Positions 1-64,000 of a DNA stretch of 64,000 nucleotides are shown one piece after another; position 1 is the stretch's first letter; every line of letters starts with the position of its first letter. The DNA is from Tessaracoccus massiliensis (GTDB lineage: Bacteria > Actinomycetota > Actinomycetes > Propionibacteriales > Propionibacteriaceae), in assembly GCF_000826065.2 (NCBI RefSeq), contig NZ_LN623543.1:350144-414143 (forward strand), read 5' to 3'. The translations under genes were made by a program, and so were the position numbers. A model generated the notes under the pieces. It made no database searches. It had not been told where the DNA came from and was given only the letters and a program-made list of their open reading frames with translations.

Positions 1-498
1 CGGGGGACCGCCCCCCGGAAAGGCCTGTCGGTGGCGCGCATGCTGGCGCACATCACCTACCTCTCCGAGGAGGCGTTCCAGGAGAAGTTCGGCCGCAGCG
101 CCCAGCGCGGCGAGCTGACCCCCAACTTCGGCATCGACTTCGCGGTCGAGAGCTACCTCGAGTACCAGGGTGAGCGTTTCCTCAGCCGCTTCGACGCGTT
201 GAGCTACCTGTACCTCACCCGCGTCATGGACTACTTCGATCCGTTCGAGGATCCAGCCTCACTCAACCGGCTCATCGCTGAGCCTGTCCGGTTCCTGCTC
301 GTGAGCTTCACCAGCGACTGGCGGTTCTCCACCGAGCACACCCGACGGATCGTCCGCCACCTCGAGGGCGCGGGGCTGCCCACCTCCTTCCGGGAGATCA
401 GATCCACCTGGGGACACGACTCCTTCCTCCTCGAACTGCCGGACTACCACGCGACGGTCCGCGCCTACCTCGAACGCGCCGCGGAGGAGATCGCATGA
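1..498 (+). CDS. metX: Homoserine O-acetyltransferase, C-terminal part (5' end outside window)
   Basis: The reading frame is open from the first base, so the gene begins upstream of the window; only about the last 165 residues are visible. The piece matches the C-terminal half of the MetX alpha/beta-hydrolase fold, with the VARMLAHITYLSEE segment after the lid, the FTSDWRF strand carrying the catalytic Asp, and TWGHDSFL carrying the catalytic His. The nucleophilic Ser lies outside the window. MetX acylates homoserine from acetyl-CoA (or succinyl-CoA in some members) to start methionine synthesis in the cytoplasm. It overlaps metW by ATGA, so the two are translationally coupled. Acyl-donor preference cannot be judged from this part. 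Confidence 0.93.
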   Translation, partial: RGTAPRKGLSVARMLAHITYLSEEAFQEKFGRSAQRGELTPNFGIDFAVESYLEYQGERFLSRFDALSYLYLTRVMDYFDPFEDPASLNRLIAEPVRFLLVSFTSDWRFSTEHTRRIVRHLEGAGLPTSFREIRSTWGHDSFLLELPDYHATVRAYLERAAEEIA

Positions 499-1100
499 CC
501 GCCCACCTCGCCAGGCCGGACCTGGCCATCATCTCCTCCCTGATCCCCGAGGGCAGCCGGGTGCTGGACCTGGGCTGCGGCAACGGCGACCTGCTCGAGA
601 TGCTGAAGGCCAAGCGGTGCACCGGAACCGGCGTCGACGTCGATCCGCCGCAGGTATTGGCCTGCCTGCGGCGCGGGGTCGACGTGATCGAGCTAGATCT
701 GGACTCCCAACTCGGCGAGTTCGCGGACGACTCCTACGATTTCGTCGTCCTCTCCCGTACGCTGCAGACCGTGCGGAGGCCCCGAGCGGTGCTCACCGAG
801 ATGAGCCGGATCGCTGTCCATTCGGTGGTGTCCATGCCCAACTTCGCGCACTGGCGCAACCGGCTCCGGCTGCTGCGCGGCAGGATGCCGATGTCGAAGG
901 ACCTGCCCTACCGCTGGTACGACACGCCCAACCTCCACCACACCTCGCTGCCCGACCTCGAGCCGTTGTTCAGCGAACTCGACATGGTCATCGACAAGCG
1001 GATCCCGCTGGACGCCGAGGGATACCGGCACCGCCTGGGAAACGTCGCGCCCAACCTGGTGGCCAGTTCCTCGCTGTACCTCCTCCACGCCCGCCGCTGA
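495..1100 (+). CDS. metW: Methionine biosynthesis protein MetW
   Basis: A 201-residue class I SAM-methyltransferase-like protein of the MetW family. The SAM-binding motif VLDLGCGNGD is at residues 23-32, with an acidic residue at the end of the second strand (GVDVD). The family signature MPNFAHWRNRLRLLRGRMP is present and the length is normal. MetW partners MetX in many proteobacteria and some actinobacteria and is thought to be needed for full homoserine acyltransferase activity; its own methyl acceptor is unknown. The start overlaps the metX stop (ATGA), giving a two-gene operon. The exonuclease gene downstream is convergent. Confidence 0.92.
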   Translation: MTAHLARPDLAIISSLIPEGSRVLDLGCGNGDLLEMLKAKRCTGTGVDVDPPQVLACLRRGVDVIELDLDSQLGEFADDSYDFVVLSRTLQTVRRPRAVLTEMSRIAVHSVVSMPNFAHWRNRLRLLRGRMPMSKDLPYRWYDTPNLHHTSLPDLEPLFSELDMVIDKRIPLDAEGYRHRLGNVAPNLVASSSLYLLHARR

Positions 1101-1108
1101 GGGGCGCG

Positions 1109-1999
1109 TCAGCCCAGTGCCTCGATGATCCGGGGCACGGACCCGCCCAGCCCCAGTTCCTCGCCGAGCGCGGTCAGGCGTTCGACTTCGACGGGGCCGC
1201 GGGCGATCGGTGGCAGGTCGAGCGAGTCGACGGCGGTGACGACCTCGCGGGCCCGTGCCAGGTAGTCGACGTCGGCCAGCAGCTGCGAACGCATCGACGG
1301 CGACATGGCCGACGACGCATCCACCGCGGCCGCCACCATCGCCTCGATGGTGGGGTAGGTGTTGACCAGCGAGGCGGCGCTCTTGTCCCCGATGCCCTTC
1401 ACGCCGGGCAGCCCGTCGGACGGGTCCCCGCGCAGCACCGCAAAGTCCACATAACGATCCGGTGTCAGCCCGTACTTCTCCGCGAGCACAGCGGGCGTGA
1501 CCAACTCGTGCTTCGCGACGCCGCGTGCCACGTACACCACGGAGGTGTCGTCGTCGGCCAACTGGAACAGGTCCCGGTCACCGGTCACCACGAGGCTGGT
1601 CCCAGCATGGCGGCGGGCGAGGCTGGCGAGCACGTCATCGGCCTCATGCTCCGCCGCGCCGACGATCGGGATGCCGGTGGCCTCGAGTACCTCACGGATG
1701 AGCGGGACCTGCACGGTGAGGTCGTCGTCGACCTGCTCGATCTGTTCCCCGTCGACCACCACCACGCGGTGCGCCTTGTAGGACTCGATGAGGTCGACGC
1801 GCCATCCGGGGCGCCAGTCGTCGTCCCAGGCGCAGGCCACCTCGTCGGGGGAGTACTGACTCACCAGGCGCGAGATGAAATCCAACGTGCCACGTACAGC
1901 GTTGACCGGGCGACCGTCGGGGGAGCGGAACGACGAGGGGACGCCGAAGAACGCACGGAAGTAGAGATACGACGTGTCGAAGATCATCAGCGTGCTCAC
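1109..1999 (-). CDS. 5'-3' exonuclease (PolA N-terminal-domain-like)
   Basis: A stand-alone flap/5'-3' exonuclease of about 296 residues. Acidic metal-binding motifs occur in the expected order: MIFDTSYLYFRAFF at the N terminus, WDDDWRPGWR, EADDVLASL, VTGDRDLFQL, then RGDPSDGLPGVKGIGDKSA, which is the helix-three-turn-helix DNA-binding segment. These proteins remove 5' flaps or RNA primers and resemble the first domain of DNA polymerase I; actinobacteria often have such a paralogue beside polA. Starts are possible at GTG 2017, GTG 1999 and ATG 1987. I prefer GTG 1999 by alignment, but no clear Shine-Dalgarno decides it. It is convergent with metW and divergent from lnt. Confidence 0.9.
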   Translation of the reverse strand: MSTLMIFDTSYLYFRAFFGVPSSFRSPDGRPVNAVRGTLDFISRLVSQYSPDEVACAWDDDWRPGWRVDLIESYKAHRVVVVDGEQIEQVDDDLTVQVPLIREVLEATGIPIVGAAEHEADDVLASLARRHAGTSLVVTGDRDLFQLADDDTSVVYVARGVAKHELVTPAVLAEKYGLTPDRYVDFAVLRGDPSDGLPGVKGIGDKSAASLVNTYPTIEAMVAAAVDASSAMSPSMRSQLLADVDYLARAREVVTAVDSLDLPPIARGPVEVERLTALGEELGLGGSVPRIIEALG

Positions 2000-2051
2000 C
2001 CGGCAATGGTGGCACACCGGGACGATGACGGGGTGGGGGTAGGCTTCCCCC

Positions 2052-3605
2052 GTGATTTACCGTCCCCAGCTCCCAGTGGTTGTTTCTCTGCTGGTGGCCT
2101 TCGGCATCGGCCTGCTCATCGGCACCGGGCAGGCCCCGATGGGCGTGTGGCCGGCCACGATGCTGGGGGTGGGGCTGTTCACCTGGTTCATGGCGCACCG
2201 CCGCCCGGGGCCGGCCTTCGGCTACGGCTACCTCACCGGCCTGGCCATGAACACCCTGACCGTCTCCTGGGTCTCGGTGCTGGGCGTCTGGGTGGGGGTG
2301 GCGCTGGTCGCGTTCCTGGCACTGTGGTGGGGACTCCTCGCCGTGGTGGTTTCCCGCCTGACGAGGCTGCGCTTCTGGCCGTTGCTGATCCCCGCCGCCT
2401 GGGTGGCGATGGAGTTCGCCTCCGGCAAGATCCCCTTCGGCGGCTTCTCCTGGACCCGCCTGGGCTACACCGCCATCGACCAACCCATGTCGGGATGGTT
2501 CGCCTACGTCGGTGTCACGGGCGTGAGCTACCTCGTGGCACTGGTGGCGAACGCGGGAGTGTTCGTCGTGACGGACCAGCGACGCCGCCTGCGGGTGCTT
2601 GCAGGGGCGCTCGCCATCTTCGTCCTCGGCGGCCTGCTCAACCTCACCCCCCACGCAGACCCCGAGACACGCGTGAGCATCGCCGTCGTTCAGCCCAATG
2701 TGAACCGCCACGAGCACGGCACGGCGTCCTATGCCCGCTCGGTGACCAACAACGCGCTCAGCGAGACGATCTTCGCGCTGGCCGAGGCCCGCACGGGGGA
2801 GCACCCACAGCTCGACTTCGTGCTCTGGCCCGAGAACGCCACGGATGTCGACCCCATCGAAGACCCTGAGACCCGCCGACTGGTGGAGGTCTCCGCACAT
2901 CTGGCGCAGGTGCCCATCTTCGTCGGCGCCGTGATGAACGGTCCCGAACCTGACACGAGGCAGACCTCGAGCCTCTGGTGGCATCCGCTGGAGGGTCCGG
3001 GCGACATGTACCACAAGCGCGATCTGGTGCCCTTCGGCGAATGGATTCCCTTCCGCGAGGTACTGCTGCCGCGGCTGCCGATCCTGCGGCAGATCGGGCG
3101 CCAGTCGATCCCGGGGGAGGGGCCCGGCGTCGTCCACGCGCCCATCCAGGGCAACCCGCACCTGCAGGTGGGCACGATCATCTGCTTCGAGTTGGCCTAC
3201 GACGACACGAGCTACGACGCGGTGCGGGGCGGTGGGGAGATCATCGTGTCGCAGTCCAACACCAACACCTACGGCGGCACCTTCCAGCCTCCTCAGCAGC
3301 TGGTGATCAACCGCGTGCGCGCCATGGAAACCGGCCGGGAGGTGGTGGTCTCCACCCTCAACTCCCTCACGGGCATCGTCGACACCAGAGGCCGGGTCGA
3401 CGAGTTGACCGACGAGTTTGAAGCCGCCAGCCGTATCGTGACGGTGCCGCTGCGCTACAACACCAACCTCGCGGTCCACCTGGGGGCCTGGCCCGCCTGG
3501 GCTTCGCTGCTGACCACCCTGCTGGCTTTCGCCTACTCCTATCGGCGCGCCCCTCAGAGGGCGGGTAGCATTGAGCGGAACAATCGAACCCAAGGACAGC
3601 CATGA
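2052..3605 (+). CDS. lnt: Apolipoprotein N-acyltransferase
   Basis: A 517-residue membrane enzyme that N-acylates the lipidated Cys of lipoproteins. About six hydrophobic N-terminal segments (residues 1-205) precede a nitrilase-like periplasm-facing domain and a final membrane helix near residue 480. The Glu-Lys-Cys catalytic triad is visible as E261 (WPENAT), K322 (YHKRDLVPFGEWIP) and C378 (IICFEL). Translation starts at GTG 2052, just after a short purine-poor leader. It overlaps the polyprenol-phosphate mannose synthase by ATGA, the actinobacterial arrangement in which Lnt and Ppm1 are adjacent or fused (fused in M. tuberculosis). Its lipoprotein substrates would include the binding protein at 21.5 kb. 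Confidence 0.95.
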   Translation: MIYRPQLPVVVSLLVAFGIGLLIGTGQAPMGVWPATMLGVGLFTWFMAHRRPGPAFGYGYLTGLAMNTLTVSWVSVLGVWVGVALVAFLALWWGLLAVVVSRLTRLRFWPLLIPAAWVAMEFASGKIPFGGFSWTRLGYTAIDQPMSGWFAYVGVTGVSYLVALVANAGVFVVTDQRRRLRVLAGALAIFVLGGLLNLTPHADPETRVSIAVVQPNVNRHEHGTASYARSVTNNALSETIFALAEARTGEHPQLDFVLWPENATDVDPIEDPETRRLVEVSAHLAQVPIFVGAVMNGPEPDTRQTSSLWWHPLEGPGDMYHKRDLVPFGEWIPFREVLLPRLPILRQIGRQSIPGEGPGVVHAPIQGNPHLQVGTIICFELAYDDTSYDAVRGGGEIIVSQSNTNTYGGTFQPPQQLVINRVRAMETGREVVVSTLNSLTGIVDTRGRVDELTDEFEAASRIVTVPLRYNTNLAVHLGAWPAWASLLTTLLAFAYSYRRAPQRAGSIERNNRTQGQP

Positions 3606-4387
3606 CAAGCAATGACGCGCTCGACAAGGTGCTCGTGATCATCCCGACGTACAACGAGTCGCAGAACATTGAGAGCATCACCAACCGGCTGCGCAAGGCA
3701 GTGCCGCATGCGCACATCCTCATCGCGGATGACAACTCGCCGGACGGCACGGGGGACATCGCCGACCGGCTTGCGGAGGGTGATGACCACATCCACGTCA
3801 TGCACCGCACCGGCAAGCAGGGCCTTGGCGCCGCCTACCTGGCGGGCTTCGAGTGGGGGATGGATCACGGCTACGGCGTGCTTGTCTCCCACGACGCGGA
3901 CGGCTCGCACCAGCCCGAGGAACTGCCCCGGCTGCTGCAGGCCATCAACGAGGGCGCCGACATGGTCAAGGGCTCGCGCTGGGTCAAGGGTGGCTCCATC
4001 GTCAACTGGCCCGCCTCTCGCGTGGTGATCTCCAAGGCGGGCTCCCTGTGGACACGGATCTGGCTGGGCATCCCGGTCAAGGACGCCACCGGGGGGTTCA
4101 ACGCCTACCGCGCCACCACGCTGCGCGGCATGAACCTCAACGAGGTCGCCTCGGCCGGCTACTGCTTCCAGATCGATCTGGTGTGGCGCGCCATCAAGCA
4201 CGGCTTCAAGGTGGTCGAAGTGCCGATCGAGTTCGTGGAGCGCGAGTTCGGCGATTCCAAGATGAGCCGCAACATCGTCGTCGAGGCGCTGCTGCGCACG
4301 ACGCTGTGGGGGATCGAGCACCGCTTCAACCAGCTCAAGAACGGCGTGCGCAAGGCCATCGGCCGCGGCCGCCGTCAGGACGCCTAG
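3602..4387 (+). CDS. ppm1: Polyprenol monophosphomannose synthase
   Basis: A 261-residue GT2 glycosyltransferase of the Dpm1/Ppm1 type. It transfers mannose from GDP-mannose to polyprenyl phosphate, making the lipid-linked mannose donor for lipomannan and protein mannosylation at the membrane. Visible motifs are VIIPTYNES near the start, DDNSPDG (43-49) for nucleotide binding and SHDADGSHQPEE (DAD at 98-100) for the metal site. There are no C-terminal membrane helices, as in the Ppm1 catalytic domain, so it probably relies on the neighbouring Lnt for membrane location. The ATGA overlap with lnt and the TAGTG junction with the next gene indicate one transcript. Confidence 0.94.
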   Translation: MTSNDALDKVLVIIPTYNESQNIESITNRLRKAVPHAHILIADDNSPDGTGDIADRLAEGDDHIHVMHRTGKQGLGAAYLAGFEWGMDHGYGVLVSHDADGSHQPEELPRLLQAINEGADMVKGSRWVKGGSIVNWPASRVVISKAGSLWTRIWLGIPVKDATGGFNAYRATTLRGMNLNEVASAGYCFQIDLVWRAIKHGFKVVEVPIEFVEREFGDSKMSRNIVVEALLRTTLWGIEHRFNQLKNGVRKAIGRGRRQDA

Positions 4388-4923
4388 TGTCGCCTCGTCG
4401 CGGCACTGTGGCGCTCGGCCTCACCGTCGGAGCCCTGCTCCTGCTGCTGATCGCGGAGATCGCCGCCATCATCTGGGTCTCCGGCAAGATCGGGTGGTGG
4501 ACGCTCGCCCTGCTGATGGCCACCTCCGTGCTGGGCCTGTTCCTGATGCAGCGGGAGTGGCGCAAGGCGTGGGCGGCGCTTTCCGACGCGTTGCGCTCGG
4601 GCCAACTGCCCACCGGCAGGATGGCCGACGCCAGCCTCGTGTTGGTGGGCGGCATCCTGTTGGCCGTACCGGGTCTGTTGACGGACATGGCCGGTCTCCT
4701 GCTGCTGCTGCCCTTCACGCGCCCGTTCGTCCGGTCCGCGGTCACGTGGTGGGCGTCGCGGGTCATCACGCCCAATGACGGGCAGACGGGTCCCACCATC
4801 ATCAAGGGGGAGGCCACCACGGATCCGGGCCACGGCACGCTCATTCCCGGCCTCGGGCATGAAGAAGGCGAGGCCACCGGCGGAACTGTGATCCGCGGCG
4901 ACCTCGCCGATGACGAGCGCTGA
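4387..4923 (+). CDS. fxsA: FxsA family membrane protein
   Basis: A 178-residue membrane protein starting at GTG 4387, which uses the last base of the ppm1 stop codon (TAGTG). Helices lie near residues 8-32, 37-52, 77-95 and 100-112. The ATSVLGLFLMQREW segment and the VPGLLTDMAGLLLLLPFTR stretch are typical of FxsA. The C-terminal 50 residues are hydrophilic and poorly conserved. In E. coli FxsA alleviates exclusion of phage T7 by the F factor; the actinobacterial role is unknown. It is the third gene of the lnt-ppm1 transcript and converges on rbpA. Confidence 0.85.
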   Translation: MSPRRGTVALGLTVGALLLLLIAEIAAIIWVSGKIGWWTLALLMATSVLGLFLMQREWRKAWAALSDALRSGQLPTGRMADASLVLVGGILLAVPGLLTDMAGLLLLLPFTRPFVRSAVTWWASRVITPNDGQTGPTIIKGEATTDPGHGTLIPGLGHEEGEATGGTVIRGDLADDER

Positions 4924-4931
4924 GCGCCCCG

Positions 4932-5273
4932 TCAGTAAAGCCTGTCAGACTCCCGCAGCTTCGTGAGCTGCTCCTCCAGGATGTCCTCCAACTCGGGGAT
5001 GGAGCGACGCTCGCGCAGCATGTCCCAGTGGGTGCGCACAGGCTTCTCGGCCTTCTCTTCACCCACGACGCCGTCGGAACGGACCGCGGTGAGGCCGCAC
5101 TGTTTGCACTCCCACTCCGTGGGGAGTTCCGCCTCTGCGGCGAAGGTCACCTCGAAGTGGTGCCCCTTGGGACAGTCGAACGCGAGGTTCTGTCGATCAG
5201 CGAACTCGATGCCCTGCTCGTCCTCGAAAGTCTTCGAGCCGAGCCCTACGCCGCGCAGTGCACGATCAGCCAT
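4932..5273 (-). CDS. rbpA: RNA polymerase-binding protein RbpA
   Basis: A 113-residue actinobacterial RNA polymerase-binding protein. It starts MADRALRGVGLGSKTFE, followed by the core domain with CPKGHHFEV and CKQCG (a zinc-binding or zinc-like fold) and the basic/C-terminal sigma-interaction segment THWDMLRERRSIPELEDIL. RbpA stabilises open complexes with the primary sigma factor. The ATG at 5273 has a strong upstream GGAGGGAAGA ribosome-binding site, which rules out the longer in-frame start at 5318. It is convergent with fxsA and follows the glycerophosphodiesterase gene, which is transcribed the same way. Confidence 0.96.
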   Translation of the reverse strand: MADRALRGVGLGSKTFEDEQGIEFADRQNLAFDCPKGHHFEVTFAAEAELPTEWECKQCGLTAVRSDGVVGEEKAEKPVRTHWDMLRERRSIPELEDILEEQLTKLRESDRLY

Positions 5274-5325
5274 TCTTCCCTCCTTCGTCTGCCAATTCCA
5301 ACGAACCGGGAACCTCAAAGGTTCC

Positions 5326-6096
5326 CTACTGAGTAGACCACATCCCCCGAGCAGAGAGGACCTGTTTGAGGGAATCCGGCCTGTCGGTGACGATCCCGTC
5401 GACGCCCCAGTCGATCAGTCGGTGCATGGTGGTGGGGTCATCCACCGTCCAGACGTGGATCTTCTTGCCCGCCTGGTGGATGCGCTCGATGTTCTTCGGC
5501 GTGACGATGTCGACAGTCACGGGACCGACGGGGTGCTGCAGCGGAACCTGATACACCTGGCCGCCGGGGGAGATGCCACCCATGGTGAGCGCCGCGACGC
5601 CGGTGGGGGAGACCGCGGTGGGGACCCGGGGGAGTAGGCTGCGGAACCTGCGGATGCGGGTGCGGGTGAAAGAAGCGACACAGACGCGGCGCTCGGCGCC
5701 GTGCCGCTTGATGCAGTCTACCAGCCCCTGCACGGCGGTGGCGGATTTGATGTCGATGTTGAAGTTGACGTCTGGGAACGTCTCGAACAGCTCATCCATG
5801 GTGGGGATGGCCTCGCGGTCCCCGACGAGGCACTCGCCGATCTCTTCGAGCGTGTGGTCGCGTAGCGAGCCCTCCACGTCGGTGAGCCGGTCCAGGGTGT
5901 CATCGTGGAAGGCCACGAGGTGGCCGTCGCGGGTGGTATGGACGTCAGTCTCGAGGTAACGGAAACCCAGCTCGACGGCGTTGGCGAAGGCCCTGGTGGT
6001 GTTCTCGATGCCTAAATTGGCGGTCATGAATGACCCGCCTCGGTGAGCCATCGCCACGAATTCGGGAGAGAGATAGTCCGGGTAGACCTCCGCCAT
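5326..6096 (-). CDS. Glycerophosphodiester phosphodiesterase
   Basis: A 256-residue GDPD-family TIM-barrel enzyme. Catalytic and metal-site residues are visible: AHRGG with H18 and R19, ENT at 31-33, the E49-T-D51 motif and H64 in VAFHDDTLDRLT, then FNIDIKS on a later strand. It hydrolyses glycerophosphodiesters to glycerol-3-phosphate and an alcohol. There is no signal peptide, so a cytoplasmic role in phospholipid headgroup recycling is likely. It lies upstream of rbpA in the same direction with a 52-bp gap and is divergent from pdxY. Confidence 0.92.
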   Translation of the reverse strand: MAEVYPDYLSPEFVAMAHRGGSFMTANLGIENTTRAFANAVELGFRYLETDVHTTRDGHLVAFHDDTLDRLTDVEGSLRDHTLEEIGECLVGDREAIPTMDELFETFPDVNFNIDIKSATAVQGLVDCIKRHGAERRVCVASFTRTRIRRFRSLLPRVPTAVSPTGVAALTMGGISPGGQVYQVPLQHPVGPVTVDIVTPKNIERIHQAGKKIHVWTVDDPTTMHRLIDWGVDGIVTDRPDSLKQVLSARGMWSTQ

Positions 6097-6163
6097 AATG
6101 ATTTCATCCTAGTGGGAATGGGACAAGATTCCGCCACCGGTGCGGGAGTGCAAAGATGGGCCA

Positions 6164-7015
6164 ATGACCACCGTGTTGTCCATCCAGTCGGCCGTCGCCT
6201 ACGGCCACGCCGGAAACTCCGCCGCTGTGTTCCCGCTGCAACGCCTCGGCGTCGACGTGTGGCCGGTCTACACCGTCAACTTCTCCAACAACACCGACTA
6301 CGGATCCTGGCGTGGACCGCTCATCCCGGCCGACGACGTCTGGGAGGTCGTCCAGGGCGTCAACGACCGCGGCGTATTGGGCTCCGTCGACGCGCTGCTG
6401 TGCGGATACCTCGGGACGCCGGAGGTGGGAAAGGTGATCCTCGACTCCTACCGGCTCGTCAGGCAGCACAACCCCGAGGCCATCTTCTGTGCAGACCCGG
6501 TGATGGGCGACATCGACCGCGGCTTCTACGCCCGCCCCGGCATCCCCGAGTTCTGGCGCGATCACGTCGTGGCCGAGGCCGACATCATGACTCCCAACCT
6601 CTTCGAATTGCAGTTCCTGACCGGACGCGTCACCCGGTCACTTGCCGAGGTGGTGGAGGCCGCACAGGAACTGCGCGCCCGCGGGCCGCGCGTCGTGGTG
6701 GTCACCTCCGTGGTGGGGGAGGACCTCACCGACAACGTGATGCGCATCGTCGGGGTCGACGACGCTGGAGCCTGGGTGGTCACCACGCCCGTGCTGGACC
6801 GCAAGTTCACCGGCTCCGGGGATCTCACCACCGCCATGTTCCTCGCACGGTGGCTCGAGAAGGGTGACCTGGGCGACGCACTGGGCCGCACCGCATCGAT
6901 CGTCTACTCGGTGCTGGAGGCCACCGCTAGCGCCGACCACAAAGAACTACGCCTCGTGGATGCGCAGCTCGATCTCGTCGAGCCGCGCTTCCAGTTCGAG
7001 GCTAGCCGGCTGTAG
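6164..7015 (+). CDS. pdxY: Pyridoxal kinase
   Basis: A 283-residue ribokinase-superfamily kinase that phosphorylates pyridoxal (vitamin B6 salvage). It has the typical N terminus VLSIQSAVAYGHAGNSAAVFPLQ, a GYLGTPEVG loop, CADPVMGD, TPNLFELQFLTG and the catalytic FTGSGDLTTAMF motif whose Asp is the general base. ATG 6164 is preferred over GTG 6140 because it gives the family N terminus. The 3' 355 bp (6661-7015) are duplicated almost perfectly at 10771-11125. This left-hand copy is the complete gene. It converges on a truncated 3' end of the MurA-like gene. Confidence 0.93.
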   Translation: MTTVLSIQSAVAYGHAGNSAAVFPLQRLGVDVWPVYTVNFSNNTDYGSWRGPLIPADDVWEVVQGVNDRGVLGSVDALLCGYLGTPEVGKVILDSYRLVRQHNPEAIFCADPVMGDIDRGFYARPGIPEFWRDHVVAEADIMTPNLFELQFLTGRVTRSLAEVVEAAQELRARGPRVVVVTSVVGEDLTDNVMRIVGVDDAGAWVVTTPVLDRKFTGSGDLTTAMFLARWLEKGDLGDALGRTASIVYSVLEATASADHKELRLVDAQLDLVEPRFQFEASRL

Positions 7016-7390
7016 CGAGCGGCTCCCCTCGCCGTCAGTTCTCGTCTGCGGGCTCGCCCCAGAACGTGTTGATGGAGGCGCCCAGTTTGTTGAGGCGCTG
7101 CGGGAGGTCCTCGTAGCCGCGGTTGATGACGTAGACGTCCATCAGCGTGGTGGTGCCCCTCGCGGCGAGGGCGGCCAGCAGCAGGCACACCGCCGGACGC
7201 AGCGCCGGCGGGGATTCGATGCGGCGTCCGCGCCACCTCGTCGGCCCGATGATCAGGAGGCGGTGCGCGTCCATGAGCTGGATGTTGGCGCCCAGCTCCG
7301 AGAGCTTCTTCAGGTGGATGGCGCGGTTGTCGTAGACCCAGTCGTAGATGACGCTCTGCCCGGTGGCGGTGGCGCAGATGACCGCGAAGA
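6661..7390. repeat. 730-bp direct repeat, left copy
   Basis: Bases 6661-7390 recur at 10771-11500 in the same orientation, with 4 mismatches in 730 (near 6952, 7002, 7164 and 7236). The repeat covers the last 355 bp of pdxY, the 19-bp gap and the last 356 bp of the convergent MurA-like gene. On this side pdxY is complete and the MurA-like gene truncated; on the right side the reverse holds. Identity stops abruptly at both edges. This is the geometry left by single-crossover integration of a circle, or by a segmental duplication. Confidence 0.95.
7035..7390 (-). pseudogene. Truncated 3' end of the MurA-like gene
   Basis: This encodes only about the last 118 residues of the HTH-MurA protein whose intact copy is at 11145-12686, from FAVICATATGQSVIYDW to the C terminus GEPADEN. 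There is one changed residue (PTRWRG instead of PTSWRG). The 5' portion is replaced at 7391 by an unrelated SPFH-gene fragment on the other strand. It lacks the HTH, the catalytic Cys region and the original promoter, so it cannot be a functional enolpyruvyl transferase. Confidence 0.93.
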
Positions 7391-7391
7391 G

Positions 7392-7610
7392 CAGTCCGAG
7401 TCGGCCCTGCGCCACGTTGCGACGAGCCCCCCGTACGACTACGCAGGACCGGGGGAGGAGAGCCTCCGCGGTTCCACCGAACTGGTGACGCGGGAACTCG
7501 CGGACGAGGTCGCGGCGCGGATCGCCATCGCGGGGCTCGAGGTCGTCGAGACCCGCATCTCCTCACTCGCGTACGCACCCGAGATCGCGGACATCATCCT
7601 CATCCCCGGG
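7392..7610 (+). pseudogene. Internal fragment of an SPFH/band-7 protein gene
   Basis: An open stretch of about 70 codons reads SESALRHVATSPPYDYAG, then ELVTRELADEVAARI and RISSLAYAPEIA. This is the middle of an actinobacterial SPFH (band 7, stomatin-like) membrane protein, where the usual text is ESALRHVA...LRG.TELV..EL..EV.ARV..AG...E.R...LAYAPEIA. There is no start and no C-terminal part; similarity ends near 7605, just before the hairpin. It begins exactly at the edge of the 730-bp repeat, so it belongs to the foreign segment between the repeats. It is non-functional here. Confidence 0.75.
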
Positions 7611-7629
7611 TTGGCTGAGCGTAGGACCG

Positions 7630-7664
7630 AGAGCCCCCGGCCGCGAATCGCGACCGGGGGCTCT
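7630..7664. terminator. Hairpin terminator next to the GH20 remnant
   Basis: Two 16-base arms (7630-7645 and 7649-7664) with one mismatch enclose a 3-base loop. The stem core is AGAGCCCCCGG / CCGGGGGCTCT. A T-run is poor on either strand. It lies about 55 bp past the stop of the GH20 remnant and after the SPFH fragment, so it could terminate either direction. Confidence 0.7.
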
Positions 7665-7721
7665 GGCTGTGCTGCCCTTCGATACACCCGCTCGTTCCTC
7701 GCGGGCGCTCAGGGCGCGGGG

Positions 7722-10355
7722 TTATCGCTGTGCGGGGGACCCGAACATCACGATGTTGTTGAACACCCACTGGTTGCTCTGCGAGAAGGCGTACCCACCT
7801 TCAGGCTTCGCAGTCGCGGCGTACACCGTCGTCATGGTGTACGAGCGGCAGGCGCCCCGACCGGTGGCAGCCGTGTCGCACTCAGTGCGCCACTGACGAC
7901 CGGCCGACGTGAACTGACCGTTGTTCGTGGACCCGAGGTCGCCCAGCGGGTTGCCCTTCCACGATTCGCGGGTCATGTACGGCAGGTAGGTCAGGTTGTT
8001 GAACGCCCAACCGCTCTCACGGACGAACTGACCGTTCTCCACCTTCACCACGGTGGCCCAGATGTCGGTGCGGCACCGCTCGGTCTGCGAGTAGTCCTCG
8101 CACGTCGTCATCCACTGCCGACCGTTCAGCACATGGTTGCCCGGCAGCGTGTAGGGCGCCGAGCGGACGAACTTACCGGGGCCTGGCTGGGCCGGCGGAG
8201 TGGCCGGCGGAGGCGTCGGCGGAGTGGTCGGCGGCGTGGCCGGCGGCGTGGTGGGCGGCGTCGGCGTCGGCGTAGCCTTCGGCGTCACCGTGATCGTCAC
8301 CTCCACCGTCGTGCTCAGACCGCCGGCGTCGGTCACCGTGACCAGGACACGGTGCGCCCCGGTGACCGTCGTCGTACCCGAGATGAGGCCGTCGTCGCTG
8401 ATCGACAGCCCGGTGGGCAGCCCGGTCGCCGCGAAGGTGACCGCGGAGGCGTCGGCGGCGCGCACCTGCAGCGACAGCGCCGTGCCGGCCACGACGGAGG
8501 CGTTCTCTCCTCGGACGACCGGAGGAGTGGTGTCCTGGCCGGTGAGGTCGACGGAGAACTCACCCAGCGTGGTCCACGGGTGGGCCGGGTTCTGCGCCGA
8601 CTTCGACACCAACAGCAGATACTGCGCCTCAACCGGCTGCGTGAACGGGATCCACTGCGGCGACTGCCCACCGGGCAGTTCACCCTCGGCGACCTTCGTC
8701 CAACCGGCAGGCACAGCACCCGGGGTGCCGGTGGTGTTCGTCGCGACGGCACGGTCGTTAGTCGCGTAGAGCTCGAAACCCTTGATCTGGCCGTTGACCG
8801 CACCAGACGACACACCCTGACGCGGCGTCAGCGTCACCGCGCAGATCTCAGCCGACTCGGCCAGACCCACCACGAGCTGATGAGGATGCGGCGGCTCGGC
8901 ACCGTTCCAGCGTGTGTGCCAGAACGTTGTCGGGTTCCCGTCGATCACGTTGATCGCAGGCGCACGCTCGGCAGTGTCGTTCTGCTCGCTCGAGACCCGC
9001 ACGACCTCACTGGGCGAGGTGACGTTGGCGGTGCACGAGAAGTTCAACGGCACGCTGGTGGTGCGCTCACGCGCCTCACCTGCCCCGTCGGTCCACGACG
9101 TCACGAACTCGAGCACCTCCGCACCGGCCGGGCCCGCGCTCGGGATGCGGAAGTTCAGATTCTCCTGGGCCTGGCCGGCGAGGTTTCCGACGTCAGCGGC
9201 GTCGACGTCGACCAGCCAGCCGTCAGGCAGGACAGGGGTGACGAGGACGCTGCTCACCGCAGCGTCCTCGAGGTTGCGGACGATGACGGGCACGCGAACC
9301 GTGACGCCGGCGATCACGCGCCCGAGGGAACCGGTCGTGGCGGCGACGCCGTCGCCGACCATGGCGAAAACCGTCCCGGCCTCTTCGATCGGGTCCTGCT
9401 GCGCCACATTGGCGCCGTCGACCACGAGGGGCATGTTCGAGATGGCGTTGGAAATGGTGTAGCCACCATCGACCTGTCGGATCCACCACTTCTGCAGGTT
9501 GCCCGCCTCACGCGGGGTCGACGTGCAGGTGGTCACGATCGGCTCCTGGCCGAACGTATTGGGTGCCCGCAGGTTGAGAGAGTCGCCCTCCGCCATGGCG
9601 AGGCACGGGAAGCGCAGCGTCTCGTGGATCTCGGAGAAGAGCTGGTTCTCAGTCTTCCCCGGGCCGTAGTCGGGCCACAGCACCATCTTGCCGCCGAGGA
9701 TCTTGCCCGGCGTGGCGGAATCGTCGATGGGGCGGCCGTAGTGGGAGTGCGGCGTCCAGTTCTCGTTCCAGCGATCCTGCGCGGCGCCCCAGTTGTTGTT
9801 ACGCGTGAAGTAGGGACGGTTGTCGGTGTTGACCACGTCGCTGCCGTCGCTCAGCGTCTTCTCCATGGTGCGACCCTGGCGGTACCAGTACTCGACCATG
9901 ATGTCGTTGTCACGCTTGACGGTGTTGTCCTGGGCCGGGATGCCGTCGTTCCAGATGCGGAGGTTGGCGCCCTCAGACTTCACATGCTCGTTGATCTCGT
10001 TGATGAACCAGACCAACAGGTCGTGCTCCGTCGCGTCCGGACCGAACTTTTCACGGGCGGCCGCGATGATCTGCGGGTAGTTCTGGAAGGAACCGGAACC
10101 GAGCAGATACTCGTCGGTCCACAGCTCGTTCATCTTGTAGTAGGCCATCTCCTTGATGACCTGCTCGAACTTCTCCATCGAGATGTTCACGATGCACGCA
10201 CAGATGCCGCCGGCACGGATCGTGTAGTCACGCTCGATCATCGGGGCGTAGTCGGTCGACAGCGTGTTGGGGCCGTTGCCGAGTCGCTGACCGGGTCGGG
10301 TGAAGACTGCGTAGGCCTCGGCGGGACGCACCGTGCTCCACGTCGCCTGGGCCAG
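7722..10355 (-). pseudogene. GH20 beta-hexosaminidase-like exoenzyme, 5'-truncated, with shared C-terminal module
   Basis: An open frame runs from just after an in-frame TAG (10356-10358) to the stop near 7722. It has no signal peptide and no complete TIM barrel. In order it encodes LAQATWSTVRPAEAY (end of one GH20 domain), a second GH20 part with the catalytic-site motif LWTDEYLLGSG, FINEINEHVK, LRIWNDGIP and a WPDYGPGKT segment, an NPCBM/NEW2-like stretch, a discoidin-like (F5/8 C) domain with NVIDGNPTTFWHT, an Ig-like putative domain (LPTGLSISDDGLISGT), a Pro/Thr linker and the Cys-repeat C-terminal module (7722-8180). GH20 enzymes remove terminal HexNAc or lacto-N-biose from glycans. The reading frame is intact after the TAG, but the missing secretion signal and domain halves argue for a remnant. 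Confidence 0.8.
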
Positions 10356-10770
10356 CTAGCGCAGGGTCTCGTGGATTTCCGAGAAGAGCTGGTCAGTCTT
10401 CCCCGGGCCGTTGTCGGGCCACAGGCCATCCTGCCGCCGAGGATCGTGCCCTCGGCGGCGGCGTCAGAGATGTCGTCTCCCAGATAGCGGTGGGGCGTCC
10501 AGTTCTCGTTCCTACGATCAACCGGGTTGCCCCAGTTGTTGTTCCGGGTAAAGTAGAACGTGTTGTCGAGGTTGAGGACGTCGTGCCCGGCCGCGAGCGT
10601 GTCCTGGAAAGTGCGTCCGTGGTCGTTCCACACCTAGACGACAATGTCCCTGTCCAGCTGCACCTGGGTGGGGGCGGCGGGGATGCCGTCCTGGAAGATG
10701 CGCAGCCTCGCGCCCTGCGTCTTGACGTGGGCGTTGACCTCAGCGACGATCTCGACGTGGTGCCGCGCGA
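10356..10770 (-). pseudogene. Second GH20 catalytic fragment with nonsense and frameshift lesions
   Basis: Read on the minus strand this encodes EVNAHVKTQGARLRIFQDG, then DRDIVV, a TAG, VWNDHGRTFQDTLAAGHDV, YFTRNNNWGNPVDRRNENW and GTILGGRM. After a one-base deletion it continues in another frame as LWPDNGPGKTDQLFSEIHETLR and a TAG. It parallels the GH20 part at 9600-10010, so the ancestral enzyme seems to have carried two related GH20 modules, or two genes were fused. It abuts the pdxY fragment of the right-hand 730-bp repeat at 10770/10771. Two stops and one frameshift make it non-functional. Confidence 0.82.
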
Positions 10771-11125
10771 CGCACAGGAACTGCGCGCCCGCGGGCCGCG
10801 CGTCGTGGTGGTCACCTCCGTGGTGGGGGAGGACCTCACCGACAACGTGATGCGCATCGTCGGGGTCGACGACGCTGGAGCCTGGGTGGTCACCACGCCC
10901 GTGCTGGACCGCAAGTTCACCGGCTCCGGGGATCTCACCACCGCCATGTTCCTCGCACGGTGGCTCGAGAAGGGTGACCTGGGCGACGCACTGGGCCGCA
11001 CCGCATCGATCGTCTACTCGGTGCTGGAGGCCACCGCTAGCGCCGACCACAAAGAACTACGGCTCGTGGATGCGCAGCTCGATCTCGTCGAGCCGCGCTT
11101 CCAGTTCGAGGCCAGCCGGCTGTAG
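10771..11125 (+). pseudogene. 3' fragment of pdxY (duplicate)
   Basis: Last 118 codons of pyridoxal kinase, from AQELRARGPRVVVVTSVVG to the stop, with the frame intact and no start or upstream half. Both substitutions relative to the complete gene in this stretch are third-position, silent changes. The upstream sequence is the broken GH20 gene on the opposite strand, so nothing drives or starts this fragment. Confidence 0.93.
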
Positions 11126-11500
11126 CGAGCGGCTCCCCTCGCCGTCAGTTCTCGTCTGCGGGCTCGCCCCAGAACGTGTTGATGGAGGCGCCCAGTTTGT
11201 TGAGGCGCTGCGGGAGGTCCTCGTAGCCGCGGTTGATGACGTAGACGTCCATCAGCGTGGTGGTGCCCCTCGCAGCGAGGGCGGCCAGCAGCAGGCACAC
11301 CGCCGGACGCAGCGCCGGCGGGGATTCGATGCGGCGTCCGCGCCAACTCGTCGGCCCGATGATCAGGAGGCGGTGCGCGTCCATGAGCTGGATGTTGGCG
11401 CCCAGCTCCGAGAGCTTCTTCAGGTGGATGGCGCGGTTGTCGTAGACCCAGTCGTAGATGACGCTCTGCCCGGTGGCGGTGGCGCAGATGACCGCGAAGA
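10771..11500. repeat. 730-bp direct repeat, right copy
   Basis: Right-hand partner of 6661-7390 (726 of 730 bases identical). It contains the 3' fragment of pdxY and the 3' end of the intact MurA-like gene. The offset between copies is 4110 bp, so 3,380 bp of unrelated debris lies between them. Confidence 0.95.
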
Positions 11501-12686
11501 ACGGCAGATTGTCGATGTTCAGGCCGGGGAACGGCATGGGGTGGATCTTGTCGAGAGGCGCCTTGAGTTCCGAGGGGATCACCGTCACGTCCACGAGGCG
11601 GGTCTTGCCGTTGCGGCTGGCGTACTCCTCAGAGAACTTCAACTGCTGGCCCATCTCGTCGAGCACCGCGAACTCGACGTCGAGGAATTCGATGGGGCAG
11701 CGGCGCACCATGATCTCCGAGCGCGTGACGATGCCGGCGGTCAGGAGGCTCATCGCCTCGATGGGGTCCTCCGAGATGCTGTACTCGACGTCCTGCTCGA
11801 TGTGTTCGACACCGGTGACTGTCAGGGTGGTCGTGCCCACGCCGTCGATCTGGACGCCCAGCAGCTGCAGGTAGAAGCAGAGGTCCTGCACCATGTAGTT
11901 GCCCGATGCGTTGCGCAGCGTGGTGACCCCGGGGGTGCGGGCGGCCGCCATGAGCGCGTTCTCCGTGACCGTGTCGCCGCGCTCGATCAGGGTGATGGAG
12001 CGATGCTCCTCGGAGCGTTCGCCGACGGCGGCGTGGTAGTTGCCGTCGGTGGCCTCGACGGTCAACCCCATGCGGCTCAGCGCCGACATGTGGGGGTGGA
12101 CGGTGCGGGCGCCGAGGTCGCAGCCTCCGGAGAAGGGGAGACGGAAGTTGCAGAACTCATGCATGAGGGGGCCCAGCAGCATGAGGATCGAGCGGGTGCG
12201 CTTCGCGGCGCGCGCGTCGATGGTCTCGGGGGTGAGCTGCGCCGGGCGCCTGATCTCGAGATCGTTGTCCCCGATCCAGGTGAGGGTCACGCCGATGGAG
12301 GTGAGCACCTCCGAGATGCGGTCCACCTCCTCGATGCGGGCGATCCCACGCAGGACGGTGCGGCCGTGATTGAGGAGACTGGCACACAGGATGGCCATGG
12401 CCGCGTTCTTGGAGGTGCGCACGTCGATCTCGCCGGACAGGGTTCGCCCGCCCTCGATCTCGAAGTTGACCGTGCCCTCGGTGGCCGTCTGGATCAGCGG
12501 CATCTCCAGGGCTTCGGCGAGGCGCCCGATCATGGACAGGGAGAGGTTCTGCTGGCCGTTCTCGATCCTGTGCACTGCGCTCTGCACGGTGCCCAGTTCG
12601 GTGGCCAGTTTCTGCTGCGACCAGCCGCGGGCGGCGCGGGCGTCGCGGATCATCTGACCGATCGACTCACTCGTTGCACTCATCAT
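11145..12686 (-). CDS. HTH-fused UDP-N-acetylglucosamine 1-carboxyvinyltransferase-like protein
   Basis: A 513-residue protein with an N-terminal XRE-type helix-turn-helix (residues 8-65: IRDARAARGWSQQKLATELG, then SAVHRIENGQQNLS) fused to a MurA/EPSP-synthase-fold domain. In the MurA part the substrate Lys-Asn pair is K93-N94 (RTSKNAAM) and the PEP-reactive Cys is retained as C189 in SGGCDLGAR. MurA catalyses the first committed step of peptidoglycan synthesis. HTH-MurA fusions are known in actinobacteria beside a normal murA, and this is probably a second, regulated copy. The start is ATG 12686 (GTG 12689 and ATG 12683 are alternatives). A perfect dyad lies immediately upstream. Its 3' end is duplicated at 7035-7390. 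Confidence 0.9.
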   Translation of the reverse strand: MMSATSESIGQMIRDARAARGWSQQKLATELGTVQSAVHRIENGQQNLSLSMIGRLAEALEMPLIQTATEGTVNFEIEGGRTLSGEIDVRTSKNAAMAILCASLLNHGRTVLRGIARIEEVDRISEVLTSIGVTLTWIGDNDLEIRRPAQLTPETIDARAAKRTRSILMLLGPLMHEFCNFRLPFSGGCDLGARTVHPHMSALSRMGLTVEATDGNYHAAVGERSEEHRSITLIERGDTVTENALMAAARTPGVTTLRNASGNYMVQDLCFYLQLLGVQIDGVGTTTLTVTGVEHIEQDVEYSISEDPIEAMSLLTAGIVTRSEIMVRRCPIEFLDVEFAVLDEMGQQLKFSEEYASRNGKTRLVDVTVIPSELKAPLDKIHPMPFPGLNIDNLPFFAVICATATGQSVIYDWVYDNRAIHLKKLSELGANIQLMDAHRLLIIGPTSWRGRRIESPPALRPAVCLLLAALAARGTTTLMDVYVINRGYEDLPQRLNKLGASINTFWGEPADEN

Positions 12687-12693
12687 CACATCA

Positions 12694-12717
12694 GGTTATC
12701 TCATGGATGAGATAACC
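12694..12717. promoter_or_regulatory. Perfect inverted repeat, likely operator of the HTH-MurA gene
   Basis: Two perfect 11-base arms, GGTTATCTCAT and its complement, are separated by two G bases. The dyad sits 8 bp upstream of the HTH-MurA start and within 62 bp of the lpd start on the other side. With a DNA-binding domain fused to the gene product next door, autoregulation is the simplest reading. It could also affect lpd. Confidence 0.6.
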
Positions 12718-12778
12718 GCTGCATCAAGCTGATGACGGAGTGTCCCGGCACGCCCGCATAGACACTAGAGTGGGGTCC

Positions 12779-14179
12779 ATGAGCTCTGAATTTGACGTCG
12801 TTGTCCTCGGCGCCGGCCCCGGCGGTTACGTCGCCGCGATCCGCGCCGCCCAGCTCGGCCTGAAGGTCGGGATCATCGAGAAGCGCTACTGGGGTGGCGT
12901 GTGCCTCAACGTGGGGTGCATCCCCACCAAGTCGCTGCTGCGCAACGCGGAGTTGGCCCACATCTTCACCCACGAGGCCGACACCTACGGCATCGAGGGC
13001 GAGGTCACGTTCAACTACGGCAAGGCGTTCAAGCGCAGCCGCGCGGTGTCCGAGCGGATGACCAAGGGCATCCACTTCCTGATGAAGAAGAACAAGATCA
13101 CCGAGATCGACGGCTGGGGCACCTTCAAGGACGCCACCACGATCGAGGTGGAGAAGGACGGAGGGGAGAAGGAGACCGTCACCTTCAAGAACTGCATCAT
13201 CGCTGCCGGTGCCGTCACCCGCATGCTGCCGGGCACCGAACGCTCCGCCAACGTGGTGACCTACGAGGAGCAGATCCTGGCCGAGGAGCTGCCCGGCTCG
13301 ATCATCATCGGCGGGTCCGGAGCCATCGGCACCGAGTTCGCCTACGTGCTGAGCCAGTTCGGCGTGGACGTGACCATCGTGGAGTATCTTGACCGAATGG
13401 TGCCCACGGAGGACGCCGAGATCTCCGCCGAGCTCGCCAAGGCGTACAAGAAGCTCGGCATCAAGGTGCTCACCTCCACGAAGGTGGAGGGCATCGAGGA
13501 CACCGGCTCCGGCGTGAAGGTGACCGTCAGCCCCGCCAAGGGTGGGGACCAGGAGGTGCTCGAGGCGGACAAGTTCCTCTCCGCGATCGGTTTCGCGGCC
13601 CGCACCGAGGGCTACGGGCTGGAGAACACCGGTGTTGAACTCACCGAGCGCGGCGCCATCGCCATCGACGAGTACATGGCCACCAACGTCGACAACATCT
13701 ACGCCATCGGTGACTGCACGGCCAAGATGATGCTGGCCCACGCGGCCGAGGCGATGGGGATCGTCGCAGCGGAGAAGATCGCGGGGGAGGAGACCCACCC
13801 GATCAACTTCGACATGATCCCGCGCGCCACCTACTGCCAGCCGCAGATCGCGTCGTTCGGCTACTCGGAGGCGCAGGCCAAGGAGAAGGGCTTCGACGTG
13901 AAGGTGGCGAAGTTCCCGTTCGCCGCCAACGGCAAGGCCTGGGGCCTCGGCGACGCCACCGGCTTCGTCAAGATCGTGGCAGACGCCACCTACGGCGAGA
14001 TCCTCGGCGCCCACATGATCGGCCCCGACGTCACCGAACTGCTGCCGGAACTCACCCTGGCGCAGGCCTACGATCTGACGGCCGAGGAGGTGGCGCACAA
14101 CATCCACGCGCACCCCACGCTGTCCGAAGCGTTGAAGGAAGCCGCCCACGGCATCGCAGGCAAGATGATCAACTTCTGA
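12779..14179 (+). CDS. lpd: Dihydrolipoyl dehydrogenase
   Basis: A 466-residue FAD-disulfide oxidoreductase, the E3 component that reoxidises lipoamide in 2-oxoacid dehydrogenase complexes. The FAD motif GAGPGG is at 11-16 and the redox disulfide is C42/C47 in [13 protein letters not shown]-binding GGSGAIG, the second FAD motif YAIGDC and the C-terminal His-Glu pair in [10 protein letters not shown] are all present, and the length is normal. The start is ATG 12779 by homology to [14 protein letters not shown]. It is divergent from the HTH-MurA gene and followed by a strong hairpin. Confidence 0.96.
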
Positions 14180-14190
14180 TCCACAACCAT

Positions 14191-14228
14191 CGAGAGCCCC
14201 AGGTCGCGCGCGCGACGTGGGGCTCTCG
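14191..14228. terminator. Bidirectional hairpin between lpd and the PTS IIA gene
   Basis: Two 18-base arms with one mismatch (core CGAGAGCCCCA / TGGGGCTCTCG) close a short CG loop. It lies 11 bp past the lpd stop and 21 bp past the convergent PTS gene stop, so it can serve both. Confidence 0.8.
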
Positions 14229-14249
14229 CCGTTCATCGGAGCGGGTGGC

Positions 14250-14699
14250 TCACGCCTCGATGCGGAACAGTGCGTCACCGGCCGCCACGTCGGCGCCGAT
14301 CACAGCGCTGTCGATGGAATCCGGGGCGTGGTCCATGACGGCCACGATGACCGTCGTGGAGATTGACTCACCGGAGATGCCGTCTGGATTCCAGGCCACG
14401 ACGGGTGTCCCAGCGGCCACGGTGCTGCCTTGCGAGGCCAGCACCTCGAAGCCCTCGCCGCCCAGTTGCACGGTGTTGATGCCGATGTGGACGAGGATGC
14501 CCACGGAGCCGTCGACCAGCAGAATGAACGCGTGCGGGTTGACCTTCAGCAGCACGCCGTCCGCAGGAGCGACGACCTGGCTGCGCCCGCCGGTGGGCTC
14601 GATGCCCACTCCGGGCCCGACGACCTGCTCGCTGAACACGGGGTCGCTGACGTCGCGCATGGCGATGACGTGGCCTCCACAGGGAGCCTGAATCTCCAT
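14250..14699 (-). CDS. PTS glucose-type EIIA domain protein
   Basis: A 149-residue single-domain EIIA of the glucose family, a cytoplasmic phosphocarrier between HPr and a sugar EIIBC. The two active-site histidines are H56 (NPHAFILL) and H71 (LVHIGINTV; the phosphorylated one by homology), with the GDAL motif near the C terminus. It starts at ATG 14699 with an AAGGAG ribosome-binding site 8 bp upstream. No EIIB or EIIC gene is adjacent, so it acts in trans or as a regulatory EIIA. It is the last housekeeping gene before the accessory island. Confidence 0.9.
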   Translation of the reverse strand: MEIQAPCGGHVIAMRDVSDPVFSEQVVGPGVGIEPTGGRSQVVAPADGVLLKVNPHAFILLVDGSVGILVHIGINTVQLGGEGFEVLASQGSTVAAGTPVVAWNPDGISGESISTTVIVAVMDHAPDSIDSAVIGADVAAGDALFRIEA

Positions 14700-14719
14700 C
14701 GGATATCTCCTTAGGTATC

Positions 14720-15028
14720 GGGCCCCATCATGTCACTTGTGCCAGTTGAACCCGCCGCCGCCCCACACTCGAACCGCAGTCCGATAAGCAACATTATGAC
14801 ATCCAGAGTGTCTTGGTTGGCATCAAGCGCGGATGCGGCGGTGTCCCCTCCCAGTGATTCTTTCCTCTTTCGCACTAGACATGACCCTCTACGGAACTTA
14901 TGCTCAGTCTGACTTTATGTTTCCAAGTGAGGTGCGAACTTGGCTGTCAGGCAGCAGGCACTCCCCGCGAACGTCACAGACGCCACGCTGGCTCCACCGA
15001 CAAGCCCCCAGGCGCAGCAAGGATCCAT
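14720..15028. other. Intergenic stretch at the island edge
   Basis: Roughly 300 bp with lower GC than its surroundings and no supportable gene. The left part, to about 14900, is AT-richer and unlike the flanking genes. The right part continues the open frame of the transposase remnant, but with sequence that no longer looks like transposase. I see no terminal inverted repeats or target-site duplication. Confidence 0.4.
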
Positions 15029-15193
15029 TTCGCTGGAGGGCTGTCCCCATTCGGCGCCGCAGACGGCGTCGGCGTCGGCTGAGAGGAGGGCGTTGATCAT
15101 GTTCTGCAGGAGCTGGCGCATTATGTCTGGTGATGCTTCGGTCAGCAGGTTGCCCAGCACGCGGGCGGGGTCGACAATGTGAGGAGCGGTCAT
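15029..15193 (-). mobile_element. IS256-family (mutator) transposase remnant, N terminus only
   Basis: The first 55 residues read TAPHIVDPARVLG, then SPDIMRQLLQNMINALLSAD and AVCGAEWGQPSSE, a typical start for actinobacterial IS256-type transposases. Similarity stops after PSSE, where the family continues with an RNGYR motif; the catalytic DDE region is absent. A plausible ribosome-binding site (AAAAGGA) precedes the ATG at 15193, so this end of the element is original and the rest was deleted. Confidence 0.8.
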
Positions 15194-15344
15194 CGTGGTT
15201 GATTCCTTTTGAGAGAGCTTTGGTAGGTGAACTCGAAGGATCCCGCGGTGACCGCGCTGACGTCGTCGACGGCCACGGCCACTGTGGGGGCTACACCACT
15301 ATGAGGGACTTGACTAAACCAACTGTCACTTCACACTTCCTGTG

Positions 15345-16124
15345 TCACTTCCCTCTTGTTGTTTGGAATGTCACTGCCGATGACCCAATTGACGCCACCG
15401 GTGGGCAACTTCTGCTGCCCACCGGTGACGCCACGTGATTGACCGTCGAAGTGAATCGGCGCGGGTTCTGGCCGTCCTCGAGTGCTCGCGCCACCAGTGG
15501 TGAGACGTCGGCCAACGGGTTGCGCCAGTCAGCACGTGACGGATGGGTCACGGTGACGACCTTCAGCCCCCCTGAGGACAGATGGGTGGTGCTCCGCCAT
15601 CCGCGGTTGTTCCGCTCCACGAAATGGTCGATCTCGTGGTGGGCGCCGTACTGCCGGCGGACGAACTCACCGGTGCTCTTGCCGAAGCAGACGACGACCT
15701 GCACACCCAAGGTGCGGATGACCGCCTCGTGGAACGGCCAGCAGAGTCTGGCCAATCTCCCGAATTCCTTGGCGATGTCCGATTCGGCATGCGTCCGGGA
15801 AAATACCAGGCAGCTCGCCGGCACCTCGGTCGGCTTGAGGGACAGTTTGCGCAGCAGGTGGAGAACGTTGTGGTCGATGCGGGCGGCTGGCTTCCATGTG
15901 TGCGTGACGTAGGCGGAGTAGGCGCGGCGGGCGGCCTTGAGGTTCTGGAACTGTTGGCGAACGGTCTCGCTGCCGTCGCCGCCGGGGTTCAGGCCCAGCA
16001 GGTAGAGGGGCCGGTTGCCGGTGAACCCCTCTTCGCCTGTGTAGAAGGCGTGTCCTGGAACGTCCAGCATGGTCTCGGGGATCAGGGCAGCGAAGCGCTC
16101 CAGCCCTGTCAGGGTGTTGCTCAC
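15345..16124 (-). CDS. Uracil-DNA-glycosylase-like superfamily protein (accessory)
   Basis: A 259-residue protein starting at GTG 16124, which overlaps the stop of the upstream regulator gene (GTGA). The YLLGLNPGGDG motif (like motif 1 of the uracil-DNA-glycosylase fold), QVVVCFGKSTG in the middle and VVTVTHPSR near the end (like the motif with the catalytic-loop His) fit the UDG-like superfamily. Members excise uracil from DNA or have uncharacterised roles in mobile islands. The polar acid or Asn expected in motif 1 is not obvious, so activity is uncertain. The overlap means it is expressed with the zinc-ribbon HTH protein. It sits between an IS256 remnant and a low-GC block, which suggests acquisition. 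Confidence 0.6.
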   Translation of the reverse strand: MSNTLTGLERFAALIPETMLDVPGHAFYTGEEGFTGNRPLYLLGLNPGGDGSETVRQQFQNLKAARRAYSAYVTHTWKPAARIDHNVLHLLRKLSLKPTEVPASCLVFSRTHAESDIAKEFGRLARLCWPFHEAVIRTLGVQVVVCFGKSTGEFVRRQYGAHHEIDHFVERNNRGWRSTTHLSSGGLKVVTVTHPSRADWRNPLADVSPLVARALEDGQNPRRFTSTVNHVASPVGSRSCPPVASIGSSAVTFQTTRGK

Positions 16125-16786
16125 TTCTGCTCCTCCACTTCGTCGAGGTAGACGACTCTGAAGCGTGAAGCTGATAGCCCCTCTTCGCCGTGCTCTGTCT
16201 GAAGAATGTGCCGTACCGAATCCACAACGGCGCGGTACCACGACGCGGGGAAACCGAGATGGGTTCCGGAGCGTGGAATCATCATCACACCATCAGGTGT
16301 GGCGAGCAGCTGCTCAGCGATGGGCGCTGCGGCCAGGTGTCCTATCGCCGTGGAGATAGTGTCCATCTCGGCTTCGATCCCGTCCGGGATGGGTCGGTGT
16401 CCGTTCTCCCAGCGCTGGACTGTCTTGAGAGCCACACCGAGTCGCTCGGCAAGCCAGTCCGCACTCAGGCCGAATTGCTCGCGCCGCCTCTTGAACTCGG
16501 CAGCCGTCAGCGAATAGGGCGAGTCGCTGTGCACTGGGTGGCTTGCCGGCAACGCGCTGCGGGTAGTCGTCAGGGATGCACCGAAGTTGGACGGAAGCGC
16601 TTCGAGAGCCTCAATGATCGGCCCTTCAAACCGGACGTTCGCCAGTCCGAGTTCCTCAACGTGTTCCCGATACCTCGGATCGGAGTCAGGGAGTGACCAC
16701 CCGCAGGCACGGCACACCACCGCGTAGCTGTACGTGACCAGGGCGTCGTTCGCGCATTGCGGGCACGACACGAATTGCTTGTTCAT
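16121..16786 (-). CDS. Zinc-ribbon and helix-turn-helix regulator (YdiL/Aca2-like HTH)
   Basis: A 221-residue protein. An N-terminal zinc ribbon has Cys at 8, 11, 25 and 28 (CPQC...CRAC). A central helix-turn-helix at about 98-134 (RRREQFGLSADWLAERLGV, then TVQRWENGHRPIPD) resembles the DUF1870/YdiL/Aca2 class. The C-terminal region of about 80 residues has FPASWYRAVVDSVRHIL. The ATG at 16786 has GAGGGG upstream and is preferred over an in-frame start at 16855. An inverted repeat 61 bp upstream is a likely autoregulatory operator. The 4-bp overlap with the UDG-like gene makes a two-gene unit resembling regulator-effector or toxin-antitoxin modules. Confidence 0.7.
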   Translation of the reverse strand: MNKQFVSCPQCANDALVTYSYAVVCRACGWSLPDSDPRYREHVEELGLANVRFEGPIIEALEALPSNFGASLTTTRSALPASHPVHSDSPYSLTAAEFKRRREQFGLSADWLAERLGVALKTVQRWENGHRPIPDGIEAEMDTISTAIGHLAAAPIAEQLLATPDGVMMIPRSGTHLGFPASWYRAVVDSVRHILQTEHGEEGLSASRFRVVYLDEVEEQK

Positions 16787-16846
16787 TTGAAAATCCCCTC
16801 TGGGAGTTGGTCGTGGCCTTGTGCCGTGACCTCTAGCAAACCATAG

Positions 16847-16865
16847 CGGTCCCACGTTGGGACCG
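16847..16865. promoter_or_regulatory. Inverted repeat upstream of the zinc-ribbon HTH gene
   Basis: Perfect 8-base arms CGGTCCCA and TGGGACCG with a 3-base spacer. It is 61 bp upstream of the ATG at 16786, a promoter-proximal position. An autoregulatory site for the HTH protein is the simplest interpretation. Confidence 0.5.
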
Positions 16866-17862
16866 TCAAGCGTCTGGCTGCACCACCCGCAACTGTGCGC
16901 CGGCGTTTACAGCGGCTCGTCCTGTCACTCCGCAGTCACGTACGCGCGGGTCCGAGAAAATGTCACGGATGCTGTCAAGGACGAACCCTCCCTGCCCCGG
17001 CTCTACGAAGATCGCGTGGCATCGGTTGCCATTTGATCTGTCACTTCACAGCGGCGGCGACGGCTCTCCCGCGTTCAACTCGACGCGCTCCAACGTCCTG
17101 GGCCGGGTGCACCGAGTACGTGATCGGCACTACCACCCGCTACGGCAGACGGGTGACGATGGTCCTCAATCAGTCGGCATGGTCTTCTACGCGCTGCTTC
17201 ACAAGACCCCCATGCAAGTAAGAGGAGATTATCCCCACTGGAGCCATCCACAGTGCGCAACAGAGGGTTGCAGGAAACACTGCTAGCAATGCATAGACAC
17301 TCAACTCCGCCACTAAGCTTGCCCCCACTGCAACTGCCTGGGTCACCACAACTTGGACCCCGAATAGGCGTATTGAAGGGGTTCGGATCATATAAACAAC
17401 CGCCCAGAAAAGGCAGTTGCATAGCAAGATCCAAGGATCAGCGAACAGTACGAGAGTGATCAGGTGTGAAATACAGCCCCAGGCGCCAATCAGTAGACCA
17501 ACAAGGACTCGGGTCACGATACCGACTTTCGAATGGAATAACTCCCACAGTTGACGTTTAGACAGATCATGGCTTTCCGATAGTACTGTCCGATTGTCAC
17601 GACACCGGCGTTCCTTCTCATTCCGTACATCTCGTGGCGGGGCACCTGAACACCGGACCCAGCAACGGACAAGGTTCCCGACTTGAACATGTCGACAACT
17701 TCGTTGTACTGGATGGGGCCAGCGACGCCGCATGACGGATTCACGACCGAATGTGTGATCTGCACTTCACAGATTCCGGCCGGACCGCAGCCATCCACTG
17801 CCCCCGGGGGAAGATTTCGGCCTTGCCTTGTAGGCAGGGCCGTTCTGGGCGACACTGTCCGG
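16866..17862. other. Lower-GC accessory block without a clear gene set
   Basis: About 1 kb whose central part (17230-17560) is visibly less GC-rich than the rest of the window. The only frame that looks protein-like is the minus-strand membrane protein at 17170-17733. No tRNA, repeat array or insertion-sequence end is evident. The right edge is the DksA/TraR-like gene, so the block closes the accessory island. Confidence 0.4.
17170..17733 (-). CDS. Hypothetical membrane protein (start uncertain)
   Basis: From about position 17585 downward the frame reads as a four-helix membrane protein: a hydrophilic start SESHDLSKRQLWELFHSK, then hydrophobic segments around TRVLVGLLIGAWGCISHLI, DPWILLCNCLFWAVVYMI, VVVTQAVAVGASLVAEL and YALLAVFPATLCCALWM. 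The first 50 residues of the open frame look random. No good ATG or GTG with a ribosome-binding site lies close to the plausible N terminus, so the gene may start at a rare codon or be frame-disrupted (a second minus-strand frame overlaps at 17514-17855). The family is not recognised. It could be an immunity-type or orphan island protein. Confidence 0.35.
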   Translation of the reverse strand: MRRRWPHPVQRSCRHVQVGNLVRCWVRCSGAPPRDVRNEKERRCRDNRTVLSESHDLSKRQLWELFHSKVGIVTRVLVGLLIGAWGCISHLITLVLFADPWILLCNCLFWAVVYMIRTPSIRLFGVQVVVTQAVAVGASLVAELSVYALLAVFPATLCCALWMAPVGIISSYLHGGLVKQRVEDHAD

Positions 17863-18198
17863 ATGACGGATTTCGATCAGGATGCGGTGCTTGCCGAGTT
17901 GGACGAGAAGGCCATGGAGTTGCGTGCCAAGCTCGCCGAGCTCACGGCACCCGTGGACGCCGAGACCGTCATCGGGTTCGGCAAGCGCATCGGCGACGGC
18001 ACCACCCAGGCGATCCAACAGATGGGCGACGCCTCCATCGCGCAGAGCCTCGCCGGCACCCTCGACCAGGTCGAGCGCGCCCGAGAGAAGGCCTTGGACG
18101 GCACATGGGGGCGGTGCGACGTCTGCCAGGAGCCGATTCCGGAGGGCAGGCTCTCGTTCAGGCCCTGGTCCACAACGTGCGTGGACTACGCAGACTGA
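17863..18198 (+). CDS. TraR/DksA-type zinc-finger protein with an incomplete finger
   Basis: A 111-residue protein with an acidic N-terminal helix (FDQDAVLAELDEKAMEL), a second helical segment and a C-terminal DksA/TraR finger GRCDVCQEPIPEGRLSF. The last zinc-binding Cys pair, normally CxxC, reads CVDY. One Cys is replaced by Tyr (TAC versus the TGC expected), leaving three cysteines. Family members bind RNA polymerase through the secondary channel or are small accessory regulators. It starts at ATG 17863. It sits between the accessory island and the DUF6320 operon, which is convergent with it. Confidence 0.8.
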   Translation: MTDFDQDAVLAELDEKAMELRAKLAELTAPVDAETVIGFGKRIGDGTTQAIQQMGDASIAQSLAGTLDQVERAREKALDGTWGRCDVCQEPIPEGRLSFRPWSTTCVDYAD

Positions 18199-18291
18199 AG
18201 CGACCTCCGTCCGGCCCGCCCTAGTCACGTTCAGCGCCCTTCGACCAGCCGCGCGCGGCTGGCTCAGGGACCGGCGATAAGCAGCGCTTCC

Positions 18292-18963
18292 CTAGAGATG
18301 CAGCCGCCGTCGCAGCGCTGAACCGAGCTGGCGCGGCCGGATGATCAGGATCAGTGACACCACCAGCAGGCTGAAGCCCACGCAGATCAATGCCGGCAGC
18401 GGGGTTGCCACCCAACCGAAGACGACGAACAACCCCGGCACCAGGCCGATCAGTCCGACGAGCAGCGCCTTCGCCAGATGCTCCTGCGGGTCGAGCCGGA
18501 TGATCCAGACGATGGCGCCGAGGGCGAGGTTGGCGGCGGTACAGATGGCTGGGATGACCCACGTCGTGGCCCAGAAGGCGGGCCCGTCGTACTGGTTCCA
18601 GACGACGGCAGCCGCGGACAGCAACACGACGAGCCAGCCCACCAGGCTGCCCACGTTGCGGCGGCGCTGGACGGCTGCGATCACCACGAGCCACACAACC
18701 GCGACTGACAACCACACGGTGCGCACCGGCGGGGTGAGGCCGGGAACGATCGCCGGTGCAGTGAACGAGAAGATGAGGACCAGCACGGACAGCGCCACCA
18801 CAGCCGCCCAGACCTGTCGTCGATCAAAGCGAAGCGGCGGGGCCGGGAAGACCTCCGCGCCATCCGACGCCGCCGTGTCGACAGGGTCCAGCTCAACCCG
18901 GCACAGCGGGCAGTCGGCCCACTGGCCCAGCACCTCTCCCCCACAGGACGAACACCGCCTCAT
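18292..18963 (-). CDS. DUF6320-type zinc-ribbon membrane protein
   Basis: A 223-residue protein. An N-terminal zinc ribbon (CSSCGGEVLGQWADCPLC, Cys at 4, 7, 18 and 21) is followed by about six hydrophobic helices from residue 50 to 210. The arrangement matches DUF6320, whose members are usually encoded beside an alcohol-acetyltransferase-like protein and an esterase, as here. The ATG at 18963 overlaps the stop of the acyltransferase gene (ATGA), so it is the last gene of a three-gene operon. Its function is unknown; association with an envelope acylation system is inferred from context only. Confidence 0.75.
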   Translation of the reverse strand: MRRCSSCGGEVLGQWADCPLCRVELDPVDTAASDGAEVFPAPPLRFDRRQVWAAVVALSVLVLIFSFTAPAIVPGLTPPVRTVWLSVAVVWLVVIAAVQRRRNVGSLVGWLVVLLSAAAVVWNQYDGPAFWATTWVIPAICTAANLALGAIVWIIRLDPQEHLAKALLVGLIGLVPGLFVVFGWVATPLPALICVGFSLLVVSLILIIRPRQLGSALRRRLHL

Positions 18964-20348
18964 GCGTCCGCCTCGGCCAGCTCGTCTGCTGTGACCCGGC
19001 TGGCATTGATCTCGACAGGGATTCCCGCATCGGTCAGGTGCCGGACGAACGCGGCGTGGTAGTCGGTCTCGACGAACGGCGACGTGAACGAAACGGTGAG
19101 CTGGTCGCCGTGGCTGACCGCACCGAACTGCGGCCGGACGGCCGCCACATGGAGGTAGAGACGGCCCGTGTGCCGCGCCACCGGCTCCGGGAGCACCACC
19201 CTGCCCAGGTTCGAAATGGCCAGCGTGATGCCGCGGTTGGACAAGGCGTTGACCGAGGCGAGGATCACATCCTTGAGCGGCCGCGGGATGATCCGCAGCG
19301 CAGGGTTTCGCTCGAACCGCACGAGGCGGCGGATCTTGCGGGCGAGCCCCTCCTTGGTGAGGACCTGCCGGAACTGCCGGTCGAGGTCTGCGCACACACG
19401 CGAGATGGAATCCTCGTCGCCGTCGCCGGTGTACGTGTGCGCGAGCATGGTGGTGGCGAAGAAGTTGCGTCCGGACGCCGTCGGGAAGAACTGCCGCAGG
19501 TTCACCGGCACCGAGCACGTCAACGTCCGGGGCAGCGACTGGGCCTGCACCCGTGTTCGCCGCACCGAGTCGAAGAACACTGCCAGGAGGTAGATCGTCA
19601 ACGACACACCCTCGGCTTTGGCCAGTCGCAGGACGGGACCCACCGGCATGGACAGCTCGATCACCCGTGTGCGCAGGTCCGGGGAATGTGTCCCCCGCAT
19701 GCGCAGCACGTCGCGCCGCCGGCGGCGGCGGGTCGTCGCGGGCGGGCCGTTCTCAGCCTCAGCAGGCAGTTCGGTGGACGGGGACTCGACGGCGGCGGTG
19801 GCATCGTCTTCGAATGTCACCGGTGCCGAGGTTGGGCGGAACCAGTGCGTGAACGCGTCCACGGTGAAATCCTGCTTCATCTCGGTTGCGCCCAGCACCT
19901 CGCGAAACTCCTCCACGTGCCGCAGACCCACGTACTCGGTCAGAAGATCCTCGAAGAACCACAAGGCGCCGGTGCCGTCGGTCAGTGCGTGGAAGATCTC
20001 CACCGAGATGCGTCGTCCGCGATAGACCACCCGGAACAACAGGTCATGGCGCTGATGATGGTAGAGGTGTTGCACCGGCGGCCCGGTCTCCTCCGAGACT
20101 GTCGGCCGCAGGTCCGACTGTTGGAGGTAGTACCAGAACACGCCCTGCCGCAGCACCGCGCTGAAGAGCGGGTACTGCGCAAACACCCGGTCCAGAGCCT
20201 CCTGCAACACCTCCGGGACGATCGGCTCGTCGAGTTCTGCCGCCAGGCGGAACACCTTGCTGTCGACATCGCTGCGGGCAGCGAGGAAGATGTTGGCGGC
20301 GTTGTCGAGTCTCACCCATGGCCGGCGCTGAGGCGCTACCCGTTTCAC
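18960..20348 (-). CDS. Condensation/alcohol-acetyltransferase-like acyltransferase
   Basis: A 462-residue protein of the CoA-dependent acyltransferase (chloramphenicol-acetyltransferase-like) fold. The catalytic HxxxDG motif is H120-ALT-D124-G125 within EIFHALTDGTGALWF, and a structural ALRIIPRPLKD segment lies toward the C terminus. The fold includes condensation domains, wax-ester synthases and yeast-type alcohol acetyltransferases; I cannot assign the substrate. The GTG start at 20348 overlaps the esterase stop by GTGA. With an esterase upstream and the DUF6320 membrane protein downstream, a linked acylation/deacylation role on a lipid or envelope component is plausible. Confidence 0.75.
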   Translation of the reverse strand: MKRVAPQRRPWVRLDNAANIFLAARSDVDSKVFRLAAELDEPIVPEVLQEALDRVFAQYPLFSAVLRQGVFWYYLQQSDLRPTVSEETGPPVQHLYHHQRHDLLFRVVYRGRRISVEIFHALTDGTGALWFFEDLLTEYVGLRHVEEFREVLGATEMKQDFTVDAFTHWFRPTSAPVTFEDDATAAVESPSTELPAEAENGPPATTRRRRRRDVLRMRGTHSPDLRTRVIELSMPVGPVLRLAKAEGVSLTIYLLAVFFDSVRRTRVQAQSLPRTLTCSVPVNLRQFFPTASGRNFFATTMLAHTYTGDGDEDSISRVCADLDRQFRQVLTKEGLARKIRRLVRFERNPALRIIPRPLKDVILASVNALSNRGITLAISNLGRVVLPEPVARHTGRLYLHVAAVRPQFGAVSHGDQLTVSFTSPFVETDYHAAFVRHLTDAGIPVEINASRVTADELAEADA

Positions 20349-21349
20349 CCGCGCCTCCCGGCCGAAGGCGACGGCAGAGGTCTGCTGTCGGAGAGGGTGC
20401 CGTCGAGGAAGTCCGTGACGAATTCGTAGGCCTTCGCGACATGCCGCGAGAGCCGCGGCAGCCCGATGAAGCCGTGCAGGGCGCCGTCGATACGCTCAAG
20501 GCGGGCGGGTGTGCCAGCGGCGCGGAGGGCATGGCCGTACGCCTCCCCCTCGTCGCGGAGCAGGTCGTACTCGGCGGTGACGACCAGCGCCCGCGGTAGC
20601 CCCGACAGATCCTCGGCGAGGAGCGGAGACATCAGCGGCGACTGCCGAAGCTCGGGATCCGGTTGGTACATGGCGACGTAGTCCTGCACCTCCGCAGCCG
20701 TCAGTCGCAGCCCGGTGCCGTAGTCGGCCACCGACTGATACGGCGAAGTGGCCGGGTCATGGTCCCATTGGGTGACCGGGTAGAACAGGATCTGCGCCCC
20801 CGGCAGCGGGCTGCCCCTGCCACGTAGGGCGAGCGTCACTGCGGCAACGAGATTGCCGCCAGCAGAGTCGCCGACCAACGTGACGTCCTCTGGCGCGGCG
20901 GCTCCGGCGAGGGCAGGGTCGCTCAGCAGCGTCTCCGCAACGTCGAGACAATCCTCGAGCCCGGCCGGATAGGGGTGCTCAGGTGCCAGCCGATAACCGA
21001 CGGAGCACACCACCCGGCCTGTGAGCTCGGCCATGGTGCGGCAGGTGGCGGAGTACGTGTCGATGTCGCCGATTGTCCAGCCACCGCCGTGGAAGAACAA
21101 CAGCACACCCTCCCCCATGCGGGCCTTGGGGAGGAAGATGCGCAGCGGAATCTGGTGCCCGGCCTGCGCGGTCACTGACCGATCGAGGATCCGGCCGGGA
21201 TCCCTCGGCACCCATGACAGTGCCCGTTGAGCACGGCGGACCTTCTCATAATCCTCGCGCATGTTGATCCGGGGCGCGGCGAACAGGCCGAGGATGGCCC
21301 GCATCAGCGGATTGACCGGCGGATTGGCATCCTGCGCTGCTGCACCCAT
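20345..21349 (-). CDS. Alpha/beta hydrolase, HSL-type esterase
   Basis: A 334-residue hormone-sensitive-lipase-family carboxylesterase. It has the oxyanion motif H87-GGG, the nucleophile elbow GDSAGG with S162, D262 in EYDLLRDEGE and H292 in ALHGF, the full catalytic triad in the usual order. There is no signal peptide; an N-terminal helix (LMRAILGLFAAP) could contact membrane. It is the first gene of the esterase-acyltransferase-DUF6320 operon and divergent from the ABC importer genes. Substrate unknown (short-chain esters are typical for the family). Confidence 0.88.
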   Translation of the reverse strand: MGAAAQDANPPVNPLMRAILGLFAAPRINMREDYEKVRRAQRALSWVPRDPGRILDRSVTAQAGHQIPLRIFLPKARMGEGVLLFFHGGGWTIGDIDTYSATCRTMAELTGRVVCSVGYRLAPEHPYPAGLEDCLDVAETLLSDPALAGAAAPEDVTLVGDSAGGNLVAAVTLALRGRGSPLPGAQILFYPVTQWDHDPATSPYQSVADYGTGLRLTAAEVQDYVAMYQPDPELRQSPLMSPLLAEDLSGLPRALVVTAEYDLLRDEGEAYGHALRAAGTPARLERIDGALHGFIGLPRLSRHVAKAYEFVTDFLDGTLSDSRPLPSPSAGRRG

Positions 21350-21457
21350 GCGGCAATCTTACGGCGTGACGCCCCCGCCCTCAGACCCAGTGCACCTGTT
21401 CACAGCGAGGTGGTCCATCAGGTGGGGATTTCACGGCTCGCGGGCTAGTCACGTGCG

Positions 21458-21469
21458 GAAACCGGTTCT
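21458..21469. promoter_or_regulatory. Possible LacI-family operator upstream of the sugar importer
   Basis: GAAACCGGTTCT contains the perfect palindrome AACCGGTT with a CG centre, the usual shape of LacI-family sites. It lies 65 bp upstream of the binding-protein start in the divergent intergenic region. There is no LacI-type gene in this window, so the assignment rests on pattern only. Confidence 0.3.
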
Positions 21470-21533
21470 GTGCAGCACACTTGGTGATGCGCTCTCCGTC
21501 GACGGCGGACGGCATCGGACAAAGGAGATCTCC

Positions 21534-22814
21534 ATGCGACGACGCACACTTCTCACGGGCATCGGCGGGCTGGCGCTCGCCGGGGGCCTCGCTGCCTGTA
21601 GTTCCGGCGGCACGCAGAGCACTGACCAACCCGATGAGATCAATGAGGACACCGAGGCGACCCTCGAGCTCGCCTACTGGGACCGCAACCAGTCCAAGAC
21701 CGTTGACGCGCTGATTGCCAGCTTCACAGAGCAGTACCCGCGCATCACCGTCACCCCGGCGCTGACCGGCCCCAGCGAATACTGGACCCGCCTGCGCACC
21801 CAGGCTGAGGGCGACAATCTGCCCGACGTCTTCTGGATGAGCGGCCTCCACGTGCAGCTCTACGCCGTCGAGGGCCTCCTGGCCCCGGTGGGCGACGACG
21901 TCGATTTCGACGTGTTCCCCCAGGCCATGACGGATCTCTACACTGTCGACGGCACCCGCTACGGCATCCCGAAGGACTTCGACACCATCGCCTGCTGGGT
22001 CAACCAGCGTCTGCTGGAGGAAGCCGGCGTCCAACTCCCCGACACTGAGACCTGGACGTGGGACGAGTTCGGTGAGACCGCCCGGGCGATTGCTGCAGGC
22101 CTCGGCGACCGTGGCCACGCCGTCGTGACCGACCTCAACATCGGCGGGCAGCAGAACTGGTACAACACGGTGGCCCAAGCCGGCGGCCACATCATCGCCG
22201 ACGGCCGCTCGGGCTACGCCGATCCCGCAACCATCCGGGGGCTCGAGTTCTGGTCGAAGCTGGTGGCCGACGGCGCGGTCCCCCATCCGCGCGTGATCGC
22301 CGACAACCCGCCGCAGACGGTGTTCACCTCCGGCAGGGCCGCGATCCATCACACGGGGTCCTGGGAGACCGCCGCCATGCTCGCCGACTATCCGGACCCG
22401 GGTGAGCTGGTGGTCGTGCCGCTCCCCCGCGACAAGGAACGTGCCTCGACGATCCACGGGCTCGCCTACGTCGTCGCGGCCAACTCCCCCCATCTCGCAG
22501 CCGCCTCCGCGCTGCAGCGCCACCTCACCTCCGAGGAGGCCGGCCGGACCGACGCCGCCAACGGCACCGCGATTCCCGCGTGGCAGGGCACGGCCGACAA
22601 GTGGCACGAGGTCAAGCCGGAATGGAACCTGAAGGTCTTCACCGACGCGGCGGAGAACTATGCGGTCCCCTACCCCGTCTCCCGCAACACCGCCGCCTGG
22701 AACCAATTGGAGGCCGACATCCTCACCCCCGCCTTCGGCGGCGACGTGCCCATGGCGCAGGCCGCGGAGCAGTTGGCACAGCAGATGGATGAACTCCTGG
22801 CGGCCGAGCGCTGA
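21534..22814 (+). CDS. Sugar ABC transporter substrate-binding lipoprotein
   Basis: A 426-residue family 1 solute-binding protein. The signal peptide begins MRRRTLLTGIGG and the lipobox LAAC places the lipidated Cys at residue 22. The mature part begins with an acidic spacer and then LELAYWDRNQ, with DVFWMSG and YGIPKDFDT motifs typical of carbohydrate binders. ATG 21534 has an AAAGGAG ribosome-binding site. The stop overlaps the first permease start by one base (TGATG). It would be processed by Lgt/LspA and the Lnt encoded at 2 kb. The sugar ligand cannot be read from sequence. Confidence 0.93.
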   Translation: MRRRTLLTGIGGLALAGGLAACSSGGTQSTDQPDEINEDTEATLELAYWDRNQSKTVDALIASFTEQYPRITVTPALTGPSEYWTRLRTQAEGDNLPDVFWMSGLHVQLYAVEGLLAPVGDDVDFDVFPQAMTDLYTVDGTRYGIPKDFDTIACWVNQRLLEEAGVQLPDTETWTWDEFGETARAIAAGLGDRGHAVVTDLNIGGQQNWYNTVAQAGGHIIADGRSGYADPATIRGLEFWSKLVADGAVPHPRVIADNPPQTVFTSGRAAIHHTGSWETAAMLADYPDPGELVVVPLPRDKERASTIHGLAYVVAANSPHLAAASALQRHLTSEEAGRTDAANGTAIPAWQGTADKWHEVKPEWNLKVFTDAAENYAVPYPVSRNTAAWNQLEADILTPAFGGDVPMAQAAEQLAQQMDELLAAER

Positions 22815-23728
22815 TGGCGGCGCCCGCGAAGGGGGTACGGCGCAGGCACCCCACCAGCGTGGGTTGGTGGCCCGTCGTGTTCGTCGGCCCCCTTCTCGCC
22901 GGGGTCGCCGTGTTCTACTACTACCCCATCGTCGCCAACGCCTGGACGTCGCTGACACGCTCCAGCGCATTCGGCCGCAACTCGAGGTTCGTCGGCATTG
23001 AGAACTACGAGGCCCTCCTCTCGGGCGGCGAGTTGGGTTCCGCGCTCGGCAACACGGTGCTCTACACCCTCATCGTGCTGCTCGGCATCCCCATCGCGGT
23101 GCTCATCTCGTCGTTGATCGCGCTGCCCGGGCTGCGCTTCGCCAACCTGTATCGCGCGTTGTTCTTCATGCCATATCTGGCGATGCCGATGGCCATCGCC
23201 CAGGTCTTCCGGCTCGTCTTCAACGGGGACTTCGGGCTGGTCAACCAGGGCCTGCGTGCGCTGGGCGTCCAGCAGACGCCCTACTGGCTCACGACGCCGG
23301 GCTTCGCGCTGTTCACGGTGGCCATCTTCGGGCTGTGGGCGTCGATCGGATTCAACGTGATCATCCTGTCCGCAGGGCTCAAGGGCATCCCCGGCGAGTT
23401 GTACGAGGCGGCCGCCCTGGACGGGGCCGGCTCCATCCGTCAGTTCTTCAGCATCACCGTGCCCATGCTCACGCCATCGATCTTCTTCCTCACCATCATC
23501 CAGACCATCAACGGGTTCCAACTCTTCGATGCCCTCTTCGCCATGATGGGGTGGACCAACCCCGCACTCCCCCAGACCCGCTCGTTGGTCTACCTCTTCT
23601 ACCACCAGGGCTTCATCCTCAACGACAAGGGCACCGCGGCGGCTGTGGCGATGGTGATCCTGGTGCTCGTCGCCGCCGTCACCCTGGTGCAGTTCCTCGG
23701 GCAGCGCAGGTGGGTGCACTATGGCTGA
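22814..23728 (+). CDS. Sugar ABC transporter permease (MalF/UgpA-like)
   Basis: A 304-residue inner-membrane permease with six predicted helices, starting near residue 20 (WWPVVFVGPLLAGVAVFYY). The EAA loop that contacts the ATPase is ELYEAAALDGAGSIRQFF. It overlaps the binding-protein stop by one base and the second permease by 8 bp, so the three are co-translated. The pair forms a heterodimeric channel with the next gene product. Confidence 0.93.
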   Translation: MAAPAKGVRRRHPTSVGWWPVVFVGPLLAGVAVFYYYPIVANAWTSLTRSSAFGRNSRFVGIENYEALLSGGELGSALGNTVLYTLIVLLGIPIAVLISSLIALPGLRFANLYRALFFMPYLAMPMAIAQVFRLVFNGDFGLVNQGLRALGVQQTPYWLTTPGFALFTVAIFGLWASIGFNVIILSAGLKGIPGELYEAAALDGAGSIRQFFSITVPMLTPSIFFLTIIQTINGFQLFDALFAMMGWTNPALPQTRSLVYLFYHQGFILNDKGTAAAVAMVILVLVAAVTLVQFLGQRRWVHYG

Positions 23729-24566
23729 GCGCGATGCCCGACGGCGGGGTCACCGCGCGCGGTACCCCTGGGCCCACGTCGTGTTGCTGCTCGGCGGTGT
23801 GCTGATGACCTTCCCGTTCCTGTGGCAGATCCTGATGTCGTTGTCCACCAACGCGGAGATCCAGTCGATGCCGCCCAAACCCATCCCTGACCGGCTCCAC
23901 TTCGAGAACTACACCGCCGTCTTCGACCGGCTGCCGTTCCTGAACCAGTTCGGTGTCTCGGTGCTCATCACCGTGGCCCGCACCCTCGGGCAGGTGGTGC
24001 TGTGTTCGCTGGCCGGCTACGCCTTCGCGCGGATGCGATTCCGCTTCCGCAACACCCTGTTCATTCTGCTGCTGCTGATCCTCATGATCCCCTCGCAGGC
24101 CTACATCATCCCGCAGTACGGCATCATCCAGGCATGGAACCTGCTGGAGACGCCGTGGGCGATCATCCTTCCGGGACTGTTCTCCGCCTTCGGCACCTTC
24201 CTGATGCGCCAGCAGTTCATGAGCCTGCCGTCCGAACTTGAGGAGGCCGCCCGCCTCGACGGCGCCAACCCCTTCCAGGTGTTCTCCCGGGTGATGCTGC
24301 CCCTGGCGACCCCAGGGCTGTTCGCTGTGGCGATCACCACCGTGCTCTACTCCTGGAACGACCTCCTCTGGCCGCTGATCGTCACCACCCGCGAGGAGTC
24401 CATGCCGCTGAGCGTCGGCATCGCGACGCTGCAGGGCCAGCACACCACCGACTACGCGGTGCTGATGGCGGCATCCGTGATGGCGATGGCGCCGATCTTC
24501 ATCCTTTTCATGCTCATGCAGCGGCGGGTGATCGAGGGCCTCGCCACCTCCGGCCTGCAGGGTTAA
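23721..24566 (+). CDS. Sugar ABC transporter permease (MalG/UgpE-like)
   Basis: A 281-residue permease with six helices and the EAA loop ELEEAARLDGANPFQVFSR. It is the second membrane subunit and the last gene of the importer operon. No ATP-binding subunit follows; as in many actinobacterial CUT1 systems, a shared MsiK-type ATPase encoded elsewhere probably energises it. The next gene (DUF937) starts 90 bp downstream with its own leader. Confidence 0.93.
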   Translation: MAERDARRRGHRARYPWAHVVLLLGGVLMTFPFLWQILMSLSTNAEIQSMPPKPIPDRLHFENYTAVFDRLPFLNQFGVSVLITVARTLGQVVLCSLAGYAFARMRFRFRNTLFILLLLILMIPSQAYIIPQYGIIQAWNLLETPWAIILPGLFSAFGTFLMRQQFMSLPSELEEAARLDGANPFQVFSRVMLPLATPGLFAVAITTVLYSWNDLLWPLIVTTREESMPLSVGIATLQGQHTTDYAVLMAASVMAMAPIFILFMLMQRRVIEGLATSGLQG

Positions 24567-24612
24567 CACCAAAGCCCACCCTTAGCTGCACTGAGGCCGG
24601 TAGTTTTGTGGT

Positions 24613-24630
24613 GTGCGCCGTATGGCGCAC
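24613..24630. repeat. Inverted repeat in the leader of the DUF937 gene
   Basis: Perfect 7-base arms GTGCGCC / GGCGCAC around GTAT, 26 bp upstream of the DUF937 start. It could be an operator or an mRNA hairpin close to the ribosome-binding site; nothing discriminates the two. Confidence 0.35.
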
Positions 24631-24656
24631 GGTGAACTGTGCAGAAGGAGTCGTGC

Positions 24657-25324
24657 ATGTTGGACTACCAGGAGATCCTCAACAAGCTCCCCATGGAGCA
24701 GATCGCCCAGCAGGTGGGCGAGCCGCAGGCCGAAGTGGAAAACGCCGTCCGCAACGCGCTGCCGGCGCTGCTGATGGGCCTCGGCGCCAACGCCCAGGAT
24801 CCGGCCGGTGAGGCCTCCATCGCCAGCGCGCTGAAGGACCACGATCCGTCGCTGCTCGAGGGTGGCGTCGACGTGTCGAAGATCGACACCTCTGACGGTG
24901 CCAAGATCAGCCACCACATCTTCGGTCAGAACGAGGGCCAGGTCATCAATCAGCTCGGCGGGCTGGGCGGCGGTGACGGCCTCATCCAGAAGCTGATGCC
25001 CATCCTCGCCCCCATCGTGATGGCGTGGCTGGCGGGCAAGTTCATGGGACGCGACGAGCGCCAGGGTCAGCCGCAGCAGGCGCCGCAGGGACGCTCCGGA
25101 GGAGGCATCCTGGGCGACATCCTCGGCCAGGTGCTGGGCGGCGGCAGCAGCAGCCGGCAGGCGCCCCCTCCGCCCCAGCCGCCGCGCTCGGTGCCACCAT
25201 CCCGTTCCCTGATGAGAACCCGCAGCCGCAGACGCAGCAGACCAACCAGCCCAGCGGCGGCGGGCTCGGCGGCGGCGTGCTCGGCCAGATTCTGGGCGAC
25301 CTGCTCGGCGGCGGTCGCCGCTGA
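24657..25324 (+). pseudogene. DUF937 family protein, apparent frameshift near the C terminus
   Basis: Starts at ATG 24657 (GAAGGAG upstream) with MLDYQEILNKLPMEQIAQQ, then DGAKISHHIFGQNEG and a Gly/Pro-rich tail, as in DUF937 (YidB-like). Near 25190-25200 the frame is lost. The initial frame continues as an Arg/Ala-rich stretch to 25454, while a different frame from the same point encodes PFPDENPQPQTQQTNQ, then GGGVLGQILGDLLGGGRR and a stop at 25324. That is the natural repeat-like DUF937 ending. A single-base indel in the GC-rich stretch (real or a sequencing error) explains it. Function unknown. It follows the sugar importer. Confidence 0.75.
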
Positions 25325-25384
25325 TCCCCAGTCCCCACCGTGCACCGACGGTGCTCCTCCTCCCGAGGGGCGCCGTCGGCCCCG

Positions 25385-25424
25385 TTCGGCGACCCATCCT
25401 GGCGGTGAACCACCGCAACGCGCT
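25385..25424 (+). repeat. Vestige of a C-terminal-module gene end upstream of the M60 gene
   Basis: The stretch contains the last codons FGDPSWR and stop of a gene like the M60 protein, followed by about 17 bp of the same 3' flank. It matches 28354-28394: the first 20 bases are identical and about 36 of 41 match overall. No upstream part of such a gene remains, so a related gene end or a recombination scar is left here. Confidence 0.75.
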
Positions 25425-25488
25425 CGCGCAGGTTGCGCGCTCCTCCACCGATGACGGGAACAGGCACAGACCGCTCTAGACTCGCCCC

Positions 25489-28377
25489 GTGCTCTCCCCC
25501 GCCTTTCCGCGGTCCATCCGCGTGTTCATCGTCGCCCTCGTCGTCATCGCGATCGCCGGCCTCCCGCTCGGCGCTCAAGCGCTGGGTGAGACCTCCTCGC
25601 GGACCCTGGAGGTGCTGGAGGCGGGCAACCCCGTCATCGCGCAGACAGGGGTGGGACGCGGCGACGGGATGGCCCGCGAGTCGACGGGGCTGGCGCTGGC
25701 TGCCGGCGCCGTCGTCGAGGCCAGGGTCACCAACGGGGTCCACGGGGTTCAGCTGTCACTGATGACCGACAGCAACCGGACCGACCGCTCGGCCGATCTG
25801 CCGCCGAACGGCGCCTGGGTCCCCGTGACGGCCGCAGCCGATTCCGGCGTGTTCTTCCTCCTGCGCGACGACCGGTCCTGGCCTGTCGCGCCGCAGGTGG
25901 AGTGGCGCGTCGTCAGCGGGACCGCCTACGCCATGCCGGAGTATCGCCTGGGCGACTCACCCACCCAGTTCCTCGCCGCCTGGGACGCCTCCGATGCGCC
26001 CTTCGCCGTGCTCGTGGATCCGAGCTTCTCCATGCTGGTGCCCATCCTCGACCGGGATCTGCTCCGCAGTTGGGAATGGTCTCAGTTCGACAGCCTCGAC
26101 GACGCCATCGAGGGCTACCGCCACATCATGAGCACCTACAACCAATGGCTGGGCCTCGATGACGCCGATCCCAGGACCGAGCACCACAACGACGAGCAGC
26201 GCTACTTCCTCAGGCCCGACCGCAACGGCTGGGGCTACGCGTACTACCAGTCTGGCAACTACGTCGGCACCAGCGAACCCAGCATCAAGCCCTACCTGCT
26301 GGGTCCCCACGCCTGGGTGATCCTGCACGAGACCGCCCACGGCTACGACGGGCTCATGACCCGGCCCGCGGACGGCACCGACATCCAGCTCGGCGAGGTG
26401 TGGAACAACATCTACGGCTACCACTATCAGAAGCTCGTCCACGACGTCGACGAGTGGCTCTACTGGGGCCGCAAGGCCCCGGAGCAGGGGGCCATCGACG
26501 ACAAGCGCATCGCGAACGGAGGCGTCCTCCCCTATGCCGAGCTGGGCTTCCGAGAGCGGCTCGACTTCATGGTGCGCATCGCCGAACTCACCGGAGACGT
26601 CGAGGGCCTGCGCGCCTTCAACCGAACGCTGCGCACGCTCGAAGCTGACGGCGCCAGGCCCGCCGCCCAGCGGCGCAGCGACCTGATCGCGGAACACTGG
26701 GGCCTGGTCAGTGGCGTCAACCTCGTGTCCTGGTTCGAGTCCTACGCCCTGCCCCTCAGCCCCGCGCTACGCACCCAACTCCTCGACGTGACGCCCGCCA
26801 CCATGGCTACGCCGCTGCGCGACCTGTATCCCTCCTACGAGGCGACGGCCGCCGCTGCAGCGAATCTGGGGCTGGAGAGTGCCGGCAGCCTCGTGCCCAC
26901 CGCCACCACCCGTACCATGGGCGTGACCACCACCGCGCGCGTCACGATGACGGGCGACGTCTCCGGAGTCGAGGGCCGCTACGTGACGCTCTGGGACGGA
27001 GCGGAGAAGGTTGCCACCGCACCCTTCGTGGCGGGTACCGCGACTTTCGCCGATCTGCCGATCGGCACTTACACCGTCCGCTACCCGGAGCACCGGGGCA
27101 CCGGGCACGTGCCGGCATCTGGCTGGCTGCTGGCACCCGTCAACACACCAGATTCGGGCAACGCCGCGGTCACCTACCCCGCGGAGGCCACCCCGTCGTC
27201 CGTCGGCGGCGCCCGGCTCAACTTCCTGGGCTTGAGCGACGTGTCGTTCGCGTCGCTGACCCACGATCCGGTGCTCGGCACCCTGACGTTGGAGGACCGG
27301 ATGGTGGAGCCCCACTCCTACTTCTCCAACGACTACACCTCGGTACTCGTCACGTCTCCGACGGGCGCGACGCTGCTCGAGCGCAGCTTCGTCGGCAACA
27401 CGATCTCCAAGGGACCCGCCAGCCAGGCGGTCTCCGCGCCAGTGGGCACGCTCGTCGAGGTGATGCACCTTGAGCCTCAGGCTCGGCTGCGCCCTGTGGA
27501 TGTCACCACCGGTGAGTCGCGCGTCGATCTCGCGACCGATCAGCAGACGACCACCTACCTCGTGACCGAGTACGGCCTCGTCAAGCAGGAGTCCCCAGAG
27601 GCCGCGCTGCCCACCTACCTCGCTGCCCTCGAAACCCGCCTGGTGCACCTTGAGGCTGCCGCCGAGGGCGAAGGGTGGTTCGCACCCCAGGCAGCGGCGC
27701 TGCGCGCCTCCATCCTCGCCCTCCCCGCAGCACAACGCGACGCCCTGGCCGGCAAGTACGGAGAGCTCCTCGACGCGCTGGTGCAGCCAGCCACCGAGCC
27801 CCGCCCCGCACCAGAGCCCACGGTCACCCCGGAACCCACCGTCACCCCGAAACCGACGGCCGCACCCACCCGCACCGATCCACCGCCGTCGCCCGCGCCC
27901 ACGTCGAAGCTCTCAACCCCGACACCGGCGAAGAAGTACGTGCCGACGGCCCCGTACACCAAGGCCGGCCTCCACACCATCAACGGCCGCCGCTGGAACA
28001 CCACCTGTGAGCCCTACTCCCACACCGTGCGCTGCCGCACCGACATCTGGGCCACCGTCATCACCCACACCAACGGCACCTACCAACGCAACGACGGCTG
28101 GGCCTTCAACAACCTCACCTACCTGCCCTACATGACCGAAACCGCCTGGAAAGGCAACCCCCTCGCCATGCACAACATGGACGGCTTCACCTCCGGCGGC
28201 CGCCAGTGGCGCACCGAATGCCACACCCCCCAAACCGGCCGAGGCGCCTGCCGCAGCTACACCATGACCACCGTCTACGCAGCAACCCCCAAGACCGCAG
28301 GCGGCTACACCTTCTCCCAGAACAACCAGTGGGTCTTCAACAACATCGTCCTCTTCGGCGACCCATCCTGGCGATGA
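25489..28377 (+). CDS. Secreted M60-family metallopeptidase with C-terminal Cys-repeat module
   Basis: A 962-residue secreted protein. It has a signal peptide (FIVALVVIAIAGLPLGAQA, cleavage near residue 32) and a peptidase M60/enhancin-like domain with zinc motif H280-ETA-H284 and E303 18 residues later. A beta-rich middle and a helical segment (about 720-770) follow, then a Pro/Thr-rich linker (775-815) and the shared C-terminal module (815-962: KKYVPTAPYT, CRTDIWATV, WAFNNLTYLPYM, WRTEC, WVFNNIVLF). M60 peptidases cleave mucin-like glycoproteins in gut bacteria. The start is GTG 25489 with only a weak ribosome-binding site. A 40-bp repeat of its 3' end lies upstream. The codon use resembles its neighbours. 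Confidence 0.88.
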   Translation: MLSPAFPRSIRVFIVALVVIAIAGLPLGAQALGETSSRTLEVLEAGNPVIAQTGVGRGDGMARESTGLALAAGAVVEARVTNGVHGVQLSLMTDSNRTDRSADLPPNGAWVPVTAAADSGVFFLLRDDRSWPVAPQVEWRVVSGTAYAMPEYRLGDSPTQFLAAWDASDAPFAVLVDPSFSMLVPILDRDLLRSWEWSQFDSLDDAIEGYRHIMSTYNQWLGLDDADPRTEHHNDEQRYFLRPDRNGWGYAYYQSGNYVGTSEPSIKPYLLGPHAWVILHETAHGYDGLMTRPADGTDIQLGEVWNNIYGYHYQKLVHDVDEWLYWGRKAPEQGAIDDKRIANGGVLPYAELGFRERLDFMVRIAELTGDVEGLRAFNRTLRTLEADGARPAAQRRSDLIAEHWGLVSGVNLVSWFESYALPLSPALRTQLLDVTPATMATPLRDLYPSYEATAAAAANLGLESAGSLVPTATTRTMGVTTTARVTMTGDVSGVEGRYVTLWDGAEKVATAPFVAGTATFADLPIGTYTVRYPEHRGTGHVPASGWLLAPVNTPDSGNAAVTYPAEATPSSVGGARLNFLGLSDVSFASLTHDPVLGTLTLEDRMVEPHSYFSNDYTSVLVTSPTGATLLERSFVGNTISKGPASQAVSAPVGTLVEVMHLEPQARLRPVDVTTGESRVDLATDQQTTTYLVTEYGLVKQESPEAALPTYLAALETRLVHLEAAAEGEGWFAPQAAALRASILALPAAQRDALAGKYGELLDALVQPATEPRPAPEPTVTPEPTVTPKPTAAPTRTDPPPSPAPTSKLSTPTPAKKYVPTAPYTKAGLHTINGRRWNTTCEPYSHTVRCRTDIWATVITHTNGTYQRNDGWAFNNLTYLPYMTETAWKGNPLAMHNMDGFTSGGRQWRTECHTPQTGRGACRSYTMTTVYAATPKTAGGYTFSQNNQWVFNNIVLFGDPSWR

Positions 28378-28394
28378 CACCACCGCGACGGGCT
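28354..28394 (+). repeat. Right copy of the ~40-bp direct repeat flanking the M60 gene
   Basis: Covers the last codons of the M60 gene and 17 bp of downstream sequence; the partner is at 25385-25424. Together they bracket the whole M60 gene with its promoter, 2.97 kb apart. Confidence 0.75.
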
Positions 28395-28426
28395 ACGCTG
28401 AGGGCGTCTAGTTCAAGGAGGCAGCT

Positions 28427-28585
28427 GTGAGCCAGGACCCTTGCACTCCCCCGCCGCCACCTTCCGGCGGCTACACGCACCTCAAGACCGTGCTCAAGTT
28501 CGCCATCACGCGCATGATCGGCAGCGCGGCGTACCGCCAGGGCCGCGTCTACAACTATCCCGGCGCCATCAGGTTCCTGCACTAG
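28427..28585 (+). CDS. Small 52-residue protein overlapping the membrane-protein start
   Basis: A GTG at 28427 lies 6 bp after an excellent AAGGAGG ribosome-binding site and opens 52 codons (MSQDPCTPPPPPSGG..., ending AIRFLH, TAG). The N terminus is Pro-rich; the rest is basic with GYTHLKTVLKFAITRMIGSA. The TAG shares its G with a GTG start for the membrane-protein frame (TAGTG). The family is not recognised. Its second half, from 28510, lies inside the 144-bp tandem duplication, so the same coding end occurs again at 28654-28729 without a start. The strong ribosome-binding site supports translation; it could be a leader peptide. Confidence 0.5.
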   Translation: MSQDPCTPPPPPSGGYTHLKTVLKFAITRMIGSAAYRQGRVYNYPGAIRFLH

Positions 28586-28797
28586 TGGCGGGCCGACCTC
28601 TACTCCAGCGCCAGGAGCACTGGCTGCGCACCAACGGCTTGCCGCTGGTGGTCGCGCATGATCGGCAGCGCGGCGTCCCGCCAGGGCCGCGTCTACAACT
28701 ATCCCGGCGCCATCAGGTTCCTGCACTAGTGGCGGGCCGACCTCTACTCCAGCGCCAGGAGCACTGGCTGCGCACCAACGGCTTGCCGCTGGTGGTC
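28510..28797 (+). repeat. 144-bp tandem direct duplication (two copies)
   Basis: Copy 1 is 28510-28653 and copy 2 is 28654-28797, differing at one base (GTACCG versus GTCCCG). Each copy holds the end of the 52-codon frame, the TAGTG junction and the first 23 codons of the membrane-protein gene. The length is 48 codons exactly, so both GTG starts stay in frame with the downstream gene. Confidence 0.95.
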
Positions 28798-29922
28798 CCG
28801 CCGATGCGGCGTCTTCGAGGCATCGTCTCGCGCACTGTGCCGCTGTTGATCGCGTTGATGTTCCTTGCCACTGGCCTGACCATCTTCGATGCCGCCATCT
28901 CGGGCGAAACCCTGGACCTCGTCGAGTTGATCCAGTACCCCGACATCCTCACGCGTGTGATCATCGCGAGCATCGTGGCGGTGGCCGGGCTGCCGGCCTC
29001 CATCGGCTATGCCAGGGCCCAGACGAAGCTGAGCCCCCGCGTCCAGTTGGCCATCGGTCTGCTGATCATCGTGTTCTGGTTGTTCGGCCTGAGCCTCGTG
29101 GCCAGCCTCACGCAGGCCACCAAGGGACTCCACATGAGCATCGAGCTCCGGCTCCTCCTGCTACTCGTCGCGGCGCTCTTCGGCTACTACGGTGCGGGCT
29201 CCATCCTGGGGTGGGCGGGCCGTCGTGGCGCGAGAGAGATGGCCACCACGTTCCCCGCCATCGCGCGCATCCTCCCGCTGTTGCTGCTGACGGTGCTGCT
29301 GGTGTTCTTCACCGAGGAGCTGTGGACGCTCTCCGCTGTGATGAGCAAACCCCGGATGTGGATGTTGAGTGGCTTCCTGATCCTCATGATCATGCTGATC
29401 GTGCTGCCCACATCGTTCGATCTGCTGCGCGATGTGCGCGACGACGACGAGTGCGAACCGCTCCTGGAGAACACGCCCTTCGTGGGGCTCGAGCCGCACA
29501 CCTCCAGGTTGTCGCTGGGTGAGCGATTCAATCTCATCGCCGTCTCTGCCGCCATCCAGTTCATCCAGGTGGCGGTGTTCAGCGCGGTCACCTTCCTGGT
29601 CTTCGCATCGTTCGGATCCTTGACGCTCACCGACGCCCTGATCGCCAAGTGGACGGGCGTGCCGGCCTCTCAGCTCGTGATCCTCGGCGTGGGCATGCCC
29701 ATCGAGGCGCACATGTTCCGGGTGTGCCTCATCCTGGCGCTGTTCAGCGGGATCTCGTTCGCGGCCTCGATGCTGCAGGATTCCATGTACCGCAGCCTGT
29801 TCCTGGACCGGGTCAGCGACGAGGTACGCCTCAACCTGGCGGCGCGCAACCGCTACCGCGCAGTGCTGCTCAGGGAAGACAAGGGGCCGGCCAAGCTCAG
29901 CAGCCTGGTCGACATCGACTAG
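28729..29922 (+). CDS. Multi-pass membrane protein of unknown function
   Basis: A 397-residue protein with about eight hydrophobic helices. The N terminus LLQRQEHWLRTNGLPLVV followed by a basic MRRLRG and a first helix recalls an actinobacterial membrane family with a conserved QE.WLR.NGLP start. FPAIARILPLLLLTVLLVFF and EELWTLSAVM are further typical segments. GTG 28729, the start inside duplicate copy 2, best fits the family N terminus. The in-frame GTG 28585 in copy 1 would add 48 residues that repeat part of the N terminus. No enzymatic motif is seen. Confidence 0.75.
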   Translation: MAGRPLLQRQEHWLRTNGLPLVVPPMRRLRGIVSRTVPLLIALMFLATGLTIFDAAISGETLDLVELIQYPDILTRVIIASIVAVAGLPASIGYARAQTKLSPRVQLAIGLLIIVFWLFGLSLVASLTQATKGLHMSIELRLLLLLVAALFGYYGAGSILGWAGRRGAREMATTFPAIARILPLLLLTVLLVFFTEELWTLSAVMSKPRMWMLSGFLILMIMLIVLPTSFDLLRDVRDDDECEPLLENTPFVGLEPHTSRLSLGERFNLIAVSAAIQFIQVAVFSAVTFLVFASFGSLTLTDALIAKWTGVPASQLVILGVGMPIEAHMFRVCLILALFSGISFAASMLQDSMYRSLFLDRVSDEVRLNLAARNRYRAVLLREDKGPAKLSSLVDID

Positions 29923-29926
29923 GGCT

Positions 29927-30550
29927 CTACTCCTCGAACGGCGAAGGGTCGCCGGCCCCGACACGCACCACCTCGGGGACGTCGCCGGTCATGTCCACCA
30001 CCGTCGATGGCTCCAGCCCGCAGTCGCCCGAATCGATGACCGCGTCCACATCGTGGTCGAGCAGTTCCTTGATGGCCCACCCGTCGGTCTGGGCGTCCTC
30101 GTGGCCGGGCAGAAGCAGCGTCGACGACAGCATCGGTGCGCCGTAGGCCTTCAGCAGTTCCAAGGTGGTGCGGTGCTGCGGGATCCGCACGCCGACGGTG
30201 CGCTTCTTCGGGTGCATCATCATCTTCGGCACCTCACGGGTGGCCTCGAGAATAAAGGTGTACGGGCCCGGCGTGGCGGCCTTCACAGCCCGGAAGTCCC
30301 GGTTGTTCATATGGACGTACTCCCCCAGCTTGGCGAACTCGTCGACCACCAGGGTGAAATGGTGCTTGTCATCAAGATCACGGATGCGCTTGATCCGCGC
30401 GATGCCCTCAGCGTTGCCCAAAGCGCAGCCGAGCGCGAAACATGAATCGGTGGGGTACACGATCAACCCGCCGTCGGCGAGGATCCGCGCAGCCTGGGCC
30501 AGCGCGCGCGGCTGCGGGTTGTCTGGGTGCACATCGAAGTACTGAGCCAT
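29927..30550 (-). CDS. YciO/Sua5-type threonylcarbamoyl-AMP synthase-like protein
   Basis: A 207-residue YrdC-fold protein of the YciO subgroup. It has IVYPTDSCFALGC (the KxR/YPT ligand-binding start), RIKRIRD, HHFTLVV, PGPYTFIL, KKRTVGVRIP and the SSTLLLPG segment. YrdC/Sua5 proteins make threonylcarbamoyl-AMP for the t6A modification of tRNA; YciO is a weaker relative, so the exact role is uncertain. The stop lies 5 bp from the convergent membrane-protein gene. It is in the same direction as the two TadE genes upstream with a 9-bp gap. Confidence 0.88.
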   Translation of the reverse strand: MAQYFDVHPDNPQPRALAQAARILADGGLIVYPTDSCFALGCALGNAEGIARIKRIRDLDDKHHFTLVVDEFAKLGEYVHMNNRDFRAVKAATPGPYTFILEATREVPKMMMHPKKRTVGVRIPQHRTTLELLKAYGAPMLSSTLLLPGHEDAQTDGWAIKELLDHDVDAVIDSGDCGLEPSTVVDMTGDVPEVVRVGAGDPSPFEE

Positions 30551-30559
30551 GACCAGAGC

Positions 30560-30991
30560 CTAGCGACCCCGCAGCGGATCCACCGGAGAAGAGCGCTGAG
30601 CCGTCACCTCCACTGTGCCGGGGATGAACGGCAGCGAGACATCCGCCAATTCGACGGCGCAGGTGACGCTCACCGTCACCGTGGCCTGGGCTCCCAACGG
30701 GCGGGCCACCCCCGCCGCGTCCGCGTCCACCGCCGTGCTCCGGCACGCCACGTTGCGCTGGGCCAGAGCGGAGCCGACGGCGACTTCCGCCTCCCGGTGC
30801 GCCACGGCGACGCTGCGCTCCAGCGACGCGGCGCGGGCCCCCGCCGCAGCCGCAGACCCCACGTGCTGCTCGGCCAGCACGATCCGCGCCAGCGTCAACA
30901 GCAGGCCGATGAACAGCACGATCACCGGCAGCACGACGGCGGCCTCCACCGAGATGGACAGCCCGCGCTCGTCGCGCGACCGCGACGTCAT
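30560..30991 (-). CDS. TadE-like pseudopilin/secreted protein
   Basis: A 143-residue protein with DERGLSISVEAAVVLPVIVLFI, the TadE-like N terminus in which a Gly and a later Glu precede one hydrophobic helix, and an extracytoplasmic rest. Two cysteines (AQRNVACRS and VTVSVTCAV) may form a disulfide. TadE/TadF are minor components of Tad (Flp) pilus systems. The start overlaps the stop of the other TadE-like gene by ATGA. No TadA, TadB or TadC gene is next to it. Confidence 0.75.
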   Translation of the reverse strand: MTSRSRDERGLSISVEAAVVLPVIVLFIGLLLTLARIVLAEQHVGSAAAAGARAASLERSVAVAHREAEVAVGSALAQRNVACRSTAVDADAAGVARPLGAQATVTVSVTCAVELADVSLPFIPGTVEVTAQRSSPVDPLRGR

Positions 30992-31359
30992 GGCTCGGTC
31001 ACCCGCTCAGTGGTCGCCACCATCGTCTTGGACACCTCGAACGGCCACAGCACCACCACGGCACGGCCGGTCACCGTCGCCGTGGTGTGGCGCCCGCCGT
31101 CCCGCACTGTTGCCGTCGCCCCACTCAGCGAGCCGTTCCCGGCCACCTCCAACGCGGCCGCCTCGCCGGCACCCTCGGAGGAACCCTCCGCCGCGGCGAC
31201 GGCGGCGCCCTGCTGGGCCGCGGCCAAGGCCGTCGACTCAGCCCAGGCAACAAGGGCCCACTGCACCAACCCCAGGAGGAGGCCGATCGCCAACGGCAGC
31301 AAGAGGGCGGCCTGCACCGAGGAACTCATCCCCCGCTCGTCGCGCGGCCCGGTCTGCAT
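30988..31359 (-). CDS. TadE-like protein
   Basis: A 123-residue protein with GPRDERGMSSSVQAALLLPL, then a hydrophobic helix (IGLLLGLVQWALVAWA) and an Ala/Gly-rich outer part. It is a second TadE/TadF-type minor pilin, overlapping the next gene by ATGA. I prefer ATG 31359 (MQTGPRDERG) over 31380. It is divergent from pfp across a 119-bp gap, so this is the head of a short transcript that continues into the YciO gene. Confidence 0.72.
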   Translation of the reverse strand: MQTGPRDERGMSSSVQAALLLPLAIGLLLGLVQWALVAWAESTALAAAQQGAAVAAAEGSSEGAGEAAALEVAGNGSLSGATATVRDGGRHTTATVTGRAVVVLWPFEVSKTMVATTERVTEP

Positions 31360-31478
31360 GGCCCCATCCTCGCAAATCAACAGGTCAGAAACCCAGCACC
31401 CGGGTCAACCTGTGGATAAACGTGCAATAGGCTGGGCGTCGACGCGTACAGCGTCGCACCACACACGAAAGGACACTC

Positions 31479-32699
31479 ATGGTCAAGAAGGTAGCCATCC
31501 TCACGGCCGGCGGCTTCGCTCCCTGCCTTTCCTCGGCGATCGGCGGACTCATCGAGCGCTACACCGAGATTGCGCCTGAGGTTGAGATCATTGCCTACCG
31601 TCACGGGTACCAGGGCCTCCTCCAGGGCGACTTCCTCGTCGTCGACGACACCGTCCGCAAGAACGCGGCTCTGCTGCACAAGTTCGGCGGCTCCCCCGTC
31701 GGCAACTCGCGCGTCAAGCTCACCAACGCCAAGGACCTCGTCAAGCGCGGCCTGGTTCAGGAGGGCGTCAACCCGCTCGAGTTCGCTGCGAACCGCCTCG
31801 TCGAAGACGGCGTCGACGTGCTTCACACCATCGGCGGCGACGACACCAACACCACCGCTGCGGATCTGGCCAAGTACCTGCACGACAACGACTACGAGCT
31901 GACCGTCGTGGGCCTGCCCAAGACGATCGACAACGACGTCATCCCGATCAAGCAGTCGCTGGGCGCCTGGACCGCCGCAGAGCAGGGCTCGATCTTCGCG
32001 CAGAACGTGGTGGCGGAGCACAACTCCGGCTCCCGCATGCTGATCGTGCACGAGGTCATGGGCCGCCACTGCGGCTGGCTGACCGCCGCCACCGCGCAGA
32101 AGTACCGCGAATGGCTGGACGAGCAGGAGTGGCTGCCGGAGATCGGCCTGTCCAAGGAGGCCTGGGACGTGCACGGTGTCTACGTGCCGGAGGGCGAGAT
32201 CAACATCGCCGCCGAGTCTGAGCGCCTCAACAAGATCATGGATGAGGTCGGCAACGTGACGATCTTCCTGTCTGAGGGAGCCGGTCTCGATTCGATCGTC
32301 GCCGAGATGGAGGCCCAGGGCGAAGAGGTCCCCCGCGACCCGTTCGGCCACGTCCGCCTCAACGAGGTCAACCCCGGCGCCTGGTTCGGCGACCAGTTCG
32401 CCAAGAAGCTCAACGCCGAGAAGGTGCTCATCCAGAAGTCCGGCTACTTCAGCCGCTCTGCTGCCGCCAACGACGCTGATCTCGCGCTGATCAAGGAGTG
32501 CACGGATCTGGCCGTCGACAAGGCCCTGGCCAGCGAGCCCGGCGTCATCGGCCACGATGAGGAGAACGGCGACGTGCTCAGCGCCATCGCGTTCGACCGC
32601 ATCAAGGGCGGCAAGGCCTTCGACATCAACCAGGACTGGTACAAGAAGATGCTGGCCGACATCGGCCAGGAGTTCCCGAAGCCCGCACAGGCCCACTGA
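31479..32699 (+). CDS. pfp: Pyrophosphate--fructose 6-phosphate 1-phosphotransferase
   Basis: A 406-residue PPi-dependent phosphofructokinase, close in length and motifs to the Propionibacterium freudenreichii enzyme. GGDDT (119-123) has the second Asp that marks PPi rather than ATP use, PKTIDND (147-153) carries the catalytic Asp, and EVMGRHCGW binds fructose 6-phosphate. It works reversibly between fructose 6-phosphate and fructose 1,6-bisphosphate in the cytoplasm. ATG 31479 has a GAAAGGA ribosome-binding site. It is monocistronic: a hairpin terminator follows 28 bp after the stop. Confidence 0.97.
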   Translation: MVKKVAILTAGGFAPCLSSAIGGLIERYTEIAPEVEIIAYRHGYQGLLQGDFLVVDDTVRKNAALLHKFGGSPVGNSRVKLTNAKDLVKRGLVQEGVNPLEFAANRLVEDGVDVLHTIGGDDTNTTAADLAKYLHDNDYELTVVGLPKTIDNDVIPIKQSLGAWTAAEQGSIFAQNVVAEHNSGSRMLIVHEVMGRHCGWLTAATAQKYREWLDEQEWLPEIGLSKEAWDVHGVYVPEGEINIAAESERLNKIMDEVGNVTIFLSEGAGLDSIVAEMEAQGEEVPRDPFGHVRLNEVNPGAWFGDQFAKKLNAEKVLIQKSGYFSRSAAANDADLALIKECTDLAVDKALASEPGVIGHDEENGDVLSAIAFDRIKGGKAFDINQDWYKKMLADIGQEFPKPAQAH

Positions 32700-32726
32700 G
32701 CCTGCGTCCCTCGAGGGACCAACCGC

Positions 32727-32752
32727 GCCGGCCGCCCCCAGGGGCGGCCGGC
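32727..32752. terminator. Hairpin terminator after pfp
   Basis: A perfect 12-bp stem (GCCGGCCGCCCC and complement) with a CA loop, followed by GTCGTCTTT on the plus strand. A separate 14-bp palindrome (GTCCCTCGAGGGAC, 32706-32719) lies just before it. The convergent yihY-type gene ends 14 bp beyond, so it may serve both. Confidence 0.85.
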
Positions 32753-32765
32753 GTCGTCTTTCCGG

Positions 32766-33926
32766 TCAGCGGCGGAAGATGGCCCGCAGCAGGCCGACGA
32801 TGAGTGCCCCCAGGCCCAGCCCCGTTGCTGCGCCCATGCCGTAGCCGATGCCGAGATTGGCTCTCATGCCGCGCGCCGCCACATCCTGACGCACGTACTC
32901 CTCCCGGCTGGGTTCCGGTAGTGCGGGAAGGGCGCCGGCCAGGTCATCGATCTCGACAGGTTGCGGGGAGGACAGAGTCTCCTCCACCTGGTCCGCCGCC
33001 GCAGGCGCGGCCGGGGTCGCTGAACGCTCGCGGGCGGCCCGCTGCGCCAGCTTGGCCCGCCACACGTCCTCGGTACCCACCCAGGCTGCGGTGAGCAGGA
33101 TCATCGTGGCCAGCACGTTGAACAGCAGCATCATCACGATGACCGGGCCGAAGAAGTTGGCCCCGCTCGTGCGGCCCATCAGCCCGGTCACCAGGCCGCC
33201 AACAGATTGCAGCACCGCCACCAGCACGGCTCCCACGAGCGTGCCGGTCAGCCAGGCGCGTGGGCTGACGACCTTGCGCGGCAGCACCGCGAACAGGAAC
33301 GCCATCAGGATCCAACTGGCCACAAACGTCAGGACGAAGGTGACCAGGCGCCAGAAGAAGCCGATCCCGGGGAAGCTCCCCCAGCCCAGCCAGTCGATCG
33401 CCTGCTGGCTGAGCCCGTGCCCGATCTGGGCCACGGCCACCCCGAAGCCGAGGGTGAGCAGCACTCCCAGGAAGATCGCGAAGTTGGTCACCAGGTCGAG
33501 GAGGAAATGCTTACGCTCAGTCGCGTCGGAGAACCTGTCAGCCCACATGACACGCACGGCGCGCTTCAGGTTGCCCACCCAGTTGGGGCCGGAGTACACG
33601 GCGGTGATCAGCGCCACGGTGAAGACGCTGCGCCAATCGCTGAGCGCCTGTTCGATGGCTTTGCCGATGCTCTCACCGATCCCCTCGTCCCCGAGGAAGT
33701 CGATGATGAAGCTGGTGATCTGGTCCATCAGATCGGGCCGCAGCACGGTGAGGGTCAGCCCCAGCGAGCCGAACGCGAACATGAGGATCGGCACCATGGA
33801 CAGCACCGTGAAGTAGGTGATAGCAGCGGCGAACTGCGGGCCGAGCCGCGTGTTGTACCGGTCGATGGCGGCCAGAGCGTGTGCCACGAAGGGTCGTTCG
33901 ATGACCCTGGCGATCCAGTCCTTCAC
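32766..33926 (-). CDS. YihY/BrkB family membrane protein
   Basis: A 386-residue membrane protein with six helices and the family hallmarks AAAITYFTVLSMVPILM, VYSGPNWVGNLKRAVRVMW and GANFFGPVIVMMLLFN. A Pro/Glu-rich cytoplasmic tail of about 90 residues ends in a C-terminal hydrophobic helix (GLGLGALIVGLLRAIF), longer than usual. The family was once annotated as RNase BN but has no shown RNase activity. The start is GTG 33926 (VKDWIARVIERP). It converges with pfp and lies 40 bp downstream of a MerR gene. Confidence 0.85.
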   Translation of the reverse strand: MKDWIARVIERPFVAHALAAIDRYNTRLGPQFAAAITYFTVLSMVPILMFAFGSLGLTLTVLRPDLMDQITSFIIDFLGDEGIGESIGKAIEQALSDWRSVFTVALITAVYSGPNWVGNLKRAVRVMWADRFSDATERKHFLLDLVTNFAIFLGVLLTLGFGVAVAQIGHGLSQQAIDWLGWGSFPGIGFFWRLVTFVLTFVASWILMAFLFAVLPRKVVSPRAWLTGTLVGAVLVAVLQSVGGLVTGLMGRTSGANFFGPVIVMMLLFNVLATMILLTAAWVGTEDVWRAKLAQRAARERSATPAAPAAADQVEETLSSPQPVEIDDLAGALPALPEPSREEYVRQDVAARGMRANLGIGYGMGAATGLGLGALIVGLLRAIFRR

Positions 33927-33966
33927 CGGCCCGAGTTTACCGCCAGCAGGGCGGTCTTCGGGGAGG

Positions 33967-34518
33967 TCAGACGGCGCGGGAACGGCGGCGGGCGGCCAAC
34001 TCGTCGGAGGGGTCCTCCACGAGCGGGGCATCGGCTGCGGTGCGCTCGCCCGGCAGTTCGGAGAGGGTGCCCTCCAACTCCCGCCAGACGCTGCTGACGG
34101 AGATCATGAACATGCCCTGACCGCCGCGCGAGAGGTCGAACAGTTCGTTGGCGGAGGTCACCTCGTAGACGCTGAACCCATCTGAGACCAGCGTGAGTTC
34201 AGTCAGGTCGTCGACGCCGCGCTCACGCAGGTGTTCGATGGCCAGGCGGATCTGCTGCAGCGAGATGCCGACGTCCAGGAACCGTTTGACGACGCGGAGG
34301 AGGAGGATGTCGCGGAACGAGTACAGGCGCTGGGTGCCGGAGCCTTCGGCGTTACGGATCGACGGGACGACCAGACCGGTGCGGGCCCAGTAGTCCAACT
34401 GGCGGTAGGTGATGCCCGCCACGCGGTGGGCGATGGGGCCGCGATAGCCGGTGTCGCTGGGCACAGGGGCAAAGTCGCCGTCAAAGAGCACTTCTTGCAG
34501 CGCTGCCTTCTTGGTCAC
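33967..34518 (-). CDS. MerR-family regulator (Rv1830-like)
   Basis: A 183-residue regulator with a MerR helix-turn-helix (GITYRQLDYWARTGLV, then RLYSFRDILLLRVVKRFLDVGISLQQIR) and a C-terminal domain ending in a charged tail. In mycobacteria the orthologous position is Rv1830, after the bifunctional nuclease gene; the same order occurs here. No effector-binding Cys is seen. A 151-bp gap upstream separates it from the nuclease gene, so it may have its own promoter. Confidence 0.87.
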   Translation of the reverse strand: MTKKAALQEVLFDGDFAPVPSDTGYRGPIAHRVAGITYRQLDYWARTGLVVPSIRNAEGSGTQRLYSFRDILLLRVVKRFLDVGISLQQIRLAIEHLRERGVDDLTELTLVSDGFSVYEVTSANELFDLSRGGQGMFMISVSSVWRELEGTLSELPGERTAADAPLVEDPSDELAARRRSRAV

Positions 34519-34669
34519 GGTTCCTCACTTCACTCACCCGGCACCAGTGGGTCTCACCGGCGACGCTTCTGACGCTAACCCCCCTCGTGCCCGCCGGTCA
34601 ACGACACGCCCAACACCGGCGAGATTTACACGGGTGTGGTTCGACCTGAGGTTGAGGGTTGTCTCAACT

Positions 34670-35143
34670 TCATGACGTCTCGTCGTCCTCGAAATCCTCC
34701 GGGGTGACCCTGTCGAGGAAGGCGCGGAAGGCCTCCACCTCGTCGCTGGGGGCGGGATCCACCTCGACGCCGGCATGCTCCATCAGGGCCCGCGTGCACT
34801 GGATGGGCCACCCCAGGCGCACCGCAACCGCGACGAGATCACTCGGCCGGGCGTCCACCTCATGGCCGCCCGCATGCAGGGTGGCCCGGTACACGCCATC
34901 GTCAATCGACTCGAGCACGACGGTGCCCTCGCCCGGTTCGAGAAGCGCCAGGACGCTCGCCAGCAGATCGTGGGTCATGGGTCGCTCGGCCGTCTGCCCC
35001 TCCATGGCCACCGCGATCGCCGCGGCCTCTGGGGCGCCGATCCACACGGGCAGGCAGCGCGTGCCGCCGGCTTCCTGCAGGAGCAGCACCGGCGGATCCT
35101 CGGGCGAGATGATGCGGATGCCGAGTACTTCGAGGCCGATCAT
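34670..35143 (-). CDS. Bifunctional nuclease (DUF151) family protein
   Basis: A 157-residue DUF151 protein starting MIGLEVLGIRI, with EAGGTRCLPVWIGAPEAAAI, a GQTAERPMTHDLL loop and DARPSDLVAVAVRLGWPI. This corresponds to mycobacterial Rv1829. Plant and bacterial members were reported to have RNase/DNase activity; the role in actinobacteria is unclear. Position 35143 is chosen by homology over an in-frame start at 35206. It sits between two MerR genes, as in Mycobacterium. Confidence 0.87.
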   Translation of the reverse strand: MIGLEVLGIRIISPEDPPVLLLQEAGGTRCLPVWIGAPEAAAIAVAMEGQTAERPMTHDLLASVLALLEPGEGTVVLESIDDGVYRATLHAGGHEVDARPSDLVAVAVRLGWPIQCTRALMEHAGVEVDPAPSDEVEAFRAFLDRVTPEDFEDDETS

Positions 35144-35174
35144 GGTGCAACAGTAGCCCAGCTCGGCGCAGGGC

Positions 35175-35849
35175 TCAGTGGATCTGGCCGTGGAGAAGGG
35201 CGGCATGGGCTTGGAGCACCGCCTGATAGAGATCCCGCACCACCTCCGGAGGGGGGCCGGGACGGCGCCTGTGCTGATCCAGCACCTGTTCCACGAGTGC
35301 GGCCTCCATCGCCGCGGCCTGCTGCAGGACCCGCAGCTGGCGTAGATCCACCCCGTAATCGGCCAGCTTCCGGGCGGACCTGGCCAGCGCGAGTGCCTCG
35401 GGCCCGTAGAGCTGCGATCCGCGGCGCGGTTGGATGATGCGCAGCCGTTCCAACTGGATGAGCGAGGCCTCCCCCAGCCCTGAATCTGCCAGCACCTGGC
35501 GGCGCGTCATGAGCCCAGGCCCCGTGCTGCGCCGGACCCGCTTCTTGGGCTCCGGAGGCTCATCCACGGGCGCGGCCGCCTCGGTGGGAGGTTCCTCCCC
35601 CCTGTCGATGGCTTCCAACTCCTCGCGGATGACCTTCAGCGGCAGGTAGCGGTCCCTCTGCGCGCGCAGAACGTAGACGAGCCGGTCGATGTCCGCCTGG
35701 CTGAAGCGGCGGTAGCCGGAAGGCTGTTGACGATCCGGCGAGATCAGTCCTTCCGCTTCGAGATACCTCAGCTTGGACACGGAGATGTCCGGGAACTCGG
35801 GACGGATCATCTCCAGGACGACGCCGATGGTGCGCGCCGCGCCGGACAT
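35175..35849 (-). CDS. ftsR: MerR-family cell-division regulator (FtsR/Rv1828-like)
   Basis: A 224-residue protein with the FtsR-type N-terminal HTH: GVVLEMIRPEFPDISVSKLR, LEAEGLISPDR, SGYRRFSQADIDRL, AQRDRYLPLKVIREEL. A second winged-helix-like region (MTRRQVLADSGLGEASLIQL) comes after a Pro/Glu-rich linker. The Corynebacterium orthologue activates ftsZ. ATG 35849 overlaps the stop of the FHA gene by one base. The gene order FHA, FtsR, nuclease, MerR equals Rv1827-Rv1830. Confidence 0.88.
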   Translation of the reverse strand: MSGAARTIGVVLEMIRPEFPDISVSKLRYLEAEGLISPDRQQPSGYRRFSQADIDRLVYVLRAQRDRYLPLKVIREELEAIDRGEEPPTEAAAPVDEPPEPKKRVRRSTGPGLMTRRQVLADSGLGEASLIQLERLRIIQPRRGSQLYGPEALALARSARKLADYGVDLRQLRVLQQAAAMEAALVEQVLDQHRRRPGPPPEVVRDLYQAVLQAHAALLHGQIH

Positions 35850-36340
35850 CAGTTCAGTCCGGGCTCACTCAGCGAGATCGTGGCGCGGTACTTCCCGATC
35901 TGGATCTCGTCCCCCTCGCGCAGGACGGTCCGCCCGTCCAGCAGAGTGCGGTTCACGTAGGTGCCATTGAGGCTACCCAGATCCTCCAGGTAGAGCTTCC
36001 CGCCGCTGCGCACGAACTTGGCGTGGTGGCGCGAGACGGTGATGTCGTCGAGGAAGATGTCGGACTCGGGGTGGCGGCCGACGTTGGTGATGTCTGAATC
36101 GATGAGAAACCGGTTGGAATCACCCGGGCCGCGGTTGACGATCAGCAGCGCGTTGCCCGCAGCCAACGTCTTCGCTGCGGCACGCTCCTGGTCCGTCAGT
36201 TCGACGGAGCGGGGGCCGTCCTCAGCGGCAACCGGGATCATGGTGGTGGTGTCACCGGTGAGATCGGCGAGGGAGGCACCGCAATTGCTGCAGAACCTTG
36301 CCTCGGGCGGGCTGTCAGATCCACAAGTGCGGCACTTCAT
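35849..36340 (-). CDS. FHA-domain protein (GarA/OdhI-like) with N-terminal zinc ribbon
   Basis: A 163-residue protein with a zinc ribbon (Cys at 3, 6, 17 and 20: CRTCG...CSNCG), then a DTTT stretch at 30-33 in the place of the GarA/OdhI threonine phosphosites. The C-terminal FHA domain shows NVGRHPESDIFLDD, TVSRHHAKF and LGSLNGTYVNR. GarA/OdhI binds and inhibits 2-oxoglutarate dehydrogenase in its unphosphorylated form under control of Pkn kinases. Classical GarA has no zinc ribbon, so this is a variant architecture. ATG 36340 gives the zinc-ribbon start. It is tightly linked to ftsR. Confidence 0.87.
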   Translation of the reverse strand: MKCRTCGSDSPPEARFCSNCGASLADLTGDTTTMIPVAAEDGPRSVELTDQERAAAKTLAAGNALLIVNRGPGDSNRFLIDSDITNVGRHPESDIFLDDITVSRHHAKFVRSGGKLYLEDLGSLNGTYVNRTLLDGRTVLREGDEIQIGKYRATISLSEPGLN

Positions 36341-36437
36341 TAGAGTCACATCCTCGTCTCAGCGGGGGCTGGCTCATCCCCGGTCTCAGGCCCTTAACAG
36401 GCTACCTGAGAAAACTTATCATCCTGCGTCAACCACG

Positions 36438-37223
36438 CTAGCGCGGGCGCGCGAACTCGGGCTGCTCAATCTCCACCACGGAGGAGATGTCCAGGGCCTG
36501 GACCTGCTCGATGGACACCTTCCCGCCCACCCGTTCGCCCTCGACCTCGCTGACCAGCCCGCCCCGGAAGCGGGCGCCGGCCTCGAGGGTGGCGGGATCC
36601 CCGATAGCGTCGACGACGTACGGCGCGGCCAGCACCACGCCGTCTGCGGTCACGGCGCCGTTGGCGTCCGTGGCGAAGTGGGAGTTCATCACCAGACGCA
36701 CCGAGTCGTTGAGTTCGATCACCTCGGCGCCGGCATCGCGGAGTTCCTCCACTGCGTTGAGCAGCAGTTCCGCGGAGACGTTGCCGGCCGGGTCATCGAT
36801 CTGGATCCGCACCCCCGGGCCCACCACCGGGACCGTGCCGGCGATGATGCGCGCCTGCTCCAACCTGCGGGAGGCCTCCTCCCGCGCTGCCTGGTCACGA
36901 TCCGCGCCGCTGAGCAGTTCGGTGCGGGAGCGTTCGAGTTCGCGTACCTGGTCCTCCAACCGGCGCGTCTCGCCGGTGACGTTGTCGAGCAGCTGAATGA
37001 GATCCGCCTGCCGCACGTTGGCGAACTCCGGCTGCGTGGCCTGCGAACGCAGGGTCAGCACGACGATCAGCGCCGTCAGAAACAGCGCCACCCCCACCAC
37101 GAACTGCCCGCGGCTCGGCCGGAAGAAGTCCCGCAGCAGTGAACGCTCGGGCTGCGGTTCGGCAGCCCGGCGCGGGGTCTCGTGCTCGACGGAGGACTTG
37201 GCCTCGGCTGTGGGCTCAGGCAT
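36438..37223 (-). CDS. DUF881 family protein (downstream copy)
   Basis: A 261-residue protein with a cytoplasmic N-terminal tail, one membrane helix (FVVGVALFLTALIVVLTL), a coiled-coil-like region (about 85-130) and a C-terminal DUF881 domain with GPGVRIQIDD, GAEVIELNDSVRL and APYVVDAIGDPATLE. It corresponds to Rv1825. DUF881 proteins are linked to division and peptidoglycan synthesis in actinobacteria. It overlaps the small basic protein gene by 8 bp, indicating one transcript. The gcvH gene found next to it in Mycobacterium is absent. Confidence 0.87.
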   Translation of the reverse strand: MPEPTAEAKSSVEHETPRRAAEPQPERSLLRDFFRPSRGQFVVGVALFLTALIVVLTLRSQATQPEFANVRQADLIQLLDNVTGETRRLEDQVRELERSRTELLSGADRDQAAREEASRRLEQARIIAGTVPVVGPGVRIQIDDPAGNVSAELLLNAVEELRDAGAEVIELNDSVRLVMNSHFATDANGAVTADGVVLAAPYVVDAIGDPATLEAGARFRGGLVSEVEGERVGGKVSIEQVQALDISSVVEIEQPEFARPR

Positions 37224-37548
37224 GCAGGACCGCCCTACGGATGGCGGCCGCATTGGTGAAGATCCGGATGCCCAGGACGACGACAACGCCCGTCGACAAC
37301 TGCGAGCCCACACCGATCTGGTCTCCGACGAAGACGATCAGCCCGGCGATGATGACGTTGGAGAGGAACGAGACGAGGAACACCCTGTCGGAGAAGATGC
37401 CCTCGAGGTAGGCGCGCGTCGCGCCGAGGATGGCGTCGAACGCCGCCACGATGGCGATCGGCAGGTACGGGGCCAGGCCGGGCGGCAGGGTGGGTTGCAG
37501 CACCACGCCGACGACGATGCCGGCGATCAGTCCGAGGATGGCGAACAC
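37216..37548 (-). CDS. sbp: Small basic protein (DUF1290)
   Basis: A 110-residue membrane protein with three or four helices (MFAILGLIAGIVVGVVLQP, AIVAAFDAILGATRAYLEG, SNVIIAGLIVFVGDQIGVG), matching the Sbp family encoded between two DUF881 genes in actinobacteria. It starts at GTG 37548 with an AGGAGG ribosome-binding site. Gene order pgsA-like, DUF881, sbp, DUF881 is the same as in Mycobacterium. Function unknown, presumed envelope/division. Confidence 0.92.
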   Translation of the reverse strand: MFAILGLIAGIVVGVVLQPTLPPGLAPYLPIAIVAAFDAILGATRAYLEGIFSDRVFLVSFLSNVIIAGLIVFVGDQIGVGSQLSTGVVVVLGIRIFTNAAAIRRAVLHA

Positions 37549-37557
37549 GTTGTCCTC

Positions 37558-38304
37558 CTACTTCTGCTTCGCGTGGCGCACCGACATCCCCGGGTCTGCG
37601 GAGAGCGTCAGGTCGCCGTCGGCCTGTTCGATGGTCATGGACAGGCCGTAGTTCTGCACGATGAGGTGCCACCAGGCGGCTGCCGTGGTCTCGTTGAATC
37701 TGGCCTGGAGCGTATCAGGGTCGCCGATGGCCTCGACGCGGTAGGGCGGGCTGAGCGATACGTAGTCAACCGTGATCGCCGCCCCCGCGCTGCGGATGGG
37801 AGTCAGTGCGCTGAGGCGTCGGCCGTTGATGCTGACAGCTTCGGCGCCCGCCTGCCGGAGGCCGTTGACCAGCCGGGTGAGGTCACCGTCGAGGACGAGG
37901 CCCTCATTCGAGGTGGCATCATCGGCGTCGTCGACGGTCACGATGATGCCCGGGCCGGTCACGGGCAACCCGCCGGCGGCCAGTTCCAGTTGCGTCAGCT
38001 CCTCCCTCGCGGCGGGGTCGCCGAGCGCCTCCACGCCCAGCCGGCCCACCTCCGCGTCCAGCTGGGAGGCCTGCTCACCGAGCTCGGCCTGCCTCTCCCG
38101 CGCGTCTGCCACCCGCTCGAGCAGTTCCCGGCGCTGTTGGGCCGCGGTGTCCGTGCCGCTGGTGGTCTGGAGGACGGCGAGGGTGATCAGCACCGCCAGC
38201 AAGCAGACCCCGACCAGCAACCTGAGCGGGCGGCGGCGGGGTGCCGTGGTGGTGCGGTACTCCGGCTCCAGAGCCTGCTCCTGCAGATCCGTGAGCAGGC
38301 TCAT
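37558..38304 (-). CDS. DUF881 family protein (upstream copy)
   Basis: A 248-residue bitopic protein with an N-terminal cytoplasmic tail of about 30 residues, a membrane helix (LLVGVCLLAVLITLAVL), a coiled-coil (about 55-95) and the DUF881 domain (GPGIIVTVDD, GAEAVSINGRRL, PPYRVEAIGDPDTL). It corresponds to Rv1823. ATG 38304 is chosen by family length over an upstream in-frame start at 38439, which would run into the neighbouring gene. The stop lies 9 bp from the Sbp start. Confidence 0.87.
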   Translation of the reverse strand: MSLLTDLQEQALEPEYRTTTAPRRRPLRLLVGVCLLAVLITLAVLQTTSGTDTAAQQRRELLERVADARERQAELGEQASQLDAEVGRLGVEALGDPAAREELTQLELAAGGLPVTGPGIIVTVDDADDATSNEGLVLDGDLTRLVNGLRQAGAEAVSINGRRLSALTPIRSAGAAITVDYVSLSPPYRVEAIGDPDTLQARFNETTAAAWWHLIVQNYGLSMTIEQADGDLTLSADPGMSVRHAKQK

Positions 38305-38327
38305 GCTCGCATCGGGGCGACGGCTCC

Positions 38328-38918
38328 TCACCGCGACGCACGCCCCAGCCGCACCGTCTCGCGCAGGTAGAGGAAGCCGGCGGCCCAGTACGCGGCGGCA
38401 CCGGACCAGCCGAGAGCCCACCCGGCCCAGTGCGCCCACCGCCAGTCGAGCGAGGTGGGTGCGCCGAGCAGGATGAGCGGAAAGGCCATCAGGAGCAGCA
38501 TGGTGCCTGCCTTGCCCACCCAGTTGACGGGCAACGCCACCACACCGTGCTTCCTCAGCGCCGGCACCAGGAGGGCCAGCATCACGTCGCGGGCCACGAG
38601 CAGGACCAGGAAGTAGACCGGCACGATGCCGCGCACGAGCAGCGCGATGAGCGCGGCGAGGATGTAGAGACGGTCCGCGACAGGATCGAGCTTGGCGCCC
38701 AGCGGGCTGCGCTGCTTGAGGCGGCGCGCCAGGTAGCCGTCGATCCAGTCCGTCGCGCCGAAGACCATCAGCAGCACGACCGCCGCCACGTCATGGCCCG
38801 CGATGATCAGCCACGCGAAGACCGGCACGGTCAGGAGGCGCACGAAACTGACCGCGTTGGGCAGGGTGACAACGGCGTCAGTGTCGAACTCCTGCGCGGG
38901 AACCAGCGATGAACTCAC
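38328..38918 (-). CDS. CDP-alcohol phosphatidyltransferase (Rv1822/PgsA2-like)
   Basis: A 196-residue membrane enzyme with the CDP-alcohol signature D-W-I-D-G-Y-L-A-R-R-(x8)-K-L-D-P-V-A-D, complete, and the N terminus TLPNAVSFVRLLTVPVFAW typical of PgsA2/phosphatidylglycerophosphate-synthase-like members. It is placed between pimA and the DUF881 cluster, where two conserved actinobacterial blocks meet. By sequence it resembles Rv1822 rather than phosphatidylinositol-phosphate synthase, although its neighbour pimA would need phosphatidylinositol. The exact polar head group is uncertain. Confidence 0.85.
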   Translation of the reverse strand: MSSSLVPAQEFDTDAVVTLPNAVSFVRLLTVPVFAWLIIAGHDVAAVVLLMVFGATDWIDGYLARRLKQRSPLGAKLDPVADRLYILAALIALLVRGIVPVYFLVLLVARDVMLALLVPALRKHGVVALPVNWVGKAGTMLLLMAFPLILLGAPTSLDWRWAHWAGWALGWSGAAAYWAAGFLYLRETVRLGRASR

Positions 38919-38927
38919 GGGCTCAGC

Positions 38928-39953
38928 CTATGTCATCAGAGCGGCGGCATAGACCGCCTCGACACGTGGGCCGACGGCGTCCCAGGAGAACTGTCTGGCC
39001 GCCCGCCACGCGACGGTCGGGTCCGCGGGGGCAGCCAGCCGGGCCCGTACCGCTGCGGCCGCTGCTTCGGCATCGTCGACGGGGAAGAACGTCGACACCT
39101 CAGGGTCTGTCACCACGTCACGGAAGGCGGGCAGGTCGCTGGCGACGACGGCGCAGCCCTGCGACAGAGCCTCGATCAGCACCATCCCGAAAGACTCCCC
39201 GAAGCGGTTCGGGGCCACCAGCACGCTGGCCCGACGCAGCCATCCATCGCGCTCGTCGTCCGGCACTGCGCCCAACGCCTCAACCGGCCCGGCGAGCCCG
39301 TCCCCCGGCCCGATCGCGACGAAGCGGGCCTCCGGGACGGCGTGCGCCACCTCGACGAACGTTCCGTAGCCCTTGCGCGGCTCGTCGAGCCGGCCCAGGA
39401 AGGCCACGATCGGCGGGTCCACCTCCCGCTGGTTCTCCGGCCCGGGACCGACAGGAACGGCGTTCGGGATGACGGTGCACTCCGCCCCGGCCACGGTTCT
39501 TGCCGTGGCCGCGGCGGCCGAGGACACGGCGATGCTCTGTCGCCCCGGCAGAAGGGCTGAGCGCAGCCGAAGTGGCAGCGCCAGCAGGCCCGGGCGGTAG
39601 TGGGCGTGGTGGGTCACCACGAGACGCTCCCGCGCGGCCCGCGCCGCCGCGTAGGCGATGCCCGGGGTCAGGGGTTCGTGGACATGCACGATGTCCGCCC
39701 CGTCCAGGGCAGCCCGGGCCCGCATGGCCTGGTCGGGCACCACCCCCAGGTGAGCGACGGAGCCGTTGAAGGGCAGGCTCATCGCGCGGCCCAGCAGGTG
39801 GACCTCCTCGGTGGACTGGCCGGTGCCGGGGGCGATCACCAACGCGGTATGACCGCGACCGCGCAGCCACTGCGCCAGGCCGAGCACGTGAGTGGCCACT
39901 CCCCCGGGCTGATCGAGCGAGTAGGGGCACACCAGTGCGACGCGCAGACTCAT
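38928..39953 (-). CDS. pimA: Phosphatidylinositol alpha-mannosyltransferase
   Basis: A 341-residue GT4 glycosyltransferase that adds the first mannose from GDP-mannose to phosphatidylinositol on the inner membrane face. It shows VCPYSLDQPGGVATHV, VVTHHAHYRPGLL, VAFLGRLDEPRKGY and VLVAPNRFGESFGMVLIEAL with the GT4 E-x7-E motif. ATG 39953 overlaps the acyltransferase stop (ATGA). Order HIT, acyltransferase, pimA as in Mycobacterium Rv2613c-Rv2610c supports the name, but the usual pgsA1 is missing from the group. Confidence 0.9.
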   Translation of the reverse strand: MSLRVALVCPYSLDQPGGVATHVLGLAQWLRGRGHTALVIAPGTGQSTEEVHLLGRAMSLPFNGSVAHLGVVPDQAMRARAALDGADIVHVHEPLTPGIAYAAARAARERLVVTHHAHYRPGLLALPLRLRSALLPGRQSIAVSSAAAATARTVAGAECTVIPNAVPVGPGPENQREVDPPIVAFLGRLDEPRKGYGTFVEVAHAVPEARFVAIGPGDGLAGPVEALGAVPDDERDGWLRRASVLVAPNRFGESFGMVLIEALSQGCAVVASDLPAFRDVVTDPEVSTFFPVDDAEAAAAAVRARLAAPADPTVAWRAARQFSWDAVGPRVEAVYAAALMT

Positions 39954-40774
39954 CTGAACACCCGGCGCAGCATCAGCCAGTTCTCTGGATGGCGCCGCAC
40001 CGCGTCCGCGAACAAGGCCACGGCCCCGGCCATCAGCTCCTGCACCGTGCCGCCTTCGATGCGGTCTGAGACCTCGAGCCTGAGGTGGCCGCCGTCGAAG
40101 TGGGTCGTGGCCACCCGGAGGTCGGCGCCGGTCCGGCGGGCCAGCAGAGCAGGGCCCGCGGGCACGCCCACCACCCCGTCGGTCACCGGCCAGGGCACGT
40201 TGATGCCTCGCGACGAGAGATCCCGGTCGGCCAGCAGGCACACCATGCGACGCTCAGCCACGTCGTCGGCGAGGCGCTGCATCAGGCCCGGCTGGTCCAC
40301 GGGGTAGATCGTCATCCCCATCCCGGCGCGGGCCGCCGCGAACCGTTCATACACACCACCGGGGAGCCGTTCGGCCACGCTGACCACCTTGATCCCGACC
40401 CGCGCGCACCATGCGCCCGCGAAGTCCCAGGAGCCCATGTGCGGCAGGGCCAGCACCAGGCCAGGCCCGGACAGCGACTCTCTGAGCTTGTTGAGATCCG
40501 ACGGCGCGATGGCGGCCACCTTGAGCACCTCGTCGTCCCGCCACTCGGCCAGGCTCAATGACCAGAGGTTGTTGCGCAGCCAGTTCTCCAACAGGAGGCG
40601 TCGCTGTCGGCGGGTGGGCGGCGCCCCCGTGGCCCTCTCGATCGTGTCGGTCCAGGCGTCGACGGCGGGCAGCCGCTTCAGCGCGACCAGCGGAGCCAAA
40701 GCCCGGGCCAGAACGTCGGCCGTGCGCCGCGGCACCCGCCGTCCCAGACGCCAGGCGAGACCCGTGAGGTCCAC
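39950..40774 (-). CDS. patA: Phosphatidylinositol mannoside acyltransferase-like (LpxL/HtrB family)
   Basis: A 274-residue membrane-associated acyltransferase with the HxxxxD motif in LPHMGSWDFAG and further family segments (VCLLADRDLSSRGINV, PAGPALLARRTGADL). It acylates the mannose of phosphatidylinositol mannosides in mycobacteria (PatA/Rv2611c). It starts at GTG 40774, one base after the HIT stop, and overlaps pimA by ATGA. Confidence 0.87.
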   Translation of the reverse strand: MDLTGLAWRLGRRVPRRTADVLARALAPLVALKRLPAVDAWTDTIERATGAPPTRRQRRLLLENWLRNNLWSLSLAEWRDDEVLKVAAIAPSDLNKLRESLSGPGLVLALPHMGSWDFAGAWCARVGIKVVSVAERLPGGVYERFAAARAGMGMTIYPVDQPGLMQRLADDVAERRMVCLLADRDLSSRGINVPWPVTDGVVGVPAGPALLARRTGADLRVATTHFDGGHLRLEVSDRIEGGTVQELMAGAVALFADAVRRHPENWLMLRRVFR

Positions 40775-40775
40775 G

Positions 40776-41318
40776 TCAGCCGCGCCAGGCCTCGGCCAGG
40801 ATCCTGCGCGCGTCCCCGAGGAGCTGCGGCACCGCGCGGGTCTGGCCGATGACAGGCATGAAGTTCATGTCGCCCTTCCACCGCGGCACCACGTGCTGGT
40901 GCAGGTGCGCCGCGATGCCCGCGCCCGCCACGTCACCCTGGTTCATCCCCAGGTTGAAGCCGTGCGGCTTGGAGACGCCGCGCACCACCCGCATGGCCTG
41001 CTGCGTGAGCTCGGCCACCTCGCGCGTCTCGTCAACGGTGAGGTCCGTGTAGTCGGAGACATGCCGGTAAGGGCACACGAGCAGGTGCCCCGGCGAGTAC
41101 GGGAAGAGGTTCATCACCACGAAGGCGTGTTCGCCGCGAGCCACGATCAGGCCATCCTCATCGGAGCGCTGCGGGGAGGTGCAGAACGGGCAGTCGTGGT
41201 CCCCCGTCGGCTTCCCCTCCCCTTCGATGTAGACCATCCGGTGCGGCGTCCACAGGCGCTGGAAGGCATCCGGGACCCCGGGCAGCGAGCCGCTGGCCTC
41301 GATCTCGAAATCATCCAT
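40776..41318 (-). CDS. HIT-domain protein (Ap4A phosphorylase-like)
   Basis: A 180-residue histidine-triad protein with the triad H138-L-H140-Q-H142 (HLHQHVVP) and NQGDVAGAGIAAHLH. CPFC in the N-terminal part is probably a zinc site. The Mycobacterium counterpart Rv2613c is an Ap4A phosphorylase with the same place in the thrS-pimA cluster. ATG 41318 is 3 bp past the thrS stop, so it is co-transcribed. Substrate by homology only. Confidence 0.9.
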   Translation of the reverse strand: MDDFEIEASGSLPGVPDAFQRLWTPHRMVYIEGEGKPTGDHDCPFCTSPQRSDEDGLIVARGEHAFVVMNLFPYSPGHLLVCPYRHVSDYTDLTVDETREVAELTQQAMRVVRGVSKPHGFNLGMNQGDVAGAGIAAHLHQHVVPRWKGDMNFMPVIGQTRAVPQLLGDARRILAEAWRG

Positions 41319-41320
41319 GG

Positions 41321-43351
41321 TCACGCCGTGGGCGACTCGTTGGACCGCGACGCGATGAACTCGGTGATCAGCTGCACGGCCTCGTCGATACCCACCGCGT
41401 TGCGCTGGGAGCCGTCGCGGAAGCGGAACGACACCGTGGCGCCGTCGCGGTCGTCGCCGCCGGCGATGAGGATGAACGGGGCCTTGCCCTGCGTCGCGTT
41501 GCGGATCTTCTTGCCGAAGCGGTCGTCGGAGGTGTCGAAGTCCACGCGGACACCCCGAGCCCGGAGCTGCTCGACGACGCCGCCCAGGTACTCGTCGAAC
41601 TCTGCGGCCACGGGGATGGCGGTGACCTGGACGGGCGACAGCCACGCGGGGAACGCACCGGCGTAGTGCTCGATGAGCACGCCCATGAACCGCTCGATGG
41701 AGCCGAACTTCGCGGAGTGGATCATGACTGGCTGCTGGTGCGAGCCGTCGGAGGCCGTGTAGTGCAGGTTGAACCGTTCGGGCTGGTTGAAGTCGTACTG
41801 GATGGTCGACATCTGCCAGGTGCGGCCGATGGCGTCCTTGGCCTGGATCGAGATCTTGGGGCCGTAGTACGCCGCGCCACCCGGATCCGCCACCACGGGC
41901 AGGCCGGACTCGTGCGCGATTTCCTCGAGGATGGCGGTGGCCTCATCCCACTGCTCATCCGAGCCGATGAACTTGTCCTTCTTCTTGCCGTCCTCATCGC
42001 GGGTGGAGACCTCGAGCGCGACGTCGGTCAGCCCGAAGTCGTTGAGCAGGCTCAACACGAAGCGCAGCAGGTGCCGGACCTCTTCCGGAGCCTGCTCCTT
42101 GGTGCAGTAGCTGTGCGAGTCGTCCTGCGTGATGGAGCGCACGCGGGTCAGGCCCTGCACCACGCCGGAGGCCTCGTCGCGGTAGACGGTGCCGAACTCG
42201 AAGAAGCGCAGCGGCAGGTCGCGGTAGGAGCGCCCACGCGAGGAGAAGATCAGGTTGTGCATGGGGCAGTTCATGGCCTTGAGCCGGTAGGCCTGGCCAC
42301 CCTTGACCACGTTGCCCTGCTCGTCGCGCTCCGCGTCCTCCAGCAGCGGCGGGAACATGCCGTCGGCGTAGTACGGGAGATGCCCGGAGGTATAGAAGAG
42401 TTCCTCCTTGGCGATGTGAGGGGTGCCGACGTAGTCGAAGCCCTCCTCGATGTGGCGGGCGCGCACGTAATCTTCCATTTCGCGCTTGAGGACGCCGCCG
42501 CGGGGGTGGAACAGCGGCAGGCCGGAACCCACCACCTCGTGGAAGCTGAACAGGTCGAGTTCCGCGCCGAGGCGGCGGTGGTCGCGCTTGGCGGCCTCCT
42601 CGAGGCGTGTCTTGTACGCCTGCAGTTCGTCCTTCGACGGCCACGCGGTGCCGTAGACGCGCTGCAGCCCGGCGTTGCGCTGGTCTCCGCGCCAGTACGC
42701 GGCCGACGTGCGAGTCAGCGCCCAGCCGTTGCCGAGGTAGCCGGTGTGCGGGATGTGGGGACCACGGCACAGGTCCTTCCACGCCACGGAGCCGTCGCGG
42801 TTGACGTTGTCGTAGATGGTCAGTTCGCCGGCACCCACCTCGACGGAGGAGCCGTCGTCGTCGGAGGCGCTGCCCTTGTCGGAGATCAGTTCGAGCTTGA
42901 AGGGCTCATTCGCGAGCTCCTCACGGGCCTCTTCATCGGAGACGACGCGGCGCACGAAGCGCTGGCGGGCCTTGACGATCTGGCCCATCTTCTTCTCGAG
43001 CGCCTTGAGGTCCTCCGGAGTCAGCGGTTCGGTCTGGAAGTCGTAGTAGAAGCCGTCGACGATCGGCGGGCCAACACCCAGCTTCGCGTCGGCGTGCAGT
43101 TCCTGCAGGGCCTGCGCGGTGACGTGGCCGCAGGAATGGCGCAGGATCGACAGGCCCTCTGCGCTGTCGATGGCAATGGGCTCCACCTCGTCCCCGTCAG
43201 CCAGTTCGCGGCTCAGGTCGAGGGCCTCACCACCGACGCGCATGGCGACGATGGTGCGGTCCTCGCCGAACAGGTCCAGCCCCGTCGTCGTGGTCGTCAG
43301 TTCCACCTGTTCCGCCTGATTGTCGCGGTGGACGGTGATGACTCCACTCAT
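41321..43351 (-). CDS. thrS: Threonyl-tRNA synthetase
   Basis: A 676-residue class II aminoacyl-tRNA synthetase with an N-terminal TGS-like domain, an editing domain containing the zinc-binding HSCGHV region ([12 protein letters not shown]), a catalytic core ([34 protein letters not shown] for motif 2, and the motif 3 region near the C-terminal half) and the anticodon-binding domain. It charges tRNA-Thr with threonine. No T-box-like leader is visible; only 17 bp separate it from the upstream acetyltransferase gene. It leads the thrS-HIT-patA-pimA group. Confidence 0.97.
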
Positions 43352-43368
43352 GGGGCACTCCTGTTGTG

Positions 43369-43722
43369 TTAGCTGGGTCGGTCTGACGTCCCCATTGTGC
43401 CGCCTACACCGAATCCGCGGAAGTCGGGCCCGTCCTCGACATGCTTGAGCTCCTCGAAGTCAGGATTCTTGTCGATGAAGCGGGAGATGAAGGGGCAGGT
43501 GGGGATCACCTGGCGGCCGTGCTCGCGGGCGTCGCTGAGCGCGAACTCCGCGAGGCGTTCACCCAGGCCCTGACCCCCGTGCTCGGGCTTGACCTCGGTG
43601 TGGTGCATGTCCTGCACATCACCGTCGAGCGTGTAGTCGATGTGGCCGATGAGCTCCTCCCCGATGTGCAGCTCGTAGCGCTTCTCGGAGGTGTTGTGGG
43701 AGAGTTTCACGTTGTCATCCAT
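43369..43722 (-). CDS. GNAT-type N-acetyltransferase (YidJ/Acetyltransf_CG)
   Basis: A 117-residue short acetyltransferase of the Acetyltransf_CG class. It has the acetyl-CoA motif [22 protein letters not shown] and [17 protein letters not shown], a family signature with a conserved Cys-Pro-Phe. Substrate unknown; similar proteins are often near aminoacyl-tRNA synthetase genes by chance. It lies 17 bp upstream of thrS in the same direction and 9 bp downstream of the EamA gene. Confidence 0.85.
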
Positions 43723-43731
43723 GACACGATG

Positions 43732-44556
43732 CTACCGGCGCGCGGAACGGATGGCGCCGATTGAGGCGATGATCACCGCCGCCATGGCCGCCCATTCGGG
43801 CCAGTCGAGCCACTCCCCCAGCACGAACCAGGCGAACAGGGCTGCAGCGGCGGGCTCCACACTCATCAGGATGGAGAAGGTGGCGGCCCTGAGTGATCGG
43901 CGCGCCTGCAACTCCAGGGCGTAGGGGATCACGGTGCTCAGCAGCGCCACGCCCGCCATGACTCCCAGCACCCGCAGATCGGTGAACGCGCCGTCGGCGA
44001 CAGTGACCGCGGGGACGGCCAGCGCGAGGGCGCCGATCACCGACCCGACGGTGAGCCCGCTCATCCCCTCCCACCTGTGCCCAACGGGACCGGCCAGAGC
44101 GATGTAGCAGGCCCACAACGCACCCGCCCCGAGCGCCAGCACCATGCCCAGGGGATCGACCACAGTGGGGCCGGCCCCCAGGAGCGCCACCCCGGCTGCG
44201 GCCAGCGAGACCCACAGCAGATCGAGCAGGCGCCTGGAGCCCAGCACCGCCAGCGCGAGCGGCCCCACGAACTCCAGGGTGACTGCGAGACCGATGGGGA
44301 TGCGTTGGAAGCTCAGGTAGATGAGCATGTTCATGCCGGAGAGGCACAGCCCGTAGGCCACGACGAGCAGCCAGTCGCGCCCCGACCGGCCAGCCATCTT
44401 CGGCCTGGCGAAGGCCAGGAAGATCAGCGCTGCGATCAGGGCGCGCAGGAAGGCGAGTGTGACGGGGTGTGCCACGTCGAAGATGGACTTGGCGATGGCC
44501 GCGCCGAACTGCACCGAGGCGATGGCAATCAGCACGAGCACGACGGGGCGGGGCAC
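43732..44556 (-). CDS. EamA/RhtA-type metabolite exporter
   Basis: A 274-residue drug/metabolite transporter with ten helices and two EamA repeats (FLRALIAALIFLAFA in the first; EPAAAALFAWFVLGEWL in the second), resembling RhtA, the threonine/homoserine exporter. The direction is usually export. Its stop is 9 bp from the GNAT gene start and the pyruvate-kinase-like gene starts upstream, all minus strand. Confidence 0.85.
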   Translation of the reverse strand: MPRPVVLVLIAIASVQFGAAIAKSIFDVAHPVTLAFLRALIAALIFLAFARPKMAGRSGRDWLLVVAYGLCLSGMNMLIYLSFQRIPIGLAVTLEFVGPLALAVLGSRRLLDLLWVSLAAAGVALLGAGPTVVDPLGMVLALGAGALWACYIALAGPVGHRWEGMSGLTVGSVIGALALAVPAVTVADGAFTDLRVLGVMAGVALLSTVIPYALELQARRSLRAATFSILMSVEPAAAALFAWFVLGEWLDWPEWAAMAAVIIASIGAIRSARR

Positions 44557-44582
44557 GGCCTGACTCTACGCGCCGCAGTGCG

Positions 44583-46091
44583 CTACCGCTGTTCGTGCCA
44601 CGCCTGGAGATCCCATGAGCGCAGCTTCCTCAGCAGGGTCTGCTTCTTCGAGACATGTTCCTGCATGCGTTGCAGGACGTCGTGGAGGAATCCGATCGCC
44701 TCGACGATGAAGGGGCCCTTGTTCAGCATCACACATTCGGCGCGCATACTCATCGCCGCGTCGGTGACCTCGGCGCGGGTGGCCAGCCCCTCCTTGGCGA
44801 GGGACTCCAACACCTGCGTGGCCCAGATCACCGGAACGTGCGCTGCCTCACACAGCCACAGGATCTCCTCCTGCACCTCCGCCAGGCGCTCGAAACCGGC
44901 CTCGACCGCCAGATCGCCCCGCGCGATCATGACGCCGACCTCCCGCCAGCGCATGGCTTCCAGCAGGATCTGCGGGAGGTTCCTGAAGGCTTCGACCGTC
45001 TCGATCTTGAGCACGACGGCGAGATCGTCTCGCCCCAGTGCCTCGACGGTGTCCAACAGGTCGGCCACATCGTGCTGATCCCGCACGAAGGAATAGTTGA
45101 CGATGTCAGCATGCTCCACCACGAAGCGCAGCGCCTCGCGGTCCTCCTCGGTGAGGGACGGCATGTCCAGGTGGGTGTCGGGCAGGTTGATGCCCTTCTC
45201 GGGCCGTAGCTTCACCCCGTCCACGCCCGCGCTGACGACGTCGATCGTCAACTGCCCGGCGGCCACCGCCGTGATGACGCCGGAGATCTTCCCGTCGTCG
45301 AAGAGGATCCGCTGGCCCGGCAACGCGTCGTCGAAGACCTGGCTCAGGGAGCACCCGATACGGTGCGGCCCGCCCGGCACAGGCTCCCAGGCGGTCAGTT
45401 CCCGGGTAAGGATGATCTGTTCGCCCTCCCTGACGAGATGGTGGCTGCGCCGCGCCGGAAGGTGTGCGACCACCCCGGCGCTGCCGCCGGTCTCCGGCTC
45501 GAGGCGAATGCCCGGGACGAAATAGGCGGTCTTGACCAGTTCCGTCACGACACCCGCGGGCCCGTCCTCCTCGGCGAGGACATCAGTGACCAGTAGCGTG
45601 CGCCGTGACCCGCGCCCATCAGTGAAACGGAGCCTCTGACCAACTTCCAGGTCAGCCAGCCAGGACGCATCCGTGACGGGAACACGGGTGCCCGGAGCCT
45701 GCGCATCCGTGCCGGGAGCCGTCAACACCACGATGGCGGGATCCACCACCCGCCCCGTCTCGTCACGGTGCGGGCGCGCCTTGAGGACCTCCGGCCCGGG
45801 GGCCAGGGGCCCGGTGCGGAGCTTGGGGCCAGCGAGGTCCATCGCGACGAGCGCATCCGCGCCAGCCGCGTCGTCCAGGTGGGCGATCATGGCGGCCCAC
45901 TCCTCAGGCCCGTCGTGGGCACAGTTGATCCGGGCGATGTCCATGCCGGCGTCGACCATCTTCCGCACAAGGGCGGGGTCCGTGGCCGCTTCCGGGGGGA
46001 ACGTCACCATGATCCGCGACGCCCGGTCCTCGGCCTGTTCCCCGAGCAGTTCGGTGGCGTTGTGTTGCAGTAGCGCCGGCCCCAGCGGCAT
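44583..46091 (-). CDS. Pyruvate-kinase-like protein, probably N-terminally truncated
   Basis: A 502-residue protein with pyruvate kinase motifs: RIMVTFPPEAATDPALV, MDIARINCAHDGPEEW (Arg and Asn of the active site), MDLAGPKLRTG, VVLKIETVEAFRNL (catalytic Lys and Glu) and GVMIARGDLAVE. Relatives of this long form carry an extra N-terminal helical region of about 130 residues. Here ATG 46091 is the first start in frame, and a frame with MLRQRVQQLIDG ends near 46150, which looks like the start of that region followed by a deletion and frameshift. Whether the enzyme still works is doubtful. Its usual substrate is phosphoenolpyruvate plus ADP. Confidence 0.75.
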   Translation of the reverse strand: MPLGPALLQHNATELLGEQAEDRASRIMVTFPPEAATDPALVRKMVDAGMDIARINCAHDGPEEWAAMIAHLDDAAGADALVAMDLAGPKLRTGPLAPGPEVLKARPHRDETGRVVDPAIVVLTAPGTDAQAPGTRVPVTDASWLADLEVGQRLRFTDGRGSRRTLLVTDVLAEEDGPAGVVTELVKTAYFVPGIRLEPETGGSAGVVAHLPARRSHHLVREGEQIILTRELTAWEPVPGGPHRIGCSLSQVFDDALPGQRILFDDGKISGVITAVAAGQLTIDVVSAGVDGVKLRPEKGINLPDTHLDMPSLTEEDREALRFVVEHADIVNYSFVRDQHDVADLLDTVEALGRDDLAVVLKIETVEAFRNLPQILLEAMRWREVGVMIARGDLAVEAGFERLAEVQEEILWLCEAAHVPVIWATQVLESLAKEGLATRAEVTDAAMSMRAECVMLNKGPFIVEAIGFLHDVLQRMQEHVSKKQTLLRKLRSWDLQAWHEQR

Positions 46092-46237
46092 CTCGCGCGC
46101 CCAGGCATCCTCCGCGTCGGTGTCTGCCCCGGGGGTGCCGGTCAGCCCCGTCGATCAACTGTTGGACGCGTTGTCGCAGCATCGTGGCCTGCTGAGCCAC
46201 TGAGCCTCGAGAATCAGTCCACTGATCCTCCCTCCAC

Positions 46238-46933
46238 CTAGCTACCGCTGGCCCCCATTGTCCCATGGAGGTTGACCCCACGCCGTCCGGCACGCAACGC
46301 CTCCAGGGTGCCGAAGCGCCCCTCGGCGTGGGGCAGGCTGACGTTGCGCAGGTACTCGGCCACCTCGGTGGGGCCGGCCTCCTCGAAGTGGTCGATGAGG
46401 CTGCGGATGTCGTCGGGGTGGCGGTTCTGGCTCATCTTCGCCTTGGCCTCGATCCGGTCGATCTCAAGCTCCACACCCACGATGGCGCGGGACATGAGGC
46501 CGAGCTTGTCCTCGCCCACGGCGTCGAGCACCTCCGGGGGCTCCATGCGTGCGGTGAGTGCCCGGGCGGCGCGCAGCGCGCCTTCCGCGCTGAGATCGAA
46601 CCGCGCGGTGCCCCATGCATGAATGGTGATGTAGTCCCAGGTGGGGACGTTGGGCAGCGCGTCATTGGTGGCGTACCAGGCCGGGGCGATGTAGGCGTCG
46701 GTGATGTTGATGATCGCCATGGACCGCCCGACGGTGGGCGTACGCACCTGCGGATTGTTGCGCACCAGGTGCGTGACCACTACCCGCTCGTCGCCGCGCC
46801 GTTCGATGTGCATCGGCACGAACGTCGCCAGCAGCCCGTCCTCGTGCACGGTGACGAGGTTGCCCGGATGTACCTCGCTGAGGAGCTGGTCCAGCCTGTC
46901 CTCGGGAAGTTTGAAGTGTTGCGGCACGTGCAC
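46238..46933 (-). CDS. FMN-binding PaiB-type protein
   Basis: A 231-residue PaiB-family protein beginning MHVPQHFKLPEDRLDQLL, with HLVRNNPQ, AIINITDAYIAPAWY and the KMSQNRHPDD motif. In Bacillus PaiB is a negative regulator of sporulation/degradative enzyme genes; most homologues are flavin-binding oxidoreductase-fold proteins of unknown role. It is divergent from the TRIC channel gene, with a 14-bp palindrome between. Confidence 0.88.
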   Translation of the reverse strand: MHVPQHFKLPEDRLDQLLSEVHPGNLVTVHEDGLLATFVPMHIERRGDERVVVTHLVRNNPQVRTPTVGRSMAIINITDAYIAPAWYATNDALPNVPTWDYITIHAWGTARFDLSAEGALRAARALTARMEPPEVLDAVGEDKLGLMSRAIVGVELEIDRIEAKAKMSQNRHPDDIRSLIDHFEEAGPTEVAEYLRNVSLPHAEGRFGTLEALRAGRRGVNLHGTMGASGS

Positions 46934-46965
46934 AGCGCCACTCTAGCCAGCCCGCCTGGGCCCCT

Positions 46966-46979
46966 GATGCGGCCGCATC
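46966..46979. promoter_or_regulatory. 14-bp palindrome between divergent genes
   Basis: Perfect palindrome GATGCGGCCGCATC, 33 bp upstream of paiB and 40 bp upstream of the TRIC gene. Position between divergent starts fits a shared operator, but a GC-rich palindrome can also occur by chance. Confidence 0.3.
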
Positions 46980-47018
46980 CCCCGTTCCGGCATGATGACA
47001 TCCACAGAAGGGAGATTC

Positions 47019-47717
47019 GTGCTCACAGTTCTCTGGGCCATCGGGATCACCGCTGAGGCCGTGACCGGCGCGCTGGCCGCCGGCCGCGAGCGGATGGACC
47101 TGTTCGGCGTCATCATGGTGGCCTTCGTCACCGCACTGGGTGGCGGTTCGATCCGCGACCTGCTGCTCGGCCACCACCCCCTCACCTGGGTGAAGGACCC
47201 CGAGTACGTACTCCTCGTTGTCCTCGCCGCCATCGTGACCGTGTCCGTGGCCGGCATCATGAAGTACTTCCGACAACTGTTTCTGGTGCTCGACGGGCTG
47301 GGGCTCGTGGTCTTCTCCATTCTCGGCGCCCAGTTGGCGCTGCAGATGGAACTGGGGGTGATCATCGCCGTCGTGGCGGCGGTGGTGACGGGTGTCGCCG
47401 GCGGGATCATGCGCGACCTGCTCTGCGACCGGATCCCCCTGGTGTTCCGGGAGGAGCTCTACGCCTCGATTTCGGTACTGACGGCCCTCCTCTTCGTCGG
47501 ACTGTTGGAGCTCGGCGTCTCCAGCAACCTGACCGTGACGATCACACTGGTGGCGGGCTTCGTGCTGCGCATGCTGGCGATCAGGTTCCGGTGGAGCCTG
47601 CCGCTGTTCGAGTACGAGGATTCCTACTTCGACAGCCGCAAGGCCCTCAAGAAGGCGCAGCGGCTGATGCTGCGCAGGTTCCGTCTCCAGGGTCGCCGAC
47701 CAGCCGTCGACGAGTAG
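47019..47717 (+). CDS. TRIC-type cation channel family protein (YicG/UPF0126)
   Basis: A 232-residue seven-helix protein with the twin GGGSIRDLLLG (first half) and GGIMRDLLCDRIP (second half) repeats of the TRIC/UPF0126 family, which forms trimeric K+-permeable channels. It starts at GTG 47019 after GAAGGGAG. The C-terminal 40 residues are charged. It is transcribed away from paiB. Confidence 0.88.
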   Translation: MLTVLWAIGITAEAVTGALAAGRERMDLFGVIMVAFVTALGGGSIRDLLLGHHPLTWVKDPEYVLLVVLAAIVTVSVAGIMKYFRQLFLVLDGLGLVVFSILGAQLALQMELGVIIAVVAAVVTGVAGGIMRDLLCDRIPLVFREELYASISVLTALLFVGLLELGVSSNLTVTITLVAGFVLRMLAIRFRWSLPLFEYEDSYFDSRKALKKAQRLMLRRFRLQGRRPAVDE

Positions 47718-47777
47718 CACGCAGACGGGCACCGGCCAGCCTCGGAGGCGAAACCCCAGCCTCAGAGGAGCAATCTC

Positions 47778-48668
47778 GTGACCACCGTCGGATTCGTAGG
47801 AGCCACCGGCCTGATGGGCCACGGCATGGCCAAGAACATCGCCCGAGCCGGGATGAGTCTCAGCTACACGTTGCGTTCAGAGTCGCAGCGCGTCGAGGAC
47901 CTGGACGAACTCGGCGCCCGGCAAGCCCCCGGCATCGCGGCGCTGGGCCGGGACTGCGATGTCGTGGTCATCTGCGTGACGTCGTCGGCAGACGTCGAGG
48001 AGGTGGTGGACTCACTGCTCGAGGAACCGCGCGAGGGGTTGGTCATCGTCGATTCGTCCACCTCCGAGCCCACGTCGACGATGAAGCTGTCGGAGCGAGC
48101 ACGGGCACAGGGCGTCGGCTACGTGGACGCGCCGCTGACGAAGGGGCCGGCCGCGGCGGAGGCTGGCGACCTCAACGTGATGGTCGGCGGCGCGGAGGCT
48201 GATGTGGCCCGGGTCCTCCCCGTGCTCGAGGCATTCGCCGGATCCGTGCTGCGCACCGGCGACGTCGGGACGGCGCACACGCTGAAGCTGGTCAACAACA
48301 CGGTCATCCAGGCGTTCTGCAACGCGCTGGCCGAGGGTTTCACCGTCGCGGGTAAGGCGGGGCTGGATCCGCGCCTCGTCCACGAGATCCTCGGTAGGGG
48401 CGGCATGAACGCGCCGTTCCTCCACGCGATCGCAGGGGCTCTCGACGGCGACCATTCCGGCATGGAGTTCCACATCGACAACGCCCGCAAGGACGTGCGC
48501 TACTACAGCCGGCTGGCAGGCGACCTGGGCGTCGTGGCCCCCATGGGCTCAGCCGCTCACCAGTCGCTGGCGACGGCGTCGGCCCTGGGTTTCGGGCAGG
48601 AGTTCGTGCCTGCGTTGGTGCAGGCCCAGGCCAAGCTCAACAACGTTGAGCCGCCACGCACGTCCTGA
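47778..48668 (+). CDS. NAD(P)-binding beta-hydroxyacid dehydrogenase family protein
   Basis: A 296-residue protein of the 3-hydroxyisobutyrate/6-phosphogluconate dehydrogenase family. The Rossmann motif is GFVGATGLMGHGMAKNI, substrate binding is DAPLTKGPAAA and the catalytic Lys is in LKLVNNTVIQ. Substrate could be tartronate semialdehyde, 3-hydroxyisobutyrate or a related hydroxyacid. The start is GTG 47778 after a GAGGAG ribosome-binding site. The HipA remnant begins near its end. Confidence 0.87.
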   Translation: MTTVGFVGATGLMGHGMAKNIARAGMSLSYTLRSESQRVEDLDELGARQAPGIAALGRDCDVVVICVTSSADVEEVVDSLLEEPREGLVIVDSSTSEPTSTMKLSERARAQGVGYVDAPLTKGPAAAEAGDLNVMVGGAEADVARVLPVLEAFAGSVLRTGDVGTAHTLKLVNNTVIQAFCNALAEGFTVAGKAGLDPRLVHEILGRGGMNAPFLHAIAGALDGDHSGMEFHIDNARKDVRYYSRLAGDLGVVAPMGSAAHQSLATASALGFGQEFVPALVQAQAKLNNVEPPRTS

Positions 48669-48699
48669 TCGACCCCGAGCAGGCCAGTCGCCGCTGCAC

Positions 48700-49074
48700 G
48701 ACGGACCGCAACCACAACGAGCCACCGTCGCCTGGATGCAGGGGCTACTGCTGGCCTCTACCGACGTGCGTCGCCGTATTGCCAGTCGCTTCGGAGCCCT
48801 CGGACTCGACCTACCCGGCGCAGTCCAGGTCGCCCGCAGCAAAGAGGAGATCCGCCAGCACGCCGGACACTACGAACCGCTCAACCACGAAGGTTTCGCG
48901 CGCCGTGTCCGCAATCTGCGCCGCGACGAACCAGGGTGGATGATTGCCGACGAGGCATGGTCGCTTGGTGGTGCGCAGGGAAAATTCACGGTGTATCGCG
49001 GTTCACACGGCAGGTTCCATTCCCCCAAAGGATCTGTGACAGCCGCATCCTGCCGTCAGCCAGCATCCATCTGA
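48700..49074 (+). pseudogene. HipA-family toxin remnant with internal deletion
   Basis: Codons read ATVAWMQGLLLASTDVRRRI, then a join to LDLPGAVQVA, SKEEIRQHAGHYEPL, WMIADEAWSLGGAQGKFT and FHSPKGS, then a frame change. The order follows the N-terminal half of HipA kinases, in which the FG...NPFALL segment normally follows ASRFG and is missing here, and the THIxKP motif normally follows GS. The kinase domain is absent, and no HipB gene is seen. It lies between the dehydrogenase and the tRNA terminator. It is non-functional. Confidence 0.7.
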
Positions 49075-49214
49075 GAATCCCGTCGTCACTCTGACAGTAA
49101 CGTCGAGCAACAGCCCCCTACTTGCAGGGGTTGAAAGACCGTGGTGGGCACGACCCATGCCAGGCAGCGTTTTCGCGGCAGGTGCAGGGCTGAAGGGACG
49201 AAGGCACACAACGA

Positions 49215-49239
49215 AAACAGCCCCACTAGGGGGCTGTTT
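49215..49239 (-). terminator. Terminator of the minus-strand tRNA operon
   Basis: A perfect 10-bp stem AAACAGCCCC / GGGGCTGTTT with an ACTAG loop; on the minus strand it is followed by TTTTCGTTGT. It sits 18 bp past the tRNA-Val 3' end, giving a typical intrinsic terminator. Confidence 0.9.
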
Positions 49240-49257
49240 GGCGTGTTCTGTTGTTGG

Positions 49258-49329
49258 TGGGCGATGCCAGGTTTGAACTGGCGACCTCTTCCGTGTCAAG
49301 GAAGCGCGCTACCACTGCGCCAACCGCCC
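49258..49329 (-). tRNA. tRNA-Val (GAC)
   Basis: A 72-nt cloverleaf with acceptor pair GGGCGGT / ATCGCCC, anticodon loop TTGACAC giving anticodon GAC, and a T-arm GTTCAAAC. CCA is not encoded. It is the last of three tRNA genes on the minus strand. Confidence 0.93.
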
Positions 49330-49330
49330 G

Positions 49331-49401
49331 AGGTGGAGACGGGATTTGAACCCGTGTACACGGATTTGCAGTCCGTTGCCTCGCCTCTCGGCCACTCCAC
49401 C
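49331..49401 (-). tRNA. tRNA-Cys (GCA)
   Basis: A 71-nt cloverleaf with acceptor GGTGGAG / CTCCACC, anticodon loop CTGCAAA with anticodon GCA, and discriminator U73, a tRNA-Cys identity element. The middle gene of the three. Confidence 0.94.
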
Positions 49402-49449
49402 GGGTGGAGGTTTACCTCCCCATATGGGATGGGAGAGACCATATCTCCG

Positions 49450-49522
49450 AGCGGACGACGAGATTCGAACTCGCGACCCTCACCTTGGCAAGGTGATGCT
49501 CTACCAACTGAGCCACGTCCGC
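49450..49522 (-). tRNA. tRNA-Gly (GCC)
   Basis: A 73-nt cloverleaf with acceptor GCGGACG / CGTCCGC, anticodon loop TTGCCAA with anticodon GCC, and discriminator U73 as in tRNA-Gly. The first gene of the tRNA-Gly-Cys-Val transcript. Confidence 0.94.
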
Positions 49523-49653
49523 CTTGCGTCTCCTGCCGCTTCCCTCTCGGGCTGCTGCGTTCGGCGCGTTGAGAACATTAGACCATGGATCCCGCAAAGA
49601 TCAAATCGGGGGCGCCGAGACCCCAAAACCCCAGCAACCGCGGGCCCAGATCC

Positions 49654-49737
49654 CCGTGAGCAATTGGATGGGGTCACGGCGCGACACGCCGGCGAAAGTG
49701 GCCCCTAGGGCCCGTGACCCCATCCAATTGCTCACGG
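49654..49737. repeat. Perfect 26-bp inverted repeat between the tRNA sets
   Basis: Arms at 49654-49679 and 49712-49737 are exact complements over 26 bases (core AGCAATTGGATGGGGTCAC). The loop is 32 bp (49680-49711) and GC-rich. No T-run follows on either strand. It lies 132 bp from tRNA-Gly and 68 bp before tRNA-Val(CAC) with no gene in between. Confidence 0.95.
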
Positions 49738-49804
49738 ACGCAACCATGGCCGACGACCCCGGTTCGCATTCCCGAATCCGATCCGCTAGAGTTTCTCCTC
49801 GCTA

Positions 49805-49876
49805 GGGCGATTGGCGCAGTGGTAGCGCGCTTCGTTCACACCGAAGAGGTCGGCGGTTCGAAACCGCCATCGCCCA
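49805..49876 (+). tRNA. tRNA-Val (CAC)
   Basis: A 72-nt cloverleaf with acceptor GGGCGAT / ATCGCCC, anticodon loop TTCACAC giving anticodon CAC, and T-arm GTTCGAAA. It shares most of its body with tRNA-Val(GAC) on the other strand. It leads into the CbiX-like gene 58 bp downstream. Confidence 0.93.
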
Positions 49877-49934
49877 CTCTAGTGGGGCTTGCCGAGGTCG
49901 ACGCCCCTCGAGGGCCCCCGACAGGAATGAGGCG

Positions 49935-50708
49935 ATGACAGCTCCAGCTATCGTTCTCGTGGCCGATGGCCCCGACGACGACACTGTGAACGCCTCCCTC
50001 GAAGCCATCGCTGCGGATCTGCGCGGGGCACGCCCGGATCTGCGCATCAGCCTCGGACGGGTCGGTGGTGCCGAACCCAAGCTCGAGGACGTGATCGCGA
50101 CGCTGGTCGACGATGCCGTCGCCGAAGCCGTGCTCGTGCCACTCGACCTGGTCTCGGCCGCCGAGCACCACGCACTGATCGACAGCTTCCATCGCTCCCC
50201 CGACATCCACCTGGCCGTCAGCCGCCCCGTCGGCCCCGCCAGCGAACTGCTCAACATCCTCGACGAACGCGTCCGCGAGGCGCTGCACCGTGGCGGGGCA
50301 CTGGAGATCGACGGGCTGATCCTCACCGCCCCCGCTGGCGGCGACCTCCGTGGCTCCTCGCTCCTCGCGCGCAGGGCACGCCAGTGGTCCGCGCACCACC
50401 GCATCCCCGTTCAGCTGGCCGTCGAGGAGGGCAGCGGGCGCGCCACCGCTTCGGCCGTGGCCTCGCTGCGGTCCCAGGGCCGCCGCCACATCGCCGTCGG
50501 CAGCATCTACCTCACCGCCACACCGGAGTACCACAACCACGCCCACGCCGCGCTACGCGCCGGGGCCATCGCCGTGACCTCCCCCATCGGCCAGACACCC
50601 CACCTGCGCCAGCTCATCCTGGCGCGCTACGCGTTCGGCGCCATGGAACTTCTCGACGGCACCCCCACCCAGCTCTCGGATCACGTCCTGGAGGGCGAAG
50701 AATCCTGA
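49935..50708 (+). CDS. CbiX/sirohydrochlorin-chelatase-like protein
   Basis: A 257-residue protein with two similar halves. VLVADGPDDDTVNASLEAIA begins the first half and VEEGSGRATASAVASLRSQG occurs in the second, with VLVPLDLVSAAEHHALID and HIAVGSIYLTATPEYHNHA holding His residues. This resembles the CbiX/SirB chelatase fold, which inserts Co or Fe into sirohydrochlorin. The metal-ligand His of authentic chelatases near the N-terminal strand is not seen (VADGP instead of a HGS/HG motif), so the assignment is to the family, not to activity. It is followed by msrB. Confidence 0.65.
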   Translation: MTAPAIVLVADGPDDDTVNASLEAIAADLRGARPDLRISLGRVGGAEPKLEDVIATLVDDAVAEAVLVPLDLVSAAEHHALIDSFHRSPDIHLAVSRPVGPASELLNILDERVREALHRGGALEIDGLILTAPAGGDLRGSSLLARRARQWSAHHRIPVQLAVEEGSGRATASAVASLRSQGRRHIAVGSIYLTATPEYHNHAHAALRAGAIAVTSPIGQTPHLRQLILARYAFGAMELLDGTPTQLSDHVLEGEES

Positions 50709-50740
50709 CCTGCTTGTCGGGGCCGATTATCATCGAGCCC

Positions 50741-51157
50741 ATGACAGACAGTTTCGTCCCCAAGCTCATCAAGCCAGATGACGAGTGGCGCCAGCAACTC
50801 AGCCAGATGGAGTACCACGTGCTGCGCCAGGCCGGCACCGAGATGCCCTTCACCGGCGAGTACACCGACACCGAGGACGAAGGCGTCTACGAGTGCAAGG
50901 GTTGCGGCACAGAACTGTTCCGCAGCACCCAGAAGTTCCACTCGAACTGCGGGTGGCCCAGCTTCTTCGCCCCGCTGGCTGAGGATCGCGTCCGCTACCT
51001 CAAGGACACCTCCATCCCGGGCCGTCCCCGCACCGAAGTGCGCTGCGCCCACTGCGACGGCCATCTGGGCCACGTGTTCGAGGGCGAGGGCTACGAGACC
51101 CCCACGGACCTGCGCTACTGCATCAACTCGGTCTCACTGAACCTGCGACGCGGCTGA
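50741..51157 (+). CDS. msrB: Peptide-methionine (R)-S-oxide reductase
   Basis: A 138-residue MsrB that repairs methionine-R-sulfoxide in proteins. Zinc cysteines are C52, C55, C102 and C105, the catalytic Cys is C127 in RYCINSVSL, and FHSNCGWPSF is the conserved loop. ATG 50741 fits the family start. It is followed by a 12-bp-stem hairpin. Confidence 0.96.
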   Translation: MTDSFVPKLIKPDDEWRQQLSQMEYHVLRQAGTEMPFTGEYTDTEDEGVYECKGCGTELFRSTQKFHSNCGWPSFFAPLAEDRVRYLKDTSIPGRPRTEVRCAHCDGHLGHVFEGEGYETPTDLRYCINSVSLNLRRG

Positions 51158-51172
51158 GCTGGAGCTCGCACG

Positions 51173-51204
51173 GCGCGCCACCGCCACATCGCGCGGTGGC
51201 GCGC
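51173..51204. terminator. Hairpin after msrB
   Basis: A perfect 12-bp stem (GCGCGCCACCGC and complement) with an 8-base loop, followed by TTAG. The T-run is short; it may be terminator-like or a structured leader of the DUF3000 gene 13 bp downstream. Confidence 0.55.
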
Positions 51205-51217
51205 TTAGAGTGTCTGC

Positions 51218-51802
51218 GTGCCAGCCAAAGTCACCAGTCTCACACCAGAGCCGTTCGCGCGAGCCCTGCAGGAACTGGCGGACATGCGCTGGCGCAACGG
51301 CATCGTCGCCGACGAGATCGGCTCTCCGCAGCGCATCGCCCCCTATTCGGTGGCGCTGGCCGCGGAGTTGATGGCCGACGACGAGCCGCTGGCCACCGGC
51401 AGGCTCATCCTGCTCCACGACCCGGCCGGCAACGACGCCTGGGGCGGCACGTTCCGGCTGGTGACCTACGTGCGGGCGGAGGTGGACCTGGAGATGGTCA
51501 CGGATCCGCTGCTCCCCGACGTCGCCTGGTCCTGGTTCACCGAGGCGCTCGAGAGCCACGGCTGCGACGCCACCGCCCTCGCCGGCACGGTCACCGCCTC
51601 CTACGGCCGGGGCTTCGGTGAGATGGTCCAGGACCCGGACCGCGCCGACGTCGAGTTGCGCTCGTCCTGGACACCCCGCCTCGATGCCGCCAACCCCCTC
51701 ACCCCGCATCTCGCCGCCTGGCAGGACCTCCTGGGCCAGGTCGCGGGCGAACCGCCGCTCCCACCCGGCGTCTCCAGCCTCCCGGTGGGCCGCCGCCCAT
51801 GA
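51218..51802 (+). CDS. DUF3000 family protein
   Basis: A 194-residue actinobacterial protein (GTG 51218) of DUF3000, with AAPYS-type text PQRIAPYSVALAAEL, DEPLATGRLILLHDP and ASYGRGFGEM. The function is unknown. Order DUF3000, RNase D, dxs (convergent) is conserved in actinobacteria such as Mycobacterium (Rv2680-Rv2682c). Its stop overlaps the RNase D start (ATGA). Confidence 0.9.
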   Translation: MPAKVTSLTPEPFARALQELADMRWRNGIVADEIGSPQRIAPYSVALAAELMADDEPLATGRLILLHDPAGNDAWGGTFRLVTYVRAEVDLEMVTDPLLPDVAWSWFTEALESHGCDATALAGTVTASYGRGFGEMVQDPDRADVELRSSWTPRLDAANPLTPHLAAWQDLLGQVAGEPPLPPGVSSLPVGRRP

Positions 51803-53010
51803 CCTACGTGACCACCAGCCGGGAGCCACTGCGCCCGGTCGTCGACACCCCTGAACTACTCGACGAATGCCTCGCCTCCCTGCGCGCCGCCCGGGGACCC
51901 GTGGCGTTCGACACCGAGCGCGCCCACGGGCATCGCTACTGGGCGAAGGCCTACCTCCTGCAGATCAGGCGCGAGGGCGCAGGCACCTGGCTGATCGATC
52001 CCGTCGCCTTCGAGAACGGCCGTGAGCGGGCGGACCTCAGTGCCCTGGTCGACGCCTGCGGCAGCGCCACCTGGATCGTGCACGCTGCCACGCAGGACCT
52101 GCCGTGCATGCAGGAGATCAACATCGTCCCCCCGCGCATCTTCGACACCGAACTGGCCGCACGGCTTCTGGCCAAGCCTGGAGCCTCCCTCGGCGCCCTC
52201 CTCGAGGCCGAGTTGGGCATCAAGTTGAGGAAGGCACACTCCGCGGACAACTGGTCGCGCCGGCCGCTGCCCGAACCCTGGCTGATCTACGCCGCACTGG
52301 ATGTCGACTATCTGCTCGAGCTGTCCACCGTGCTCGCCACCCACCTGGTGCTCGCAGGCCGCGAGGAGTGGTCAGCGCAGGAGAACGACGACATGCTCGC
52401 CCGCTACAGCGTGCCGCAGCAGCCGAAGGATGATCCGTGGCGTCGGCTCAGTGGGCTCACCGGGCTGCGCACCCCGCTGCAGTACGCCGTGGCACGCGAG
52501 CTGTGGCTGGCCCGCGACGACGTGGCGCAGCGCCGCGACCGGCCACCCAGCTGGATTCTGCACGATTCGGCCATCCTCGCCGTGGCTCAAGTGGCGCGCG
52601 ACGCGGTGCCCACCGAGGATGACGTGCGCGGCCTGCCAGGGTTCGCCAGCCAGCCAGGCCAGCGCTACGTGGGCAAGTGGTTGGCGGCGCTGGAGCGGGT
52701 CCGGAAGATGTCGCCGAAGCAGTATCCGCCCAAGCGGGTCCGCTCCGACGGCGTTCCCCACCCCCGCTCGTGGGACAAGGCGAACCCCGAGGCGGCCGCA
52801 CGGTGGGCCGCGGTGCGGCCCGTGATCGACGAGTTGGCCTGCGACCTCGGTGGCCTACAGGCGAGCCTCATCGCACCTCCAGCGGTGCTGCACGAGGCGC
52901 TGTTCCACCACGCCGAGGTCTCCCATGAGCTCCTGGTGGAGCTGGGCGCGCGGCCGTGGCAGGCGGATTTCCTGGCCCCGGCCATCGCCGAGGCGCTGGG
53001 TCAGGCCTGA
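51799..53010 (+). CDS. rnd: Ribonuclease D (HRDC-containing 3'-5' exonuclease)
   Basis: A 403-residue DEDDy exonuclease. The Asp/Glu pair is in VAFDTERAHGHRY, the second Asp in HAATQDLPCM and the last Asp in IYAALDVDYLLEL; an HRDC-like helical C-terminal part runs from about residue 215. It trims 3' ends of tRNA/RNA. It overlaps the DUF3000 stop by 4 bp and the convergent dxs end by 10 bp. Confidence 0.92.
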   Translation: MTYVTTSREPLRPVVDTPELLDECLASLRAARGPVAFDTERAHGHRYWAKAYLLQIRREGAGTWLIDPVAFENGRERADLSALVDACGSATWIVHAATQDLPCMQEINIVPPRIFDTELAARLLAKPGASLGALLEAELGIKLRKAHSADNWSRRPLPEPWLIYAALDVDYLLELSTVLATHLVLAGREEWSAQENDDMLARYSVPQQPKDDPWRRLSGLTGLRTPLQYAVARELWLARDDVAQRRDRPPSWILHDSAILAVAQVARDAVPTEDDVRGLPGFASQPGQRYVGKWLAALERVRKMSPKQYPPKRVRSDGVPHPRSWDKANPEAAARWAAVRPVIDELACDLGGLQASLIAPPAVLHEALFHHAEVSHELLVELGARPWQADFLAPAIAEALGQA

Positions 53011-54923
53011 ACCGAACCCCGTGTCGTGGGCGCGTCCACATCCTGCGTGAGGAGCTTGCCGAGCACGTCCATCGCTGCCGCGGCCGCGGTCAGGCCGATC
53101 CGGTCCAGCACCTGGTCGCGGGAGCCGTGGGTGAGGAACTGCTTCGGGATGCCGAAGTTGCGCACCCTCGCAGGCACGCCCGCGTCCGCCATCGTCGACG
53201 CCAGCCGCTGCCCCGCGCCGCCGTCGACGAGGTTGTCCTCCATCGTGACCACCAGGTCGTAGCCGCGGGTCAACTCGACGAGGTCAGGGCTGACCGGCAG
53301 CGCCCAGAGCGGATCGACCACTGCGGCCGCGACGCCCTGATCCTCGAGCCGCTCCGCAAGGTCCAACGCGGCACCCACGAACTGTCCGTAGCCCACGACG
53401 AGCACCTTGGCGTCCTCCGGGCGGCGCAGCACGTCCACCCTGGAGAGCCCCTTGCCGACGTGGGCGATCTCGGGCATCTCGTCCGGGATGCGTTCCTTGG
53501 AGTACCGCACGACGGTGACCGCATCCTCCACGTCGACCGCGCGCTCCAGCGCCGCCACGAGGCGCGCCTGGTCCCGGGGGGCGGCGAGTTGCAGGCCGGG
53601 CACGATCCCCAGCAGTGTCATGTCCCACATGCCGTTGTGGCTGGGGCCATCTGTGCCCGTGACCCCGGCGCGATCCAGGACGATCGTGATGCCCGCATCG
53701 TGGAGCGCCGCATCCATCAACACCTGGTCGAAGGCGCGGTTGAGGAACGTGGCGTACAACGCCACCACGGGCCGCATGCCCGCACGCGCCATGCCTGCCG
53801 CCGACACGATGGCGTGCTGCTCGGCGATGCCGACGTCGAAGATCCGCTCCGGGAAGGCCGCTGCGAACCGGCCCAGGCCCACAGGGTTGAGCATCGCGGC
53901 CGTGACGGCCACCAGATCCGGACGGCGCTGCCCCAGTTGCACGATCTCCTCGGCGAACGCATCGGTCCAGGTGGCCTGCACCGCGGCGGAGAGCGGCTCA
54001 CCGGTGAACTCGTTGATCTTGCCGACGGCGTGGAAGCGATCCTCCTCGTTCTCCTCCGCCGCCTGGAAACCGCGCCCCTTTCTGGTGACGCAGTGCACGA
54101 TAACGGGGCCGCCGAACTGACGCGCCTGCTCCAAGTGGTTGGTGAGCGCGGCGATGTCGTGGCCGTCGATGGGGCCGGTGTACTTGATGCCGATGTCGGA
54201 GAACATCGTCTGAGGCGCGATGACATCCTTGACGCCGGTCTTGAAGCCGTGCATGAGGTCGTAGGCGGGACGGCCGAGGAACGGGATCCGCATGACGGTG
54301 CGCTTGATGAGGCTGAGCGTCTTCTCATAACGGTGGTCGACGCGCAGGCCCGCGAGATGGTTGGCCAGGCCTCCCACCGTGGGCGTGTAGGACCGCCCGT
54401 TGTCGTTGACAATGATCACCAGGCGCAGGTCTCCTGCGTCGGCGATGTTGTTCAGTGCCTCCCACGCCATGCCGCCGGTGAGGGCGCCGTCACCCACCAC
54501 TGCGACGACGGTGCGCTCCTCGCCCTTGAGCCGGAAGCCCTTGGCCAGCCCCTCTGCCCAGGAGAGCGCCGAGGAGGCGTGCGAGTTGCGCACCCAATCG
54601 TGGGGGGACTCGTCTGGCTCCGGGTATCCGGAGATGCCCTCCTGCTGGCGCAGCGTGTCGAAACGGTCTGCTCTGCCGGTGAGGATCTTGTGCACGTAAC
54701 TCTGGTGCCCCGTGTCGAAGATGATGGGATCCGATGGCGAATCGAAGACCTTGTGGATCGCCATGGTCAACTCCACCACACCCAGGTTGGGGCCCAGGTG
54801 GCCGCCGGTGCGGCTGACATTGGTGATCAGGAACCGGCGGATCTCCTCGGCCAACTGCAGCAACTGCTTCCTCGACATCGCACGGAGGTCTTGGGGGCTG
54901 CGCACAGAATCCAGCATGGGCAT
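53001..54923 (-). CDS. dxs: 1-deoxy-D-xylulose-5-phosphate synthase
   Basis: A 640-residue thiamine-diphosphate enzyme that joins pyruvate and glyceraldehyde 3-phosphate, first step of the MEP isoprenoid pathway. It has GGHLGPNLGVVELTMAIH, a ThDP motif GDGALTGGMAWEALNN, VVALYATFLNRAFDQVLMD and HNGMWDMTLLGIVPGLQ. Starts at 54923 and 54917 (M3) are both possible. It overlaps the RNase D gene by 10 bp at their 3' ends. Confidence 0.97.
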   Translation of the reverse strand: MPMLDSVRSPQDLRAMSRKQLLQLAEEIRRFLITNVSRTGGHLGPNLGVVELTMAIHKVFDSPSDPIIFDTGHQSYVHKILTGRADRFDTLRQQEGISGYPEPDESPHDWVRNSHASSALSWAEGLAKGFRLKGEERTVVAVVGDGALTGGMAWEALNNIADAGDLRLVIIVNDNGRSYTPTVGGLANHLAGLRVDHRYEKTLSLIKRTVMRIPFLGRPAYDLMHGFKTGVKDVIAPQTMFSDIGIKYTGPIDGHDIAALTNHLEQARQFGGPVIVHCVTRKGRGFQAAEENEEDRFHAVGKINEFTGEPLSAAVQATWTDAFAEEIVQLGQRRPDLVAVTAAMLNPVGLGRFAAAFPERIFDVGIAEQHAIVSAAGMARAGMRPVVALYATFLNRAFDQVLMDAALHDAGITIVLDRAGVTGTDGPSHNGMWDMTLLGIVPGLQLAAPRDQARLVAALERAVDVEDAVTVVRYSKERIPDEMPEIAHVGKGLSRVDVLRRPEDAKVLVVGYGQFVGAALDLAERLEDQGVAAAVVDPLWALPVSPDLVELTRGYDLVVTMEDNLVDGGAGQRLASTMADAGVPARVRNFGIPKQFLTHGSRDQVLDRIGLTAAAAAMDVLGKLLTQDVDAPTTRGSVQA

Positions 54924-54978
54924 GCGCTCAATAGTATGCCCTCCACACCATGCCGCCGGGCAAACCCGCAGTCACGCC

Positions 54979-55368
54979 TCATAGCCGGGGCGTGAAACGC
55001 ACGTCGCGCAGCGCCTGCTCCACCAACTCCACTCCCCTCGCCACCCGCACCAGACGGGCCTCCTCCTGCTGCAGCACGACCGCCGCCTGATCCACCGTGC
55101 CCGCGTCCACCACTCCGGACAGCGACGTGCGCACCCCTGCCAGGCCGCTGCGCGTGGCCACCAGTTGCGAGGCGACGAACTCGCGCGCCATCCGCGCCAG
55201 CACCACCGGATGCCGACGCAGCACCTGGTAACCGCGATACTCCGACGGGCAACAATCCAGCAGGAACGATTCGGCGGTCTTCTCCCACCCGTTCGAACCC
55301 GGCGGCCGGACGGCGCCCGGCCACCCCGGCGGCACATACACCCTGATCACTTCATCTTCATCGAACAT
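54979..55368 (-). CDS. Conserved actinobacterial hypothetical protein
   Basis: A 129-residue protein starting MFDEDEVIRVYVPPGWPGAV. Helical stretches (LRRHPVVLARMAREFVA, DQAAVVLQQEEARLV) make up most of the chain, and it ends VRFTPRL. Similar proteins occur in actinobacteria; no function is known to me. It lies upstream of dxs in the same direction with a 55-bp gap. It is divergent from the CoA-transferase remnant. Confidence 0.7.
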   Translation of the reverse strand: MFDEDEVIRVYVPPGWPGAVRPPGSNGWEKTAESFLLDCCPSEYRGYQVLRRHPVVLARMAREFVASQLVATRSGLAGVRTSLSGVVDAGTVDQAAVVLQQEEARLVRVARGVELVEQALRDVRFTPRL

Positions 55369-55469
55369 ACGAACCATTGAAGCTCAATGCTCCGACAAAA
55401 TCGAGAGCGTGGCGCACATACCGCCGGTCACCCGGCCCTGGTGGTGGCAAACCGGGCCCGGTACCCCTC

Positions 55470-56080
55470 GTGACCGAACGCCCCTCCAGAATCCGCCGAC
55501 AGGCCCCTGACTGCGACGGCGTCCTGGCCGCCGCCGAGGCCATCAGGTTCCGCATGCCCTATCAATCCGATCCGGCCATGCGCAACACGATCAACGCCGG
55601 GGCCATGCGCTACCGGACTCCCACTTGTCGCACTCCTCGAAGCAGGTGACCGAGGGCTTCTACGGCACCTTGGACTTCGCCGTCATGGCGGCCGCCCGCA
55701 TCACGGAAGAGGGGCACTTGGTGCTGTCGTCAGGCGTCGGCAACAACGTGGAGCACCTGGACCATGCGAGCCATATCATCGTCGAGGTCAACAACTGGCA
55801 GTCGCCTGACCTCGAGGGCATAGCTGACGTTGGAGTCGAAGTTCACCACGACGCGATGGTGGTCATCACGGAGTGCGGCTACGCGGATCTGCGCGGGCTC
55901 GCGCCCAGGCACAGGGCGCAGAAGATGCGCGCGATCGCGCACCCGGACTACCGCCCGCTGCTCGAGGAGTACGTGGCGCGGGCCAGTGCGGAGGGCGGTG
56001 CGATGCACGTCCCCCACGACGTCGCGACGGCCTTCGAGTTCCACACGAACCTGGCTGAGACGGGCCAGATGCGAGGCTGA
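55470..56080 (+). pseudogene. Acetyl-CoA hydrolase/CoA-transferase family remnant with several deletions
   Basis: Begins with GTG at 55470 and VTERPSRIRRQAPD. It skips about 90 residues to AAEAIRFRMPYQSD, PAMRNTINAGAMRY, shifts frame, and continues SHSSKQVTEGFYGT, ITEEGHLVLSSGVGNNVEHL, VEVNNWQSPDLEGIADV. It then skips a large internal part and resumes at HHDAMVVITECGYADLRGLA, AHPDYRPLLEEYV to the end, matching the C-terminal part of succinyl-CoA:acetate CoA-transferase/acetyl-CoA hydrolase proteins. With at least two large internal deletions and one frameshift, the active-site Glu region is lost. It is a non-functional relic. Confidence 0.8.
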
Positions 56081-56095
56081 CACGCAGCAGGACGA

Positions 56096-56129
56096 GAGGA
56101 AGCCCGGGGCGCATGCCCCGGGCTTCCTC
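56096..56129. terminator. Bidirectional hairpin between the CoA-transferase relic and the phosphoesterase gene
   Basis: A perfect 15-bp stem (GAGGAAGCCCGGGGC and complement) with loop GCAT. It lies 15 bp after the relic's stop and 10 bp from the phosphoesterase 3' end, which it can terminate. Confidence 0.85.
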
Positions 56130-56139
56130 AATCACCCGG

Positions 56140-58605
56140 TCACCGGAACATGACGATGTTGTTGAACACGAACTGGTTGCGCTGCGAGAACTCGTAGCCG
56201 CCGGCCGTCTTCGGGCTGGCCTGGTAGACGGTCACCTCCGCGTAGGTGCGGCACCCGTTGCCGCCGGTGGCGGGGGTGTCGCACTCGGTGCGCCAGTTGC
56301 GGCCGTCGGTCTCGGCCTTCCATTCGCCCGTGATGGCGAGGGGATTCTGGCCCCAGGCTGCGCGGGTCATGTACGGCAGGTAGGTGAGGTTGTTGAACGC
56401 CCAGCCGGTCTCGCGGACGAACCGGCCGTCAACGATCTTGACCACGGTGGCCCAGATGTCGGTGCGGCACCGCTCGGTCTGCGAGTACTTCTCGCAGGTG
56501 GTGTTCCAGTCGCGGCCGTTGAGGTTCTTGTGCAGGCCCGCCAAGGTGTACGGCGCGGACGGCACGAACCGCGTGGCCGCCTGGGTGGGCTCATCGGTCG
56601 GCTCATCCGTCGGGGCGGCAGTCGGCTCGTCCGTAGGCTCGTCCGTGGGCTGCGTGGGCTCCTCCGTGGGATCCGGCAGCACCCGCGAGATCAGCCACTC
56701 GGACTGGTCGAGCGCATGATCGACGAGGCGGGTCTCGCCCAGGCAGCCGAGGAAGCCGCTCTGGCGCTGCCCGGCATAGGAGCCGGCGCCCAGCACCCAG
56801 GGCAGGCCCCCATCATTGCCCACGCCCAACGCGTCCTTCACGTTGCGCAGCACCGGGACGCCGTTGACGTACATGGTCAGGGACCTGTCCGAGGGGTCGT
56901 TGACCGCGGCGATGTGCATCCAGTCAGCCAGGTTGACGATCTCCCCCGACCAGGCGGAGAAGTCACGTAGTTGATCGCCCTGGGATTCCATGAAGGAGAA
57001 CTGCACCTCCCGCAACGTCGAAAACGCCCACGCGAACGGGGGCTCCTCCCCCTCGGATGAGACGTAGCCGTCGACGTTGCCCCGCTGGCCGTCACGGCTG
57101 AGCCAGGCCATCCAGGCGTTGAGACTGTTGTCGTAGGCGGGATCCACCTTGACGAAGGTCTCGAACGTGAAGCCGTTGTCGAACTCCTCCATGTTGACCG
57201 GCGCGCCGTCGGCCGTCGTGAAGTAGGAGGCCACGTTGCCGTCGCGGGAGGCGTTGTCGAAGCACACGGAGCCGAAGTTGGACGAGCCGGGGGCATGGTC
57301 CGGAGAGAAGGTCACGTCGCTCTCTCGGGCTCCTGTGACCGGGCCCTCATTGAGCGGGGCGCGGGTCATGTCGTTGCCGGCGGCGATGTCCTCGATGACG
57401 GTCCCGGACGGCGCCACCGTCGAGGCCTCGACGACGGGGATGCGCCAGTGGGCGACAGTCCCCTCGACGACCGGGTAGTCGTCGTCAGCGGTGGCGTTGC
57501 GGTACTCGACCGGCTCTGGCGCTGCGAAGCCGTCGAACGTGGCACGGAGCTTGGCGATGTAGGAGGGCTTGTCTGCGGCTCCCACCTGAAGGCCTGGGAA
57601 GCGCTCGGCGAAGTTGAAGTCGATCGAGAAGCTGCGGGCGCCGCCCTCGAGGATGGGCTGGTCGAACTCATTGAGTTCCGCCTCCGGCTTCTCGGTGACC
57701 CAGTTGGAGAAGGTGAGCTGGGAGATCACGTTGTGGGTCAGGTCGAACTCCACCAGACCCATGTAGCCGTTGCCGCCCATGTAGGCCATCTGGTGATCCA
57801 TGAGGATCTGATGGACGGGATTGCCGAAGCTGTTGGTGCGCTCGAGGTGGGCGGCGCCGTGGTGGTGGCCGTTGAAGGTCAGGAACACGTTGTCGTGCCT
57901 GGTGATGAGGTTGTCAAAGACCCAGTCCCCGAAGCCGGTGCTGACGGCGGTCTCACCGTCGGGGGCAACGTTGATCAGCTGGTGCGAAGTGAGGATCGTC
58001 GGCACGCCCGCATGCGCCGTCAGCAGGGCATCGGCCCACGCCAGCGCATCGGCCTGCGCGCCCCAGCTCAGGGCGAGGACGGCGAACGTCTGGCCATCGA
58101 CGGTGAACTGGTGGTACTCGTGCGCGCCGTACGTGGCGTCGCGCTCGACGAGCGTCTCATTGAGCGCCGCCCGCTCAGGACCGAACGCGGCCAGGTACCG
58201 CTCATAGGGCATGTCGTGGTTGCCGCCGATGACCGAGTAGTTGATGCCCGCGTCCTCCAGGATCCGCATGGAGGCGTCCGCGACCTCCCATTCCTGGTCC
58301 TGCCCCGCGCGGTCCACCACATCGCCGAGATGCAGCACCATCTGGGTGTTGTAGTCCTCGGCGTGGTCCGCCCAGAACTGCGTCTGGGAGGCGAAGGGGT
58401 TGGAGCCATAGCGCTCCATGAACAGGTCGCCCTGCCCCTGCGTCGCGTACCGGGAGTAGAACTGCGTGTCCGGCAGAATGCCCAGGGTGAACCGGGCCCC
58501 AGCCTCTGCGGGCTCGGCGTGCGCTGCGGGCGATCCCCCGGCCAGTCCGGCGATCAGGGAGATCGCCAGCACGGCCATGACGAGGCGTTTGAGTGGTGAC
58601 AGCAT
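56140..58605 (-). CDS. Secreted metallophosphoesterase with LamG-like domain and C-terminal Cys-repeat module
   Basis: An 821-residue secreted protein. The signal peptide is MLSPLKRLVMAVLAISLIAG..., cleaved after AHA (30). A calcineurin-like phosphoesterase domain has D46 in LPDTQ, GDVVD (94-98), GGNHD (127-131), TSHQLI and NGHHHG. A LamG/concanavalin-like domain covers about 440-655, a Glu/Pro/Thr-rich linker (EEPTQPTDEPTDEPT) about 655-678, and the shared module 679-821 (RFVPSAPYTLAGLH, CRTDIWATVVKIVDG, WAFNNLTYLPYM, WRTEC, VFNNIVMF). ATG 58605 has an AGGAG site. The substrate is unknown. The LamG part suggests glycan or surface binding. Confidence 0.87.
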   Translation of the reverse strand: MLSPLKRLVMAVLAISLIAGLAGGSPAAHAEPAEAGARFTLGILPDTQFYSRYATQGQGDLFMERYGSNPFASQTQFWADHAEDYNTQMVLHLGDVVDRAGQDQEWEVADASMRILEDAGINYSVIGGNHDMPYERYLAAFGPERAALNETLVERDATYGAHEYHQFTVDGQTFAVLALSWGAQADALAWADALLTAHAGVPTILTSHQLINVAPDGETAVSTGFGDWVFDNLITRHDNVFLTFNGHHHGAAHLERTNSFGNPVHQILMDHQMAYMGGNGYMGLVEFDLTHNVISQLTFSNWVTEKPEAELNEFDQPILEGGARSFSIDFNFAERFPGLQVGAADKPSYIAKLRATFDGFAAPEPVEYRNATADDDYPVVEGTVAHWRIPVVEASTVAPSGTVIEDIAAGNDMTRAPLNEGPVTGARESDVTFSPDHAPGSSNFGSVCFDNASRDGNVASYFTTADGAPVNMEEFDNGFTFETFVKVDPAYDNSLNAWMAWLSRDGQRGNVDGYVSSEGEEPPFAWAFSTLREVQFSFMESQGDQLRDFSAWSGEIVNLADWMHIAAVNDPSDRSLTMYVNGVPVLRNVKDALGVGNDGGLPWVLGAGSYAGQRQSGFLGCLGETRLVDHALDQSEWLISRVLPDPTEEPTQPTDEPTDEPTAAPTDEPTDEPTQAATRFVPSAPYTLAGLHKNLNGRDWNTTCEKYSQTERCRTDIWATVVKIVDGRFVRETGWAFNNLTYLPYMTRAAWGQNPLAITGEWKAETDGRNWRTECDTPATGGNGCRTYAEVTVYQASPKTAGGYEFSQRNQFVFNNIVMFR

Positions 58606-58702
58606 GGTGCTCCTACTTATTCAGATGTTTGGCCACCATCTCACTCCTGCCATGTGACCATCTCCCCAAGGACACGTGAACCGTGGGTGTCGGGCAGATG
58701 AA

Positions 58703-58741
58703 AAGGGCCGGGCCCCGTCGCGAAGACGGGGCCCGGCCCTT
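58703..58741. terminator. Terminator of acnA
   Basis: A perfect 17-bp GC-rich stem (core GGGCCGGGCCCCGTC) with loop GCGAA; on the minus strand TTTT follows. It is 25 bp beyond the acnA stop and about 100 bp before the phosphoesterase start. Confidence 0.92.
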
Positions 58742-58765
58742 CGTGGCTGTCGGCCGAGGCGCAGA

Positions 58766-61579
58766 TCAGGCCTTGGCCAGGTTGCGCAGCACGTACTGCA
58801 GGATGCCGCCGTGCTGGAAGTAGCCGCGCTCGCCGGGGGTGTCGATGCGCACGATCGCGTCGAAGACGGTCTCCTTGCCATCGGGGGCCACTGCGGTGAC
58901 CTTGACGGTCTTCGGGGTCACGTTGTCGTTGAGCTGCGTGATGCCCTCGAAGGAGAAGGTCTCCTCGCCGGTGAGCCCCAGCGAATCGGCGCTCTCACCC
59001 TCGGGGAACTGCAGGGGCAGCACACCCATGCCGATGAGGTTGGAGCGGTGGATCCGCTCGTAGCTCTCGGCGATGACCACCTTGACGCCCAGGAGGGCGG
59101 TGCCCTTGGCGGCCCAGTCACGCGAGGAGCCGGAGCCATACTCCTTGCCCGTCAGAACGACGAGCGGGGTGCCCTGTTCGGCGTAGTTGACGGCCGCGTC
59201 GTAGACGGTGGTGACCGGGGCGTCGGCCTGGGTGAAGTCGCGCGTGAAGCCGCCCTCGGTGCCGGGGGCGATCTGGTTGCGCAGGCGGATGTTGGCGAAC
59301 GTGCCGCGGATCATGACCTCGTGGTTGCCACGGCGCGAGCCGTAGGAGTTGAAGTCGCGACGCTCCACGCCGTTCTCCGACAGGTACTTGCCCGCGGGCG
59401 AGTCAGCCTTGATGGAGCCGGCCGGGGAGATGTGGTCCGTGGTGACCGAGTCGCCCAGCTTCAGCAGCACCCGGGCGCCGGAGACGTCCTCCACCGGTGC
59501 GGGTTCGGTGGGCATGCCCTCGAAGTACGGGGGCTTGCGCACGTAGGTGGAGTCGTCGGCCCATTCGAAGGTGTCGCCCTCCGGCGTGGGCAGCGAGCGC
59601 CACCGCTCGTCGCCGCTGAACACATCCGCGTAGCGCGACGAGAACATCTCCGCGGAGATCGACGAGCCGACGACCTCCTCGATCTCAGCCTGCGTGGGCC
59701 AGATGTCTGCCATGAACACGTCATTGCCGTCCTGGTCCTGACCGATGGGGTCGTTGAACAGGTCGATGTCCATGGTGCCGGCCAGCGCGTAGACGATGAC
59801 CAGCATGGGGCTGGCGAGGTAGTTCATCTTCACGTCGGGGCTGATGCGACCCTCGAAGTTGCGGTTGCCCGAGAGGACTGCCGTCACGGCGAGGTCGTTG
59901 TCGTTGACGGCCTGCGAGATCTCCGGGATGAGCGGGCCGGAGTTGCCGATGCAGGTCACGCAGCCGTAACCGACGAGGTTGAAACCGACCGCGTCGAGGT
60001 ACTGCGTCAGACCGGCCTTGTCGTAGTAGTCGGTCACGACCTGGGAGCCGGGGGCCAGCGAGGTCTTGACCCACGGCTTGCGCGTCAGACCCTTCTCCAC
60101 AGCCTTCTTGGCCACCAGCGCCGCGCCGATCATGACGCTGGGGTTCGAGGTGTTGGTGCACGACGTGATGGAGGCGATGGCGACGGAGCCGTGGTCGACC
60201 TCGAACTCCTGGCCGTCTGCCAGCTTGATCGGCACCTTCTTCTCGACGCGGGCCGGCGCGGATCCGCCACCCTGGTGACGCGGTGCCGGGGAATCATCGA
60301 TGTCGCCGGGGGTCGTCTTGATGGGGTCGGAAGCATCCATCGTCTGCTTCACGTCCTTGTCGTAGCCCTCGTACTGCTTGTCGGGCTCGCCTGCGTAGCT
60401 GACCAACGCCTGACGGAAGGCCGTCTTGGACTCGTCGAGGCGGATCCGGTCCTGCGGACGGCGCGGGCCGGCGATCGACGGTACGACGGTGGACAGGTCC
60501 AGTTCGATGTACTCCGAGTAGACGGGCTCGGCCTCGGTGTTGTGCCAGAGGCCCTGCTCCCTGGCATAGGCCTCGACCAGGGCGAGTTGCTCCTCGCTGC
60601 GGCCGGTCAGGCGCATGTACTCCGTGGTCTTCTCATCGATGGGGAACACGGCGATGGTGGAGCCGTACTCGGGGCTCATGTTGCCGATGGTGGCGCGGTT
60701 GGCCAGCGGCACCTCGGAGACGCCCTCGCCGTAGAACTCGACGAACTTGCCGACCACCTTGTGCTCGCGCAGCATCTCGGTGATGGTGAGCACGAGATCC
60801 GTCGCGGTGGTGCCCTCGTTGAGCTTGCCGGTGAGCTTGAAGCCCACCACCCGCGGGATGAGCATGGAGACCGGCTGGCCCAGCATGGCCGCCTCAGCCT
60901 CGATGCCGCCGACGCCCCAGCCCACGACCCCCAGGCCGTTGACCATGGTGGTGTGCGAGTCGGTGCCGACGCAGGTGTCGGGGTAGGCCTGCAGCACACC
61001 GTCGACCTCGCGCGGGAAGATCACACGTGCGAGGTGCTCGATGTTGACCTGGTGGACGATGCCGGTGCCCGGGGGCACGACGCTGAAGTTGTCGAAGGCC
61101 GTCTGGCCCCAGCGCAGGAACTGGTAGCGCTCACGGTTGCGCTTGTACTCGATGTCGGTGTTCTGCTGGAACGCCTCGGGAGTGCCGAACACGTCTGCGA
61201 TGACGGAGTGGTCGATGACCAGCTCGGCGGGCGAGAGCGGGTTGACCTTGGACGGATCCCCGCCCAGGTCGACGACGGCCTGGCGCATCGTGGCCAGGTC
61301 GACCACGCAGGGCACGCCGGTGAAGTCCTGCATGATCACGCGCGCGGGCGTGAACTGGATCTCGTGATCGGGCTCAGCCGTGGGGTCCCAGTTGCCCAGG
61401 AACTCGATGTCCTCCTTGGTGATGTTGGCACCGTCCTCGGTGCGCAGCAGGTTCTCCAGGAGCACCTTGAGGCTGAAGGGCAACTTCTCGGAGCCCGGCA
61501 CGGAGTCGAGCCGGAAGATCTCGTACGAGGTGCCGTTGACGTCGAGGCTCGCCTTGGCCCCGAAACTGTTGACGCTCAT
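58766..61579 (-). CDS. acnA: Aconitate hydratase A
   Basis: A 937-residue [4Fe-4S] aconitase isomerising citrate and isocitrate in the TCA cycle. Cluster-binding cysteines are in [12 protein letters not shown] and [14 protein letters not shown]. Other motifs are [20 protein letters not shown], a [13 protein letters not shown] substrate-binding loop and the swivel domain near the C terminus. ATG 61579 has AAGGAGA. A perfect dyad 30 bp upstream of the start suggests repressor control. A 17-bp hairpin terminates it. Confidence 0.97.
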
Positions 61580-61608
61580 CCTTCTCCTTAACTTGGCTGA
61601 CGCCAGTT

Positions 61609-61626
61609 TATCTTGATGTCAAGATA
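61609..61626. promoter_or_regulatory. Perfect dyad upstream of acnA (repressor site)
   Basis: TATCTTGA-TG-TCAAGATA: 8-base arms, perfect, 30 bp upstream of the ATG. The spacing and symmetry fit a dimeric repressor (TetR or MarR class). In Corynebacterium AcnR represses acn, but its site differs as far as I recall. The AT-rich dyad stands out against the GC-rich surroundings. Confidence 0.65.
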
Positions 61627-61692
61627 CCGCACAATTCAGGTCCGCGCGGCGACGTCGCCGTCCAAGGCCCATCCTAGGGGGTTCGCCCGGCC

Positions 61693-62823
61693 TCAACCGG
61701 CCCGGTGGAGGATCGCCACGCACTCGATGTGCTGCGTCATCGGAAACAAGTCGAAGCCCCTGATGGAGGTGGGGACATAGCCGACCTCGGCGAAGGTGGC
61801 CAGATCGCGTGCCAGGGCCGCCGGGTCGCAGGCCACGTACGCGATCGCGCGCGGTTCGCGGGCGGCGATGCTGCGCACCACCGCAGCCCCCGCGCCCTTC
61901 CTCGGAGGGTCCAGCACCACGAGATCGGCCCATCCGGGCATGTCCCGATCTGACCGCTCAACGGGCCGCGCCAGGAACTCGGCCTCGGGCACGTTGCGTC
62001 GAGCCAGGTCCACCGCGCCACGGCCGGATTCCACCCCCAGCACCAGGCACCCTGCGTCGGCGAGCGCCCCGGCGAACAGCCCGACGCCGCAGTACAGGTC
62101 AAGAGCGCGCTCCTCGGGCTGCGGATCGAGCCCGTCCAACACCGCGCGGCTCAGCGTCTCGGCGGCCGCCGGGTGGACCTGCCAGAACCCGGTGGCGGCG
62201 ACGGTATAGGTACGGTCCAGCACCTTCTGCTGCACCGGATCCGGGCCCACGACCCGGCGGCCGCTGGTGAGCGTGACGCTGCGGTCGGCCACCGTGACCT
62301 CCAGGTCGACGCCAGGCTCCGCGGCCGCCTCCAACTCCGCGACCGAGGGTCCGGGCGCCGCGATGAGGCAGCCCTGCTCGGGTAGCGGCACGATCTCGTG
62401 CGAACGGCGGGCCCGGAAGCCCACGGTGCCGTCGTCGTCGACGGCGTAGCGCACCCTGGTGCGCCAGTCGAGGAGCCCACCGGGCACCTCCTCGACGGTG
62501 CCCTCCCATCGGATGCCAGCGAGACGCTCGAGTTGTTCGGCGACCACCGCCGTCTTCAGATCCAGCTGGGTCGCTGCGTCGGCGTGCTGCCAGTCGCAGC
62601 CCCCGCAGCGTCCGGCGATGGGGCACGGCGGCGGCACGCGGCCGGCGGCGGCGTCCAGCACCTCCGTCACACGCCCGCGGTCGAAGCGCTTGCCCCGTTC
62701 GGTGATCTCCACCAGCACCCGCTCCCCCGGCAGGCCACCGGTGGTGAAAACCACCTTCCCATGGAGCCGGCCCACCACAATTCCGCCGTGCGCCACGCGC
62801 TCCAACACCATCTCCGAAATCAT
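61693..62823 (-). CDS. RNA 5-methyluridine methyltransferase (TrmA/RumA family)
   Basis: A 376-residue protein with an N-terminal TRAM-like part (GGIVVGRLHGKVVFT), an iron-sulfur motif CPIAGRCGGCDWQH with a later Cys in EQGCLIA, a SAM-binding LDLYCGVGLFAGALA and the catalytic Cys in VACDPAALARDL. It methylates C5 of a uridine in tRNA or 23S rRNA; target not resolvable. ATG 62823 overlaps the permease stop (ATGA). In Mycobacterium the corresponding pair Rv2689c/Rv2690c has the same arrangement. Confidence 0.9.
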   Translation of the reverse strand: MISEMVLERVAHGGIVVGRLHGKVVFTTGGLPGERVLVEITERGKRFDRGRVTEVLDAAAGRVPPPCPIAGRCGGCDWQHADAATQLDLKTAVVAEQLERLAGIRWEGTVEEVPGGLLDWRTRVRYAVDDDGTVGFRARRSHEIVPLPEQGCLIAAPGPSVAELEAAAEPGVDLEVTVADRSVTLTSGRRVVGPDPVQQKVLDRTYTVAATGFWQVHPAAAETLSRAVLDGLDPQPEERALDLYCGVGLFAGALADAGCLVLGVESGRGAVDLARRNVPEAEFLARPVERSDRDMPGWADLVVLDPPRKGAGAAVVRSIAAREPRAIAYVACDPAALARDLATFAEVGYVPTSIRGFDLFPMTQHIECVAILHRAG

Positions 62824-64000
62824 CGGCGCACCCTCGTTTCCGACACCTTCCGTGCCAGGTCCTTGCGCCGCCCGGAGCTGCGCAGCTGATACGGCACAGA
62901 GGTGACCATCACGCCCTGCATGAAGTGCAGGCGGGTACGGATCAACAGGGCCGTCTGGTTGTGGAGCAGTTGCTCCCACCAGTGCCCCACAACGTACTCG
63001 GGGATGTAGACGCTGACGACATCCCGGGGATTCTCGGTGCGTAGTTGGCCGACGTAGCGGATGAACGGGTTGGTGATCTCGCGGTAAGGGGAGGCGATCA
63101 CCTTCAGCGGGATGCCGAAGTCCTCGGCCTCCCACTCCCCGAGGATCTGTTCCACCTCGTCGTCGTCGACCGCCACCGTCACCGCCGTCAACGTCGTGGG
63201 CCGGGTGGCGCGGGCGAACGCGATCGCCTTGGCGGTGGGCAGGTTCACCTGCTGCACGAGCACGACGCCGCGCACCCGGCTGGGCAGCGCGCGATCCGAC
63301 TCCGGACTGAGTTCCAACTCGCGGGCCACCGAATGGTAGTGCTTCGAGATGGCCAACATGACCACGAAGATCAGCCCCATCACCACCAGGGCGAGGTAGG
63401 CGCCGTGGGTGAATTTCGAGACCAGCACCACGATCAGCACGACGCCGCAGAGCGCCGAGCCGATGACGTTGATCACGCGGCTGCGACGCATCTGGCGCCG
63501 CTCCACCGGGTCCGTCTCAGTAGCCAGCCTGGTGGTCCAGTGCCGCACCATGCCCAGCTGCCCCAGGGTGAACGAGATGAACACGCCCACCACGTACAGC
63601 TGGATCAGTGCCGTGACAGAGGCGTTGAACGCCAGTACCAGCCCGATCGCGCCCAGGGAGAGCGCCACGATGCCGTTGGAGTAGGCCAACCGGTCGCCGC
63701 GGGTGTGCAGCTGGCGGGGCAGGTAGCCATCCTTGGCCAGGATGGACGCCAGCGACGGGAAGCCGTTGAAGGCGGTGTTGGCGGCGAGGAACAGGATCAG
63801 CATGGTCGCGGTGATCAGGATGTAGAACCCCGGCGGGAACCAGTCCATGAACACCACCCGCCCCAATTGGCCCACCACCGTGGTGGCCGCGGTGTGGATG
63901 GTGTTGCCGTCGCCGTCGACGTAGTGGGTGCCGGTGAGCTCGTCGATGAGGTGCACGTTGGTGAGGTTGGCCAACGCGATGATGCCCAGCAGGGACGCGA
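62820..64000 (-). CDS. APC-superfamily permease, C-terminal part (continues past window)
   Basis: At least 393 residues; the frame is open to the last base, so the N terminus lies beyond 64000. It has several helices (ILITATMLILFLAANTAFNG, TALIQLYVVGVFISFTLGQ, VIGSALCGVVLIVVLV, LALVVMGLIFVVMLAI) and then a cytoplasmic domain of about 200 residues with VQQVNLPTAKAIAFARA. This is the amino-acid/polyamine-type permease family with a C-terminal hydrophilic domain (Rv2690c-like). The substrate is unknown. It is co-transcribed with the methyltransferase. Confidence 0.9.
   Translation of the reverse strand, partial: ASLLGIIALANLTNVHLIDELTGTHYVDGDGNTIHTAATTVVGQLGRVVFMDWFPPGFYILITATMLILFLAANTAFNGFPSLASILAKDGYLPRQLHTRGDRLAYSNGIVALSLGAIGLVLAFNASVTALIQLYVVGVFISFTLGQLGMVRHWTTRLATETDPVERRQMRRSRVINVIGSALCGVVLIVVLVSKFTHGAYLALVVMGLIFVVMLAISKHYHSVARELELSPESDRALPSRVRGVVLVQQVNLPTAKAIAFARATRPTTLTAVTVAVDDDEVEQILGEWEAEDFGIPLKVIASPYREITNPFIRYVGQLRTENPRDVVSVYIPEYVVGHWWEQLLHNQTALLIRTRLHFMQGVMVTSVPYQLRSSGRRKDLARKVSETRVRR

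Follow-up and report, generated by a model that had tools for sequence, protein, structure and literature searches.

A four-cysteine repeat module on tens of secreted proteins of Tessaracoccus massiliensis, a candidate non-covalent cell-wall-binding domain

Module copies and carrier genes in the window

Three carriers of a shared C-terminal module of about 145 residues lie in the window, that is, the whole 64,000-nucleotide stretch of Tessaracoccus massiliensis DNA analysed here. Upstream of the module they differ: one is a peptidase, one a GH20-related frame, and the third a metallophosphoesterase that also has a laminin-G-like domain. The peptidase gene (25489..28377, forward strand), identified as an open reading frame and by PDB phmmer and Pfam searches, encodes a secreted M60-type metallopeptidase. 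The start of the protein resembles a signal peptide, residues 63-531 match the EfmM60 chain 35ym_A (PDB phmmer, E 2.8e-25), and a Mucin_bdg domain (PF03272, E 6.5e-14, residues 578-697) is followed by a Pro/Thr-rich linker (27784..27927, forward) and by module copy 1 (27928..28374, forward; residues 814-962). The Pfam M60 profile, PF13402, had no match anywhere in the genome, and the M60 identity comes from the PDB sequence match. The GH20-related frame (7722..10331, reverse strand) contains, according to Pfam, a partial GH20 catalytic domain, an F5/8 type C domain and an Ig-like domain, and ends in a Pro/Thr-rich linker (8178..8282, reverse) and module copy 2 (7725..8177, reverse), which was placed by translation and alignment. 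It is probably a degraded gene, since no signal peptide was found in frame. The third carrier (56140..58605, reverse), also an open reading frame, encodes a secreted metallophosphoesterase (PF00149, E 1.7e-06) with a Laminin_G_3 domain (PF13385, E 5.6e-13), a Pro/Thr-rich linker (56578..56679, reverse; PF04886 PT repeat, residues 646-676) and module copy 3 (56143..56577, reverse), likewise placed by translation and alignment. At E<=1e-30, the core of this phosphoesterase was found in one of 39 genomes of the genus, its own.

The earlier note had described a cysteine-repeat module behind a Pro/Thr-rich linker at the C-terminus of these three proteins. The shared modules are real: copies 2 and 3 are 69% and 64% identical to copy 1, and 82 invariant columns, four cysteines among them, were listed for the three. 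The linker is present in all three, and each module ends at the stop codon or one residue short of it. The coordinates given in that note hold within a few bases, except that copy 3 begins slightly earlier, at 56577, and that 56140-56142 is its stop codon.

Each window module repeats the pattern G-R-x-W-x-T-x-C-x8/9-C ... W-x-F-N-N. In copy 1, with its two repeats and four cysteines, repeat 1 (27973..28125, forward) reads W-x-T-T-C-x8-C ... W-x-FNN and repeat 2 (28186..28356, forward) reads W-R-T-E-C-x9-C ... W-x-FNN. HHalign of the two halves of a 91-sequence alignment, with 86 sequences used, gave a probability of 98.5% (E 2.4e-15, 51 columns), and this bears out the two-repeat structure and indicates that the repeats are homologous. 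Exactly four cysteines were found in 70 of 70 modules covering at least 100 profile positions, comprising 54 from this genome and 16 from a second genome of the genus, G003, in which 16 of 43 matches were read. The spacing of the cysteines suggests one disulfide in each repeat, so two disulfides would lock each module. Structure prediction, which the earlier note had proposed for the M60 protein, was carried out on this one copy. The AlphaFold model of module copy 1 (150 residues) is a confidently predicted, compact domain (pLDDT 94.4, pTM 0.85).

Copies, partner domains and known families

With one module as query, 59 matches were found in the 3.2 Mb genome, which belongs to the Tessaracoccus/Arachnia group, and a 60-sequence profile gave the same count. 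The query itself scored E 6.6e-104 and the next best match E 3.8e-78, and the similarity seen in the window is therefore not due to chance. Near-complete copies, defined as matches covering at least 100 profile positions, numbered 54. Thus, the earlier count of three proteins, although correct for the window, was too low by far, and about 54 to 59 are present. A simple rule recognised a signal-peptide-like start in 47 of the 54 carriers, compared with 129 of 1400 shuffled starts in a control that also took in the 16 G003 proteins.

Most copies are C-terminal. In 41 of the 54, the module ends no more than 14 residues before the stop codon; of the remaining 13, one, L074, is C-terminal as well, its profile match being truncated, so that 42 copies are C-terminal and the other 12 follow the signal peptide, with 56-630 residues downstream of the module. 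In the loci of relatives, 92 of 104 modules finish within 8 residues of the protein end, 10 do not and 2 are cut. T9SS CTD and PEP-CTERM are C-terminal sorting signals, and the C-terminal copies could be read in the same way, as a signal for a dedicated secretion or transpeptidation machine that is possibly removed afterwards. The placement of L074, of the 41 other copies and of the 92 in relatives would fit such a signal. The 12 copies behind signal peptides do not, as T9SS CTD and PEP-CTERM signals are exclusively C-terminal. The predicted compact domain also argues against it. In the window and in the rest of the genome, C-terminal copies finish in ...FNNIVxF or similar and then a short remainder, and reading by eye found in them no LPXTG-like motif, no hydrophobic segment and no basic or charged tail. 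A sorting signal of this kind is therefore very improbable. Like the LPXTG/sortase signal (PF00746, PF04203), the module terminates secreted enzymes that carry a P/T linker, but it differs in being a folded domain of about 145 residues that lacks the motif, the membrane segment and the charged tail and that is used N-terminally too. The earlier note had suggested surface binding or sorting for a C-terminal module. C-terminal placement holds for all three window copies and not for these 12, and because copies also occur N-terminally, the sorting half of the suggestion is weakened. Surface binding is favoured by the four cysteines throughout, the confident fold and the diverse partners.

The partner domains are very diverse, in agreement with the earlier view that enzymes of different activities carry the module. 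Together, 53 of the module proteins match 68 Pfam families (E<=1e-5). Individual scans identified the glycan enzymes GH20, GH101, sialidase-type BNR, NAGidase, GH123, fucosidase, GH35, GH85, GH92, GH3 and pullulanase, and further two subtilases, a 5'-nucleotidase, a purple-acid-type phosphatase, an Exo_endo_phos protein, CAP and leucine-rich repeats. Eleven of the 12 proteins with the copy behind the signal peptide were scanned. Three (L062, L066 and L070) had no partner domain, and the other eight had a resuscitation-factor-type transglycosylase, an L,D-transpeptidase (YkuD), NlpC/P60, polysaccharide deacetylase, an M14 peptidase, and Ltp-type, C5-epimerase-type and leucine-rich-repeat domains. 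The E-values were 1.9e-30 for the Rpf-type transglycosylase, 8.4e-24 for NlpC/P60, 1.5e-15 for YkuD and 2.9e-14 for polysaccharide deacetylase, and an M23 peptidase (E 1e-13) carries a C-terminal copy. The Pfam scan of the C-terminal domain of L170 gave no match. Clear wall enzymes make up only three or four of the 12 proteins with an N-terminal copy, and only one, the M23 peptidase, was identified among the 42 with a C-terminal copy; the substrates of most partners are other glycans, phosphoesters or proteins, which weighs against a role in wall binding. A portable repeat module on secreted proteins, wall hydrolases included, is the architecture expected of non-covalent wall-binding modules, and this is the architecture found here.

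The many glycan enzymes, several of them of a type that acts on host glycans (GH20, GH101, sialidase-type BNR, GH85, fucosidase, GH123 and M60), might instead indicate a carbohydrate- or mucin-binding module that steers enzymes towards animal-host or food glycans. The aromatic content of the modules, 13.7%, would suit such a role, and one of 60 modules matched CBM_35, although at chance level (E 0.11). However, the module is also found on pullulanase, nucleotidase, subtilases, L,D-transpeptidase, Rpf and NlpC/P60 proteins, and modules are nearly identical across enzymes with different substrates. Host or substrate binding is, in our view, unlikely.

This near-identity also indicates how the module may have spread. 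Among 1431 pairs of modules within the genome, 49 reach 80% identity or more; for 17 of them, the remaining parts of the two proteins have no similarity (E<=1e-3). The modules of the fucosidase and the pullulanase are 99.3% identical, and at the DNA level the identity is 97% across a stretch of 535 bp reaching from the linker exactly to the stop codon. In the L044/L045 pair, 89% identity extends about 125 bp past the stop codon. Near-identical modules on unrelated proteins, with DNA identity ending at the stop, are the trace expected of a copied 3'-end cassette, and spread of the module in this form onto secreted proteins would leave such traces.

The earlier note could not place the module in a named family and reported no LPXTG, SLH or choline-binding signature, and both statements stand. 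Profile searches recovered one alignable family that matched no characterised domain. When 60 modules were compared with all of Pfam (E<=1), 17 families were listed, and SLH, CWB1, CWB2, LysM, SH3b and other wall-binding families were not among them. DUF4295 (4 members, best E 0.0018) and DUF6147 (1 member, E 0.0021) were taken as noise. Dermatopontin (PF14704) was matched weakly by 3 of the 60 modules (best E 0.042), but this was not significant and Dermatopontin was absent among the fold matches listed. No NCBIfam family covers the module in these 60 members, the best value being at chance level (E 0.026). Among PDB chains, a profile from alignment A2 had no match at E<=10, and one from alignment A5 had a single match, to a phage coat protein (E 0.71). 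Among PDB and viral predicted structures there was no convincing fold match; the hits were mostly single-stranded-DNA-binding proteins at TM ~0.2 and rmsd ~15 Å, and were taken as chance sheet matches. In their titles and abstract openings, none of the open-licence papers found on Tessaracoccus, Arachnia, Pseudopropionibacterium, non-LPXTG anchoring or propionibacterial LPXTG treats the module, although this absence is not proof. Table 1 of PMC5817068 lists SLH, CWB1 choline-binding, CWB2, LysM, GW/SH3b, WXL and CW_7 as non-covalent wall-binding modules of Gram-positive bacteria. The module resembles these in being repeat-based and portable, with many copies per genome on wall hydrolases and on unrelated surface enzymes, but it has no sequence match to them and its distribution is narrow.

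Taxonomic range and exchange with an LPxTG-like ending

Within the genus, the module is present in 15 of 39 genomes, with 573 matches (59, 64, 48, 53, 43, 39, 11, 66, 42, 17, 37, 1, 48, 16 and 29 per genome), and 24 have none. A search of the family found it in 15 of 198 genomes, all from one of 29 genera, and not in the 28 other genera sampled. With a wider profile, the phylum search returned only the T. massiliensis genome (1 of 396). Rare or divergent copies may be missed because 20 candidates were scored per genome in the family search and 10 in the class-wide and phylum-wide ones. Among named genomes, 291 relatives were found; the best 80 of the 291 are all Propionibacteriaceae by title, and carriers among these 80 include Tessaracoccus bendigoensis, T. 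antarcticus, T. rhinocerotis, T. coleopterorum, T. lapidicaptus and an uncultured Arachnia. T. bendigoensis, T. antarcticus and T. lapidicaptus are environmental isolates, which argues further against binding to host glycans.

The module was also found in five of 393 other genomes of a class-wide sample (E 8e-22 to 2e-10). Four of the five belong to one small family, in which three neighbouring genes carry exactly three copies in 4 of 5 genomes, and the fifth shows a fragment at a contig end. In complete distant copies, all four cysteines are conserved, and so is the greater part of the G-R-x-W pattern. Five of the 12 distant proteins were run on Pfam and seven were judged from sequence. Amidase_2 was matched twice (E 1.6e-14 and 1.5e-13) and SpoIID once (E 7.1e-14). 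The third gene of the trio had no Pfam match in both proteins run, and to the eye it looks like an M15/extensin-type peptidase; one weak PDB match (E 0.0077), to a 'LysM domain-containing protein', did not settle its identity. The distant relatives on amidase and SpoIID genes indicate an association of the module with peptidoglycan enzymes in a separate lineage, and this again speaks against host or substrate binding. In terminating an amidase and a SpoIID-type protein, the distant relatives resemble cell-wall-binding domains of endolysins and autolysins. They differ from them in that neither a tblastn search of 50,697 phage records nor one scan of viral contigs turned up a relative, and a phage origin was rejected on these grounds.

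The distribution bears on a further explanation, in which the module docks to a surface scaffold or S-layer protein by a dockerin-like logic and does not bind a wall polymer. Such docking would explain both the interchangeable display of many enzymes and the restriction to part of one genus. It seems unnecessary in the distant family, where three copies per genome sit on enzymes that are wall-active or look so, and we consider it quite unlikely. A surface protein as receptor in place of a wall polymer would fit the data too.

A second line of evidence comes from the 5'-nucleotidase. The core of the T. massiliensis enzyme matched 34 of 39 genomes of the genus, and C-terminal sequences were taken from 31 of these (30 loci, and L257 for G015; G012, G008 and G057 were left out). 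Eleven end in the module, 18 in an LPxTG-like motif and 2, in G021 and G052, in neither; both of the latter are module-less genomes. The LPxTG-like endings, for example PGLPSTGN or PGLPKTGA, directly abut the stop codon and thus have no tail, with three more residues in G024. Of the 13 module-bearing genomes read, G022 and G015, which have few modules, retain the LPxTG-like ending on the nucleotidase. In a tree built from 30 nucleotidase cores, without the split G016 gene, the module ending requires 6 changes, of which starred branches force at least 5. The ending is still somewhat clustered, as few changes being found in 12 of 500 shuffles. Tree neighbours with different endings are G011/G049 (support 100/98), G003/G050 (80/88) and G056/G015 (92/91). 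Gene transfer could account for part of this exchange.

In a BLAST comparison among the loci in hand, 22 of 44 frames with an LPxTG ending matched a module protein, and 19 of these belong to the same nucleotidase family, some loci being counted twice. The three further exchange pairs are L240/L084 (66% over 467 aa), L255/L039, the latter a GH20 (41% over 425 aa), and L256/L142, a weak match (31% over 368 aa). A genome-wide trade-off was also considered. Counts of LPxTG-stop proteins were not significantly lower in genomes with the module than in those without it (Mann-Whitney p 0.076; Spearman -0.22, p 0.17), and the claim of an exchange therefore rests on the comparison of orthologues. All 39 genomes of the genus contain sortases, so that a missing sortase does not explain the module. 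In three human propionibacteria, the recognisable C-terminal LPXTG proteins are nucleotidase or phosphoesterase proteins (PMC3848858), and one tail-less LPXTG protein has been remarked on in Cutibacterium acnes (PMC5527093). Equivalent endings alone are no proof of wall attachment, because the function of the tail-less LPxTG is itself unproven.

A probable role in cell-wall binding

The presence of the module on peptidoglycan-active enzymes and its alternation with an LPxTG-like ending on 5'-nucleotidase orthologues both point to a function at the cell wall. With a probability of roughly 0.7, the module represents a new domain family that binds the cell wall non-covalently and displays secreted proteins. 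Against this reading count, above all, the small share of wall enzymes among the partners in this genome, particularly those with a C-terminal copy, and further the lack of phage relatives in the searches made, the sortases in every genome of the genus, the non-significant genome-wide trade-off, the two module-bearing genomes that retain the LPxTG-like ending and the clustering of the module ending on the tree. The carrier protein would be exported via Sec and then fold outside the membrane. The paired repeats, each stabilised by its disulfide, might grip a component of the organism's own wall, either peptidoglycan or a wall polysaccharide, and the protein would be displayed on the flexible P/T linker and kept at the cell. 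Within part of one genus, the module would have spread as a copied 3'-terminal cassette, reaching tens of unrelated secreted proteins in each genome. On one conserved enzyme at least, it has traded places repeatedly with a tail-less LPxTG-like ending.

A wider picture may be put forward only tentatively. In it, a new domain family, possibly with a new fold, would amount, within part of one genus, to a system for surface display that spans the genome, with copying of the cassette and with covalent and non-covalent attachment swapped among related species; in a second actinobacterial family it would be the ancestrally shared wall-targeting domain of a trio of peptidoglycan enzymes. Gram-positive surface proteins are recognised through a limited set of attachment signatures, and the module would add one that lies outside Pfam and NCBIfam. 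If wall binding is true, the module predicts much of the surface proteome of module-bearing bacteria of the Tessaracoccus/Arachnia type, here about 50 proteins, including a large glycan-degrading set. The exchange on one conserved enzyme makes the equivalence of the two endings directly testable, and this also bears on tail-less LPXTG proteins. The mean net charge of the modules is +3.5 (range -3 to +10), which decides nothing by itself but would suit binding to an anionic wall polymer.

Sortase-like endings without a tail

A pattern search for P-G-L/F-P-x-T-G-x placed immediately 5' of TGA or TAA found 183 occurrences, distributed over 32 of the 39 genomes of the genus, compared with 3 occurrences for the reversed-pattern control. 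Matches in the genome from which the window derives include those at G000:C13:34124-34150 and G000:C17:900828-900854. Thirty frames with this tail-less ending were read (loci L236-L265); most carry a P/T/S-rich linker upstream of it, and a small number look like chance frames. A paper on C. acnes describes the motif as present in DsA1 without a membrane-spanning domain and without a charged tail (PMC5527093).

Module genes elsewhere

A C-terminal domain of approximately 170-185 residues recurs after an N-terminal module in five proteins, found in loci L062, L107, L149 (two proteins) and L168. Pfam gave no match for this domain in the three of the five proteins that were scanned (L062, L107 and L149:10951-12144). 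In the window's own genome, four module genes, for a GH20 protein, a beta-helix protein, a fucosidase and a GH101-like protein, span approximately 18 kb at G000:C17:924-943 kb, and this cluster is likely to be a glycan-degradation island.

GH20 remnants and the adjoining frame

Frame reading of the minus strand at window positions 7722-11100 revealed a GH20-related gene preceded by a second GH20-like remnant, in which stops and frame changes occur. No signal peptide was found in the frame of the GH20-related gene. This gene is probably a decayed duplicated enzyme gene in which the module is still complete. The remnants are adjoined by a minus-strand frame (window 11145-12689) that, by eye, resembles a MurA-type enolpyruvyl transferase and has what looks like an HTH segment at its N-terminus.
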